NCBI GenBank assembly: GCA_947646735.1
Contig: CANTFK010000990.1
Location: 248,001-312,000, forward strand
Reading direction: 5' to 3'
DNA from: Peronospora farinosa
Taxonomy: Eukaryota; Oomycota; Peronosporomycetes; Peronosporales; Peronosporaceae
Length of the DNA stretch: 64,000 nucleotides
Below are positions 1 through 64,000 of this stretch, piece by piece. Positions within the stretch are counted from its first letter, which is position 1, and each line of letters starts with the position of its first letter. Position numbers and translations under genes: made by a program. The notes below the pieces were generated by a model, which worked only from the letters and a program-made list of their open reading frames with translations, was not told the origin of the DNA and searched no databases.

Positions 1-1885
1 ACATCTTGCTTTGTGTATTATCACGCAGCCAATCGATGGTTTTACAATTCCATGTCTTCGTCTTCGGTGTGCAGGAGGCAGTATTACTGCCTCCTGCACA
101 CCTGCCTCCACGTGCTGAACAGAAGTCCTTTTGAGGAGATATTTTGCCCTCGCACTTCGCAAAGATTACACTGTCGCGTTATCGTACATGCACGCAGCAC
201 CGCAACGCCCCCGAAGTCTGGTTCAGAACCATGGAAAATTGACGCAATCGAGTCCTCTCGTGGTCGCGGCAAATCATTATGCCGCGACATACGCAATCAT
301 AACACGATGAAGTGTTATCGATGTGGCAAGACTGGCGGTCGTGCGGCTGTTTTGTCGAGCAACAGCGACGGTGACCATGTCTCACGAGGAGATACTGACC
401 CGCCAAAAAATAGCGGTTGCTAGTAGGCGCGCGGAGTCCTACTGGCAGGAATGGAGATTGGGTACTCAGGTGGCAGTTTGGGCCCCTATACCGAAAGTGA
501 TAAACCTTCATGACCAGGTGCGACGATTCGCGACTAATTATTATTAGTCTTATCGATGCTGGAGTGAAGTGACCACTCCGAATGCTGCTGGAATTGGGTG
601 CATCCAACAAATTCTTTCGTACACCCTGTCTGCCATTTCTTTCTTCTACTAGCACTGTTCAAGAAGGTTAAGGCGACATCGTTGTCAAACTTGTTGATGG
701 AAAACTAAAACGTGTTCCGCGTGAAAAAGTTGTTTTACCATACGCATTTGACGAATTTAAATTTTCTTTTTCTTCAAAATTTAAGTCTTCTTTTGATCGC
801 CACCACCTGACGGGTCATAAAACGAAGTATTCTTAAAGCAGTAATAAATTCTTTATGCACAAGATAGATTCTGCAGTCGATTGCAATATATAGAAACTGT
901 GACTTCCACGGTATCAGCCGACGATAATGGCTATCTCGGTCCGTCAAACGACGAAGTGAATATGAAATAAGCAGGCGCATCCGCTCCTTCGTTGGATACG
1001 TCATCCGATTAGCCTCACGTCAGGGTCGTGAACGATCTCGCCACGGCTAGTAACCAACACAGAGAGAGCGATGGACCTCAGTGCGTGGTATGTTCCGTTA
1101 CACTGATGTAGCCACAGAACGAGGCAGCTGAACAGCGGATCCCGCATACAAAAACATTGGCTGAGAAGAGGCTCTTGATCATTTTTTTAGGCGGTTGAGA
1201 AGGGGCTCCCGCATGCAAGCAAATCGGACGAGAAGAGTCTTCCGTTCCATGTCGAGGTGATCGAGCAGGGGCTTCCGCAAAACCCACAGTAGTCAAGAAG
1301 AGGCTTTCGATTGTCAACAAGGCGGTCGAAAAACTTGCTTTCGCATACAAATGAGGCGGTCGAAGACAAGATCTCTCCTCTATCGACAAGAATGAGCGGA
1401 CTATGGATCCGCATGTGACTGACGTGGTGAAGACTGAGCTCTCACGTCTAGGGTGGTACGTCATCCTACTGTGATAGCGACGCGCTTGGCTTCAAGCAGG
1501 GGCTCGAGACGCAAGAGAAAACGCAAGAAAGGAGCACGCCGATCACCAAGACGACGAAATTCACGTCAAAATTCTGATGCAGATGATTCCGTAGTGACGG
1601 AATCCGTATGCGCGCTTAAATATGTGCTAGGATCTCCACATTGTGGTCGCTACATTGAGGTAGTGAGCCCTCCGTGCACTGCTGCAGATGTCACATCTCT
1701 GTCATCCCTTTCATGTTACGATTTCCTTCACGACACCCAAGGCCGACGACATCGAGCAAGTTTGCGTTGTTTCAGCCGCCGAAGCAGCCAGTGAAGAAGT
1801 TCTGTAGGCTCGCCCAACGAGCGCTGAGCCTAAACCAGCGCGCGAAGAACGCTTCGCGGCACAGTCTTGGTATGCCCTTTGTGAT

Positions 1886-2950
1886 TTGAGCAACCCTGTC
1901 TCTGTAATTGCCCGTGAGTACGCCGATATTTTCCTGGAGAAAATTCCAGCTGAGCCTCCGGCGGATCGTGGTGTGCGGCACGAGATAGATCTCGTGCCAG
2001 GACCGAAATACTGCGTGACAAGGCAGTGGCCGTTACTGCGCGACCAAGTCATCGCTATTGATAAATTTTTCGAGGGTCGCCGCAAGGCTGGCCATGTCCG
2101 CGAGAGTATCTCGCCACATTCGAGTCCGACTTTCTGTGTGAAGAAAGCCACCGGCGGTTGGCGCATTGTGCACGCCTTCAACAAGCTGAATGACGCCACG
2201 ATCCCGGCTCAAACGCCTATCCCTCGAAAAGACATGGTATTGAATACCGTGTCCGGGAGCGAGATCTACAGCGCCACAGATCTGACAGACGATTTCTATC
2301 AGATGCTCATGAGGACAGTGACATTCCGTTCACCGCGATCAGCACCCCAAGCGGGATGCTTTAGGAGTGGTTAGTCATGCCACAAGGTCTTAGGAATGCT
2401 CCAGCTACGTTCAATCAGTATGGTGACACAAGTACTTCGTCCACTTCGCGACTTAGCACCAAGTTACTTTGATGACAATTTTGTTTACAGCCGCGCTGAG
2501 CAAAAGCTTAGCGCTAGGGAGGTACACCTTCGACACTTGAAGCAGGTATTTCAAGTTATGCGCAAGAATAAATTGTATGCGAATTTGAAGAAATGTGTCT
2601 TCTGCGCTCCCGAGATGCCAGTACTCGGTTGCTACATCAGCAAGGAAGGTGTCCGCGCTGATCCTGAAAAGATCTTATCGATCTGTTCCTGGCCAACACC
2701 CAGGGATTTAACTGAATTACGTCAATGGATCGGTCTGGCGACTTACTTGCGTAAGTATACGAAGCATTTTGCTGAACTAATTATGCCATTATCGACATTG
2801 CAAAAGAAAGACACAATATGGTTATGGACGGCAGAACCTAAATCTGCCTTCGACTCTGTGAAGAAGAGCTTGTCCGAGGCGCCAGTGCTGATGCTACCTG
2901 ACGACTCCAAGCCATTCACGTCGTATTTGACGCGAACGATTTCGCTATAG
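1886..2950 (+). pseudogene. Gypsy reverse transcriptase remnant
   Basis: Two open pieces (1886-2374 and 2396-2950) cover most of a gypsy reverse transcriptase. Visible blocks are the start of the fingers (PADRGVRHEIDLVPG), TPIPRKD, the palm motif YFDDNFVYSR in place of the usual YxDD-VF, and the connection segment GVRADPEKI followed by LRQWIGLATYLRKY. The pieces are separated by an in-frame stop where intact copies read MLWEWLVMP. The end of the second piece, DDSKPF, is the start of the RNase H connection. It closely resembles the pol of the family A elements elsewhere in the window but is more diverged. Confidence 0.85.
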
Positions 2951-3116
2951 GATGTGCTCTCATGCAATTTGATGACGAGGGTCGAGAGCACGTCGTGAAA
3001 TGTCAATAACGACAGATAAAATTTGCTGATAAAAATTATCCGGTACACGACAAGGAACTTTTGTCCATTAGTTACGCACCAATTAAGTTTAGAGTATATT
3101 TTCTCGGCGAAAAGAT

Positions 3117-3437
3117 GTGATAATCTACACAGATCACGCATCATTGCGTACCACCGTCAAGAGCCCTCACTTGTCTCAGCGTATGGCACGATGGTTGTCA
3201 TTTTTCGCCGAGTATGATTATGTGATACATCACAACCCTGGCAAGAATAACGTTCTCGCTGACGCGCTTTATCGTCGTCCTAATTACGATCCTCGGCGCG
3301 ACATAGGTCATCAAACAGAGAGTGTTGATCACGACGATGATATATGTGCGTATTGTATTGAGTTGGGGCTCAACACGATGATTTCGACACCCGTGCTGTC
3401 GATCCGAATTCAGATCGCTGAACCCTACGCGAATTGA
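3117..3437 (+). pseudogene. Gypsy RNase H C-terminal remnant
   Basis: The frame reads IYTDHASLRT, then SQRMARWLSFFAEYDY and PGKNNVLADALYRRP, which is the standard end of the gypsy RNase H and tether region. The gap from 2950 to 3117 holds the first part of RNase H in shifted frames. The catalytic centre is therefore not continuous. Confidence 0.8.
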
Positions 3438-3639
3438 TCCTTCTATGCGGGATTCATCAATAATCTCGAAGACCCTAGTGAGTGTTCACTCGCGAAGTTG
3501 ACGAAACCAACACGCGACAACATCAGGCATTACGCGCTTGACGTACCGTTGCTGACGTACACGATGGACGTCTTTGATTCACCGCGTGTCATCATCCCTA
3601 CTGATGACGACCTTCTAGCCCGATTGGTTCAATAATTTT

Positions 3640-4075
3640 ACGACAGTCCATCTGGCGGTCACCTGGGTCGCGAATAGACGTCTGCGGCTACTTCCCGCGT
3701 GCATTTCTGGCCGCAAATGTAAAAGTTAAATTAAAAATGGGAGCGCTTTTGTAAAAGCTGTCAGCGTGTTAAGCCCGTGTCGTCTCCACAAACGCTATTG
3801 CGCCCGCTTCCAATTACTACGGAAGCCTGACGCTCAGTCAGCAAGGATTTTATCTTCGAATTTTTACCGAATGAACAGAAACGCACGGGCGTATTGGTCC
3901 TAGTGAAACGACTCAGCAAACTGGTGCATATTTCTCTGGTCTCCGCCCATATTACGCTGTAGACGACAGCACAGATCTTCATTAGTCTCATCATCAGACT
4001 TCACGACTTGCCAGAGTCTATTTTTTGGACCGTGACCCGCGTTTTACTTTAGCTTTCGGGATAACTTTTTTCAGC
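3640..4075 (+). pseudogene. Gypsy integrase remnant
   Basis: With several stops and shifts the + strand reads GHLGRE, CKSCQRVKP (zinc-binding HHCC region) and TGVLVLVKRLSKLVH. In this last block intact copies have VFVDRLSKM, so the acidic residue is replaced by Lys. This is a dead integrase. From 4075 to about 4630 nothing codes recognisably. Confidence 0.65.
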
Positions 4076-4637
4076 TAATAGTCACGAGGTTCCTTATGTC
4101 TACGTCGGCCCATCCAGAGACGGATGAGCAAACGGTGCGCGTGAACAGAGTGCTTAAAGATTTCTTGCGCACTTATGCAACGTCATTTTCGTCGTTAAGT
4201 CCGTTTCTTCCACTGTAGAGTTTGCAATTAAACAATGCTTTACATGCGTCAGCCGGATTGAAGGCATTCTTGAACAAAGAGAGGCATCTTTGCGTTCCGG
4301 ATTCTTTCTCTCGCAGCTTCAAATTATCCAGTGATAAAGCTTTGTGGGAAGTACTTACTGATGGAATTGCGCTGAAACTATTGACAATTGATTAAAATGA
4401 AGTTAAGGCTGATGCCGAGGCATTCAATGCTGGTAAACTTGTGCCCAATGGCATATTGACTCTTGACCAGGGTGGCAAAGCCTAGAATTGTGTGAAAGCG
4501 GAAACTAGGTCTTATATTCCGCGATATAGTTCTTATTCGGTTTAATTTACGTTTATTTAATCCTGAAAAAATATAATTACAAATCTATATCGCGCACGTT
4601 GACTTATTAGTTGGCTTTCTTCACAGTTAATGACAGG

Positions 4638-5074
4638 CTGTAAGGGGCACCCTCTGATTTTACTCTCAGAGTATAATTTACCTTGGCTGATGACAGTGAA
4701 GGCAGGTGCCTCATACACGTGAACAGAGAAAGTCTTATCAGCAAGGAATTATGGCAAAAAAGAGAACTGTATTTAACATAGTGAAGCTATTTAATAATTG
4801 TTAATCTATTTTTAACCTTGTCTTAACTATACCAAAGTACAATTATGTATTTTACATTTGTGCCATCCATTCATTGCGCGCGTCCATCGGTCATTGTTAA
4901 ACGCCCTGGTTTATAAAATGGCATATATAAACCAGTTAGAGGACATCTCCAACTTCAAGGAGATGCAGGGAAAATAATATAGGAAACGGTAATATTGTCA
5001 TAAATTATTCGTTATTATAATATTTTTGGCCCCTATTACTTAAGCCAATATTATAACGGGCTCACCCCGACGCA
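4638..5074 (-). repeat. Family C LTR (3' LTR of a minus-strand element)
   Basis: This segment is homologous to 33784-34194. Its right end (ending ..GACGCA on the + strand) abuts a pyrimidine tract, the complement of a polypurine tract, so it reads as the 3' LTR of an element on the minus strand whose interior lies to the right. The left boundary at TGTAAGGGG is inferred from the TG start only. No target duplication was found. Confidence 0.5.
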
Positions 5075-5120
5075 TCACCCCCCCCCCACCCTCAGCCATC
5101 AGTCATATTAGTGACTGATG
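5075..5120 (-). promoter_or_regulatory. Family C polypurine tract plus hairpin
   Basis: On the minus strand a run of G with few A and T (5075-5092) directly precedes the LTR, as a plus-strand priming tract should. Six bases further in, CATCAGTCA (5097-5105) pairs perfectly with TGACTGATG (5112-5120) around a 6-base loop. Families A and B have a hairpin in the same place. Confidence 0.6.
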
Positions 5121-5131
5121 AATTGTGACAT

Positions 5132-5973
5132 ATGGGATTTGTGAAGCATTTGTTGGCCTTTTTCCTTTTATTCAACAACTTCAACGCAATGAGCAAGTCA
5201 ATTCGCGTGGCTGCCAAGGCAGCCAAGAGCTCGGATTTACGCCTATGTGCAGCTGCTAGCGAGGCTTTACAGTTTCAATCATCAGACATCAATATGTCTG
5301 CTGCAAGTCAGCATAAGCCTGTAACGTCTGCTGCAGGTTTAAGTGGCACTTCGCTACGTGAAAATGTTGATTCACAGCTAGTCGCTGACTACTCTGGTGA
5401 GTCGGATGATGCATCCTACCCAAATACATCTGTTTTACTCCCTGGCTCGCCCCGTGGTGCTACCTCATCTTCGGTCCATACCAAAAGGGCCGTGGTACAT
5501 TATATAAATCAATGTATCGTGATTTGTTCGGGTTGTCAAATAAATTAGACGACTCGCCAATCGAGCCGAGCAAATCTGACTCGACTGGAAGTGTTGTTCG
5601 TAAATTCGGCAATTCTACTGACACCACTGCACGTGGTGTCTGTACTTCCGTTGACCTCACGCAGAAGTCTCTCGATCGCAATGCATTGCGTCTTGATCCT
5701 GATCGGAAACCGTGGATGCTATCTAAGCGTCTGATAGATCGTTGGTCTGGAATGACCAGCCAACGGTTTCCAATTTCGTTGTTCAATGCGTCAAAGCTTC
5801 ACGGCCTTGACGCCAGTGCGAATAACTTTTGCACTAATATGATAATTACATTAATGCATTCCTTCTGCATCGATGGCAAAGACCAGACCATAAGCGTAAA
5901 GCTGATGCTTTCCTACAAGCTTAGAATTCATCTATTCTCAACGTTTATAACATTGGGCGTGATGCTTGGTTAA
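5132..5973 (+). pseudogene. Antisense ORF of family C element, frameshifted
   Basis: An ATG lies 57 bases inside the LTR. It opens a + strand frame of 138 codons (5132-5548), and the reading continues in another frame from about 5470 to 5973. The second frame is open upstream of its first ATG and reads sensibly through GRGTLYKSMYRDLFG, so one frameshift near 5455-5475 probably split a gene of about 280 residues. No known domain is recognised. The protein is rich in Ser, Ala and Lys near the start. Its position matches the antisense ORFs of families A and B. Sequence similarity to the family A protein is too weak to claim by eye. 5974-6243 holds nothing else recognisable. Confidence 0.45.
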
Positions 5974-6243
5974 AAGCTAAATGCTAATCGCAATTGGTTT
6001 GAGAAACGAAGTATGGCCGATGCATGCTATCTCTTGCATCGATTGTTAAGAGAGACTGAGCTGCTATGCCTCTCTTGGGCGAACCTTGCCCGGGGTGCGT
6101 GAACACCTCAGCAAGAGCGTCTAAGGAGGCGTACCTCCTTAATAAGCCCTGGTGGAGAGCTCGCATCTCTTCCGAGAGATGCGAAGGGATTGCTCCCTTT
6201 ATGAGCGCGCTGGGGGAATTGGTGGCATTTGCGGCAGAGTATG

Positions 6244-6561
6244 TGTAATGGGCTAAGGACCCGTTAATGTCTTGCACTAAAAGGGCGTTGAGGAAGCGCT
6301 CTTAATTAACTCGTAAATATAACTCTGTTTTATTTTTGTTTTGTTTTAATTCGCAGTAAGTGCGAATATGTTCCCTAGCTCATGGGAACCACTCAATATA
6401 ATATTTAATTTATTATTGGCTAATTATTGGGTCTGGCACCCCAATAATAAACCATAAATAATATGACGCGCAGTTTTCGCTAATCCGATACTGCCCTATG
6501 CCTACTTATGTAATTATGTATTATCCCTATAACGACTTATGTAATAGGTGGCCTCATTACA
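6244..6561. repeat. Solo LTR, family B, with GTATG target duplication
   Basis: The 318-base LTR begins TGTAATG and ends CATTACA, a perfect 7-base terminal inverted repeat. It is flanked on both sides by GTATG (6239-6243 and 6562-6566), a 5-base target duplication, with no internal element sequence. This is the footprint of a gypsy insertion followed by LTR-LTR recombination. Related LTRs lie at about 8434-8779 and at 62697-63012. Confidence 0.85.
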
Positions 6562-7723
6562 GTATGAGTTTAGCTCAACCATGCACAGTATGGACGTAGG
6601 GCCATCGATCGTGATGAGCGAGGTGGACGCATGGGTAGAGACGGGCAGGGCCGCAATTTTTTGGTCAGATTGAGTCTGGTAACGTTGAAGCAGATAATTT
6701 GACCTGATGTTCTTGTTGTGCGGCGGTATCAGACAAACGAAACGTGGCTGCCAGGCTTTAAGGTGTCGGATGACGCAAAGGTAGCAGTGGACATTAGTGG
6801 TGCGTTTCCGAGAACGGGTAAGGAGAGTGTATGGATTCTGGACAGCGCTTTGAATGTCCACTTGGTACGCGACGTCAGTCTGCTGCGGAAGGCTTTCAAC
6901 TTCTCAGACACATGGCGAACCGCAAACGAAGACACTTACAAGTATCGCGACGAGGGACGGTCGTTCTGCGCACCGCCTACAGCCTGCGCACCGCCTACAG
7001 CAGCGCCTACAGCCTGCGCACCGCCTACAGCAGTGCGCAGAACGACCGTCCCTCGTCGCGATATTTGTAAGTGTCTCCGTTTGCGGTTCGCCATGTGTCT
7101 GAGAAGTTGAAAGCCTTCCGCAGCAGACTGACGTCGCGTACCAAGTGGACATTCAAAGCGCTGTCCAGAATCCATACACTCTCCTTACCCGTTCTCGGAA
7201 ACGCACCACTAATGTCCACTGCTACCTTTGCGTCATCCGACACCTTAAAGCCTGGCAGCCACGTTTCGTTTGTCTGATACCGCCGCACAACAAGAACATC
7301 AGGTCAAATTATCTGCTTCAACGTTACCAGACTCAATCTGACCAAAAAATTGCGGCCCTGCCCGTCTCTACCCATGCGTCCACCTCGCTCATCACGATCG
7401 ATGGCCCTACGTCCATACTGTGCATGGTTGAGCTAAACTCATACTGTAATGAGGCCACCTATTACATAAGTCGTTATAGGGATAATACATAATTACATAA
7501 GTAGGCATAGGGCAGTATCGGATTAGCGAAAACTGCGCGTCATATTATTTATGGTTTATTATTGGGGTGCCAGACCCAATAATTAGCCAATAATAAATTA
7601 AATATTATATTGAGTGGTTCCCATGAGCTAGGGCACATATTCGCACTTACTGCGAATTAAAACAAAACAAAAATAAAACAGAGTTATATTTACGAGTTAA
7701 TTAAGAGCGCTTCCTCAACGCCC
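6283..7723. repeat. Near-perfect 691-base-arm palindrome with 59-base spacer
   Basis: The left arm 6283-6973 and right arm 7033-7723 are reverse complements in perfect register: paired positions always sum to 14006, so there is no net indel. I saw only about three mismatches. The arms contain most of the family B solo LTR and part of a copia protease region. The 59-base spacer (6974-7032) is built of iterated CGCCTACAG / CTGCGCAC units. A third, direct copy of the inner part of the arm follows immediately at 7723-7967. Confidence 0.95.
6734..6973 (+). pseudogene. Copia protease-region fragment (left palindrome arm)
   Basis: The frame reads SVWILDSALNVHLVRD and then LLRKAFNF and TANGDTYKY. 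This matches the Ty1/copia protease region, where WILDSGA is the aspartic protease active site followed by a TANG block. The catalytic Gly is replaced (DSA instead of DSG). The same sequence recurs inverted at 7033-7272 and directly at 7723-7967. Confidence 0.6.
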
Positions 7724-8364
7724 AAACGAAACGTGGCTGCCAGGCTTTAAGGTGTCGGATGACGCAAAGGTAGCAGTGGACATTAGTGGTGCGTTTCCGA
7801 GAACGGGTAAGGAGAGTGTATGGATTCTGGACAGCGCTTTGAATGTCCACTTGGTACGCGACGTCAGTCTGCTGCGGAAGGCTTTCAACTTCTCAGACAC
7901 ATGGCGAACCGCAAACGGAGACACTTACAAATATCGCGACGAGGGACGGTCGTTCTGCGCACTGCTGTAGGCGGTGGTGCAAATGCGCGTCGGGACAACA
8001 AATGATTATTACTGCAAAGACGCCAGCAGCAACATTATTAGCTATGATTCGTTGGAAGAAAAGGGTGCGCGGACGGACAACGCATCTTTAAAGTGCGACG
8101 CGAAGTGGCGTGTTCTTTTAATCGAAACCACTGGAGGCTGTACCAAGTGCGATGCAGTATTGACAGGAGTATCTCATATAGATGAAGGTGCGGCCGACGC
8201 AGTCACGGATTGCTCTCCTCGAGTTCCATGACCGTATCTTAAATACGTTAGGGGTATATATGGCAGATGAGCCGGGATGGGGCTTCCGCCTCACCAACCA
8301 CAAGAGGCTGAATTGTCTCACGTGCATGCAAGGGAAGCAATACACAAATATATACAATTTTTAA
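7723..8364 (+). pseudogene. Copia protease to GAG-pre-integrase fragment
   Basis: This is the third copy of the protease-like block, here continuing in broken frames into NIISYDSLEEKGA and then LNCLTCMQGKQ. Those blocks fit the copia GAG-pre-integrase domain (an N-LIS-L segment followed by a CxxC..GK zinc motif). It is the only one of the three copies with native downstream sequence, so it marks the original locus from which the palindrome was copied. No intact ORF remains. Confidence 0.55.
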
Positions 8365-8433
8365 AAGAACACTGGATAGAACGCAATGATTAATCAGATC
8401 AGTGGTTTAATCTGTAGCGACATAATATTACCA

Positions 8434-8779
8434 ATTTTAACGGGGCTAGAAAGTACCATCATTAGCTCACACGTGCGCTCATGAAGACTCAAGCCCAAGT
8501 ATTAGGTATAGGTAAATTTAACTTATTTTTATTTTGTTTTAATTCGTACAAATTACGAAAATTTTAAGTCGTAATAAATACGACCGTGTTCCCGTCTCTG
8601 GGGAAGCACACATTTTCAGGTTATTTTATCATTGGTCCATACTGGGTCTTTGGCCCTAAAAAAATAATAAAACAATACTAAATTGCCACTCTGTGCCCGC
8701 TATTCGGGCACAGCATTTTCCTACAAATGTAATTGTTTATTTTTTGTTAAAAATTATGTATGCAATGTAGCCCATTACA
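8434..8779 (-). repeat. Degenerate family B 3' LTR
   Basis: It aligns with the solo LTR at 6244-6561 over the AT-rich core (TTTTAATTCG, GTTCCC, GGGTCT). It ends CCCATTACA at 8779 and is followed by a pyrimidine tract, so it is the 3' LTR of a minus-strand element to its right. The left boundary is approximate. Confidence 0.6.
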
Positions 8780-8818
8780 TCACCCCTTCTCAAGACTGCA
8801 CTCACCAACCGTGAGTGC
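8780..8818 (-). promoter_or_regulatory. Family B polypurine tract plus hairpin (copy 1)
   Basis: TCACCCCTT on the + strand is the complement of a purine tract touching the LTR. GCACTCAC (8798-8805) pairs perfectly with GTGAGTGC (8811-8818). The equivalent stem at 63032-63053 differs at two base pairs, with both partners changed. Confidence 0.6.
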
Positions 8819-8857
8819 TAAACTGTTGAAACTGCAACGCTCACAAACGAACAAGCG

Positions 8858-9152
8858 ATGTCCGAGCACACGACTCCCAACATTGCAGCATTTCTAAGCA
8901 ATATCAGCAGGAATGCAACCACAAACATTATGGCGCATCAACTCATCCCTTGGGTGCTGTATGAATTGTCCGGAGCTCGCGCTCCGGACTCACTGGAAAC
9001 GATGCAGGACTACTTTCGGCGTTTTCGTAAACTGCGGGAAACGTCTTAATGAAATTGGATTTAAAGCCCACAACGTTTCTGAACACTTTCACCTGACGTT
9101 AAAAAAGGATGCTCGAGGATGGAAGCAGCTTCAAACTGTGGCTCTCCAATAG
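8858..9152 (+). pseudogene. Antisense ORF remnant of family B element
   Basis: An ATG lies 78 bases inside the 3' LTR and opens a 63-codon + strand frame (MSEHTTPNIAAFL..). Similar reading resumes in another frame to about 9152. No domain is recognised. It is called from its position alone, which matches the antisense ORFs of families A and C. From 9153 to 9560 there are only short + strand frames without an ATG start, and nothing else is recognised. Confidence 0.35.
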
Positions 9153-9559
9153 AGAGTAATTTCGCGACGATGGCTTCATCGGCGCGCTACGTGAAACGGT
9201 GTGTGAGAATGCTAGGACCGCCTCTGCTACGTTCATGTCAATGAAGGTGCCAATTTTGTGACTCGACTACGTCCAACTCATGACGAATGGGCGTGTGAGG
9301 CCGACCACATAGAACGAAGTATAGCCAGTAGAGACGTGCACAAAATGATTGAGCGTGAAATCAAGAACAGGGAGTATATAGCTCCAACGTTAAGGCGTTT
9401 CAGCAAAAACACTGCGGAGGATATCCCCATCTACTCCACTTACTCGATTACCCCGTTCAGTGTGACCATCTATCTGCAGATGATGCGCTGTGGACATGTC
9501 CAATTGTGTGTCAAGCACCTGAAAGATGACTGCTAATTCCTACTCGTGAAACAAGATTC

Positions 9560-11045
9560 ACGGTTAGAAAAAATTGCCACAGGCAAGCCATGTTGGCGAA
9601 ATACAAGATCATTAAACAGATGCGCTGTACTTTTACCATCAATCAAGAGCGGCAAAGCCGCTAACTAAGCCATCTTGCTCAAACGGTCAACAAAGACCAC
9701 AACACCTGTGTTGCCATGCACATTTCTCGGTAGTACAGCCACAAAATCCATACTAATGGACTCTCAACATTTTTGGTGGGGACAGGCAAATAAGCCAAAG
9801 ACGCCTTCAGCTGCGTTGGCACGTTTCACACGTACACACATACTTGCTCACTGATTTATACAGTTTGGGCCACCAATAACGTTGGAATATTAAAGTATAG
9901 GTCTTTTCACGACCTAAATGATCACCAATGGCGGTGTCATATGCCTCATTGAGAATACAATATAAAAGGGATAGTCATGAGGAACCACCATACGCGGAGG
10001 ATCCGTCGCATCCGTACAATAGTACAACAGCCTCCAATCGATTGAATATCGATAAAGGCTTGCACGTAATCATTGGCGAAAATTCATTGTCCGAGTCTTT
10101 AAAGTCGTCACTGCCAAGGGTATGCAGCAGAGCTACGCAGTAATAATTTAAAGCGTATGCAGAACGAAAAATATCCGTTATAGAAGACGATCGTGTTGAA
10201 CATGAGCAAGCTCATGGTCAGGTCTGCGTGAAAATGCACCAGAAAAGGCGTTTTACTTGCCCGGCTTATAATTCACCTCGAAGTCATATTTAGCAGAAAA
10301 TGAAAGCTAGTGGGACATTCTCTGCGAGTGATGAGGCGACTGAGCCGCAGTGCGTAAAGACGCATGATCGGTATCGATCACAAAAGGCTTCGAGTCCAGC
10401 AGATAAACACTGAATTTGACGAGAGCATACTTCATTGCAAATAGCTCTTTGTCATGAACTGGATAGTTCTTCTCTGCAGCTTTCAGCTGGCGAGACTCGA
10501 AGGCGATCACACGCTCACGACCTTCAGCATCTGTTTATAACAGAGCACTGCCAATGGCAAAATCCGACGTGTCACAGAAAACGCTAAACGGTCGTCCAGG
10601 ATGAGGCAATACTAAAATGGGAAATAAAGTACGTCTGTGCATAACTTCGATGGGGTCGAAAAAATTGCGTCACCAAACGGTTAAACGTAGCCGGAGCATT
10701 AGATAGCCCTTGAGGCATCACCAACCACTCCCAGAGCATACCGCTCGGAGTATTAACAGCAGTAAGCGGAATATCGATAGCTCGCATGAGTCAATTGGTA
10801 ATAACCATCGACTAAGTCGAGCGCACTGTACATGTTACAACCGACCATATTGTTGCGAAGAACATCCTTTCTAAGAATTGGCGTCTGCGCAGGTATAGTG
10901 GCTGCATTAATCATGAACAAAACGCCACTTACCATTGGGTTTCTTGACACAAAAAGTAGATGTCGAGTGCGGAGATTTACTCTCGTGCACCATACACACC
11001 GTGTGCTTTGCGCAAAAGAACTCGTCAATTGCTATACGGCTAAAA
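9560..11045 (-). pseudogene. Decayed minus-strand gypsy pol (integrase, RNase H, reverse transcriptase)
   Basis: On the minus strand the order is reverse transcriptase (about 11028-10600: [41 protein letters not shown]), RNase H (10510-10300: AFESRQLKAAEKNYPVHDKE, TDHASLRTA) and integrase traces (9900-9560). The integrase stretch closely parallels 59940-60150. The YxDD region is frameshifted and large internal deletions are likely. The right boundary at about 11045 is an abrupt join to family A gag. Confidence 0.8.
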
Positions 11046-11046
11046 T

Positions 11047-11440
11047 TCAGTGGACAATTGTATGTGGGGCAGTCCCATCAAACTTTGGAGGGCCCATCCA
11101 AATGGGCCGAAAGCGCCTCAACAGTTCTGTTGAGCGCCTCATTCCGAGCTTGCTCACGCAAAAGCTCATCCTGAGTCTTATTAATGTACTCAGCCGTTGC
11201 TTGGCTGTTACCTCGGACGCGTTTCTACGCTGTCCGAGCGCAAACGCCTCGAATTGCTCCAACTGAGCTTCATTTTGCTTAAGAGGTTGGCCAGGGCTTG
11301 TTCACCAAGTCCCTGCTCCATATGCTCTGCCAACTCCCTATGATGTTGGGAGAGGTGAATAAAATTACCCCAATCCACGTTGAGGGACATCCGTATCCAC
11401 ACGCACGCTCAGAGAGACGGGTCGTGGGTAGGACTCTGGG
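11047..11440 (-). pseudogene. Family A gag N-terminal fragment
   Basis: The minus strand reads NVDWGNFIHLSQHHREL, then EQFEAFALGQRRNASEV and PPKFDGTAPHTIVH. These match the gag start of the two family A elements (gag at 31339-32421 and the broken gag at 52262-53333). Small frameshifts break it. It joins unrelated family B-like pol at about 11045, so this is a separate insertion fragment or a recombination product. Confidence 0.8.
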
Positions 11441-11447
11441 TGCTACC

Positions 11448-11745
11448 AAGTCTAGACGGGCACTTCGCAATGAATCTGCCACGTACTACGCGGAGCACAC
11501 CTTCATATAGCGCGAGGAAGCGGTTGTTCCGTCTTACCTCCGTGTGCGGTGGTGGTGGTGCTGGTCGGCGCTAAGAAGCACTGTACCAACCGTTGCCGGT
11601 CGCTTTGAAGCGAGCCGCGCATCGAACTGCTAAGACAAGAGCTACACTTACGACACGCAGAAGCTTATTCAGCTTCTCGTGCGCAGTGTGCGATGTTAAG
11701 TAAACTCAAGTCTGACTATAGAGCTGAAACATGACCTGAGGTTGA
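11448..11745 (-). repeat. Family A 5' LTR fragment
   Basis: It begins TCTAGACGGGCAC next to a primer-binding-site complement (GTGCTACCA, then AG), and follows the family A LTR through the AAGCTT and GTGCGCAGTG blocks until about 11745. The distal (U3) part is absent. 11746-12280 shows no gene; it is the downstream flank of the acetyltransferase gene. Confidence 0.7.
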
Positions 11746-12280
11746 AGTTCTTGGCTATGGAAGGTGAATAGGAGGTATTGACATCTATTACGTTGTAGCG
11801 TTATTTAACCAGACGTGAGCTTCTGGCATCTCCAATTCTACATAACATGTACATTACTACAACTACATAAAGCAGGAGCTGGCAGGAAGTCGTGCATTTA
11901 GTATCTGGATTATAGCTTTTTGTCGCCATTGATCTTCCGTATTGATGCTGAGCCAGGTTGACCAAAACCTTTTCTCAGACCACAAACCTGTTGCATGGCG
12001 TCTTCCCTTGACATTTTAGATTCACGCCATGTAAAGCGCTATCGCTGTTTCTGCATTCTGGTTAAGTAGCAACGCAATCCTAAATCCTTTCATAGCTTAA
12101 GGCTTGAATGATCGTCATCAAGCACGAATTCATTACCAAAGTGAGTGACTCGAACTGCCACCTAATACAAAAGTGCCTATCCTATTTTTTCTATGCCTAC
12201 CTCCAAGATTACTTACTAGCTTTCTTCTCTTGCTAGCCTCTTTTCGCTCTTCATAATAACGTGTGAGATTATCAACCTGC

Positions 12281-15200
12281 CTACGAGGCTGCATCCTCTT
12301 CCTTTTCGACGGAAGGAGCTTCTGCGACGCTTGCGGGTGCCGTTATGGCAGCACCGGAGTCACTAGCTCCTTGCTGTTGAATCTGAACCTGTCGTGCCCG
12401 CTGTAGCTGTTGCTGTCGAGCTTGAGCTTGCGCTAGGAAATGGCGGCGGATGTCAGCACACCGAGGCACCTTACATACGGTGTATTCTTTGGTGCACTGC
12501 CGTGCATGCGCGGAGAGGAGTCCAATGATGCGCTTGCACAGTACGCAGGGTCCAGCAAGTCGCTGTTCACAAATTGCGCCATGTTTAAGCATGGCTTGCA
12601 TGCGATTGCAGTTGAAGAATGCGCAATTAGGCACCGTGCAACTGCTCGCGTGCTCCAGCTGTAGCAGGAGTTGCGGGTCGATATTGTGAATCCGTCGTTT
12701 CTTGGATGCATCGCCATCGTTTGCACTGCCATTTGAGCCAGTCCCAGCCGCTGAATCAGCTGCAGTACTTGTTTCGGCGGAATCAACGTTACCTTCCGTC
12801 AAAGCAGGATCTGCGCCCGCCACCGTAGGTGCTGCTGCGTCCTCAGTTTTTACAAATAAGGAAGCTGTTGACGTCGCTACCAAGGAAACCTGGTTTAGCT
12901 TCCGCTTGCGAGAGCTGTCCACTTTCTTCCCAACCCCTCTCACGCCTTTAACATGCTTTGCACGCTTCAAATCGGAGCTACCTGCTTCGTGTTTGATGGA
13001 ACGGCCACACGCACCCCCACTAGTTACAACACCCTTGATGTTCGTACTGGCTGTCTCGCTGGACACCTCGTTGCCAGGTTTCGGGATGGCAACCACCTTG
13101 AACAAATGTAACTGGTGATCATGCTTTGTTTTCGTATGGCACGCGTCACAAAGATTGAACACTGGACAGATCGAGCAATTCCAGCGATTACCACTCAGCA
13201 GTGTCGTCTTGCAGTTCGAACAGCTGAACGTGAAACCAGTCGTACCCTGGTTAAACAAGTGGTAGAGCACCATCATCGACGAGTGTTTTGCCCGCCGAAT
13301 CTGGTCAAACTGGCAGTGGTTATTTTGGCAATACAACAGGAAGGCCTCGCGCGTATCAAAGATCTCACACGGCATGATCACATCGTCCAAGTCGTCACCT
13401 ATCACGCGTCTAACCTTCTTCTTTTGCGCTACAGGTTTCGCATCCTTCGTCTTTTCTGTCATTTCACCACCATATTTCTCTAAACTTGGCTCGCTTCCCT
13501 TGTCCGTTGTCGAAGAAGCACTTTTGGTTGCTGCATCAGCCGCTTCTCCAGCTTCGATTTCAGCTTTGCTGTCAGGATTGTCATTGGCTGCTTCACCACT
13601 TGCTCCACTTACAGCAATCTCACCAGAAAAATCTCCGGTATCATCACTACTTTCTTTCGCCTTGTCCACGATTGCCGTCATCTCGTCAGATCTGTCTTCC
13701 TGCTTAACCTGGGTTTCATCCTCTACACCTTCCATAGGGTCGACAAACTTTAGAGTCAACTCAAACTTCATCTCCTGCAAATCCAGTTCGGCAAGCTCAG
13801 CAGCGGCTACCTTTCCGTTTAGCTGGAAGATCCTCTCACTCAAATCCTTTGCACGCTTTGCACAATTGCCAGACACCTCCACACGATACAGTAGCTGGGT
13901 TTTGTTGGTTTCGTAACAGGAACCACAGTAAAAATAATGATAGTGGCGTGGTGGCGAACTGCGGAAGCTCGACGAAGAAGACCGGGACTTCTTAGCGGTT
14001 TCCAGCAAATTATTAACAGAGGCAGGAGGAGAAATGGTTTTCAGCTCCCAGTAGCCTTCGTGGACCATCGGCACACCGCACTTGTGACACTTTGGATGTA
14101 AGTCTACCACAAAGAAGTCGTCTTTTTGTGGCTCAAGAATGCCCTTTAGCTTCTGCATGAGCGGATCATTGTTGATCACGTTTTTCGAACCGCTTGAAGA
14201 ACGCGACGAGTTACTGCCCTTCTTTGAGCGTGCCTTCGAGGCGCTGCTTCGCGTCACCGATGGTTCAGTGGCGAAGTTGCTGCGCTTGCTTTTGTTCTTC
14301 TGGCTCGCATTAGGTGTTGTCGCTCCTTTTTTTGACGCCAAAAATTTAGAGTCACCTCTTCCGTCAACTGCTATGCCATTTTCATTGCTGGCCTCACTTG
14401 GTGAAGGAGATCGAGAAATAGGTGTCTTGGAATCATTAGCTGATGTACTTGCGCCACTGGCGCTAGCCCCATTGGCATCAACAGTATCTGACGTTCCCGA
14501 TTTCGCTCGATTACCATTGTCTTTTTCTTCGAGCTGCTTTATGAGATCCTCAGCAAGTCGTGGCCAGTAATCACCTTCAAAATAGGGCAGCTCATGAGCT
14601 GCTTTCTTCTTCATGTAATATTCCGCGTAAAGATTGGAGATATTAGCGACGAGCCCATCGCGTTTAGCTTGCACCAAGAGTTTCTGGTACCATTGACGCA
14701 GACGCGCCGCTTTCGGAATTTTTTGATTATCTGGTTTGCAAAAAAAGATGTAGTCATCACCCTTCAGCGGTGGACAAGACCAAATGTGGCACGTGTGAAA
14801 GCCACGATTTTTGCAGTCCTCGAGAAAGCCTAACATCACTTGTTGATGCATTAACGTGCGCAGCTTCTTCGGTTGAAAATAATTGACCGAGTCCAGATAT
14901 GATACGTACACACGCCCAGCATTTGGCGAAAAAGAGCTAGGGCCATATTCCTGTACATAGAGCGTGAAGATTAGCACATCCACGCCATCTAATTCTTGGA
15001 AGACACATATGCATCGCGATCGATAGGTCAACTGCAATGATAAAGGCAACGAAGCAGGTGCAGCAACCTTCTTGTAGCCAACAGAGGATGTTGATCGTGG
15101 ACGTTTCAATGATTTCGTCTGCCCACTAACAGCCCCAGCCGCACCATATTCAGTATGATTCGTATTTCCATACTTCGTTGCTAGCAACTTGCCCATCCTT

Positions 15201-18200
15201 GGCTTGATTTGCACTTGCTTATCGATGCTGAGAACCTCACGAATTGTTATTCCAAACTGGGTATCAGATGCAGTTTCCTTGGGACCGCTCGAAAACCCAA
15301 TACTGTCGGAGTTACCCATGTTACCCATACGCACAGCTTCGTCTTTGCCTGCCTTTTCGATGGACTCCAGCACGCGAGTCTCGATGAGCTTTGCCATTCG
15401 TGTGATTGGTAGCCGTTTGGCCTTTAGGCCATTTTCTAGTGACGGTTTCACGCCAGCTGCGCGTTGTTTCTTTACACAGATTGGACACACGAACGGTTCT
15501 TGCTCACCGGAAATCGCATGATTTCGTTCATTAAACAAAGCACAAATTTGGTGATACCACAGTTTGCACGAATCGCACTCTACCCACGGTTCTTCAGCAA
15601 CCTCACTGTTCTTTCGCTTCAAAAGCGACGATTTCTTCAAAACTCCATCGAAGGGGACCATGCCGGCACCGGGAGGATGTGCCACTTCTGTTGCTGCACT
15701 TGATAATTGGGGCAAAAGCGACATGTCGATGGGACCTTCTTTCATCTGTTTGTAGCAAGTTGAACACCAGTGGTGTTCTCCCCGAGGATCACTATAGTAG
15801 TGAGTATGTCTCCGAATACGACCAGCACAAGGTCCGCTGCAGAAGAGCATGCACGGTGCAAACTTAAACGAGTCTCCCCCACATAATTGACACATCTCTT
15901 CACGGCGCTGTTCACAGCGCTTAAAAAGCTGCTTTTCCAGCTGGTTTTTAAATGCTGCCAACGACTTGTTAAACGAAGCAAGCAGCTGTTTCGCTGCAAT
16001 GTTGAATTTGTTTGTGCTGCTATTGTATGCAATGCAGTTTTCGAAGACCAAGCGTACATCCCCCGCAAATGCTTCAACGCTATTGTAGTGCTCACTTTCC
16101 AACCGCTTTTTGATTGTACCGAGATCCATAGGGCACTTGATAATATCAAAGTAGTCTGGAATGTTCCACTGCACGGGATCCACAGGATTGTTAAATGTCC
16201 ACCCGTACTCACTGTCCATAAGCTTTGTCAGCAGTGGCATTAGTCGGCTTTTCAGCTCTCCAATCGATATGTGTCCACAAAAATTAAACCTAAGCGAGCG
16301 AATGTGCTCATCCAGCTGACCACCCGTCATTGAATCTAAGAAAGAAATATCTTGGTGCGAAACATGATGCTCACTACGTAGTTCCGTCTGAGTGCCACGA
16401 ACAATAAGGCCATTGGGCATCATGGGCTGCACGGCTCCTGCCGTTGTCGAAGCAGCAACAGGTCCAGTAAGCCCTGTCGCCGACGCCGCTGCTGCTGCCT
16501 TCGCTTGAGCGCGAGCCTTCGCAATTTTGGCCTGCTCTTTGCGGCGAAGCTTTTTCTCTTTCTCAGTTTGAAGTTTCAGAGGTTTTTTCTTCATCTCCTC
16601 CAACAAACCCGCTTCCTTGACATTTGTCAAGCTGGACTCACTGGAAGTCGTGTGGCCTTGACTAGCCACCGTGCCACCGACAGGTGCTTCCTTGGCCTTC
16701 ACATTCGCTTGGTGTGCACCACCTGTCACATCGCCTCCAGCTCCTGCTTGCGCACCAGAAGATGAGACCCCTGCAGTGGTAGTATTCATAATCTTGATTA
16801 ATCCGCGCACACCATCTGGACACTGACTTGCCACCAACTGAAGTTCAGCAGGATTCCCACGGCAAGAGTCTACCACTTTAATAGCCTTCCGCACTGGACC
16901 ACATACTTCACAAATCATCTTATTGCACTGTTTGAAATGCGAAAGCACGTAGCGTGATGAAATGCAATGGTCCGTTCGACACTGTCGCTGATGGCAATCG
17001 CAGATGTGCTTCCAAAGCACTTTCATTCCGGCGCAATACGGGAGAATACATTGCTGCGCTGTACAAGTACTGGCGTGACGTAGCATGCAAAGCCGTTCCT
17101 GCTGCCGTCGAAGCACCAGTTGCTGCTCATTCTCGTTCATTGGAGGCCGGATAGCGCTGCACACATCACATTGTAGATTACGGCATTTTCGAAAATGCGA
17201 GAGCAACTGCCGAGTTGACTTGCACCCTAGCGTTGTGCACTGTGCGTTTGCACAACGCGACACATGTGAAAGTAATGCCTTTGTGCGGCTGCAATAATCG
17301 ATCGTACATTCTCCCGTCGTACACGTTCGCGCGTGCTTCAACTGAATTAGTCGCCGCTTCAGTTCTTCCCGCTTCTGAGCGATTGACACTTCATTCATTT
17401 GGATCATTCCAGGCGCAATTCCGTTGCTAGTCGTACCAGCGGTTAGCGTAGTGGCCGTGGCGCTTGTCAGCACATTAGTACCAGCTTGCAGATGGGCAGC
17501 GCTAACCGTTCCATTTAATTGCTGCTGTTGAAGCTGCTGGAGCTGCTGCATACGCCTGAGCTGCTGCATTTGCTGAATTTGTTGGATCTGCTGAATCTGT
17601 GGGCCCGTCAAATTCATTTCGTGGTACATGTTCGTTCCAGCAGCAGTCGCTGGAGCAGCACTAGCCAGTGTTGGAGATGGCTGAACAAGACATGCCGACG
17701 ACGCACCACTAGCGCTTATCTCTGGCGGCATGCTCAATGGAATCGCGCTATACGAACCCGATCCGATACCACCACCAACGACGACCGGTGAAGCAGTTGT
17801 TGGTGTCATGTTCACAAAGTTGTTTCCACTTGCAGTATTCAAACCCCCAGTTGGCGTTGTTGCAACTTGTAGTTCAGATTCCGGCATCGAAAGTGGTTGA
17901 TCATTCACTCCATTGGCCATTTCATTTGCCTCGCGCTCCAGCTCGTCCAATATCGAATTAGATGCTCCGCCTGATCCAATGCTGGGATTTGAACCGGTAA
18001 TACCTGGAGTTGGATTTACTGCATTCAAGGATCGAGGAGTTTTTACCGTCATTTGTGACATATTCAGCGGCATCTGAAGTGGCTGAGACATGGAGCCCTG
18101 GGTCATACCCGTAGATGATCCGGGAAATGGGACAGCCTGAAAGTTTGCTCGTTGATTATGCAGTGCTGCAGCCATTTGCTGCTGCTGTTGTCTCTGAAGT

Positions 18201-19009
18201 AGCGCTATTTGTCGCTGTTGCAGCAATTGAACTTGCGTTTGTTGCTGCGCAGAATCTGTAGATGCTTTTTGCCCTTGCAGCTGCTGCTGTTGCTGTAGCC
18301 TTGTCTGTTGCTGCTGCATTTGCCGCCGCCTTGAATTGTCAAGAGCGTGCTGCAGCCGTGCCTTTAAAGTCTGCACGTTGCTGTATTCTTGTTTCGATGG
18401 CGCTCCCATGTAAAGCGTATGTTCTAATCTCCTCGCGATTTCTCGGGGATTGTAATTAGCGGAAGCCGGTCTGTTGGCACTCTTCATTATTAACGTCAAG
18501 CTACACACGATCACAACCAGCTCAGCAACGTTCAGTCATAATGTACATCCACCAGTCAGGCATTATCAACTCCTGCTTCAGTACGCACATGATTCGTGCA
18601 ATTTGCTGTCGAGCGCCTCGATCGGCGTCCTTGTCCCTCCAATCTGGTGTTGTCCCGACAGAAGTGCCAGAAATGGCTCCAGCTAAATTCACTGCAGTGG
18701 CATTAGTCGTGTTGACACTTCCTGTAGCCATGACTGCACTTAAACTTGCTGTAGACACTGAAGCTTCTTCCGTGCTTGGATTCATGTTCTGTGTCTGCGC
18801 AAAAAAGCAGATAAAGATCACACAAAATTCCCCCAAAAATTAGGACTGGCATCTTGTCTCCTTTTTCAAATCATAAAAAAGTATATAAATAAAAACATGC
18901 AACGTACGTTGCTTATTGTCGTAGAAGAAGTAGAATCAGAATGATCAACAACGGTCGGTTTTGGTGCATACTGAGAAACAGGGGGCATAGAGTGCTGGGG
19001 AAGGGACAT
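12281..19009 (-). CDS. CBP/p300-type histone acetyltransferase (KAT11 family)
   Basis: This is predicted to acetylate histones as a transcriptional co-activator in the nucleus. I model three exons: 19009-18908, 18794-18547 and 18470-12281, with GT-AG introns of 113 and 76 bases, giving 2,179 residues in frame throughout. The ATG at 19009 has an in-frame stop just upstream. The first splice gives a helix region with IARIMCVLKQE and IARRLEHTLY that resembles a KIX-like start. Approximate order: Gln-rich 120-440, two TAZ-type zinc clusters 490-650, bromodomain 850-965 (PDYFDIIKCPMDLGT), PHD-type finger 1073-1120, KAT11 catalytic core 1180-1410 (VYVSYLDSV, HIWSCPPLKGDDYIF), ZZ finger 1840-1905 and TAZ2 2045-2130. 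The large exon alone would begin with GTG, which supports the spliced start. Exon borders are read by eye. Confidence 0.9.
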
Positions 19010-19812
19010 GAGCTAATTGAATTGTCTTGTGGTCTCTTTTCTTCCACCTGTCGCGCTCTCTCTGGTAGCACTTGCAACCCACTGGCTGTAACAAAGCTTT
19101 CCAAAGCTCCGGTCAAGCTTCAAAGCAGTCGAAACCTTTGATAAAGCTCTTTTAGTCTTAAATAGTTCCACCGGTGCAATTCTTCTGGCAGATACATTTA
19201 CAATTCGTTAGTTGAATAGTTCGACAATACATGTTCCCACTACTTAAGTTCTTTTAACTAGACAGAAGCCAGTTTTAATGCTAATATAAATTACCGAAAA
19301 GACGGTAATTTATTTTAGCTAGCCAAAGTGCACGGCTTCTAGACACTCAAATTGAGCGCAGGAAGCTGGAAATAGTGCCCCAGAGCTCAATGAGGTCAAC
19401 ATTTTTACTGTTGAGAGGCTATAGGCACATTAAAAGCCTAGTTCTACAAGGGTGATTATACCCCCCCTTAAATAAATTACGGATTTCTTACCTTGATCGT
19501 ATGAAGGCCACAAGTGAGAACACGACGCAAGAATGACCTGAGATGAAGAAGGAGATACGTAAATGATAGTTTTCCAGATTAGATTACAATCTGCTAGTGA
19601 CAACTCACAGGCCAAGGGGGCCCGCAAGTGACTGTTGCGGCCGTGTCTTCCGCTCAGAATGGAGAAGAAAAAGAGAAAGAGTGATGGTCACTCGATTGGG
19701 GGGCGGCGATGGGATCAATTTTGACTTGATTTTTGTAAGCACTTGGATAAAAGGGGCTCAAGCAACCTTCACGTAACATTCCTACCATCTCGACAATCAT
19801 TTTAGTACGACC
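19010..19812. promoter_or_regulatory. Shared divergent promoter region, CBP/p300 and SMYD genes
   Basis: About 800 bases separate two head-to-head chromatin-modifier genes. It holds no ORF of note. A perfect 10-base-pair stem (TAAATTACCG / CGGTAATTTA, 19287-19312, 6-base loop) sits in the middle. TCATTTTAG at about 19796 is a weak initiator-like match 17 bases before the SMYD start codon. Confidence 0.4.
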
Positions 19813-21397
19813 ATGAAGATGCGCATCGTCAGCGACGGTTTGGTGACGGATGTCTCGGGGGACCACGGGCGACGTGTTGAGGCGTCGATTGATCTTTCTC
19901 CTGGTGATCTGGTGCTTCGAGTCTCACCTTACGCTGCTGTGCTTTTGCCGGAGCTCTGGGGCTCGCATTGCCACAAGTGTTTTGACTCAAAGATACGTCT
20001 TAGTCGCTGTAGTCGCTGCCAGACCGCGTTCTATTGTACGTATTTGATCGTAGCTATTCGATTTTGCTAGATATTAAATTTAACAATCTAATGTGATTAT
20101 AAGGCTCTACAACCTGTCAACTAAAAGACTGGCAAGAAAACCATCGTAGAGAATGTCAAAATCTGAAACAATTGGCACAGCTTGGATTACGAAGTGATCA
20201 AGTGATGGATGTGGTCTTAGTAGGGCGTGTATTAAGACGCAGCAATGGAGAAACACTGGAATCGACAAAGCTAGTGTGGTACACCCAAGACATGGAAGAC
20301 CACGAGCTGATGTTATTGGCTGCTTTGGCCCAAAAACTTGAATTTGTAAATCGTGAATTGTTTACCATGGACGAGATCGTGCGAATGTTGAGTCGATTTC
20401 GCAATAATAATTTTTCCATTTGCGACGAATTATTGCTGGAATTGGGTGCAGGCTGTTATTTATTGGGGGCAATGATTAATCATAGCTGCAATCCCAATTG
20501 TATTGTCACGTACGTGCATAACATATGTGATGGTAGAGAAAGAATGAGCTGATTTTGTGACGTTTGTTTTTTGTTGTAGATTTGTTCCCAAGACTCTTGA
20601 TATGGAGATTCGAGCAATGAAACCAATCAAATCGGGTGAAGAAATCACGCAAACGTATGGTAAGTATTCGTAACAATAGTCAGCTTTTGTGCTTAGCTCT
20701 AACCTTAATAAATGTATTGTAATCTTTGATGATGATCTTTTCTACAGTTGACATTGCGCTGCCACGCCGTATGAGGCAACAGCGACTACAGAGGAAGTAT
20801 CATTTCTGCTGTGAATGTACTCGTTGCTTACAACCTCTTAAAGATCCTCAAAGTCTGGATGCTTTCCTCGATGCGGACATTGATGGCGTCCCACAAAAGC
20901 TATGGACGGAGAAACGCCAGGATGAAGTGGAGCAGGCACTAAAGGAAGCCAGTTGTGTCACTATTCGTGCTGCCAAAGAGGCGAACCTTTCTGCACAACA
21001 ACAACAACAATGCATTGACGCACTGGCGAAACTGGCTGAACATCAGAATAGTATTCTCCACCGTGACAGTATAGCGCGGCTGCAGACGCTTTCTGCGCTC
21101 TTTAGTGCTGCAATGGAGCGTGGAAGTATAGACGAAGCGAGTACGTACGGAGAGCGCATACTGGAATTTTACAAGCGCGTTTACAATTCAAACCACCCGG
21201 TGACCGGACTTCATCTGTTTACCCTTGGTGATCTCTATGATCAACTGACACAAACTGGATCTGGAGGCGTTAATTGCAAGGCAAAGTCATTGGAGTACCT
21301 GGCAGAGGCGCAGCGTATTCTTCGAATCACGCATGGCAAACACCACCGTTTTGTAAAGATGCTCGCAGATAGATTAGAGACGTCATCACCGCGATAA
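19813..21397 (+). CDS. SMYD-type SET/MYND domain lysine methyltransferase
   Basis: This is a predicted protein-lysine methyltransferase. I model four exons: 19813-20035, 20104-20509, 20580-20659 and 20748-21397, with GT-AG introns of 68, 70 and 88 bases, giving 452 residues. The first splice rebuilds the MYND zinc finger (CHKC, CSRCQTAFYC, then STTCQLKDWQENHRREC). The SET signature NHSCNPNC ends exon 2, exon 3 carries GEEITQTY, and exon 4 opens with the post-SET cysteines (FCCECTRC) and a helical C-terminal repeat region as in SMYD proteins. Each unspliced exon runs into stops inside the introns, which supports the model. Known substrates in the family include histones and non-histone proteins, and the substrate here is unknown. 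It is transcribed away from the CBP/p300 gene. Confidence 0.9.
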
Positions 21398-21889
21398 TTA
21401 AAAGCACTAATGCTATTGATAACGTTGAAGTTTGCTTCCTGAACAGTAAGGCCTTGTTACTGCAGATAGCTAATATCGCACAGTATTAGGTGTCTAAGCC
21501 ATGACTGCCTACCTTTGATGTTGAACTTGACAAGGTCCGATTAAGGAGCTGAGGAGCGGTGACGACAGTCATCACCCGCAAAAATTGTCACCTATTCACA
21601 TGAATATCATGTACACACATTTTTTATACTAAAGATATTGTAGCGAGCTCTACAAGGTCATTAACACCATAGACATCTCGTAAATAGCATTGACAGCGAC
21701 GTAAATTACTGTCTCTTTGACAGTCGGTATCATCTACTATGATATGTATGCAACCAGTTAGTGTCGTCACACGTCGCATGTTTTATCCTATCACTCAAAT
21801 ACTGAATATGCAAAGAAACAGGTAAATACTTCGATATTTTCAGCTTGAAAACTTAATTTTTGTCATTTTTCGAATAAACTTTTTTTTCA
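21398..21889. other. Intergenic region with initiator-like motif
   Basis: No gene is seen. TCATTTTTCGAA at 21863-21874, 16 bases before the RRM-protein start codon, resembles the oomycete initiator plus flanking element and is the likely transcription start. Confidence 0.4.
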
Positions 21890-22711
21890 ATGAATGTGGT
21901 GGCAGAGATCCAGCGTCTGAATGAGCGTGAGCTGGAGCTAAATGTGCCACTTTCTGGTTCCTGGCACCAGAAATACCGGACATCAGCATGGATTTTCATT
22001 GGTGGACTGCCTTTTGAGCTCTCTGAAGGCGACGTACTGTGTGTGTTGAGTCAATTTGGAGAAATTGAGGATATTCATTTGGTTCGTGATGGAAAAACGG
22101 GTAAATCCAAAGGGTTTTCGTTTATTAAGTATGAGGATCAACGCAGTACTATTTTGGCAGTGGACAATTTAAATGGGTCAAAGCTTTTGGATCGTGTGTT
22201 GAGAGTGGACCACGTGCTTAAGTATAAGTTGCCAAAAGAATTACAGGAAGACAGTGACTCAGAGGATGAAGAAATAGACAAAGCGAGACGACCGAGAGGA
22301 TTACCGGGTCATGCCTATGAGGGCAAAGAATTGGCTACCAAATTTGATTTACAGAAAGGGGTGGAGGTATTTGCAGCTCCCAAGGAGACATCGAAGGAAA
22401 AGAACAAGAGGAAAAAAGAATTCAAGAAGAAGAAAAAAGAGGTCAAGAAATTGAAAAAGATTGAACAAAAACAGCAGCAGATTTTTGAACAGGTGCAAAA
22501 GAGAAGACAGGAATTAAAATTGAAGGAAGAGAGAGAAGCAGTGCAAGGAGACGAGATGGATGTCGGGGCACCATCCAGTGCGACGGGATGGAGAGGGAGA
22601 TTGGAACCTTCTGCACCACGACCAAGACATAATGGTGATAGAAAACAGCACAATGAGGGACGAAAGACACAGCAAGACAAGAGTTACGGGGGCATGCGTC
22701 GCATACGCTGA
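21890..22711 (+). CDS. RBMX2: RBMX2/Ist3-like spliceosomal RRM protein
   Basis: This is predicted to be a component of the U2 snRNP-associated RES (retention and splicing) complex, acting in pre-mRNA splicing. The 273-residue protein has one exon. Residues 1-30 carry the conserved lead-in (VVAEIQRLNERELEL). An RRM spans about 33-112 with RNP2 (WIFIGGLP) and RNP1 (SKGFSFIKY), followed by VLRVDHVLKYKLPK, which is typical of this family. The C-terminal half is highly charged (Lys/Glu-rich, 160-225) and ends Arg/Gly-rich. The first ATG is used and an initiator motif lies 16 bases upstream. It converges on the WD40 gene with an 80-base gap between stop codons. Confidence 0.9.
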   Translation: MNVVAEIQRLNERELELNVPLSGSWHQKYRTSAWIFIGGLPFELSEGDVLCVLSQFGEIEDIHLVRDGKTGKSKGFSFIKYEDQRSTILAVDNLNGSKLLDRVLRVDHVLKYKLPKELQEDSDSEDEEIDKARRPRGLPGHAYEGKELATKFDLQKGVEVFAAPKETSKEKNKRKKEFKKKKKEVKKLKKIEQKQQQIFEQVQKRRQELKLKEEREAVQGDEMDVGAPSSATGWRGRLEPSAPRPRHNGDRKQHNEGRKTQQDKSYGGMRRIR

Positions 22712-22791
22712 AATAGGAATTCATGATGATGTATAATCATGATCACTGCGACAAATTGTAAGGCTTTGTACCATGTATATGCTTTCCACTA

Positions 22792-24039
22792 TCAATCAGC
22801 AGGCTCGTTCGACGGTCCTTCAGAAGCATCGTGTTTGCTTTCATCCTGAGGCATTTGAAAGTCATACACCTCAAGCACATTTCGCACTTTCGAGTTGAGT
22901 TGTGTCTCTTTGGCCACTTCATTTCCATTGACAATGTCATCGTTCTCATCCTGCATATCTTCCGGCAAATTGTAGTGCCTTTGGCCGCTGCAAACAGCAA
23001 TCCTGGCTTTGGAGACGTCAGGGAAGAACGACACTCCATTGGCACAGTCAGGTAACCGAATACTCTCGTCCAACAGATCTCCAGTTAGCACATCATAAAG
23101 CATGACTCGACCATTGCGACTACCAGTAGCTAAATATCTCCCGCCGCAATGCAAATCAAATTCTATCCGTTGATTCGTGTCAGCTACACGGTTGAAGGAA
23201 TGCAAAATCTCATTCGTTGCACGTATATCCCAGCAATGAATCCGTGCATCGTGTCGCGCAGCCGTAAATAGGAACCGTCCACATGGAGAAAATCGTACTT
23301 GAGTAATTCCACGACCGTCATGATCGCGCAGTGTCAGTAGCTCTTCCCCCTCGTCCTCAGTGTACACACAAGTCGTTCCGCCATACGACCCCGCCGCATA
23401 AATCTTGGAATGATCAGGATTAAAATGCAGCGTACTAATCAACCCTCGCTGACCTTTACGAGAGCGTCGAGTCTTGCTTAATGGTCTGGCCCTAAAGTCT
23501 CTACTGGGTTGCGACAGATCAAAGAATCGAATGATCCGGTCAAAACCGGCAAAGAGCTTGGTAGCTGTAGAACTAAATGCCAGACTCTGAGCACTTGCTA
23601 GCTCATCCATATGGTCAAAAGCTCGATAAGAAGCTCGGAGTTCCCCCGTATAGGCGTCCCATAGATGTACTGGCTGGTCTTGACTGGTGCTTACAAAAAC
23701 ACACGAATTTGGATCACTGGACGACATGAGTGGATACCACTCGTAGTCGTACACTGTACCACCTTCTTTGGCTTGTAGTAGACTCGTACTGGAATGGGAC
23801 TTATCATGATTTAGTTCAAATAGACGAAGAATATGATCGTCACTACTGGTTAAGAGACAAAGACCATCAGGTGAGACTTTTATCCCTTTCGTGAAATTGT
23901 TGTTACAAGTGAAAGACACGGCGGAAAATTCATTAAATGCTCTGAATTGTACGTAGGGATGCATGGTGTCATTGTAGCTGAAACAATCGGGCTGTGTGAT
24001 AGAGGCTGAGTCATCAGCAGAGGGCGCTGACGTCTCCAT
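22792..24039 (-). CDS. WRAP53: WRAP53/TCAB1-like WD40 repeat protein
   Basis: In animals this family binds the CAB box of small Cajal-body RNAs and telomerase RNA and guides them to Cajal bodies; yeast Swt21 is related. Diagnostic blocks are DYEWYPLMSSSDPNSC, HLWDAYTGELRASYRAF, DRIIRFFDLSQPSRDF, YAAGSYGGTTCVY, GRGITQVRFSPCGRFLF, TNQRIEFDLHCGGRYLATGS and CANGVSFFP, in family order. Six or seven WD repeats cover residues 35-370, with an acidic tail. The frame is open back to 24084, but the codon there is GTG. I therefore place the start at the ATG at 24039 (415 residues). An upstream exon spliced at an AG after a T-rich tract near 24086 is also possible. 24085-24410 shows nothing recognisable. 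Confidence 0.88.
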   Translation of the reverse strand: METSAPSADDSASITQPDCFSYNDTMHPYVQFRAFNEFSAVSFTCNNNFTKGIKVSPDGLCLLTSSDDHILRLFELNHDKSHSSTSLLQAKEGGTVYDYEWYPLMSSSDPNSCVFVSTSQDQPVHLWDAYTGELRASYRAFDHMDELASAQSLAFSSTATKLFAGFDRIIRFFDLSQPSRDFRARPLSKTRRSRKGQRGLISTLHFNPDHSKIYAAGSYGGTTCVYTEDEGEELLTLRDHDGRGITQVRFSPCGRFLFTAARHDARIHCWDIRATNEILHSFNRVADTNQRIEFDLHCGGRYLATGSRNGRVMLYDVLTGDLLDESIRLPDCANGVSFFPDVSKARIAVCSGQRHYNLPEDMQDENDDIVNGNEVAKETQLNSKVRNVLEVYDFQMPQDESKHDASEGPSNEPAD

Positions 24040-24410
24040 CGCTGATGTCTCCACTGTAAATAAATTGACGGAGTCTAACGCCACTTTATAGGAAAAAAAC
24101 TCAGCACAATTTTGTGCTTAAACCCGCTGCTGGAGATTTGATATTTCTACTTGATTACCAAATAACTAATGCACATCCCCATGTTAGCAACTTAATATGA
24201 CTTTTATGCATCATTTCCAGCGATTTTTCGGTCTCAGCTCTTAGTCGCTCTCCAACTGATGAGCACGGATCCACCACTGACATGCTTTTGTTGTGCTTAC
24301 ACAACATAGCAGAGCAGAAGGTTAGACAAACTTGGTATCCTTGTAGCATTATTTTGTCTTATCCTTTGCTCAGTATTCTAACAGGCCACACGTTACACAT
24401 ACCCGTTGAG

Positions 24411-24939
24411 TGTAGACGGGCACTTCGAAAGAAGCTGCCACGTACTACTAGCGCAAACCTTCAATCTGCGTGAGGAAGAGGTTAGACCGTCTTACTTCCG
24501 CGTGCGATAGTGGTGGTGTTGGTCGGCGCCGAAAGCGCTGTACCAACCGTTCCCGATTGCCTAAGCGAACCGCGCAACGAATACATATCAAAACTTAACT
24601 TGCGTCACGCAAAAGCTTGTTCAGCTTCTTGTGCATAGTGACAGGTAAATAGCAAATCCAAGACTGACTTATATTTAATCGAAAATAATTAAATATAAAT
24701 CTAACTACTGATTGATTAAATGTAAACATCGGATACGCGTCTCTTTAAGAGCGTGAACCTACGTGCGAGCTATTTAAGCTCGCTGATGGAGTTGGTCGGT
24801 GACGTCATCATGTCGCCTAGTCTCAATTGGGCGTCATTTCCGTCGAAGTATATCTAATAGTATATATCACGATCGTAGGTCACATTGAATGTGCCACACT
24901 CAAGCGGGAGGTCTAAGGTATTATGTACCCATTCAGACC
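24411..24939 (-). repeat. Old, diverged family A LTR
   Basis: It begins TGTAGACGGGCAC and follows the family A LTR with many substitutions (CGTCTTAC, AAGCTTGTTC, ATCGGATACGCG blocks). The last part diverges before the left end of the younger element at 24940. It probably represents an earlier insertion into which or next to which the younger element landed. Confidence 0.65.
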
Positions 24940-25538
24940 TGTAGACGGGCACTTCTACGAAGTTGCCTCGTACTACGAGCACACACCTTATTCACAAGCG
25001 AGGAAGCGGTTATACCGTCTTACCTTCGCGTGCGAGGGTGGTTGGGAGGTTGGTCGACTGCTTAAGCAGTCGTACCACCAGTTGCCTCTCGCTTAAGCGA
25101 GAGTGCAACGAACTTCTTAACACTTATAACACCGACGTCACGCAGAAGTCTTTCAACTTCTCGTGCGTGGTGCGTTTGTTTAAGGAAATTCAAGACTGAG
25201 ATATATTTAATTAATTATAACTAAATATATACTTAACTACTGATTGGCTATATATATATATAAATCGGATACGCGACTCTTTAGAAGCGTATCCTGTCGC
25301 ATGATCTTAGATCTAGATTTAAGATCGCAACTCACGTCCTTCTGAGACGTCGTGATGCCTGGCTTCAACTAGCGTCATCCCTTCTCATGTGAATCCATCA
25401 ATGGATATCACATTCACGAGGGTGGATCACCTTTGTGTATCGCACCCAAGTGACTGGTCAAAAGTAATCATGGATACTTTTAGACCAAACATTAAGTATA
25501 TTACTTAATGTTTACGTGTAACTAGGTACCCTGTTACA
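24940..25538 (-). repeat. Element 1 3' LTR
   Basis: 599 bases, TGTAGACGGG to CCTGTTACA on the + strand (TG..CA on the minus strand). It contains perfect palindromes at 25055-25072 and 25086-25103 (18 bases each, both centred on CTTAAG) and a 12-base-pair stem with a 3-base loop at 25487-25513. Confidence 0.9.
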
Positions 25539-25582
25539 CCATCCCCCGTTTTAGAACGATGTTTACATTATATAAAACATCG
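25539..25582 (-). promoter_or_regulatory. Element 1 polypurine tract plus hairpin
   Basis: AAAACGGGGGATGG on the minus strand abuts the 3' LTR. CGATGTTT (25557-25564) pairs with AAACATCG (25575-25582). The same pairing potential remains in the two other family A copies (33090-33115 and 46554-46578). The hairpin also lies in the leader of the antisense ORF. Confidence 0.65.
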
Positions 25583-25644
25583 CCTAAGAGACAGAGAGAC
25601 TGGCGAGCCGTTATAAACGCGCCGCTTTAGTCTGCTCAGTACTC

Positions 25645-27087
25645 ATGCCACCGAAACGTGGTAAGGCTGATGGGTCGCCTGCAAAGGCACCCATGCAGTC
25701 CAGCACTAAGCGCACGCGCCGCGATTTATCGCAGCCGTCGCAAAGTGCGTCAGGCACTGGGGTGAATCTTCCATCTCACGATAATGTGGATGAAGATCCA
25801 TCTCTCATTGTAGACTACAATGAGACCACACCACTGCCATCACCCCAAAGTGGCGATGAGCATAGTGCATTGATGGGACATATGTCCCTATCATTTGAGG
25901 CACCAGTCCTTGAGGAAGCATCGATGCTTCCTACAAGCGAAGGTAAAACCTCGTCGTCTGCGCCTAAGAGCGCAGCGACTAAGACTGAGCGCGCTACTTC
26001 GAAAGGAGTAGTCGCGACTCAGTCAGATGTAACTTCTCAGGCTGATGTCTTGACAATCCATAATGGAGAGTCAGACTCAGATGAGTGTGAGCTTAAAGCT
26101 CCACCAAGTACACTTTCGGCCTCACTAGCCCGCCGTCGCGAGGGCGGCTACGTGAGTGGTGGCTTGCCACCAATGCCACCTCCATCTGAGTGGATGAACT
26201 CGGATGGGTCTAGCGCAGCGCTTTTGCAGCGTGTCATTATAGACGCTCATAAATTTTATAGCGTCTTTCCTTTGTGGAAAAAGCAGGGCAAAGCACTTGG
26301 TCGTGCTTTCCCAATTCCAGTCGTGCTGCGTTCTAACGAAACAGCCAACGACTATGAAGCTGAACTTCGGCGCCGTGTTACCTTGCAAGAAGATGCAACG
26401 AAACAGCGGTCGCAGCGAATCAGCTTCGCCATGAAGCGTGCGCATGAAATTATGGGCGGTAAGCGACCCCCAATTAATTCTCGCCACGCTTCTTCTGCTA
26501 GTCCTTCCGGACCTAGCAGAAAGAATACAGCTGGTGCTGCTTCACATAAGCAGCTACCAGCCCAGGCACGTCAACGCGAAAAGCGTCCACAGGCTCCCAC
26601 GAGTCAAAGCTCGTTGGGTAACCCTTCCATTGGACAAGGATTTGGAGCTTTCGCTTCACAAACCGGTGGGCCAACAGCCTTCCAACAAGGAAGCGCGTAT
26701 TCCCTTCCGTGTCCACCAACACAGGTGGCGCCCAATAGGAGCGGCGATTACGCCCACCTACTCGCGGCTGCCTATCCTGCTGCTGCTCAGTCGCAGGCTG
26801 AGTCTGCTGCGCTGAAGAGGCAGGTGACAGATCTCGAGAGTCAAGTCTCGCGACTGACCTCGGATCTGCGCGATGTGAGGACGAGAGACCGTCAGGGGTA
26901 TGACCGCCTAAAGTCCCGCTTGGACATCTTAGATCGACTGGTGAGAGACCCACGTCAAGCGCGGAGTCCTCCTCGATCACCGAGTCCTCTATCGCCTCGT
27001 TCATACACGGGGAGCCTTTCGGCTTCCTCGTCGCCTGATCGGTCGCGACGCTCGACTCACAGTCGATGTCACCATCGGTCTCGTTAG
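25645..27087 (+). CDS. Antisense ORF of family A chromovirus (480 residues)
   Basis: Function unknown. It lies on the strand opposite gag-pol, with its ATG 107 bases inside the 3' LTR. The first 289 codons lie beyond the pol stop (26513) and the last 191 overlap the integrase tail and chromodomain. Visible parts: a basic start (MPPKRGKADG, then STKRTRRD, a possible nuclear signal); a low-complexity acidic region to about 150; a conserved middle at about 190-290 (ALLQRVIIDAHKFYSVFPLW, GKALGRAFP, RISFAMK); a Gly/Gln/Ser stretch; a heptad-like coiled coil at about 390-435; and an Arg/Ser/Pro tail ending HHRSR. The second element retains the same protein with changes, and a third copy its first part. 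No similarity to a named family is recognised; loose parallels are retroviral antisense genes such as HBZ. It is the longest intact ORF of this element, since pol is broken. Confidence 0.7.
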   Translation: MPPKRGKADGSPAKAPMQSSTKRTRRDLSQPSQSASGTGVNLPSHDNVDEDPSLIVDYNETTPLPSPQSGDEHSALMGHMSLSFEAPVLEEASMLPTSEGKTSSSAPKSAATKTERATSKGVVATQSDVTSQADVLTIHNGESDSDECELKAPPSTLSASLARRREGGYVSGGLPPMPPPSEWMNSDGSSAALLQRVIIDAHKFYSVFPLWKKQGKALGRAFPIPVVLRSNETANDYEAELRRRVTLQEDATKQRSQRISFAMKRAHEIMGGKRPPINSRHASSASPSGPSRKNTAGAASHKQLPAQARQREKRPQAPTSQSSLGNPSIGQGFGAFASQTGGPTAFQQGSAYSLPCPPTQVAPNRSGDYAHLLAAAYPAAAQSQAESAALKRQVTDLESQVSRLTSDLRDVRTRDRQGYDRLKSRLDILDRLVRDPRQARSPPRSPSPLSPRSYTGSLSASSSPDRSRRSTHSRCHHRSR

Positions 27088-30000
27088 ACCGATGCGGATA
27101 TGTGATCTCTTCTGAATCAACATACCGTTTCAGACGACCCACGTTAAATACGGGGTGCGTCTTCATATACGATGGGAGAGTGAGCCTATAATTTAGGTCT
27201 CCAACTTCTTCAACCACTGTAAAGGGCCCAATGAACCGGGGCAATAGCTTAGTAGTACCACCAGGTAGTACAGAAATTGCATGTTTAGGTAGGGTAGCAG
27301 TACTTAATTGCACTTTGTCCCCAACACTAAAGTGTTCACTGTTTTTGCGACCATGCTGGTCTGCATATTGTTTTTGCTTGTCCTGTGCGCTTGCCATCGC
27401 GTCTATACTTTACGTGTGATGGCTAATCGCTCATGTACAAAGCGCTGAGCTTCGCTCACGCTTTTAGCATCCAGCTCGCCGATGACGCCTCCAAGAGGTC
27501 GTTCATGGGTCGACGCTGTTGATAACACTATAGTGTCATAATCAAGGAGCACTGGAATTTCTTGCCGTGCCTCCTTTGTGACACCTATAGGTGTCGTGAC
27601 CTCTGCTAAATTAGCAGTGTCACTAGGGCAACCTTGGCCCTCTTTGGCATTCGCACCGAGCGAAGTGAGGGGCCCTCCCCCACTAAGACGCGGGCTGCGT
27701 ACAAACGAGACTGGCGTTCGAGGATGACGCAGTCCATTAATGTAAAACGGTGTTTCACCCGTACTACTCCACGAATGGCAATTGCTTGCTCCATTCTTTA
27801 GGAGTCGCTATGGTACGCAACACATCCGCCACGAATCGATTGGCCCGTTCTGTTTTTGGCCATCGGTCTGGGGATGATCAGCGGTGGACATGTGGAGCTT
27901 GCTACCCAGCAACTCAAACACATGTCGCCAAAAACCCGACGTAAAACGCGGATCCCGGTCCGATACTATGGACTCGGGCATCCCGTGTAGTCGATACACG
28001 TGATCCAGAAACAAGAGGGCAGCCTCTTTCCTGAGATCGTGGTGCTACATGGTGCCAAATGCACCATCTTGCTCAGTCTGTCTACAAATACGACGAGCCC
28101 CGTCCTGCCTTTATGGTCAGTCAGTAAGCCAAACATGAAGTACAAACTGACCGACTTCCAACAATCCGTTGGAATCGGCAGTGGCTTCAGTGGCGCACTG
28201 TTCGAAGGTGCAGGCTTTATGCGCTGACACTCTTCGCAAGAGCGAATATAGTTGGCCACCCACCGATATAGATGAGGCCACCAAAATTCCTCTGACACTC
28301 GTAAGAATGTCTTTTCACGACCCAGATGCCCACTAGATGGCGCATCATGGCACTCGTGAAGTATCATCAGCTTGAGATCTGTGTCATGAGGGACATAGAT
28401 TCTCAAGGGATCACAGGGTGACAGTTGATGCCATAACAGACCATCACTGTAACTAAAGCGATTCAACTTCGCTTTGAGGTGCGACGGAAGGGTAACCTTT
28501 CGTCCACCAAAATGATCCAACAGCAGGCGACAATGTTCGTCCTGACTGTAACACTCCTTGATATCGGAGGCCATTGAGATCGTCACATGGTAGGCCCTCA
28601 TGGCTGCCAATGTTGACGACTCAACATGTGCTTTCGCACGAGACACACTTTCCTGGTGTCTTGCCTCGAAGTCTGGTCTGCGCGATAACGCGTCAGCCAA
28701 GACATTTGACTTACCCGGCTTATATTCAACTTTGAAATTAAATTCATAGAAGAATGTTAGCCATCTCGCCATCCTAGGCGAGAGGTGCGGTGAGTTTATA
28801 GCGGTCCGCAGTGATGCGTGATTCGTATAAACCACAAAAGGTTCGGTGCCCAAGAGGTGCACCCGAAACTTCACAAGGACATACTTAATTGAAAGTAGCT
28901 CCTTGTCATGCACAGGATAATTCAGCTCGGCAGCTTTTAAAAGCCGAGACGGATACGATATGACAAGGTCAACGCCGCTGTTATCCTTCTGCATGAGCGC
29001 GCTGCCGATTGCAAAATTGATTGAATCGCAGACGACACTAAAGGGCTTATCCGCGTCTGGCACTGCCAAGACCGGTGCCTCTACAAGAGATTGCGTCACT
29101 GAATCGAACGCATCTTCTTGTTCCTTTGACCAAGTCCATTCTGAATCCTTTTTTAAAAGGTCAGACAATGGCTTGGTCTGCTCCGCATAATTCTTGCTGT
29201 ACTTATGAAAGTAATTAGCGAGCCCAAGGAATTGGCGCAGATCCTTCACATGACGTGGGACTGGCCATTCCTTTACAGCCTTTACCTTTTCTGGGTACCA
29301 TGTGCACCTACGATGCAGCCCAGTACAGGTATCTCGTGGACCCCTATGACGAACTTTTGCAAGTTCACGTATAATTGGGCGTCACCCAGAGTCTGCAACA
29401 CAGCGTCTAAATGACGCTTGTGCGACTTTATTGCGTTCAGACCGTCCTCCGCCCTACTATGCACGAATACATCGTCAAAGTAATGGGGCGCGTAGGCACG
29501 GTGCTGACGCATCACGTGAGCCACCACTCGGTTGAATGTTGCTGGAGCATTTTTCAACCCTTGTAGCATCACAAGCTACTCCCACAGCATACCGCTTGGG
29601 GTGCTTACTGCCGTTTTGGCTACATCGGTATCTCGCATGAGAACCTGATAGTAGCCATCCTTCAGATCCAACGCGGAAAAGATAGTTGACGTTCCCATGG
29701 AATTCAATAAGACATCTTTCCGCGGGATCGGCGTTTGAGCCGGAATGGTGGCCGTGTTCAGCTTATTATAAGAATGGATCACGCGCCATGCACCCGTTGC
29801 TTTACGCACACAGAATGTCGGGCTGCAGTGAGGCGACTTGCTCTCATGTACATGTCCCGCCTTGGCTCGCTTGTCGAAGAATTCATCGATGTAATCGACT
29901 TGTTCCTTCGGCAACGGCCATTGCCTGGTCACACAATACTTGGTGCCAGGCTCCAGGTCAATTTCGTGCCTGATTCCCCTATCGGCCGGTAGGCGGCTCG

Positions 30001-31360
30001 GCACTTCTGCTGGAAACACATCACGGTGTTTCCACGGAACATCATAGAACGGGCTGTCCTTCAAGGCATCCCAGCCTTGAGCAGCGAACCGTTTCTTTTT
30101 GTCGGTCTCCAAGACGCTCTCATCCATTGTGGATGAAGAGCAACAGTCCACCACGTTCTCTTCTGGAACTGGTGCGACTATCTCGTGGATCTTTCCTTCC
30201 TTTAGTTCAGACAGGAACAGATCCCACGTCATCTACGAGAGATTTACTATCTCCTCGGCAGATGCCAAGACAAGTTGGAGCACCTCAACTAAGGATGCCT
30301 CCGGCATTTTGTCTTCGACGGCCTCGAACAACTCGTTCGTAGGTCCGTCCTCTTGGACCGAGACTGATCCAAGGTTCACTCGTTTCGACGTGCCCTTAAT
30401 CGTCTTAATACGTCTGGTGCTCGTTCTTCGAGTCACCACGACCTTTGACCTGGAAGAAAGTGTCGTTGCTTCGTCAGCTAACGCACTCCTTCCAACCGCA
30501 CCAGGCTCTTGGCTCTGTGCCTTAGAGACTTTGATATGAAGCAGATTCCGGTGAATAGTCTCAATGTGGTTCTTGTGGCGCTTGACTTGCTGTCAGTCCA
30601 CCATCAACTGCCACAGGCTCTCGGCTCTGTGCAGGACCATTGGACGCATGACTACTTGTCACATCGCCCCATTCACTACACCAGTCTTTTCGACCTGGGT
30701 AGGAATATGTGTCACCTGGCTTTCCGCCAGTGCACTCACAACTACACCACTCATTTCGAGCTGGGTAGTCCCTGGTGTCGATTGACATACCGTCATCGCA
30801 CCCTCGACTGTGTTGGACACAGCATCAGCCACATAAGCCTCTCGCAGGAGCACATCCTTTCCGGTGTCCTGCGTAGAGTTAGCGACTGTTCGTGTACGCC
30901 AGTCTATCCATGGTTGGTGTTGAGCCAACCAAGGCATGCCTAGGATAGGGTCATACGGACTCTCCATACCTAGCACTGTGAACTTCTCTTTACAGGAGAA
31001 GTCACTGAAACTGAAGGTGAGTTCAACTTGAACTCCCTCCGACTTAACGAGTGCACCGTTCGCTAAACGAACGATCGCCTCTTCTCGCTTGCCATCCTGG
31101 CAAAGCGACTCATAACTAGCCGGTCTCCTTTTCAGAGCCGCGAGTTTCACAAAGTTTTGTGATGCACCCGAATCCACGAGAAGGGTCATCACTTGGTCAT
31201 AGCCTCGTACTCGAGCGCTATATACCAAAAGGGTTGAGGTCCGACCTTTCGGAACCTCAGGGACTATGCTACCCATTTGTTCGATCACTATGAACTTAGG
31301 GGTAGCTTCAGAGTCCGCGACAGTAGGGCATCCCGCCCCTACTGCGCTCCCGCATTTCCC
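26513..31360 (-). pseudogene. Element 1 pol (protease, RT, RNase H, integrase, chromodomain), broken
   Basis: The minus-strand order is protease (LLVDSGAS near 31185-31161), reverse transcriptase (YFDDVFVHSR near 29486-29461), RNase H and tether (VLADALSRRPDF), integrase zinc region (HLGREKTF, CEECQRIKP), core (FVDRLSKM, DRDPRFTSGFW) and chromodomain (VQWKGYPTSFDSWEPVDAF) ending at 26513. Against element 2 the lesions are a nonsense codon at 30233-30235, a Trp-to-stop at 29576-29578, a 10-base deletion near 29300, and breaks near 28000 and 27400. The integrase motif reads LYFMFGL where element 2 has LDFMFGL, so a catalytic Asp is lost. Pol lies in the -1 frame relative to gag. Confidence 0.9.
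31321..31360 (-). promoter_or_regulatory. -1 ribosomal frameshift signal, element 1 gag-pol
   Basis: On the minus strand the gag codons TCG GGA AAT form the slippery heptamer G GGA AAT (31360-31354) in the correct register. After a 9-base spacer, CAGTAGGG pairs perfectly with CCCTACTG around an 8-base loop (31344-31321). The gag stop TAG lies inside the stem. From the slip, the -1 frame is open straight into the protease. Element 2 has the identical heptamer, spacer length and stem. Confidence 0.8.
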
Positions 31361-32421
31361 GACCCATCTTGGGCAGGTGCTGAACCCGTGCGTCGTGCAC
31401 GCTGGTTTTTCGCACCTCCCTTCGGGTTGGGAGACCTTTTGCTGGCTGCCTTAGCATCAGCAGCAAGTTTGGCATAGCAGCGAGCCATCATATGGCCTCG
31501 CTTGCCGCACTTGTAGCAGATAGCATCTGCATTGACTAACTCCATAGGAGTGGCATCAGACCTTTCGGTCGACGGCCTGTAATAGGCTTTCGTCGAGGCG
31601 CTCTTGTAGGATTGCTCCTCAATCAAGGCAATGTTAATTGCCTCTTCCATCGTCGCTGGCATCTTTCTGAAAAGGGCCTGACGCGATGGGCCATGCCTAA
31701 GTCCATTCATGAACGTGGCTACCTTGATACGCTTTGGTATCGGTTCCCCATTGATGGACGCCGACAGCGAACGCATCTCCTGCACAAACTCTTGCAGAGA
31801 GCGTTTCGCCTGTCGTGCTCCAAAGAAGCGCGCCATAAGCAACACTTCGTTGTTAGGCGGCTGATACATGGCGCGAATCTTTGACTTAAAGATCGCCCAT
31901 GATGGAAATGCATCAGCATTTGCCATCAGCGCAGAGTATGCCCACTCTGACGCTTTGCCACGCAAGTTGGACATGGCATACGACACCATTCTGGTGTCGT
32001 CTTCGATGAGCTGCGCCATACCGCATTGCTCAACTGCTAATAGCCAGTGATTAATCGCGTGAGGGCTAGTTCCATCGAACTTCGGAGGGTCCATCCGAAT
32101 GGGCCTCGGTTGAGCAGGCCGGGCAGAGAGCGTCTCAACAGTCCTGTTGAGCGCCTCATTACGTGCCTGCTCAATCCTAAGCTCATCCTGAGTCTTAGTG
32201 ATGGACTCAGCGGTGGCTTGGCTGTTCACCTCGGACGCGTTTCTACGCTGTCCGAGCACAAACGTCTCAAATTGCTCCAACTGAGCAACATGTTGCTCAG
32301 GAGGACAATGCAAGAGATTGACCAGGGCTTGTTCACCAAGTATCTGTGCCATATGCTCTGCCAACTTCCTATGATGTTGGGAGAGGTGAGGGAAGTCACT
32401 CCAGTCCATATTAAGGACCAT
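31339..32421 (-). CDS. Element 1 Gag
   Basis: This is the structural protein of the virus-like particle. The intact 360-residue frame runs from the ATG at 32421 (MVLNMDWSDFPHL); the open frame extends 5 codons upstream but begins with GTG. It has a helical N-terminal part with a coiled-coil look (residues 20-115), the gag core motif PPKFDGTSPHAINHWLLA, the conserved block FFGARQAKRSLQEFVQEMRS, and one CCHC zinc knuckle (CYKCGKRGHMMARC) near the basic C-terminus. It ends at the amber codon inside the frameshift hairpin. The leader from LTR to ATG is only about 60 bases. Confidence 0.88.
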   Translation of the reverse strand: MVLNMDWSDFPHLSQHHRKLAEHMAQILGEQALVNLLHCPPEQHVAQLEQFETFVLGQRRNASEVNSQATAESITKTQDELRIEQARNEALNRTVETLSARPAQPRPIRMDPPKFDGTSPHAINHWLLAVEQCGMAQLIEDDTRMVSYAMSNLRGKASEWAYSALMANADAFPSWAIFKSKIRAMYQPPNNEVLLMARFFGARQAKRSLQEFVQEMRSLSASINGEPIPKRIKVATFMNGLRHGPSRQALFRKMPATMEEAINIALIEEQSYKSASTKAYYRPSTERSDATPMELVNADAICYKCGKRGHMMARCYAKLAADAKAASKRSPNPKGGAKNQRARRTGSAPAQDGSGNAGAQ

Positions 32422-32469
32422 GTTAACCACACGCACGCTCAGAGAGACGGGTCGTGGGAAGGACTACTA

Positions 32470-32478
32470 GTGCTACCA
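32470..32478 (-). promoter_or_regulatory. Element 1 primer binding site
   Basis: The minus strand reads TGGTAGCAC two bases after the LTR end (CCCGTCTACA, CT, then TGG). TGGTAGCA matches the 3' end of animal-type initiator tRNA-Met (..TGCTACCA), and the exact oomycete tRNA was not checked. The same site occurs in element 2 (53378-53386), the fragment at 11.4 kb and the family D LTR (59691-59699). Confidence 0.6.
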
Positions 32479-32480
32479 AG

Positions 32481-33069
32481 TGTAGACGGGCACTTCTATG
32501 AAGTTGCCTCGTACTACGAGCACACACCTTATGCACAAGCGAGGAAGCGATTTGACCGTCTTACCTTCGCGTGCGAGGGTGGTTGGGAGGTTGGTCGACT
32601 GCTTAAGCAGTCGTACCACCAGTTGCCTCTCGCTTAAGCGAGAACGCAACGAACAATTATCAAGTGTCCTACTTACGTCACGCAGAAGCTTACTTGTGCG
32701 TAGTAGACAGTGTAGTAAATTCAAGACTGAGCTATATTTAATTAATTATAACTAAATATATACTTAACTACTGATTGGCTATATATATATATAGATCGGA
32801 TACGCGACTCTTTAGAAGCGTATCCTGTCGCATGATCTTAGATCTAGATTTAAGCTCGCTAATGACGTCCTTCTGAGACGTCGTGATGCCTAGCTTCAAC
32901 TAGCGTCATCCCTTCTTATGTGAATCCATCAATGGATATCACATTCACGAGGGTGGATCACATTTGTGTATCGCACCCAAGTGACAGGTCAGAAGTAATC
33001 ATGGATACTTTTAGACCAAACATTAAGTATATTACTTAATGTTTACGTGTAACTAGATACCCTGTTACA
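32481..33069 (-). repeat. Element 1 right-hand LTR, flanked by internal sequence on both sides
   Basis: 589 bases from TGTAGACGGG to CCTGTTACA. Its left side is the primer binding site, as for a 5' LTR. Its right side (33070 on) is a polypurine-tract complement, hairpin and antisense ORF start, as for a 3' LTR. In the middle (CAATTATCAAGTGTCCTAC block) it matches the element 2 LTRs, not its own left partner. Confidence 0.9.
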
Positions 33070-33123
33070 CCATCCCCCGTTTTAGAACGATGTTTACATT
33101 TTGTAAAACATCGAAAAGAGACG

Positions 33124-33780
33124 ATGCCACCGAAACGTGGTAAGGCTGATGGGTCACCTGAAAAGGCGCTCATGCAGACCAAAACAAAGCGCACGCGCCG
33201 CGATAACTCGCAGCCGTCGCTGAGTGTCTCTGTGACAAAGTCGACATCTAATTTTAGCTTGTCAGCAGGGAACACTACTTATTGCGCGGATGAAGTTCTG
33301 TCTCTCGTAGAATACAATGAGAGCACGCCACTGCTATCACCTTAAAGTGGTGATTAAAACAGCGCATTGATGGGACATATACCCCATCTTTTAAGATACT
33401 CAATCTTCAAGAAGCTTTGCGCTTTATAACAGTGAGGTTCATACTTCGTCGTATGCGCGAAAACGAGCGCATCAACCACAACTCAGCGCGCTGCTTCAAA
33501 AGAAAGGCCGCGAATTAACAGCAGGTCGGCGATCCTAAATCGCTCACCTCTGCCAACCCTACGTCTGTAGTCTTGACAATCCATAATGGAGAGTCAGACT
33601 CAGACAAAAGTATGCAATATTTCTTGGACTTCACAGTCGTACTCACTAGCACGCAGTCGTGAGGCGACTACTTTATTGGTGTCTTGCCACCAATGCCACC
33701 GCCATTTGAGTGGTCACACTCGAGTGTTAGTAGTCCTTGAGCGTGCCACTGTTAACGCTAATAAACCTTTTACACCCTTC
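33124..33780 (+). pseudogene. Truncated antisense ORF of a second family A copy
   Basis: It starts MPPKRGKADGSP exactly as in element 1, 54 bases past the LTR, and is open to 33345. Homology continues with stops and shifts through the TIHNGESDSD and LPPMPPPFEW blocks to about 33780, where it is cut by a family C LTR. The rest of that element is missing. Strong conservation of the first codons contrasts with the decay downstream. Confidence 0.75.
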
Positions 33781-33783
33781 GAC

Positions 33784-34194
33784 TAGTCTACTTTCACTGA
33801 TGACAGTGAAAGCAGGTGCCTTAGAACCTCTCTTACACAAGAGACAGAGGAAGCTTAGCAACTAAACAAGTGCTTAGTTGAGACGGAAAAAAGAACTGTA
33901 TTTAATATAGTTAAACTATCTAATAAAACTTAATAACCTTGTCTTAACTATACAAAAGTACAAATATGTATGCTACCTTCGTGCCCTTCATACGTTGGGC
34001 GCGTCCATCGTTCATTGGTCAGCGCCTTAATTGATATAATGGCCAATATCAACCAATTGAGGGCATCTCCAACTTTAAGAAGTGCGAGGACAATATTATA
34101 ACAAAATATAATATTGTCAATATTATTAGCTATCATGATATTTTTATTGACACTTTACATGAGTGTCAATACTATGTAACGGACTCACTTGCCA
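33784..34194 (-). repeat. Family C LTR fragment
   Basis: It is homologous to 4675-5074 (GATGACAGTGAA, AGAACTGTATTTAA, CATCTCCAACTT blocks) in the same orientation, lacking about 35 bases at the left. It joins the truncated antisense ORF directly. GACC follows its right end, and GACC also precedes the element 1 left LTR (24936-24939). Confidence 0.6.
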
Positions 34195-35014
34195 GACCGG
34201 AATTTCTTAAGGCAAATTTTTCTGTACAACGTAATCTTCAGCTCGTCACGGGTAGAGACAATACGGAAAATGGTGTCCCAGATCAGCTTCCGCACCGAGA
34301 TGTCTGCGACGTCCATTCATTATGACAATCTTACATCATCACTAACATGCATTCACTATACTCCGCAGAAGTACATGATTGTTCCAGGAGACTTGCAATC
34401 AGATACACAGTCAATGATATACAGTCCATTTTACCCATGTCTGTGGCCAAGTGATCGAATGATCAGTAGACTAGTTATTGCTTTTACCAGTGAGAAGACC
34501 TCAGAATTCCTCTGCGCGTGGAAAAAAAGATCATAGTCTTTAAACTGATTAATCGGACAAGCTTGCGACATCACCCGTTTTTTGACTCAGTGATGCCAGG
34601 CAAACACTGTCCTTAAACTACAAGCCTTATACCTCAAGACAAATGGCTCAATACTATACACGAAGATCCAAGCGAGGCAGTTGGGACACTCACACACACA
34701 TGAATAGGTGTAACTAAGCAAGCAGCTGCAATATCCACTTTTCTGAGTCGTGGATATTTTGATCAACTTTTGTCAATACCCATTTTATTGAAAATATCCA
34801 TTTTTCGCCCATACATTCTTCGCATCTTATTGGCTACTAAAAAAAGCTTTAACTATTACGTAGAATGTTCCGTCCTTCACCTCAAAAATCAGGTTTGGCC
34901 CAAGAGACTCACTCTACTCTCGCTCGTCCTCTCATTCATCTTTTGTCGTCCAAGAGAGTGACTATTTTCTCTCTTTTTTTTTCTCGACAAATATCCAGAT
35001 AAAAACCGTTTACC
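34195..35014. other. Upstream region of glucan synthase with initiator-like motif
   Basis: No gene is supported here. CTCATTCATCTTTTG at 34931-34945, 84 bases before the start codon, fits the oomycete initiator with its T-rich flank and follows a CT-rich stretch. An open frame at 34189-34536 has no recognisable content. Confidence 0.4.
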
Positions 35015-38000
35015 ATGGCACTTGGGCCCGACGGCCGTACACCCGTACGTCGCCAAGCGGAAAGCAATTACTTGGATGTCAATCGGGAGATGGCTCTTCA
35101 TCGTCTTGAAAGCTTTCACGCTGCAACATATGGTCCTTTTGAGCTTTTACAGAGTAAATTTGGGTTCCAAACCAGTAGCGTGGCAAACCAAAAGGAAAAT
35201 TTGGGCTGTTGGGTCACAAATTATCAAATGCGTGTTCGCTATGAGGCCCCGGAAGGAGCAACTCAAAGCAACGAGTTTATCACAAAAACCGCACTTAGTC
35301 GAGTGCATACGAAATTCTTTAAGAATTATCTCATGTGGTGCAAATATTTACGTACACCTCCACGAGCTTCCAATACGGAAAAAGAGGTGACAACGAGTCG
35401 GATGGAAAAAGAACTGGCTCTTTTCTTACTTTTATGGGGTGAAGCAGGCAATCTTCGTTTTATGCCGGAATGTATTTGCTTTTTGTATCACAAAATGGCA
35501 CAAAAACTTGATATTTTAGACACTTTACCTAACGTGGAGGAAGGGTTTTATCTCAATGAAATTGTTCGACCAGTGTATTACGTAATCGCTAAAATGGGAT
35601 CCGCAAAGGCTCCAAAAGGAAAGCGGCCTCTTGATCATAAAGATACGACCAATTATGATGACGTCAACGAGTTTTTCTGGACGGCCAAATGTCTTGATTG
35701 TGACGAAATGGATGTTGCAAGAATGTTGGAAGTCCATGATCCAAAAACATTTAAAGAGAAACGTAGTGTGTTTAATCCAGTATTGGCCTTTTTTCGAATC
35801 TGGTACTTTTTAGTCGTGATGTTCCACATTATGATTGTTATTACCTACGTGTCATATATGGCCGAAGGCGATGATGATGGCGGACTTGGATTTTTTCTTC
35901 GAATTTTTACGTCGAATCAAAACAAAATTCGAGCACATGCATTTTATACGATTTTCCTCACTGTCACAGGACTCATGGCAATTAAAGCAGTTCTTCAAAT
36001 TTGGCTCTATGGTTCCAGACTTTACAAAGATTCGTGGATGGCACTTGGAGTTTTCTGTCGACTTTTTTGGCATTCGTTCTTTTTTGGACTATTCATGGCC
36101 GTTCATTTTTCTCCAGATGCATCTGCATTACTTGGGTCTAAAAGCAGTTTTTTACCAGGTGGAGGTACTCAGGGCTCATATTTGTCCATGGGATTAGTGT
36201 ACTTGGTGATTTATTGTATCCCAGTACTGATTGCAGCAATATGTCAAGCATTTTTACCACGACTTATTCGGTGCATTGGTATCATGAATGCACTTAATGG
36301 TACAGGTCGACAATATGTGGGACGCTATACGTCGCAGCCATGGAAAAATTACTCGAGATACTCCATGTCGTGGTATATGATTTTCTTTGGCAAGTTCTTT
36401 TTCGCATTGCAATTCATGATCCGCCCATTGATGGCACCATCGATTGACATTTACAATATCTCTATTGATGATAACGGCGTATTCCAGTCGGGTCGTAATA
36501 TCATGTTCATCCTTGCACTGTGGGCACCAGTCTTTGTCGTGTACATGTACGATACGCAGATTTGGTTCATTCTGTACCAGTCAATTATCGGTTTGATAAT
36601 GGGTAAGCGCATGAACATCGGGCACTACGTCGGCTTGGCTCAACTGAAGACGGGAATGGCTGGAGCACCGAAGCTGTTCGACGATAAGGTGGTGTCGCTC
36701 AAGACAAAGCAGCCACCGTCGGATGGAATGGCTCCTGTTCCTGACAGTGGAGACGCTGGTGAGTTGCATCACCGTGATGTTGTCCGTCTTCGCTTTGCCA
36801 TTATATGGAACCAAGTAGTCGACAATTTTCGCCTGAATGACTTGCTCGACGATCGTGAGACTGTTATTCTCCAGTACCGTATTCTGAATAAAGGTGAACG
36901 CATTCAGGAACCCATCTTTTTGCTGGCTGGAAAATTATCAAAGGCCGTCGAAGTGGCAGCAAAATCACGATCGAACAAATGGGCTACCACAACGCTGATT
37001 AAGAATATTGCAACTGCGGATGCCTTGGAGGGAATGCAGAATGGATTGGAGCTTAGCCGCGGTATTTTTTACCTATTGCTAGGCGGGGAGGAACAGAAAG
37101 AAGTTATGAGCGTCTTGGAGTATATCTACTCGTCGCCAGACATCGTCAACCTACTTGATTTGACCTATCTGCCCCAGCTTGCTGACAATATGGTTGAGCT
37201 TCTCGCTGTAATTTTGGATATGCCTGAGGAAGTTTCGGCGATTGACGGCGTGGAGACTGCCACAGAGGAGTTGCGCATGGAGCTTCACGTGCAAGTTGCT
37301 CAAGTCGTCGATCGTATGCGTTCTATCGTCTTAACACTGGAGCTGATGCTGAACGACGACACTGTGTCGCGCAAGCTTCACCAATGCCGTTTCTTGCAAA
37401 CGACGGCCGATCTAGAATTTCAAACTTGGCAGCTGATAAAACTATACAGGGCCGATGCTGCGGCGGAAACAGGCCTCATCGCCGTTCACCCGGGCGAAGG
37501 ACCTGCCACCCCACCGCCTCGCTTTTCTCCCGAGGATTTTGTCTCCAGCTGCACACGCTTGTTTTTCTTGCTTCGCCTGGACGTTGCTAACTCGCTTCCA
37601 CGTTGTGAGGATGCAAAGCGTCGCATGGGTTTCTTCTTGCACTCGCTGTCAATGGAAATGCCGCGCGTAGTCTCGATGGAGGCCATGCCGTCTTTTTCTG
37701 TTATGACTCCTTACTACTCGGAGACTGTGCTCTTTACGTTAGATGAGCTCAATAACCCAGTTCACTCAAACCCTCTATTTGCTGAGCTTGAGAAAAAACA
37801 AAAGGCAAAGGGTTGGACAGAGCTAACGATCATGAAATATTTGATTACGTTTCACGCCGAAGAATGGAGCAATTTTTTGGAAAGAATGGGCGCTGCATCA
37901 CTGGAGGAGGCGCTTGAAATTAACTCGACGGAAGTGCGCCTATGGGCTTCAATGCGGGGCCAGACGCTTGCTCGAACGGTCCACGGTATGATGTTGTACG

Positions 38001-41000
38001 AAGATGCAATTCGCCTATTGCGCTGGTTAGAAGTGTATTCTCTTCGGGACATGAGCGTCCAGGAAAAACTCGATGAGATGAATCGCATCTCTGCTCTGAA
38101 ATTTTCTTACATTACGGGGTGTCAGATTTACTCAAAGCAGGTTGCAAACGGCGATCCTCGCGCAGCCGATATCGATTACTTGATGAAGAAGTTCCCAAGC
38201 TGGCGCGTTAGTTTCGTGGACTCAATTACGGAGAAAGATGGAGACAAGGAGATTAATCGGTTTGACTGCGTACTTGTGAAGGCTGAAGCCGATGAAATTG
38301 TTGAAGTCTATCGTTATGAACTGCCTGGCAACCCGATTCTTGGTGAAGGTAAGCCCGAGAATCAAAACGTGGCACTACCGTTCACGCGTGGTGAATACTT
38401 GCAGACAATCGATATGAATCAGGAGCACTATCTTGAAGAGTGCTTAAAGATGCCTAATTTTTTGGCAACTGCTACGAGCACTGGTGAGGAGGTTACTGTG
38501 ATCGGTATGAAAGAGCATGTTTTTACTGGACGCGCTTCGTCTCTTGCACGTTTCATGACTCTTCAGGAACTGGTATTCGTGACGCTCACGCAGCGTGTGT
38601 TGGCCAAGCCGCTTCGCTCGCGTATGCATTACGGTCACCCAGATGTTTTCGAGAAGTCTTTTGTTGTGACGAGCGGTGGTGTGTCCAAGGCGAGTAAGGG
38701 TATCAATCTGTCGGAAGATGTCTTCAGTGGCTACAACGTCACCCTCCGTGGCGGTTTAGTGTCGCACATCGAATTCATGCAGTGTGGCAAGGGTCGTGAT
38801 GTGACGCTAAGTCAGATTAATGCTTTCGAAGCAAAGCTGTCTAATGGTTGCGCTGAAAGTTGTCTGAGTCGTGAGGGCCACCGCCTGACCAATTCGTTGG
38901 ATTTTCCGCGTCTGAATTCTATGTTCTATGGTCACTTCGGTTTCTACATTTGCAATGTTCTTACGGTTTTCTGCGTGTACGTGTACGCGTACTGCAAGCT
39001 GTACGTTGCGACTCACTCCGAGGTTGCGCTCACGGCTGTCATGACAACGGGTAGCCTCGACTCACTCGCTAGTGTGATGACCACGCAGTATGTGCTTCAG
39101 TTTGGTATGCTGACCACATTGCCTTTGTTTGCGACCTTGTTCGTGGAGTTTGGATTCAAGCAAGCTTTGCTAAAGGTGATTGAGCTAATATCGACTCTTG
39201 GCATTGTGTTTTATGTGTTCTTGACGGGCACGAAGGCACACTTCTATGATGTAGCATTAAATCGTGGTGGTTCCAAGTACCGAGGCACCGGCCGTGGTTT
39301 CTCGATCACGCGTGATCCGATGGTAAACTTTTTCAAGGAATACGCCGTTTCGCACTTCCGAAAGGCCGTGGAGCTGATCGGAATAATGATTTTGTTTGGA
39401 ATTTACGGTACTTTCGATATTGGTTCTGGCGCGCTCGAAGATTTTTGTGCTACAGCAGAATTTGATTGCGAAAAGGATCCTGATCTTATTCCCGCGAATA
39501 TCACGTCGCTAGCCGGTTTTAGCAACCATCCACAGAGCTACGGTATTGCGTCATTTGCTGTGCTGTTCCTCGGTGCATGCTGGCTAATGGCCCCCTTCGT
39601 CTTTAACACGGATGGTTTAGTCTTTCAGAAATCCAAGGTCGATATCGCGAATTGGTTTGCTTGGATGATGCAGTCCCACCAAAAGGAAGATGCGAATAAC
39701 CAGGAAGCCGATAAGCAGACTAGCTCTGGTCCAAAAGATGGTTGGGACGACTGGTGGAAGTCTGATGTCGATTTGATGTTGCCCTTGGGCGGAATGGGCC
39801 GCTTAACGTACTGCATTCGTGAGCTACGCCACCCATTGGCGATGTACTATGTGTTCATGACAGAGTTTGAGCTCGTTTGGTTTGCTCTGCTGTTTACCGC
39901 TATCGGTGTAACGTGGGTTTTGCTGTGGTTTGGGAATCGTGTACACCACTGTGTATCGAAGCACCGTAAATTGAACTCGCTTACTGTTCAAGGCATTATG
40001 TACATGGTATGTGTCATTGGAGGTATCCTGTTGATTCCATTGATTGGGTCTGCGGGAGGTTGGTCCGTACAGAAGTGCCTCACGTTCTCTATCGCTATGT
40101 TTTTGGGCTTCAACTCTATTGTACAGTATGCCCTTGCGTTCAACGGTGTCTTCGGTATGGAAGTAGCAATGTGGAGCCCAGTGATGGCGCTTGGCTTTTT
40201 AATGGACATGATCGTTGGTCTGTTCCTGGTCATTCCACTGTTTCTATTGTCTGTACTGCCATTCATGCGTATCCTCCAGACGCGTGCTATGTACAACGGT
40301 GGTTTCTCGCGTGCACTGAGCTCAGGGTCAGAAGTGGCAGCTTCACTGTGCATCTTGCTCGGTTTGCTAGGTGGCTTTATCCACGGCTTCATGACTTCGT
40401 TCCTGTACACGCTCGGATATATCAATGATCCGAACGACAAGTTCATGAACAGATCTTTCTACTACTTTGTGACCACGGAGCTGTCGAACAAAGGATCCGG
40501 ATTGTTGAGCTACATGGAGAACGGATATCTGAAGATTATTTGCGCAGCCGTGAGTATCTTCGCTGTTTTGTTGTCATTGCTGATTGGCCGCGTTCTTGGT
40601 CGGCGTGCAAACATGGCTATCGGTGGTAGTCTGATGTTTATTTCGCTTGGGCTCAACTTTATTGCAAGCATGTCAGTTATTATTGTCTCGTGCGGCTTGG
40701 CTGCGATGGGATCATCAATGGTGGCGATGAACTACCTTCTATACAGCTTTGAAATTTGCACAAAAGGTTGGCATGGAAAGAGTGTCACTATTTTCTTGAT
40801 GGGTTCTATGATCGGTTGGTTTGTGCACTCGCTATTGATGGCAAACACGAACGCTACATCGATTGCAGAGGACTATGACAACAAGCCTACAAACATGTGG
40901 CGTTTCCAGCCTCTGTTTGTCCTGCCTGCGTTGATCATTGGATTTTTCGGTATTCTTCGGTTCGTGCCTGAAAGCCCGGTGTGGCTCCTTGCACACAAGC

Positions 41001-42367
41001 ATGAGGAGCTGGCTCGCGCTGTGCTCATTCGACTACGCCGGCGCGTGAATGTGAACCCGGAGATTGTTCTAATTCAAGCCGAGCTGGCTCAAAAGACCAG
41101 GGCAAACCATCTCAAGTTCCGTCTATCGATCGTATTTGCTCTCCAGGCTGTCTTCGGTTTGGTTATGTCGCAGACAATCTTGCTCCGGCGAACGCTTAAG
41201 GTGACCGCAAGCAACAGCGGCAATGCCAACAATTACTGGGAAGTATACTTTGCGTTGTGCTGCGCGACCGGATACGCATTCGGCAGCTTCTTAGTGGACA
41301 ATGTGCGTCGTAAAACCATTCTGAAAGAGTTCTTGCCGTTCGTGTCTTTAATGGCCTTCACTTGTGGTGTTGTTGGCGCGGTGTCACGAGCCGACGGCGG
41401 TTTTGTGCAGGCACTACTGTGTCTGTTGTACATATCTGCGAGCTTAAGTCTCATGAGCGTGACGTGGCTTTCCGCCCTCGAAATGTTCCCGGCGTCCCGT
41501 CGGCCGCTTTATTGGACGCTATCGCTGTGCGTGTACTATGCTGTCCAAATCATCGTGTACTGGCTGAATCCAGGTTTCTCACTCTCGAGCTTCATTTTAT
41601 CGGGCTGCTGTGCCGTTCTTACGTTCGTGCTCTTTATGTTCTGCGCAAGCACGAAACTTGGCGCCATCCAGACCAAGGCTGAGAAGAAGTACCAGAGGTC
41701 TATGCGCGAGTCGGCGCCAGAGAAGGCTCTTGTGACCGATGAAGACGAGTTCGTCGTGGACGAAATGCACAAGCAGCAGACGCGTATTGCGCAAACGTCG
41801 GCCGCAATGAACCGTTCAGCGGGTATGGCTTCCACCAATCCAGCATCTTCGGCTGTGAACGTCAAATTTGGTCCGTCTGGTGTCAGCAACCGGAACTTCG
41901 GACCCCCTCCTAATAGCGCGGCGTCGAATGCCATGGCCAATGCCATGCAGTTTGGCTTTAGCGGCATTAATATCGCCCAGTCCGGCGACTCTGCCCGCCC
42001 TGGTCCAACTTCACGTAGCGACAAGGATAATTTCAGCTTTCGACGTTTGGGAAGTCTAGAAGAATTGTCTCCTGCAGGAGGAGGACTGCAGTATGGATTA
42101 AGCACGGGACTCAGTGGTGTGGAGAGCTCCAAGGCCTCGTCCGCAGAGTGGCAGGTTGCGGAACCTGTGCCCCGTCCTGGACAATTGACATCGCACTTGT
42201 CGTCCACTTTTGACTTTGAGGCGGAGTTTGAGGCGGAACATCTTGAAGACTTGCGCCAAGGTCAGATCAGCTATCCAAGGAACCAACCTCGCTCAATATC
42301 ATTCTTGCAGTCGCAGCAGTACCCGGATGCCGATTTACATGCTGAGACTCAATCTGTTCGACTGTAG
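35015..42367 (+). CDS. 1,3-beta-glucan (callose) synthase with C-terminal MFS domain
   Basis: It is predicted to make cell-wall 1,3-beta-glucan from UDP-glucose at the plasma membrane (GT48/FKS family). It is a single exon of 2,450 residues, against about 1,900 for fungal FKS and plant CalS. Order: FKS N-terminal domain at about 110-230 (LALFLLLWGEAGNLRFMPEC); a first membrane cluster at 250-530; a large cytosolic catalytic region at about 560-1295, including MTPYYSE near 900; a second membrane cluster from about 1300 with KYRGTGRGFS near 1420; then from about 1770 a sugar-porter-like MFS half, with GRVLGRRANM near 1855 and PESPVWLL near 1985, and membrane spans to about 2210; and a Ser/Gly-rich cytosolic tail. 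The classical MFS motifs make the fusion real and not a frame artefact, since the frame has no stops or gaps. The role of the MFS part is unknown; it could be structural, regulatory or a transporter. Confidence 0.92.
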   Translation: MALGPDGRTPVRRQAESNYLDVNREMALHRLESFHAATYGPFELLQSKFGFQTSSVANQKENLGCWVTNYQMRVRYEAPEGATQSNEFITKTALSRVHTKFFKNYLMWCKYLRTPPRASNTEKEVTTSRMEKELALFLLLWGEAGNLRFMPECICFLYHKMAQKLDILDTLPNVEEGFYLNEIVRPVYYVIAKMGSAKAPKGKRPLDHKDTTNYDDVNEFFWTAKCLDCDEMDVARMLEVHDPKTFKEKRSVFNPVLAFFRIWYFLVVMFHIMIVITYVSYMAEGDDDGGLGFFLRIFTSNQNKIRAHAFYTIFLTVTGLMAIKAVLQIWLYGSRLYKDSWMALGVFCRLFWHSFFFGLFMAVHFSPDASALLGSKSSFLPGGGTQGSYLSMGLVYLVIYCIPVLIAAICQAFLPRLIRCIGIMNALNGTGRQYVGRYTSQPWKNYSRYSMSWYMIFFGKFFFALQFMIRPLMAPSIDIYNISIDDNGVFQSGRNIMFILALWAPVFVVYMYDTQIWFILYQSIIGLIMGKRMNIGHYVGLAQLKTGMAGAPKLFDDKVVSLKTKQPPSDGMAPVPDSGDAGELHHRDVVRLRFAIIWNQVVDNFRLNDLLDDRETVILQYRILNKGERIQEPIFLLAGKLSKAVEVAAKSRSNKWATTTLIKNIATADALEGMQNGLELSRGIFYLLLGGEEQKEVMSVLEYIYSSPDIVNLLDLTYLPQLADNMVELLAVILDMPEEVSAIDGVETATEELRMELHVQVAQVVDRMRSIVLTLELMLNDDTVSRKLHQCRFLQTTADLEFQTWQLIKLYRADAAAETGLIAVHPGEGPATPPPRFSPEDFVSSCTRLFFLLRLDVANSLPRCEDAKRRMGFFLHSLSMEMPRVVSMEAMPSFSVMTPYYSETVLFTLDELNNPVHSNPLFAELEKKQKAKGWTELTIMKYLITFHAEEWSNFLERMGAASLEEALEINSTEVRLWASMRGQTLARTVHGMMLYEDAIRLLRWLEVYSLRDMSVQEKLDEMNRISALKFSYITGCQIYSKQVANGDPRAADIDYLMKKFPSWRVSFVDSITEKDGDKEINRFDCVLVKAEADEIVEVYRYELPGNPILGEGKPENQNVALPFTRGEYLQTIDMNQEHYLEECLKMPNFLATATSTGEEVTVIGMKEHVFTGRASSLARFMTLQELVFVTLTQRVLAKPLRSRMHYGHPDVFEKSFVVTSGGVSKASKGINLSEDVFSGYNVTLRGGLVSHIEFMQCGKGRDVTLSQINAFEAKLSNGCAESCLSREGHRLTNSLDFPRLNSMFYGHFGFYICNVLTVFCVYVYAYCKLYVATHSEVALTAVMTTGSLDSLASVMTTQYVLQFGMLTTLPLFATLFVEFGFKQALLKVIELISTLGIVFYVFLTGTKAHFYDVALNRGGSKYRGTGRGFSITRDPMVNFFKEYAVSHFRKAVELIGIMILFGIYGTFDIGSGALEDFCATAEFDCEKDPDLIPANITSLAGFSNHPQSYGIASFAVLFLGACWLMAPFVFNTDGLVFQKSKVDIANWFAWMMQSHQKEDANNQEADKQTSSGPKDGWDDWWKSDVDLMLPLGGMGRLTYCIRELRHPLAMYYVFMTEFELVWFALLFTAIGVTWVLLWFGNRVHHCVSKHRKLNSLTVQGIMYMVCVIGGILLIPLIGSAGGWSVQKCLTFSIAMFLGFNSIVQYALAFNGVFGMEVAMWSPVMALGFLMDMIVGLFLVIPLFLLSVLPFMRILQTRAMYNGGFSRALSSGSEVAASLCILLGLLGGFIHGFMTSFLYTLGYINDPNDKFMNRSFYYFVTTELSNKGSGLLSYMENGYLKIICAAVSIFAVLLSLLIGRVLGRRANMAIGGSLMFISLGLNFIASMSVIIVSCGLAAMGSSMVAMNYLLYSFEICTKGWHGKSVTIFLMGSMIGWFVHSLLMANTNATSIAEDYDNKPTNMWRFQPLFVLPALIIGFFGILRFVPESPVWLLAHKHEELARAVLIRLRRRVNVNPEIVLIQAELAQKTRANHLKFRLSIVFALQAVFGLVMSQTILLRRTLKVTASNSGNANNYWEVYFALCCATGYAFGSFLVDNVRRKTILKEFLPFVSLMAFTCGVVGAVSRADGGFVQALLCLLYISASLSLMSVTWLSALEMFPASRRPLYWTLSLCVYYAVQIIVYWLNPGFSLSSFILSGCCAVLTFVLFMFCASTKLGAIQTKAEKKYQRSMRESAPEKALVTDEDEFVVDEMHKQQTRIAQTSAAMNRSAGMASTNPASSAVNVKFGPSGVSNRNFGPPPNSAASNAMANAMQFGFSGINIAQSGDSARPGPTSRSDKDNFSFRRLGSLEELSPAGGGLQYGLSTGLSGVESSKASSAEWQVAEPVPRPGQLTSHLSSTFDFEAEFEAEHLEDLRQGQISYPRNQPRSISFLQSQQYPDADLHAETQSVRL

Positions 42368-43140
42368 ATTGAGATGCATAGCTAGATACAACACTTGCAC
42401 ACTAACAGAGGCATATGCTTGATTTATTTCATTTATCATTATACGCCACCAGTGAAAATCAGATCGAAGAGAGTAAATGGAAGCAAGAGGTATACAAAGA
42501 TTAGCAATAAAGGCAGTAAAGGCGTTTAGACTCATGATTCCGTTTATCTTCGACAATTCCCAAAAGTTTTGTCGCAAATTCGTCAAAAATCGCTCTTTCG
42601 TTTAACAAGTTCAAGAAATGTTTCGTAGGCTCGTGGTGGATTTTTGGGGCCAGCCGGACTCTTTAATTCGATCACACGACAAAAAGTGTGTGTATTATGC
42701 ATGGACTACCTACCCATTGATAGAGAACAAGAAATCTACGCTCGACCAGTTTTTACATTTGGTTTTAGAGAAAACTGTTTTCTCTTGCAACAAATTTGAC
42801 GACATAAGGTGGATGGGCTTTATCTCAGCCACAAACATTTCTCAGTATGTCAAACCGGCTCTCTTTTTTTCTAGTCCATTTATTGTATGGATAAGACTGC
42901 CTCTTTGTAAAATACGTATCTCAACGTACTATCATGTCTAATAATGTGCCCATTGTTTGGCGTTTTTGTATATTTTTCAACCGTTAAGCAGGGCTCACCA
43001 ACTCATCTGACATCTTTACGACAACAAAAAACGAAGACAGGCGCTTGGCTGTCTCTATTTTTGGTACAAAGTTTTGCATACGGTCGATCGTCCTTCCTTC
43101 TTCTCCTTCTTCTTCTTCTTCTTCTTCTTCTCCTGAACGT
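42368..43140. other. Intergenic region between glucan synthase and membrane-protein gene
   Basis: No supported gene. It ends in a long pyrimidine tract of repeated CTT (about 43095-43135), typical of the region just upstream of oomycete transcription starts. Confidence 0.4.
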
Positions 43141-43150
43141 TCATTTCGCA
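43141..43150 (+). promoter_or_regulatory. Initiator element TCATTTCGCA
   Basis: This is an exact match to the oomycete initiator consensus TCATTYYNCA, 16 bases upstream of the ATG at 43167. The identical 10-mer precedes the paralogue on the other strand (57547-57556). Confidence 0.6.
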
Positions 43151-43166
43151 GCCGACAGATTTGAAA

Positions 43167-44177
43167 ATGGCCTCATACCGCCCCCTCAGTTTATTGAGTT
43201 TGTATTTGATTCTTCTAGCCTTAGTGTTTCATGTAACGCAAGCCATTCATGAAGCCAAGAGTGATCACGTTTGCTGTAGTGAGTGCATTGGTAAGCCATC
43301 GCAGGCCCCTTACAACTATGATCCACTGATCTTTGATCAGTGCACGGCCATAAAGCCAGCAGGGGTTTGCTGCTTTGAATGTGGTAATTTGGGTGAACCG
43401 AGTTATGGAGATACTGTGTCCTATGGAAACGATGGGGTGACGGCCGTAGTCAAGGCCGGTACCTTTATCTCATTTACTTGGAATGGTGTCGTGAACGTTA
43501 CGTACGTGTCGCTTAAGACCGGTCAAAAGAAGACAGTGACCCCGACAGTGTCTGATGCTGAAGCCATGAAGAAATCGGACACGTTTCTAATCTGTGCCAA
43601 GTCTGCTGGTACCATTTACTTTCGAGGCTGGGGCAGTGATACTTGTACCGAGGCGTCACCAGAACATTCGGTCACGATCGAAAAGGGGGACTCGGGCAGT
43701 GACACGTGTGACGCAAATGACGTCAAGGTGCCTCTGCCTTCGAGTTCCAGTGATTCGGATACGAGTTCGACGCCGGCTGATGCGACTGTGAAGAACTGTA
43801 ATCAGCAACGAGCTAGTGTACAGACAGTTGATGGAACAAGGACTTGTGTGTGTGTCTCGGATTGGACAAACCCACCGGAATGCGATCGCTGGCCTTTGTG
43901 GAAGTGGCTCGTGACAATTGGTGGTGGAGTTGCGGCACTCTTCTCCATTATCATTTCAGTTCGAGCACTTGTTGGGAGCCGCAAGAAGAAGCAGGAGAAG
44001 GAGGAGTACCAATCGAATGTTGTTCCGATGGGTTCAAAAAGCTGCGACATTGAGTCGATGCAAGTGACACCGGACAATGATGGCCAGGGTACAGCCATGG
44101 CTTCGTACAAGTACAACCCAGAAGCGGATCGGACTAATGAAGGCGCTCGGAAGGACGACCGTGAATTTACGCTTTGA
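43167..44177 (+). CDS. Cysteine-rich single-pass membrane protein, paralogue 1
   Basis: Not a named family that I recognise. The 336-residue protein has a signal peptide (residues 1-26: MASYRPLSLLSLYLILLALV), an extracellular Cys-rich domain with paired cysteines (VCCSECIGK, VCCFECGNLGE), a beta-rich middle (FISFTWNGVVNVTYVSLKTG, IYFRGWGSDTC), a Ser-rich stalk, a half EGF-like motif (CVCVSDWTNPPECD), one membrane span (about 247-272), a Lys-rich stop-transfer and a cytosolic tail of about 60 residues ending EFTL. The frame opens 2 codons earlier with TTG, so the ATG at 43167 is the start. Two paralogues follow at 54.6 and 56.5 kb on the other strand. A cell-surface receptor or adhesion role is inference only. 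Confidence 0.8.
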   Translation: MASYRPLSLLSLYLILLALVFHVTQAIHEAKSDHVCCSECIGKPSQAPYNYDPLIFDQCTAIKPAGVCCFECGNLGEPSYGDTVSYGNDGVTAVVKAGTFISFTWNGVVNVTYVSLKTGQKKTVTPTVSDAEAMKKSDTFLICAKSAGTIYFRGWGSDTCTEASPEHSVTIEKGDSGSDTCDANDVKVPLPSSSSDSDTSSTPADATVKNCNQQRASVQTVDGTRTCVCVSDWTNPPECDRWPLWKWLVTIGGGVAALFSIIISVRALVGSRKKKQEKEEYQSNVVPMGSKSCDIESMQVTPDNDGQGTAMASYKYNPEADRTNEGARKDDREFTL

Positions 44178-45956
44178 GCAACTCACGAGCTTAATCGAGA
44201 CAACTAACGTTATATAGCGACGCAACTTGAGTGAGCTACACTATGGTAAAGTTTTCTCATTTTGAACGTGTGTGTCTTGGTAGCATTTGCGGGGATTGAA
44301 TATGCTTCTACAGCAGGTTAGAACTAGCCAGCACACTCGTATGTGCAATAAACTGTGGTGTATTACTTTTTTTGACGAAGAATATGCTTCTTTCTATGCG
44401 ATTGACACTACGTAGTGAATGAGACATTAAGCTCTTGATGCGTGGATACAACGACTACGAAATCATAGTGACAACAATCGACGATACGGTCGTAGTACTT
44501 GACATGTACATTTATCTTATTCCAAGAAGCAACAAATATTATAATCTAGATGAGGAAGGAATATGACAGCAATAATCATCTACGTAGCTGAATAGCGATG
44601 CATGTGCCATGATCATAGTAAAATGCATTCTAGATTTAAAAAAATCAGCTTTGCTATTACATTAGACAATAGACTCTACTATCCAATGTCATAGTAAAGC
44701 TAGTAATCTACTACTCTACTGATTACAGTAGTAGACAAGAAACGTCTGCTATGTCAAGACTTTTCTGGTTGATGATCAGACTGTCTACTTAGATTCCTTA
44801 CGATTGTTAACAAACATGTCTGTATGAAAATCTCCTGATCTTCTGCAATAACTTAGTCGTTCTCCTATGAACTAGCTTATAATGCTGGCTCAATGACGAC
44901 GACTTCCATCCAAAAAACACGTAAGACAATTTGACCAAACCTAAGCACATGCAGGGGGCAGGTGGCGAGACGGTTTGACCAAACCGGCTTTCCCAGCCTG
45001 ACCAGCCTGACTTATTCCTAACATGCAGCTCCGGTTCTGAGTCGGGACAGACAGGTGTTCAACGCTTTGTCGACATGCCCCACATTTCATGACTTCGTGC
45101 CTGTTGCTCTCTGCCAGATTCGCACGCTGCGCAGCCTCTCGTAGCGCACGCAGCGCAGAGAAAGCGTACCCTCATCAACCTTGGCTCCTTGCTTGACCGT
45201 TGTTGCTCGTAGGCCCAAATTGCAAGTCGGACTCTTCAAGTTCCAGTTCCGTCGTCTTTTAATTTTAACTTCTGATCGTCCTCTTAGCTGCTTCAGTGCC
45301 ATTTCGTTTGGCAAATTTTATATTCAAAGAAGCTAATATAAAAATAGCAAAAAGTAATATTTCTTTTGAATATTTTTTTAAAACAGCATTGAATAAATTT
45401 ATTAATCCACACTATAATACAATTATGATTTGATTCATATTTGTACCGCTGATAATTTTTTATACGGTATTACTAATTCCAGCAACATTTTTGCTATTTC
45501 CACCACACCATAAGACAAAATCTGGTAACGCTCTCCCGGAAGGCTTATGCTAGCATGATGCTAGCATCAGGCCTTTAACGGATGCTTCGGCGGCATCCGT
45601 CAGTTTTGGACGGTCCTCTCCCTCTACACACCTCTCTCTTGCCACTCTTGCCAACCGGCATCTCCGCTTAGGTACGCTCGCTTAATCCTTTGTTCCCGGT
45701 GCAAGCAACAAGAGACCCTCCCTACGTGGGACCTTTTGACAAGATAGACATTCAAGGGATCCAAGCAAGATACCTGCGGCTGAACACCGCCGTCGACTGG
45801 CCCCATACCTGTACTTCCTTCGCCTATGTGCACAAGATCGTACAGCCTAAAATGCTTTTAGCGCGGCGCTTATAGCGCGCGCCGCTTAATGGAACCAGGC
45901 GAGAGTAGAGAATGTAAGATAATCCAACGCATGCGGTAAGTGAGCCACTTCGATGG
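44178..45956. other. Non-coding interval with hairpins
   Basis: No gene is supported. A perfect 14-base palindrome (45556-45569, TGATGCTAGCATCA) and a perfect 8-base-pair hairpin (ACGGATGC / GCATCCGT, 45578-45600) lie side by side. A 12-base inverted repeat (AAATAGCAAAAA near 45343, its complement near 45488) brackets AT-rich sequence and may be a small decayed element. 45952-45956 (GATGG) is the left target duplication of element 2. Confidence 0.5.
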
Positions 45957-46535
45957 TGTAGACGGGCACTTCTACGAAGTTGCCTCGTGATTTTTAGCAC
46001 ACACCTTCAACACAAGCGAGGAAGCGATTTGACCGTCTTACCTTCGCGTGCGAGGGTGGATATGCGGTTGGTCAACTGATTAAGCAGTCGTACCACCAGT
46101 TGCCTCTCTATTAAGCGAGAGCGCAACGAACAATTATCAAGTGTCCTACTTACGTCACGCAGAAGCTTACTTGTGCTTAGTAGACAGTGTGTAGTAAATT
46201 CAAGACTGAGTTATATTTAATGAATTATAATTAAATCTAAGCTTAACTACTGATTGGCTGATTATGTAAAAATCGGATACGCGACTCTTTACAAGCGTAT
46301 CCTGACGCATGAGCTTAAATCTAGATTTAAGCTTCCTTCTGAGACGTCGCGATGCCTAGCTTCAACTAGCGTCATCCCTTTCCATGTGAATCCATCAATG
46401 GATATCACATTCACGAGGGTGGATCACATTTGTGTTTAGCACCCAAGTGACAGGTCAAAAATAATCATGGATACTCTTAGACCAAACATTAAGTATATTA
46501 CTTAATGTTTAGGTGTAACCAGATGCCCTGTTACA
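45957..46535 (-). repeat. Element 2 3' LTR
   Basis: 579 bases, TGTAGACGGG to CCTGTTACA. It is followed at 46536-46549 by the polypurine-tract complement (CCATCCCCTGATTT) and a degenerate hairpin (TTTTAC / GTAAAA, 46557-46573). Confidence 0.92.
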
Positions 46536-46642
46536 CCATCCCCTGATTTAGAACGATTTTACATTTTGTAAAACATCGCCTAGGAGACAGAGAGACTGCG
46601 AGCCGTTGTAAAACGTGCTGCTGGGGAGTCTACTAGATTCTC

Positions 46643-48049
46643 ATGTCACCGAAACGCGGTAAGGCTGATGGATCGCTTTGCAGGCGCCCATGCAGTCCAA
46701 CAGTAAGCGCACGGGCAGCGATTATTGCAGCCGTCGCAAGTGCTTCAGACACTGAGACGAATCTTCCGTCTCTCATTGTAGACTACAATGAGAGCACACC
46801 AATGCCATTACCCCAAAGTGGAGATGAGTAAAGCGCGTTGATGGGACATATGTTCCCATCACTTGAGGCACCCGTTCTTGAGGAAGCTTCTATGCTTTCT
46901 GCAAGTGAAGGTAAGGCCTCGTCGCCTGCGTCTACGAGCGCAGCGACTAATACTGAGTGAGCTACTTTAAAAAAAGCAGTCGCAACTCATTCAGCTGTGA
47001 CTTCTCATACTGATGTCTTGACAATTCATAACGGAGAGTCAGACTTAGGTGAGTGTGAGCTGAAAGCTCCACCGAGTACACCTTCTGCCTTACTAGCCCG
47101 TCATCGCGAGGGCGGCTACGTGAGTAGTGGCTTGCCACCAATGCTACCTCGATCCGAGTGGATAAACTTGAAGGGGTCTAGTGCAGCGCTTTTGCAGCGT
47201 GCCACTATTGACGCTCATAAATTTTATAGCGTCTTTCCTTTGTGGAAAAAGCTGGGCAAAGCACTTGGTCGTGCTTTCCCAATTTCATTCGTGCTGCGTT
47301 CTAACGAAACAGCTGACATATACGAAGCAGAGTTCCTGCGCCGTTTCAAACAGCATGCAGATGAAGTGAAACAGCGGTCGCAGCGAATCAGCTTCGCCAT
47401 GAAGGATGCGAATAATATCTTGGGTGGTAAGCGACCCCCAATTAATTCTCGCTACGCTTCTTCTGCTAGTCCATCCGGACCTAGCAGAAAGACGCTAGCT
47501 GTTGCTGCTTCTCATAAGCAGCCACCAGTCCAGGCACGTCGACGCGCAAGGCGTCAACAGGATTCCATAAGTCAAAGCTCGTTAGGTAACCCTTCCACTG
47601 GACAAGGATTTGGAGCTTTTGCTTCACAAACCGGTGGGCCAACAGCCTTTCAACAAGGAAGCGCGTATTCTCTTCCGTGTCCACCAACACAGGTGGAGCC
47701 CGATAGGAGTGGAGATTACGCCCACCTACTCGCGGCTGCCTACCCTGCTGCTGTACAGTCGCAGGCTGAGTCTGCTGCGCTGAAGAGGCAGGTTACAGAT
47801 CTCGAGGGTCAAATCTCGCGACTGAACTCGGATCTGCGCGATGTGAGGACGAGGGATTATGACCGCCTAAAGACCCGTTTGAACATACATGAGCGACTGA
47901 TGATGAGAGACCCGCGTCAAGCGCGGAGTCCTCCTCGATCGCCGAGTTCTCTGTCATCTGTCTCGTATACGGGAAGTCGTTCTCCTTCCCCGTCGCCTGA
48001 TCGGCAACTACGCTCGACTCACAGTCGACGTCACCATCGTTCTCGTTAG
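46643..48049 (+). pseudogene. Antisense ORF of element 2, with nonsense mutations near the start
   Basis: The ATG at 46643 lies 108 bases inside the LTR (MSPKRGKADG). A locally shifted segment (about 46680-46740), a TAA near 46829 and a TGA near 46956 interrupt the first third. From 46997 the same frame is open for 350 codons to 48049 and closely follows the element 1 protein: KFYSVFPLWKKLGKALGRAF, RISFAMK, NPSTGQGFGAF, the coiled coil, and the Arg/Ser/Pro tail ending HHRSR. The last 569 bases overlap the 3' end of pol on the other strand. Confidence 0.8.
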
Positions 48050-51000
48050 ACCGATGTGGATATGTGATCTCTTGTGGATCCACATACTGTTTCAGACGAC
48101 CCACATATAATACGGGGTGCGTCTTCATATACAGTGGGAGAGTGAGACTATAATTTAGGTCTCCAACTTCTTCAACCACTGTAAAGGGCCCAATAAATCG
48201 GGGCAATAGCTTAGTAGTACCACTAGTCCGTACAGAAATTGCATGTTTAGGTAGGGTACCAGTACTTAATAGCACTTTGTCCCCAACACTAAAGTGTTTA
48301 TTGCTTTTTCGACCATGCTGGTCTGCATATTATTTTTGCTTGTCCTGTGCGCTTGCCATCGCGTCACAGACTTTACGTGTGATGGCTAATCGCTCATCCA
48401 CAAAGCACTGAGCTTCGCTCACGCGTTTAGCATCCAGCTCGCCTATGACGCCTCCAAGAGGTCGTTCATGGGTCGACGCTGGTGATAACACTATAGTGTC
48501 ATCATCAAGGATCACAGGCATTTCTTGCCATGCATCCTCTGTGACACCTATAGGTGACGTGAACACTGCTAAATTAGCAGTGTCACTAGGGCAACCTTGG
48601 CCCTCTTTGGCATTTGCACCGAGCGAAGTGAGGGGCCCTCCCCCACTAAGACTCGGGCTGCGTACAAACGAGACTGGCGTTCGAGGATGACGCAGTCGGT
48701 TAGCGTAAAACGGTGTTTCACCTGTACTGGCGTGAACACTGTTATGAATAGAAAACTACACGAATGGCAATTGCTTTCTCCATTCTTTGGGAGTCGCTAT
48801 TGTACGCAACACATCCGCCACGACTCGATTGGCCCGTTCTGTTTGGCCATCGGTCTGAAGATAATCAGCGGTTAACATGTGGAGCTTGCTTCCCAGCAGA
48901 TCAAACACATGTCGCCAAAAACCCGACGTAAACCGGATCCCGATTCGATACTATGGATTCGGGCATCCCGTGTAGTCGGTACGCGTGATCCAGAAACAAG
49001 AGGACAGCCTCTTTCCTGAGACGTTGGTGCTACATGGTGCTAAAAATGCATTATCTTGCTTAGTCTGTCTACAAAGACGACGAGCCCCGTCCTGCCTTTA
49101 TGGTCAGTCAGTAAGCCAAACATGAAGTCCAAATTGACCGACTTCCAACAATCCGTTGGAATCGACAGTGGCTTCAGTGGCGCACTGCTAGAAGGTTCAG
49201 GCTTATGCGCTGACACTCTTCGCAAGAGCGAATATAGTTGGTCTCCCACCGATATAGATGGGGCCACCAAAATTCCTCTGACACTCGTAAGAATGTCTTT
49301 TCACGGCCCAGATGCCCATTAGATGGCGCATCATGGCACTCGTGAAGTATCATCAGCTTGAGATCTGTGTCATAGATTCTCAAGGGATCACAAGGTGACA
49401 GTTGATGCCATAACAGGCCATCACTGTAACTAAAGCGATGTAATTTCGCTTTGAGGTGCGATGGAAGGGTAACCTTTCGTCCACCAAAATGATCCAACAG
49501 CAGGCGACAATGTTCGTCCTGACTGTAGCACTCCTTTATATCGGAGGCCATTAAGCTCGTCACATGGTAGGCCTTCATGGCTGCCAATGTTGACGACTCA
49601 ACATGTGCTTTCGCACGAGACACACTTTCCTGGTATCTTGCCTCGAAGTCTGGTCTACGCGATAACGCTTCAGCCAAGACATTCGACTTACCTAGCTTAT
49701 ATTCAACTTTGAAATTAAATTCAGATAAGAATGTTAGCCATCTCGCCATTCTCGGCAAGACGTGGGGTGAATTCATAGCGATCCGCAGTGATGCGTGATC
49801 CGTATAACCACAAAAGGTTCGGTGCCCAAGAGGTGCACTCGAAACTTCACAAGGACATACTTAATTGAAAGTAGCTTCTTGTCATGCACAGGGTAATTCA
49901 GCTCGGCAGCTTTTAAAAGCCGAGACTGATACGAAATGACACGGTCAACGCCGTTGCCATCCTTCTGCATGAGCGCGCTGTCGATTGCAAAATTGCTTGC
50001 ATCGCAGACGACGCTAAAGGGCTTATCCGCGTCTAGCAATGCCAAGACCGGCGGTGCCTTTACAAGAGATTGCGTCACTGAATCGAACGCATCTTCTTGT
50101 TCCTTTGACCAAGTCCATTCTGAATCCTTTTTTAAAAGGTCAGACACTGGCTTAGTCTGCTCCGCATAATTCTTGCTGTACTTATGCAAGTAACTAGCGA
50201 GCCCAAGGAATTGGCGCAGATCCTTCACGTGTCGTGGGACTGGCCATTCCTTTACAGCCTTTACCTTTTCTGGGTCTGCTCGTACACCGTGTGCACCAAC
50301 AATGCAGCCCAGTCCAGGTATCTCGAGGACCCCTATTACGCCCTTTTGCAAGCTTACGTATAATTGGGCATCGCCCAGAGTCTGCAACACAGCGTCTAAA
50401 TGACGCTTGTGCGACTTTATTGCGTTCAGACCGTCCTCCGCCCTACTATGCACGAATACATCGTCAAAGTAATGGGGCGCGTAGGCACGGTGCTGACGCA
50501 TCACGTGAGCCACTACTCGGTTGAATGTTGCCGGAGCATTTTTCAACCCTTGTGGCATCACAAGCCACTCCCACAGCATACCGCTTGGGGTGCTTACTGC
50601 CGTTTTGGCTACATCGGTATCTCTCATGAGAACCTGATAGTATCCATCCTTCAGATCCAACGCGTAAAAGATAGTTGACGTTCCCATGGAATTCAACAAT
50701 ACATCTTTCCGCGGGATCGGCGTTTGATCCGGAATGGTGGCCGTGTTCAGCTTATTATAAGCATGAACCACGCGCCATCCACCCGTGGCTTTACGCACAC
50801 AGAAGTTCGGTCTGCAGTGAGGCGACTTGCTCTCATGTACATGTCCCGCCTTGGCTCGCTTGTCGAAGAATTCATCGATGTAATCGACTTGTTCCTTCGG
50901 CAACGGCCATTGCCTGGTCACACAATACTTGGTGCCAGGCTCCAGGTCAATTTCGTGCCTGATGCCCCTATCGGCCGGTAGGCGGCTCGGCACTTCTGCT

Positions 51001-52283
51001 GGAAACACATCACGGTCTTTCCACAGAACATCATAGAACGGGCTGTCCTTCAAGGCATCCCAGCCTTGAGCAGCAAACCGTTTCTTTTTGTCGGTCTCCA
51101 AGACGCTCTCATCCATTGTGGATGAAGAGCAACAGTCCACCACGTTCTCTTCTGGAACTGGTGCGACTATCTCGTGGATCTTTCCTTCCTTTAGTTCGGA
51201 CAGGAACAGATCCCACGTCATCTCCGAGAGATTTACTATCTCCTCGGCAGATGCCAAGACAAGTTGGAGCACCTCAACTGAGGATGTCTCCGGCATTTTG
51301 TCTTCGACGGCCTCGAACAACTCGTTCGTAAGTCCGTCCTCTTGGACCGAGACTGATCCAAGGGTCACTCGTTTCGACGTGCCCTTGATCGTCTTAATAC
51401 GTCTGGTGCTCGTTCTTCGAGTCACCACGACCTTTGACCTGGAAGAAAGTGTCGTTGCTTCGTCAGCTAACGCACTCCTTCCAACCGCACCAGGCTCTTG
51501 GTTCTGTGCCGGTTCTTGTGGCGCTTGACTTCCTGTCAGCCCACCATCAACTGCCACAGGCCCTCGGCTCTGTGCAGGACCATTGGACGCTTGACTACTT
51601 GTCACATCGCCCCATTCACTACACCAGTCTTTTCGACCTGGGTAGGAATATGTGTCACCTGGCTTTCCGCCAGTGCACTCACAACTACACCACTCTTTTC
51701 AAGCTGGGTAGTTCCTGGTGCCGATTGACATACCGTCATCGCACCCTCGACTGTGTTGGACACAGCATCAGCCACATAAGCCTCTCGCAGGAGCACATCC
51801 TTTCCGGTGTCCTGCGTAGAGTTAGCGACTGTTCGTGTACGCCAGTCTATCCATGGTTGGTGTTGAGCCAACCAAGGCATGCCTAGGATAGGGTCATACG
51901 GACTCTCCATACCTTGCACTGTGAAATTCTCTTTACAAGAGAATTCAGTGAAACTGAAGGCGAGTTCAACTTAAACTCCCTCAGATTTTACTAGCGGTCG
52001 CCTCTTCTCGGTTGCCATCCTGGCAAAGCGACTCATAACTCGCCGGTCTCTTTTTCAGAGCCGCGAGTTTCACAACGTTTTGTGATGCACCTAAATCCAC
52101 GAGAAGGGTCATCACTTGGTCATAGCCTCGTACTCGAGCGCTATAGATCAACAGAGTTGAGGTCCGACCTTTCGGAACCTCAGGGACTATGCTACCCATT
52201 TGTTCGATCACTCTGAAGTTAGGGGTAGCTTCAGAGTCCGCGACAGTAGGGCATCCCGCCCCTACTGCGCTCCCACATTTCCC
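47481..52283 (-). pseudogene. Element 2 pol, broken, with a 610-codon RT/RNase H frame intact
   Basis: The open frame 51605-49773 holds a complete reverse transcriptase (PADRGIRHEIDL, YFDDVFVHSR, VRADPEKVKAV) and most of RNase H. A 1-base deletion near 49805 shifts into the next frame (49776-49174), which holds the tether (VLAEALSRRPDF) and the integrase zinc region. The core reads LDFMFGL and FVDRLSKI. Further breaks separate the integrase tail and the chromodomain (VQWKGYLTSFDLWNPVDAL, to 47481). In the protease the active site reads LVDLGAS instead of LVDSGAS, so it should be inactive. Confidence 0.9.
52244..52283 (-). promoter_or_regulatory. -1 ribosomal frameshift signal, element 2 gag-pol
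   Basis: Slippery heptamer GGGAAAT at 52283-52277, 9-base spacer, then the CAGTAGGG / CCCTACTG hairpin (52267-52244) with 8-base loop and the gag amber codon in the stem. It is identical in layout to element 1, although flanking codons differ (AAG for GGG before the heptamer, GTG for GCG after it). Confidence 0.8.
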
Positions 52284-53333
52284 GACTTATCGGGAGTCAA
52301 ATCTGAACCCGTACGACGTGCACGGTTCTTCGAACCACCCTTCGGGGTTGGGAGATCTTTGGTGGGCGCCTTGTCCCCAGCAGCAAGTCTGGCATAGCGG
52401 TGAGCCATCATATGGCCTCGCTTGCCGCACTTGTAGCAGACAACATCTGCATTGACTAACTCCATAAAAGTGGCATCCGACTTCTCGGTCCGGCTTAAAA
52501 TAAGCTGTCGCCGAGGCGCTCTTGTAGGATTGCTCCTCAACTAAGGCAATGTCAATTGCTCTTCCATCGTCGCTGGCATCTTTCTGAAAAGGGCCTGACG
52601 CGATGGGCCATGCCTAAGTCCATTCATGAACGTGGCTACCTTGATACGCTCTGGTATCGGTTCCCCATTGATGGACGCCGACAGCGAACGCATCTCCTGC
52701 ACAAACTCTTGCAGAGAGCGTTTCGCCTGTCGTGCTCCAAAGAAGCGCGCCATAAGCAACACTTCGTTGTTAGGCGGCTGGTACATGGCGCGAATCTTTG
52801 CCTTAAAGATCGCCCATGATGGAAATGCATCAGCATTTGCCATCAGCGCAGAGTATGCCCACTCTGACGCTTTTCCACGTAAGTTGGACATGGCATACGA
52901 CACCATTCTGGTGTCGTCTTCGATGAGCTGTGCCACTCCACATTGCTCAACTGCTAATAGCCAGTGAACAATCGTGTGAGGGCCAGTTCCATCGAACTTC
53001 GAAGGGTCCATCCGAATGGGCCTCGGTTGAGTAGGCCGGGCAGAGAGCGTCTCAACAATTCTGTTGAGCGCCTCATTACGTGCCTGCTCAAGCCTAAGCT
53101 CATCCTGAGTCTTATTGATGGACTCAGCGATGGCTTGGCTGTTTACCTCGGACGCGTTTCTACGCTGTCCGAGCACAAACGCCTCAAATTGCTCCAACTG
53201 AGCAACATTTTTCTCAGGAGGATTATGCAAGAGGGCTTATTCACCAAGTCCCTGCGCCATATGCTCTGCCAACTCCTTATGGTGTTGGGGGAGGTGAGGT
53301 AAGTCAATACAGTCCATATTAAGGACCATCTTA
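52262..53333 (-). pseudogene. Element 2 gag, frameshifted
   Basis: The same gag as element 1 (LEQFEAFVLGQRRNASEV, CYKCGKRGHMMAHRYA). An 8-base deletion near 53237 and a 1-base deletion near 52557 break the frame. The last Cys of the zinc knuckle has become Arg (HR for RC). The ATG equivalent to the element 1 start is still present near 53333. Confidence 0.88.
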
Positions 53334-53388
53334 ACCACACACACGCTCCGAGAGACGGGTAGTGGGAAGGACTACTAGTGCTACCAAG

Positions 53389-53967
53389 TGTAGACGGGCA
53401 CTTCTACGAATTTTCCTCGTGATTTTTAGCACACACCTTCAACACAAGCGAGGAAGCGATTTGACCGTCTTACCTTCGCGTGCGAGGGTGGATATGCGGT
53501 TGGTCAACTGATTAAGCAGTCGTACCACCAGTTGCCTCTCTATTAAGCGAGAGCGCAACGAACAATTATCAAGTGTCCTACTTACGTCACGCAGAAGCTT
53601 ACTTGTGCTTAGTAGACAGTGTGTAGTAAATTCAAGACTGAGTTATATTTAATGAATTATAATTAAATCTAAGCTTAACTACTGATTGGCTGATTATGTA
53701 AAAATCGGATACGCGACTCTTTACAAGCGTATCCTGACGCATGAGCTTAAATCTAGATTTAAGCTTCCTTCTGAGACGTCGCGATGCCTAGCTTCAACTA
53801 GCGTCATCCCTTTCCATGTGAATCCATCAATGGATATCACATTCACGAGGGTGGATCACATTTGTGTTTAGCACCCAAGTGACAGGTCAAAAATAATCAT
53901 GGATACTCTTAGACCAAACATTAAGTATATTACTTAATGTTTACGTATAACTAGATGTCTTGTTACA
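53389..53967 (-). repeat. Element 2 5' LTR
   Basis: 579 bases. It is identical to the 3' LTR over more than 500 central bases. It differs at 2 positions near 53411-53414 and at 5 positions in the last 32 bases. Bordered on the right by GATGG (53968-53972). 53973-54628 holds AT-rich sequence with short GTAAAAAGTAAT repeats and no gene. Confidence 0.92.
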
Positions 53968-54628
53968 GATGGCAAGACGGCTCGCGTAACGCGGTTGCAT
54001 ACATACATATGGTGTGATAAAAATAGTAAAAAGTAATAGTGTGGTGTGGTGAAAAATAGTAAAAAGTAATGGTATGGTGAAAATAGTAACTCTTCTTTAT
54101 ATTGACAAGCATCACGTTTAACTGCTGCTACACCTTAATTACTGAAATGCACGTCTATGTGATCACATACATGTCAGTTAGTAGTGCGTATCTACCCGTT
54201 CTGGATTACCTATCTCATTGATACAAATGTTTTAGTCTCAGTTCATGCATTGCTATGGATGATACTATTTAGTTTGTGTCCAAATTGCACATGAATACTT
54301 TATATCTCAAAACATTTTCGACCCGTCGAATAGCACGTCGCCCACCGTGTCGTGAACAAAAAGGCGCATTGCTCAAGGGAGAGGGTTTGACATGCTGGCC
54401 TTAAAATAGGCAGAAAGCACTGGCTGTACAAAACGGTACAGCAAGATTTAAAATGGCTTGAAAGGCCTCTTTTGCTTCCTCGACCTTTTGGCTAATATTG
54501 TTTAATTTATAAACGGTTATATTTGAATCCGTCCATTATTTACACATAGAAAGTGGGGTAACTTAGAATGACTCGCGTTTAGACACTAGCGTTAGGTAAT
54601 TAATAATTGGAGACTTCTTGGCTGCTTA

Positions 54629-55678
54629 TTACAGTGAAAACAAACGTTCATCTAATTTCCTAGTGCCTCCTGGTGTACGTTCAGCTTCCTTGATGGGAGT
54701 CATCATTGTCGAACCATCGTGGTATCCGCTCTCTGGTGTGTAATCAAGCGGTCCAAGGTCGCTCTTGGTACCCATCGGAGCCAAGTTTTCTCGGTACCCC
54801 TCATCCTCGTGCTTCTTCGGGGCCAAGTTCATGTGATAATTTTCCTCCTCCTCCTTCTTCTTTTTGCGTTTTTGCACAAATGCCCGCACAGAGAACAGAA
54901 TAGATATAACAATAACAAGTGCGGCAACAGCACCACCAATTGTCAAGAGCCACTTCCAAAAAGGCCAGTGATCGCACTCCGGCGGGTTCGTCCAGCCCGA
55001 GGCGCATACGCAAGTCTCGATTCCATTAACACTTACTAGAGCAGCTCGTTCCTGATTACATCCCTCCACGGTCTCACCAGCGGTCACCGAGTTGCCGCCG
55101 GAACTTGAAAGCGTAGACACGTTATACGCGTCACATGTGGTTTTCGAGCCGCCCGCTTCGATCGTGATTGAGTGTTTAGATGACGCCTCTTTACAAGTAG
55201 AACTGCCCCAGCCTCGGAAGTAAATGATACCAGCAGACTTGGCACAAATCATGAACGTATTCGACTCCTTAGTCGCCACAGAGTTGAACACTGTTGGGGA
55301 TAAAGTCTTCGTCTGACCGGTTTCGACCGACACGTACGTCACGCTTTCGACACCGCTCCATGTGAATGAGATATAGGTGCCTGTCTTGGCTACTGCCGTC
55401 ACGCCGTCCTCTCCATACGACACTGTGTTTCCATAAGTCAGCTCACCCAAATTACCACAATCGAAGCAGCAGTTGCCTCCCGTCACGTTCGTGCACTGCG
55501 AAACGATGAGTGGGTCGCCGCTAGTGGCGACGTCTGACGTCTTGCCGGTGCACGTGCTGCAACATTTGGAAGAGGAACTGGCGGCAAACGCTTCCGTTTT
55601 GGCAAGAGTTCCATGAAGGTCGAAGGTCACATTTATTAGGTAAAACGTCAGTATCTGTACTACGGACTGCTGATGCAT
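54629..55678 (-). CDS. Cysteine-rich single-pass membrane protein, paralogue 2
   Basis: 349 residues from an ATG at 55678. It has the same architecture as paralogues 1 and 3: paired cysteines (KCCSTCTGK, NCCFDCGNLGE), FTWSGVESVTYVSVETGQTK, IYFRGWGSSTC, half EGF-like CVCASGWTNPPECD, WPFWKWL then a membrane span at about 240-265, a Lys-rich stop-transfer and a longer cytosolic tail ending RLFSL. The N-terminus (VVQILTFYLINVTF) is less regular than the paralogues' signal peptides, and no initiator motif is seen upstream, so the first exon or start may have been altered. Confidence 0.78.
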   Translation of the reverse strand: MHQQSVVQILTFYLINVTFDLHGTLAKTEAFAASSSSKCCSTCTGKTSDVATSGDPLIVSQCTNVTGGNCCFDCGNLGELTYGNTVSYGEDGVTAVAKTGTYISFTWSGVESVTYVSVETGQTKTLSPTVFNSVATKESNTFMICAKSAGIIYFRGWGSSTCKEASSKHSITIEAGGSKTTCDAYNVSTLSSSGGNSVTAGETVEGCNQERAALVSVNGIETCVCASGWTNPPECDHWPFWKWLLTIGGAVAALVIVISILFSVRAFVQKRKKKKEEEENYHMNLAPKKHEDEGYRENLAPMGTKSDLGPLDYTPESGYHDGSTMMTPIKEAERTPGGTRKLDERLFSL

Positions 55679-56512
55679 ACTCTCTTCCTAATGCAGTGCC
55701 TGCAGTAGATCTAGTAGAATAATGTCGAGCGGCCACCATTACAAGCTAAAGTGCACGAATCCACGAATAAGGAACCGCAACCACCGGAATAAAGAGAGGC
55801 GACGTACCTGTCGTAATGTCGATGGGTACCGTGATTCTAGATTTTGTGAGTCATTCAACTACCTCTATGAAAAGGGATACATTTCTCTGCTTGTGAATTT
55901 GAATTAGCAGTCTCAGAAAATTCGTGTTCCCGATTGCTCCAACCGAAACATCTTTCCATGTTGCTTCAACCTAGTTTCAAATTTCGACAAGATACTGTAG
56001 CTTTCGAGCACAATCATAAGATAAGTTTTCATCTGTCTGGGTTTATAACAAATTGCGACTAGTCGATTGCGTGTCTGTGTAGCTAGAAGTACCACATTCT
56101 CATTACAACGTGATTAGAAACTTGTTCTAACATGTAAGGGAAGTGTCTATTGTGAGCAGAGAGGCTGGCTCATGAATTTGGCCAAGTAGACGCCCAAACA
56201 TTATAGATCCATTGTTACCAGTCGTATAAATTTCAATGTGAAATCTGCGCGCGTGGGCGTCAGTCTCATGTATGATGTATAATACCAGTAACATGCGGCA
56301 TTAGAGAGCACAAAATGGGTACTGTACTACTGTACCGTAAGTTGTTGTGGTGTTCTACTATTGTCACAGCTTCTGTGTATTTCAAAAAAGCAACACCACG
56401 AACATGGCAGGAGACATATCGTATAAAGGTTCGCTCGAGTTGCGCAGGGTCTCGTATAACCAGTAATTGTACCATAACGTCCTTTAATTGTTCAAAGCGC
56501 TTGGACAGCACT
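55679..56512. other. Interval between membrane-protein paralogues
   Basis: No gene is supported; only short frames without recognisable content. Confidence 0.4.
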
Positions 56513-57526
56513 TCAAAGATTAAATTCGTAGCTCGCGGGCTTCCGAGGAGCTCCGAATGTGCGATCTTCCTGCTGGTCATACTTGGACAGGGGCACTCCG
56601 TTGACATGGTAGTTGCTGTCCGGTGTCACTTTCAGCGTTGCGACATCACTCTGAGGTGTGATTTGATCCACGCTCTCTCGGTATTCCTCTTGCTTCTTTT
56701 TGCGGCCTGCAAGTAGTGCCCGCAAAGAAATAATACTCGAGAAAAGTGCAGCAACTCCACCACCAATTGTTACGAGCCACTTCCACAAAGGCCAGCGATC
56801 GCACTCCGGTGGGTTCGTCCAGTCCGAGACACACACGCAAGTCTCCATCCCGTCTACTGTTACTATACTAGCTCGTTGCTGGTTACAATTCTTCACAGTC
56901 GCATCAGCCGCCACCGAACTAGAACCTGAACTCGTATCACTTGAACTCGAAGACGTAGTCACCTTAACGTCATTTGCGTCACAAGTGGTACTGCTCGAGT
57001 CACCCGCTTCGATCGTGATCGAGTGTTCTGGCGATGCCTTACGACAAGTATCATTGCCCCAGCCTCGGAAGTAAATGGTACCGGCAGACTTGGCACAGAT
57101 TAGGAACGTATCCGACTTTTTCGTCGCTGCAGCATCCGACACTGTCGGGGTCACCATCTTTTTCTGACCGGTCTTGAGCGACACGTACGTCACGCTCTCG
57201 ACGCCGCTCCATGTAAAAGCGATGTAGGTACCTGACTCGACGACTGCTGTCACACCATCGTCTCCGTATGTTACGGTGTCTTCATATATCGGGTCACCCG
57301 AATTGCCACAATCGAAGCAGCAGATGCCTCCCGTCACACTTGTGCACTGTTCAAAGATGAGTGGGTCGTAGCTATAGGCGATATCCGACGTTTTGCCGAT
57401 ACACTTGCTGCAGCATTCGGAGGAAGAGCTGGCGGCAAATGCCTCATAGGTGGCTTGCGTCACATTGAGCGTCATGGCTGATAAGACCAAGATCAGAGCC
57501 AACAAGACCGAGGGGTTTGAAATCAT
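56513..57526 (-). CDS. Cysteine-rich single-pass membrane protein, paralogue 3
   Basis: 337 residues from the ATG at 57526 (MISNPSVLLALILVLSAMTL, signal peptide). The frame is open 12 codons further but begins with GTG, and the initiator element lies in that stretch, so 57526 is the start. It is very close to paralogue 1 in the ectodomain and around the membrane (GWGNDTC, CVCVSDWTNPPECDRWPLWK, WLVTIGGGVAALFSSIISL). The Ser-rich stalk (about 205-220) is longer, and the cytosolic tail differs, ending YEFNL. The shared C-terminal pattern across the three is an acidic or polar run, then Phe-x-Leu. Confidence 0.82.
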   Translation of the reverse strand: MISNPSVLLALILVLSAMTLNVTQATYEAFAASSSSECCSKCIGKTSDIAYSYDPLIFEQCTSVTGGICCFDCGNSGDPIYEDTVTYGDDGVTAVVESGTYIAFTWSGVESVTYVSLKTGQKKMVTPTVSDAAATKKSDTFLICAKSAGTIYFRGWGNDTCRKASPEHSITIEAGDSSSTTCDANDVKVTTSSSSSDTSSGSSSVAADATVKNCNQQRASIVTVDGMETCVCVSDWTNPPECDRWPLWKWLVTIGGGVAALFSSIISLRALLAGRKKKQEEYRESVDQITPQSDVATLKVTPDSNYHVNGVPLSKYDQQEDRTFGAPRKPASYEFNL

Positions 57527-57546
57527 CTTACTTAAAGGCGGTCTAG

Positions 57547-57556
57547 TGCGAAATGA
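57547..57556 (-). promoter_or_regulatory. Initiator element TCATTTCGCA (paralogue 3)
   Basis: The minus strand reads TCATTTCGCA 20 bases before the ATG at 57526, identical to the motif before paralogue 1. Confidence 0.6.
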
Positions 57557-59070
57557 ATGCACTTGCCGCGACAGGACGAGAAGCGCTGATACATGTAGAG
57601 CACGAATGTACGATGTGAAACCACTACCAAAAGCTAGAAGAAGGACGACCTGTCGTGACGCTGAAGTTTGACTGACGTCTTTGGACGAAATTAAGCGTCA
57701 TGCGATCCGTTTTTATACGGTGTTAATAGAGCTTGACTTTGATTTTCGTGAACTTCGTAGAATGAATCAATATTGCTAGCAATTCTGGCTAGCAACGAGA
57801 ACAATCTAAATCGCCATGGGAGGAAGAATGAAAGCATCGAAGAGGCTGAAGATTACATAACAATTCTTGGCGACGCTTGGTTGCTGTGCTCGCTATAAAT
57901 AGATTGCACATTCAAGGAGTGCAATGCTTGACGTAACGCTGGATTATATCTGAAAATACCGTGCTGAGCTGCTTTGTACACAGCCACGTAAATTTGTGCA
58001 TCGGCCAGAATGTTTTAGGCATGCGTAATACATAATCTTGGAGATATCTCGACATTTGATTTAGCTTGTGATTAGTTCGAAGCTGTGCAACGCTGAAAAC
58101 GAAGTTTTCATAAGTAAGTTATGATTACATAAGGGCTAGACCATTTGCGATGAATGAAGAAGATGTAGTGAATGTCACTTGCATTGACAATGCAATTGTG
58201 TCCAGTTTAACAAATTGACAGTTAGTCTGCCAGCTACGGCGTTGACTGCTGTTACAGCACTATAAGTAATTGGACATTATGACGAGATACGGGAAGGTTG
58301 TGGTCTTATCAATTAGCATTGGGTCCACAATCGGCACATCACACGCTGGCGACAATCACAACCAGACAAGACTGCTTTGGTGGTCAGCAGGATGCCGTAC
58401 GATCGCGATCCAAAAACGACGAGCAATTGCAATCCAGGATCCTCCACAAGCTTCGCCAATTGTCAAACTACTTGCCAAGCTTCTAGTGTTCAGAAGACCA
58501 GCGAAAAAATGAGAAAGAGTGGCAAGCTTGCGAGCAGCTACAGAACATTAAGCATCGCATTTAATCTCACCGACATTATCGACATAGCAAGCATGCATAT
58601 ATGACGGCGCAAGGGTCAAAGTCTGTAACTTTTTTTAGAATCACACCGGAAGAACTACTTTTTGCTGTCGAAAATTCTTCTTAGTTTTTTTTGCAGCAAA
58701 ACTACACCAGCATACAGCTTGGCAGCATCAACAATCATCGACATTGGACGAGCATGACAGCTAACATGTAATCAAACACGGATGCCAACGGCCACGCTGC
58801 TGTTGGAACTGGCTTCGATTAATAGCTTACTATTGTAAGGGTCAAATCTGGCGCGTTTCCCACTGCATGCAAGTTGCCGAGGCAGGTTTGCGGATACTGT
58901 ATGTAACGGAGTGCACGTTAAAGTGGCCACAAGGACCTTCCCCATTGAACTTGATACACCAATGGATACATTTAGGCGGACGACATGCAAGACTTTGCCA
59001 GCAAGTTTTTCGATCTCAGGAAAGTCAGTACAATGATACAATTCTTACTTGATCGTTCGTACACGACGGT
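57557..59070. other. Interval without recognised genes
   Basis: Only short frames on both strands. Nothing with a domain, repeat or element boundary was recognised. Confidence 0.4.
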
Positions 59071-59688
59071 TGTAACGTCATTCCGAAAGTTTACGGTTGA
59101 ATTCCCCGTTTATTGCATATAATGCATTTTGATACTTCTCTTTAGAGAGGTATTAAGTATGAGCGTTAAAGATACGGTATTCGGTAATACCGTATCTTAT
59201 CGATTGAGATTCGATAAATCGATAACGCTGTCTTAAGTACATCATACACAGATGTTTAGACGATACGTCGTTCAATAGCAAAGTCTGCATATAATAATTA
59301 CTATTATAGTAATTAATCTAGTGTAGTGTACTTAGAGTAGGACTATTCATAAAATCTTAAAGCATAAATACAATCAGTTCTCCTTTTGAGTTTAAGATCG
59401 CAAGTCGTTCTGACTTGTTCTCTTGTGCACTTCGTGCGTTGGTTCCCTGAACCCCTAAGCTTCTAGCTTCTCTTGCACTCTGTGCGTTGGTTCTCTGAAC
59501 CTTAAGCTTATTGCTTGCTGACTAAAAGTCTCTCCTACTTCCTTAGAACAGGGTGACTTTAAGTCGTTTAATTAGTTCCTTACAACTAATAGACTTCGAG
59601 CCGTAAATTAATTTTATTTCTTTCGATATAACAGGCTTCCCGCCTTTACAGTCTTCCACCGACTAAAGAGCTGTGTAGCTCCGATACA
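59071..59688 (+). repeat. Family D 5' LTR
   Basis: It begins TGTAACGTC and ends CCGATACA, and is followed by CT then TGGTAGCAC (59691-59699), the same primer binding site as family A. It contains a perfect 13-base-pair stem with a 4-base loop (59169-59198) and a roughly 50-base imperfect direct repeat (GTGCGTTGGTTC units at about 59410-59520). This is a + strand element of which only the start survives. Confidence 0.7.
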
Positions 59689-59747
59689 CTTGGTAGCACA
59701 TGTAGTCAATCCTACACCTGGGTCTCTAAGACTGACCCTCTGTGAGG

Positions 59748-59876
59748 ATGGAGAGTCAAAGTCACCTCTCTGAGGCGCAACGACTTGCACTAGATAAAAT
59801 GTCTGTGCTAGTAGGGCCCGATGATATTAAGGCTCTTTTGCCCCCAAGGCCCAGAGGTCCAAAATGCTCTCCTTAA
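59748..59876 (+). pseudogene. Family D gag start fragment
   Basis: The ATG at 59748 opens 42 codons (MESQSHLSEAQRLALDKM..) to a stop, 60 bases past the primer binding site. The length and position suit the first part of a gag. It is cut off near 59885 by minus-strand gypsy sequence. Confidence 0.4.
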
Positions 59877-59884
59877 GTCCTTCA

Positions 59885-61970
59885 TGCGTTATAAGGCAAC
59901 GCTACTTGGAAGACGGACTTCCAAAGCTGACCCGTGAAGCGTGGATCACGATCAGAAACAATTGCCACAGGAAAGCCATGTTGGAAAAGACACGATCGAT
60001 AAAAAGCTGTGCTGTACCTTCACCATCGATCGAGTCTATCACAGCCGCTAAGTGAGCCATCTTGCTTAAACGGTCAACAAAGACCACAATACCCGTATTG
60101 CCATGCGAATCTTTCGGTAGGCCAAATACAAAGTCCATACTAATGGACTCCTAACACCCAGTGTGAACAGGCAAACTAGCCAGCGGCGCTGCCGAATGGG
60201 GCGAGGGTTTCACCGGTTGACACATTTCACACGTACGCACATATGTGCTCACCCATTAATACAGTTTGGCCACCAATAACTTTGGCATACTGCCCCATAG
60301 GTCCTTTCACGACCCAAATGACCATCGATGGCGGTGTCATGTATTTCTTAGAAGATATGATATTTGAGGTCCTCATCAAGAGAATCCACAATGCGCGGTG
60401 GATCCGCCGCATCCGTACAATTATATAACAGCCCTTATTCAATGGAACGAGGAAGGATCGCACGTAATCGTGCCGACAATTTAATGTCCGAGTCTTTAAA
60501 CTCATCACTGCCAAGAGCATGTAGCAACGCTATACAGTGATCATCTTTAGCATACGCCGATCGAATGAAATCAACGATAGGAGACGACAACGTCGTAACA
60601 TGAGCAAGATCATAGTCAGGTCTACGTGATAACGCACCAGCCAAAGCATTTTGCTTACCCGGCTTATATTTCACCTCGAAATTATATTCGGCAAAGAATG
60701 ACAGCCATCTGGCCATTCGCTGCGAGAGATGCGGCGACTGAGTCGCAGTGCGTAACGACGTATGATCGGAAAAGATCACAAAAGGCTTCGAGCCTAGCAG
60801 ATGAACTCTGACTTTTAACTCGATCATACTTCATTGCAAGTAGCTCGTTGTCATGAATTGGATAGTTCTTTTCTGCAGCTTTCAGCTGGCGACATTCAAA
60901 AGCGATCACACGCTCACGACCTTCATCATCTGTTTTTAACAGGGCACTGCCAATGGCAACATCCGATGCGTCACAGACGACGCTGAACGGTCGGTCAGGG
61001 TCTGGCAACGCCAAAATAGGAGCATGAAGAAGGCTGGCTTCCACCGCTTGAAAAGCATCTTCATGTTCGGCATGCCAGCACCATCCCACATCCTTTTTAA
61101 GGAGATTGGATAACGGCCGAGCCATATCAGCGTAATTCTCGCTATACTTGTGTAAGTAATTGGCAAGGCCAAGCCATTTACGCAAATCCTTCTGAGACTG
61201 TGGAACAGGCCAATCGACTATGGATTTGAAATTGGAGGGATCCGCTCGTAGGCCCCGCTTCCCAATGAAGCACCCTAGAAAGGGAGTCTCTTCGGCCCCG
61301 ATGATGCACTTCGACGCATGGAAATAAAGAATAGTAGTGCGCATGCACTGGGGCACATCTCGTACATGAACATATTGGTTCTCGGTACCGGACCTCTTAT
61401 GTTCAGCACGACTATGGATAAGATGTCATCAGATTTTATTTTTGCGAAGATGGGGTCGAAAAAATTACGTCACGAAATAGTCAAACGTAGCCGCAGCATT
61501 CTACAGCCCTTGAAGCATAACAAGCCACTCCCAAAGCATACCGCTTGGAGTACTAACCGCTATTAGCGAAACATCGCTTGCTAGCATGAGCAGTGGATAT
61601 ACCCATCGACTAAGTCGAGCGCACTGTACATTATACACCCGACCATATTGTTCTGAAGAACATCATTTCTAGTAATTGGCGTCTGCGCAGGTATAGTAGC
61701 TGCATTGATCTTATTATAAGCATGAACAATACGCCACTTACCATTGAGTTCTTGACACAAAAAGTAGGTGTCGAGTGCGGAGATTTACTCTCGCGCACCA
61801 TACCCGCCGCGTTCTTTGCACGAGAGAACTCGTCAATAACGTCACAATGTTCTTTGGGTAAAGGCTACTGCCATGTGACGCAGTATTTGGTTTCAGTAAC
61901 CAACTCAATTTTATGACGTACACCCCTATCAGATGGTAGGACCGACGGTGGATCGTGACACACCACATCC
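59885..61970 (-). pseudogene. Minus-strand gypsy pol remnant (integrase to reverse transcriptase)
   Basis: The minus strand reads reverse transcriptase from about 61970 (broken), the connection and RNase H part in one good frame (61356-60682: GLRADPSNFKSIVDWPVP, LSNLLKKDVGWCW, RPFSVVCDASDVAIGSALL), the RNase H end and tether (60827-60435: SDHTSLRTATQSPHLSQRM) and the integrase core (60138-59902: FVFGLPKDSHGNTGIVVFVD, RLSKMAHLA). Stops and shifts separate the pieces. It is the same family as the decayed copy at 9560-11045. Upstream, 61971-62412 has acidic, decayed pol sequence only. Confidence 0.85.
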
Positions 61971-62412
61971 TGGAATTCTTTAACTAAAGAATAGTAAGGA
62001 TTTCAAGAATTCTCTTAGATAGATGCTCCACTTCGTGCACTTAGTGCCGCCTTTGTATCTTCGAGGACTGCCTCACATCCAAGCGATGATAAGTTAAACT
62101 CAAGGTTCGATCGATTGAGCACCATATCGGATAGATCTCCAGCCCTTAAAGATTAATAGAAAGCATCCACAGACATCGTCAAGCTCTAAAAACGCATTTA
62201 ACGATGGAGAGACTTTAAGATCAACCGTACCATCTACGTCACATGTTTCTGTGATGAACAGGGTCCACAGATATTCACTGATATCACCACGTGATAAAAC
62301 AGACGCTTTGCGTCTCGCAGACGCCATCTGGCGACGCTGCCGTCTCATTGACGAGACCGTACCTATGAAAGTACTCGGAATGTCTTCATCTCCAAGGTCG
62401 TAGGTTTCCTCG

Positions 62413-62696
62413 ACCTTAACCTGCTTTATACGACAGCCGATGTCATTATCAACATCCAGTGAGTCGTCACTATTTCAGGTGACATCACTAACAAGGTTAT
62501 TGACCTTAACTTGCTCTATACGAGAGCCGATGTCATTACCGACATCCAGTAAATCGCATTTACAGCCAATATTACTTACATGGTCACTGACCTTAAAGTG
62601 CTCTATACGAGAGCCGATGTCATTATCGACAGACAGTGAATCGCTATTACAGCCAATATCACTAACAAATTCTTCGACCTTCACGTTCTCTATACG
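62413..62696 (-). repeat. Three-copy tandem repeat, unit about 87-90 bases
   Basis: The marker AGCCGATGTCATTA starts at 62435, 62525 and 62612, spacing 90 and 87 bases, both multiples of 3. On the minus strand the repeats are open and encode an acidic segment (DNDIGSRIEHFKV / GNDIGSRIEQVKV). It lies in the protease-RT linker side of the decayed pol. Confidence 0.75.
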
Positions 62697-63012
62697 TGTA
62701 ACGGGATAAGGACCTGTAACCGTCTTGTATTAAAAGGGCTTTGTGAAAGCGCTTTTACTCAATTTGTAAATATAAATCTGTTTTATTTTTTGTTTAGTTC
62801 TATTCGCAGTAAGTGCCAATATGTTCCCTGGCTCATGGAAACCACTCAATATGGAAGTCAATCTATTATTGGCTTATTGTTGGGGTCTGGCACCTTAACA
62901 CACCAATAAAAAAATGACGCGTAGTATTTGGTATTAAAATTGTACTCAATGCCTCCTTATGTAATTATGTATCATCCTTATAACTACTAATGTTATAGGT
63001 CGCCCTATCACA
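62697..63012 (-). repeat. Family B 3' LTR of an element leaving the window
   Basis: 316 bases, TGTAACGGG to CCCTATCACA, homologous to 6244-6561. It is followed by TCACCCCT, the complement of a purine tract, so the element is on the minus strand with its interior to the right. The chromodomain at the window edge fits this. Confidence 0.8.
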
Positions 63013-63053
63013 TCACCCCTCACTTGAAGTTGCGCTTACCTCAACGTAAGCGC
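63013..63053 (-). promoter_or_regulatory. Family B polypurine tract plus hairpin (copy 2)
   Basis: GCGCTTAC (63032-63039) pairs with GTAAGCGC (63046-63053). Compared with copy 1 (8798-8818) two stem positions have changed on both sides (A-T to G-C and C-G to T-A), keeping the stem. Confidence 0.65.
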
Positions 63054-63114
63054 CGAACAGAGTAAGCTCCTTGTAGACCAACGCCATAACTTCGAACCTT
63101 CCGAATTAGATAGC

Positions 63115-63812
63115 ATGGACCCTGGTAGTCCACGAACGGCATCTCTGACAGCCAGAACTGGAAACACTAAGCGACGATGCAAAGAGAGAAGGCGCCGCCG
63201 GTCCTGGATGGGGACTTGAAACCGCGGAGCTTGTATGGTCTGGAAGGTGCTGTCGCACCCGAGCCACTAAGGACTTCTTCACGCGGTACCGCACAGTGAG
63301 AGGCAAAGCGACGAATAATGCGTAAGCCGACGATGTGTTGTAGAAAGTTTGGTGTGCTTTCATCAGGCGCTGGAACGCGAGTCGATGTGAAAAATCGTCC
63401 TTCATATCCTGGTTTAGACGGTCGCGAGGGAACTCGTGATAGACACGCTATTTACAACCTGCGCCGACGCATCTGTAGCATGACTTGTGACAAGTATCAC
63501 CTTTGTTACGTCCACGTTCGTGAGGGGTGTCCAACGTTCATCATGGGGATATCGCGACCGGTCCGACAGGAATGGGACGACTTGGTGTGTACGCGGGGCA
63601 GGCCCGATCATATTTATATATGGATCTCTAGTTATAAGAGAAGTATCTCGGAGCTCCAGATATTTGAGCTAGGGCGAGTGAGAGTGCGTCCTTGCGATGA
63701 TGGTGGGTGTTCACGTAGTCGAGGTCGTCAACCGTATCATCCATATGCTCCCGAGCCTCGTAATAGGTATCGAAGTCGCTTCGATGGTCGTCGTGGTTTT
63801 GTTGCTCGCTAG
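63115..63812 (+). pseudogene. Antisense ORF of family B chromovirus, frameshifted
   Basis: The ATG lies 103 bases inside the LTR. The first 34 codons are strongly basic (NTKRRCKERRRRRS), as in the family A protein (STKRTRRD at the same distance). Shifts follow, and a frame open to 63812 ends Arg-rich (SRGRQPYHPYAPEPRNRYRS), again like the Arg/Ser tail of family A. Its last part overlaps the chromodomain-side linker of pol on the minus strand. The middle shows no domain that I recognise. Confidence 0.5.
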
Positions 63813-64000
63813 CATTGCGGCTCGCGGGATCGGAGATGGAACCGGCAGCGTCGGTCGCGATCACCGTCTTTTTACGGAGCTCATAGTTTTCGATCACGTC
63901 TGAGACATCCGGAGTCAGCATACTCGATGGCTCCCATGTATCATCCGCCGGCGAAATTTCCAACCAGCGAACCCTATAATGTTTCTCGACATGGTTCTTC
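63628..64000 (-). pseudogene. Integrase C-terminal chromodomain of family B element (partial)
   Basis: From the window edge the minus strand reads NHVEKHYRVRWLEISPADD, then TWEPSSML, a chromodomain with its aromatic and acidic residues. An open tail follows to 63628. The rest of pol lies outside the window, so whether the whole gene is intact cannot be judged. Confidence 0.75.

What the first reader, a model, noticed from the sequence alone, without database searches (positions are those of the whole stretch)
25645..27087. Long antisense gene at the 3' end of a chromovirus, overlapping the chromodomain
A 480-codon ORF runs opposite to gag-pol, starts just inside the 3' LTR and overlaps the pol end by 575 bases. 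About 290 codons lie outside pol, so it is not a mere shadow. In the overlap its third codon positions face pol second positions, so both proteins are constrained. Layout (basic N-terminus, coiled coil, Arg/Ser tail) suggests a nuclear, nucleic-acid or splicing-related protein. Antisense genes are known in some retroviruses and a few plant elements, but I know of none like this in oomycetes.
Basis: partly seen in the sequence, partly recalled or inferred. Interest (0 to 1): 0.88.

Follow-up and report, generated by a model that had tools for sequence, protein, structure and literature searches.

The report
Antisense gene in downy-mildew retrotransposons
A family of jumping genes in a downy-mildew relative carries an extra gene written backwards across the end of its main gene; natural selection has preserved the protein, so it probably helps the element, although its job is not yet known.

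Summary
A 480-codon ORF (25645-27087, + strand) lies opposite gag-pol of a Ty3/Gypsy chromovirus in a Peronospora genome. It starts 106 bp internal to the 3' LTR and overlaps the chromodomain end of pol by 575 bp. It is a selected protein gene, not a shadow of pol. Of 50 aligned copies, 20 are intact. Variants shared by three or more copies avoid amino-acid change in the ORF frame outside pol; singletons do not. Five homologues at 45-61% identity exist elsewhere, four nearly full length. In the overlap, constraint is partitioned: the antisense coil and Arg/Ser tail are conserved where pol has only a linker; over the chromodomain the trend reverses. A second chromovirus family (33% identical pol end) has its own long antisense ORF in the same place and register, with Arg/Ser repeats and a zipper-like segment, but no detectable sequence similarity. 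Both have an inverted repeat 18 nt from the LTR end. It resembles the antisense extra ORFs of plant Grande/RIRE2/Retand and fungal Boty, without a TRP28 match. Best guess: a nuclear, oligomeric, nucleic-acid-binding accessory protein. Transcription and function are untested.

The parts
25645..27087 (+). Antisense accessory ORF (aORF), 480 codons
   Evidence: intact in 20 of 50 aligned copies; dN/dS 0.47-0.49 outside pol; homologues
25645..25752 (+). aORF N-terminus, residues 1-36, basic, NLS-like by eye (MPPKRGKADGSPAKAP...KRTRR)
   Evidence: 53-72% identical in five distant homologues; NLS is inference
26134..26511 (+). aORF conserved core, residues 164-289, outside pol
   Evidence: 53-71% identical in five distant homologues; shared-variant N/S ratio 0.42, P=0.003; fold unknown
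26746..26946 (+). aORF coiled coil, residues 368-434
   Evidence: Single long helix; block pLDDT 50-92, 88-92 for residues 391-430; faces the pol linker between SH3 and chromodomain
26953..27084 (+). aORF Arg/Ser/Pro-rich tail, residues 437-480
   Evidence: Sequence; 49-63% identical in the four distant homologues that reach it
26513..27397 (-). End of pol: SH3_Tf2-1 domain, linker, chromodomain
   Evidence: PF24626 1.3e-16 and PF00385 9.1e-8
26543..26686 (-). Chromodomain (pol-end residues 238-285), faced by a disordered part of aORF
   Evidence: in 26516-26689 pol N/S ratio 0.57 (P=0.12) and aORF 2.75, on 21 shared variants
25539..25552 (-). Polypurine tract (sense AAAACGGGGGATGG)
   Evidence: Read by eye next to the LTR end
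25557..25582 (.). Inverted repeat between PPT and the aORF start
   Evidence: arms of 7-9 bp in 45 of 50 copies; the second family has a different repeat at the same distance
24940..25538 (-). 3' LTR
   Evidence: 92.2% identical to the 5' LTR
32481..33069 (-). 5' LTR
31339..32463 (-). gag (Retrotrans_gag; weak CCHC match)
   Evidence: PF03732 1e-14; zf-CCHC 0.0037, under its cut-off
27966..31450 (-). Protease, RT, RNase H and integrase parts of pol, in several broken frames in this copy

Best explanation
The ORF is a genuine accessory gene of an oomycete chromovirus, arranged tail-to-tail with pol and sharing pol's last 575 bp. Shown: the protein is under purifying selection while the element is active and near neutral after insertion, and it has relatives at 45-61% identity. 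Inferred: it is made from an antisense mRNA that starts in the short PPT-to-ATG spacer or the adjoining U3 of the 3' LTR. Proposed mechanism (probability about 0.4): a nuclear protein that oligomerises through its coiled coil and binds the element's RNA or DNA through its basic N-terminus and Arg/Ser tail, tuning expression or nuclear handling and integration of the element, in the manner proposed for Grande gene23. The confidence below is for the first sentence only.
For: Intact in 20 of 50 aligned copies. dN/dS outside pol 0.47 (20 intact) and 0.49 (all 50); core 0.33 and 0.37. Variants in three or more copies: N/S ratio 0.58, P=0.003 for codons 1-289; singletons 0.97. By codon position, columns with a shared second allele 29/25/53 and with a singleton 92/87/73. 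Outside pol the 20 intact copies have 0 stops in the ORF frame and 6-35 in the other five frames. Distant homologues. Of 6 loci fetched by their pol SH3 domain rather than by the ORF, 6 carry ORF sequence, one of them only residues 352-480 (the six best of 150 matches). A second family has the same layout. Coiled coil predicted.
Against: No transcript, protein or localisation was seen. The P values are simulation-based and uncorrected for the 32 tests. One minus frame, whose third positions coincide with those of the ORF, also looks low (dN/dS 0.56-0.58; shared ratio 0.72, P=0.05), though it has 6-11 stops. Selection on codons 1-163 alone is weak (0.70, P=0.08). The diverged copy L056 has core dN/dS 1.15 on few substitutions. 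In the second family, codons outside pol show no third-position excess among 5 copies (25/30/24). 30 of 50 copies are not intact by the rule used. No domain or fold supports nucleic-acid binding.
Confidence: 0.9

Rival explanations
1. The ORF is only a shadow of pol or chance openness, with no protein.
For: It overlaps pol by 575 bp, and frames opposite coding DNA can stay open by chance.
Against: 289 codons lie outside pol; pol-frame stops there number 11-21 per intact copy; selection follows the ORF frame; distant homologues.
Confidence: 0.02
2. The antisense RNA, not the protein, matters: it pairs with genomic RNA and limits copy number.
For: Any antisense mRNA for the ORF must pair with at least 1.4 kb of the sense RNA (coordinates). 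Antisense RNA control is discussed for such elements in PMC7264820 (parts 1 and 2 of 3 read).
Against: RNA control would not produce codon-position-specific selection. The spacer showed no covarying RNA pairs (0 of 15).
Confidence: 0.06
3. The protein counters RNA silencing provoked by the sense/antisense double strand, for instance by binding dsRNA or Argonaute complexes.
For: Convergent overlap makes dsRNA likely if both strands are transcribed; the protein is Arg-rich at both ends; small RNAs homologous to transposable elements are reported for Phytophthora infestans (PMC3522703, title and abstract start in listings).
Against: No dsRNA-binding domain or fold match.
Confidence: 0.15
4. The protein is a structural or RNP component packaged with Gag, not a nuclear regulator.
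For: Long coiled coil, otherwise mostly disordered, basic tail.
Against: No Gag-like domain in the ORF; the element has its own gag. That an antisense promoter is an odd way to make a structural protein is my opinion.
Confidence: 0.15
5. It is a captured host gene.
For: Genes with their own promoter can enter elements by transduction or insertion (discussed in PMC7264820).
Against: All named hits are Peronospora proteins; 50 of 50 aligned copies continue into the pol end; no homologue outside the element was seen in these searches.
Confidence: 0.07

Closest known systems
[quoted passage not shown]
   Same: Antisense, between pol and 3' LTR, present across copies, protein of unknown function; Grande's is nuclear with its own promoter (PMC7264820, parts 1 and 2 of 3 read)
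   Different: Host is an oomycete; the element is a chromovirus (Retand is a non-chromovirus, PMC11963269 passages); overlaps pol and the chromodomain; pol-to-LTR region about 1 kb instead of 2.9-6.6 kb in Retand; no TRP28 (PF04195) match; no named protein outside Peronospora among the hits. Plant sequences were not compared directly
Boty of Botrytis cinerea
   Different: Fungal; sequence not compared here
HTLV-1 HBZ and HIV-1 ASP antisense genes
   Same: Antisense genes of retroelements; HBZ is nuclear (PMC11963269 passage) and a coiled-coil bZIP protein (recalled)
   Different: No bZIP match here; not retroviral; no direct sequence comparison made
Oomycete Chronos elements (PMC5348765, passages)
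   Same: Oomycete Ty3/Gypsy with a chromodomain
   Different: Chronos carries an extra plant-type RNase H; Pfam reported none in this element's RNase H-integrase stretch. The word antisense does not occur in that paper's main text

Membership tests
Antisense aORF between pol and 3' LTR (aORF-3R) | ORF antisense to gag-pol, between pol and the 3' LTR | tested here: met
   with 40% of its length overlapping pol
Antisense aORF between pol and 3' LTR (aORF-3R) | Present in most copies of the family | tested here: met
   6 of 6 loci fetched by the pol SH3 domain carry ORF sequence, one only residues 352-480; only the six best of 150 matches were examined
Antisense aORF between pol and 3' LTR (aORF-3R) | Antisense transcript from its own promoter | not testable with these tools
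   No RNA data held
Retand/RIRE2-type TRP28 proteins | Transposase_28 domain PF04195 | tested here: not met
   Pfam scan of the ORF at E up to 1 and of 7 members of alignment A1 at E up to 0.1 lists no PF04195; sequence-profile test only
HBZ-type antisense bZIP regulators | bZIP domain | tested here: not met
   No bZIP family in the Pfam scans; only weak coiled-coil-type hits
Chromovirus (Ty3/Gypsy) | gag, protease, RT-RNase H, integrase order with a C-terminal chromodomain and LTRs | tested here: met
Chromovirus (Ty3/Gypsy) | RT phylogeny within chromoviruses | not tested
   No tree built
Chronos | Additional plant-type RNase H domain | tested here: not met
   Pfam scan of window 27969-29381 lists RT_RNaseH, RT_RNaseH_2, Integrase_H2C2 and zf-H2C2 only

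The most novel reading that the evidence does not exclude
Oomycete chromoviruses share an ancestral third gene, antisense to and tail-overlapping pol, kept through the divergence of at least two families. Its coiled coil is moulded against the pol linker, while its N-terminal domain has been replaced or has diverged beyond recognition. A palindrome at a fixed distance from the PPT acts as its promoter or operator, making the element a two-strand, self-regulated genome.
Probability: 0.3. Interest if true: 0.82.

Novelty: new variant of a known kind. Interest (0 to 1): 0.64.

Why it matters
Antisense extra genes are described mainly from plant retrotransposons and some retroviruses, with no settled function in the former (PMC7264820). 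Here two chromovirus families of an oomycete have them in the same place and register, so either an old antisense gene or repeated invention is at work. The many copies make selection measurable, and the overlap shows how two proteins on opposite strands divide one stretch of DNA between them. It gives testable predictions about antisense promoters, double-stranded RNA and what the protein does for the element. It is also a caution for annotation: in P. effusa records these proteins appear as 'unnamed protein product'.

Tried and rejected
Shadow or chance ORF: rejected. Coding on the sense strand in the pol-LTR gap: the three minus frames carry 6-21 stops per intact copy in codons 1-289; one of them shows a low dN/dS, which I put down to its third positions coinciding with those of the ORF.

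Structured RNA in the spacer: the window spacer folds well as RNA (z -4.96), but the 50-sequence alignment gives 15 pairs with no double change; not supported. The sigma-70 scan does not apply to oomycetes.

Relatives elsewhere: viral contigs and genome-contig scans found none. Profile comparison of the two antisense families: probability 2%, 23 columns in the coil; BLASTP best E 1.4. Common descent of the proteins is not shown.

One search ended in an error and counted overlapping matches twice (L046); one search replaced it for L059, L056 and L062 only. One search failed on a search term and was not repeated in that form.

Full report
What is there. The window lies in a 46.9-Mb genome whose closest named protein relatives are Peronospora effusa and P. 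farinosa. The best match of the main P. effusa protein among the fetched loci is 95.8%, so I say Peronospora, species not fixed. On the minus strand is a Ty3/Gypsy element: 5' LTR 32481-33069, gag 31339-32463, protease, RT, RNase H and integrase in several broken frames, and a last pol segment 27397-26513 with an SH3_Tf2-1 domain and a C-terminal chromodomain. The 3' LTR is 24940-25538, preceded in the sense direction by a polypurine tract (by eye). On the plus strand, 106 bp from the LTR, begins the 480-codon ORF, which runs tail-to-tail into pol and shares its last 575 bp.

Is it a gene? Forty-nine other copies fetched by similarity to the ORF were aligned with the window copy (n=50, none dropped). 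Twenty keep a full ATG-to-stop frame of 480-481 codons. In a wider scan of the genome 22 of 89 scored matches cover residues 1-480 without a stop (counted from the table; only 89 of 1219 candidates were scored). Outside pol, dN/dS in the ORF frame is 0.47 for the intact copies and 0.49 for all 50, against 0.98-1.21 for the other two plus frames; in residues 170-289 it is 0.33 and 0.37. One minus frame also looks low (0.56-0.58), because, I think, its third positions coincide with those of the ORF; it contains 6-11 stops per intact copy.

The time course is informative. Columns whose second allele occurs in one copy only, mostly changes after insertion, fall fairly evenly on codon positions 1, 2 and 3 (92, 87, 73), while those with a second allele in three or more copies, mostly inherited through active elements, fall 29, 25, 53. 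Against a substitution-matched simulation the nonsynonymous to synonymous ratio in codons 1-289 is 0.97 for singletons and 0.58 (P=0.003) for shared variants; the other five frames give 1.60, 1.33, 1.27, 1.15 and, for the minus frame just mentioned, 0.72 (P=0.05). So the protein is selected while the element replicates and decays freely afterwards, as expected of an element gene. Against this: codons 1-163 alone give 0.70 with P=0.08, and the P values are uncorrected for 32 tests.

Relatives. A search of 5.8 billion proteins returned 14 proteins: eight named P. effusa or P. farinosa, one unnamed at 85%, and five unnamed divergent ones at 45-61% identity (sources labelled lgn and ena), four of which cover 87-100% of the query. 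Only the 7994 candidates sharing most words were scored. A profile search gave 17, and a search with the core of the most distant one added one more. The opening residues, the core, the coil and the tail are shared (P0014 lacks the coil and tail); across the five divergent proteins identity is highest in the N-terminus (53-72%), core (53-71%) and linker/coil (48-69%) and lower in the acidic stretch 63-163 (35-57%) and in the part facing the chromodomain (34-53%). Whether these relatives also overlap a pol gene could not be seen.

The overlap is partitioned. Among shared variants, in 26690-27084 (pol linker; antisense coil and tail; 51 variants) the antisense frame is constrained (0.44, P=0.0015) and pol is not (1.68). 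In 26516-26689 (chromodomain; 21 variants) pol leans to constraint (0.57, P=0.12) and the antisense frame does not (2.75). Beyond the overlap pol is 0.46, P=0.02. Three diverged copies agree for the coil and tail: antisense dN/dS 0.44, 0.25 and 0.42, and pol linker 1.32, 1.93 and 0.97 (L059, L056, L062). In the same copies the pol part outside the overlap gives 0.84, 0.93 and 1.02 on few changes, so they do not by themselves show selection on pol; the chromodomain gives 0.84 (L059) and 0.23 (L056). Each protein thus tends to be conserved where the other is a spacer. Two copies are mosaic: L059 in antisense codons 1-348 (dN 0.65-0.74) and L056 in codons 1-163 (dN 0.28), against dN 0.05-0.06 in the coil and tail, which suggests exchange between subfamilies.

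A second family. Searching the genome with the SH3_Tf2-1 domain (150 of 1623 candidates scored) revealed, besides this family, a second chromovirus family; two loci, L064 and L065, were read first. Its pol end is 33% identical to that of the window. It too has an antisense ORF of about 460 codons (460 in L068): N-terminal domain with a Cys/His cluster (by eye), long RS-repeat stretch, an alanine-zipper-like segment (PF11839, E 2e-4 to 3e-4, just under its cut-off), basic tail. A search with its first 302 residues gave 152 matches, of which 36 cover 1-302 without a stop (counted from the table). The register to pol is the same (position 1 faces position 1), the zipper segment again faces the linker between SH3 and chromodomain, and the ORF ends 4 bp from the SH3 domain here and 31 bp from it in the window (coordinates). 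Of the variable columns among 5 copies, those facing the chromodomain fall 4/11/3 on antisense positions 1, 2, 3, those facing the linker 12/8/19, those facing the pol tail beyond the chromodomain 7/14/11, and those outside pol 25/30/24: the same partition in the overlap, but no sign of selection on the N-terminal part; the counts are small and one copy has a replaced segment. The two antisense proteins are not detectably similar. Common descent and independent origin are both open; shared position, register and architecture favour common descent, as inference.

The start region. In both families an inverted repeat begins exactly 18 nt from the LTR end, next to the PPT and upstream of the antisense ATG, but the sequences differ: CGATGTTT...AAACATCG in the window, AGCACTCAC...GTGAGTGCT in L065. 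Arms this long arose in 14 of 2000 and 1 of 2000 simulations. In family 1 the right arm is nearly invariant, and arms of 7-9 bp are present in 45 of 50 copies. It may belong to the antisense promoter or to plus-strand priming at the PPT; I cannot tell which.

Mechanism. Shown: a selected protein; predicted: one confident coiled coil, otherwise mostly disordered. Inferred from composition: nuclear entry, nucleic-acid binding, oligomerisation. Inferred from layout: an antisense mRNA able to pair with at least 1.4 kb of genomic RNA. The most likely role is a nuclear accessory factor acting on the element's own nucleic acid; a silencing antagonist and a particle component are the main rivals.

Comparison. 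Plant Grande, RIRE2, Retand and PvRetro13 and fungal Boty have antisense ORFs between pol and the 3' LTR (PMC7264820, parts 1 and 2 of 3 read), and Retand proteins mostly have a TRP28 domain (PMC11963269, passages). The present gene belongs to that descriptive class but has no TRP28 match, sits in chromoviruses of an oomycete and overlaps the chromodomain. Searches for prior reports in oomycetes (listings) and passages in PMC5348765 and PMC6570648 showed none; the library holds open-licence papers only.

Noticed in passing
window 33070-33722: Upstream of the 5' LTR lies a decayed second copy of the PPT and the start of the antisense ORF (82-95% in pieces), so the element seems to share its LTR with a neighbouring older copy, as after unequal recombination.
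   Followed up: partly
window 24650-24812: Fragments about 66-78% similar to the LTR lie just outside the 3' LTR, probably an older LTR remnant.
   Followed up: no
L065 490-1872 (minus strand); L064, L066-L068: Second chromovirus family with its own long antisense ORF: Cys/His N-terminal domain, RS repeats, alanine-zipper-like segment.
   Followed up: partly
window 25557-25582 and L065 1930-1908: Different inverted repeats at the identical distance of 18 nt from the LTR end in the two families.
   Followed up: partly
L059 1-1470, L056 830-2466: Mosaic copies: antisense N-terminal codons strongly diverged (1-348 in L059, 1-163 in L056) while coil and tail are nearly standard.
   Followed up: partly
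L064 3203-3811: 202-codon open frame with coiled-coil-like and RS-like repeats in the flank of the second-family copy; not identified.
   Followed up: no
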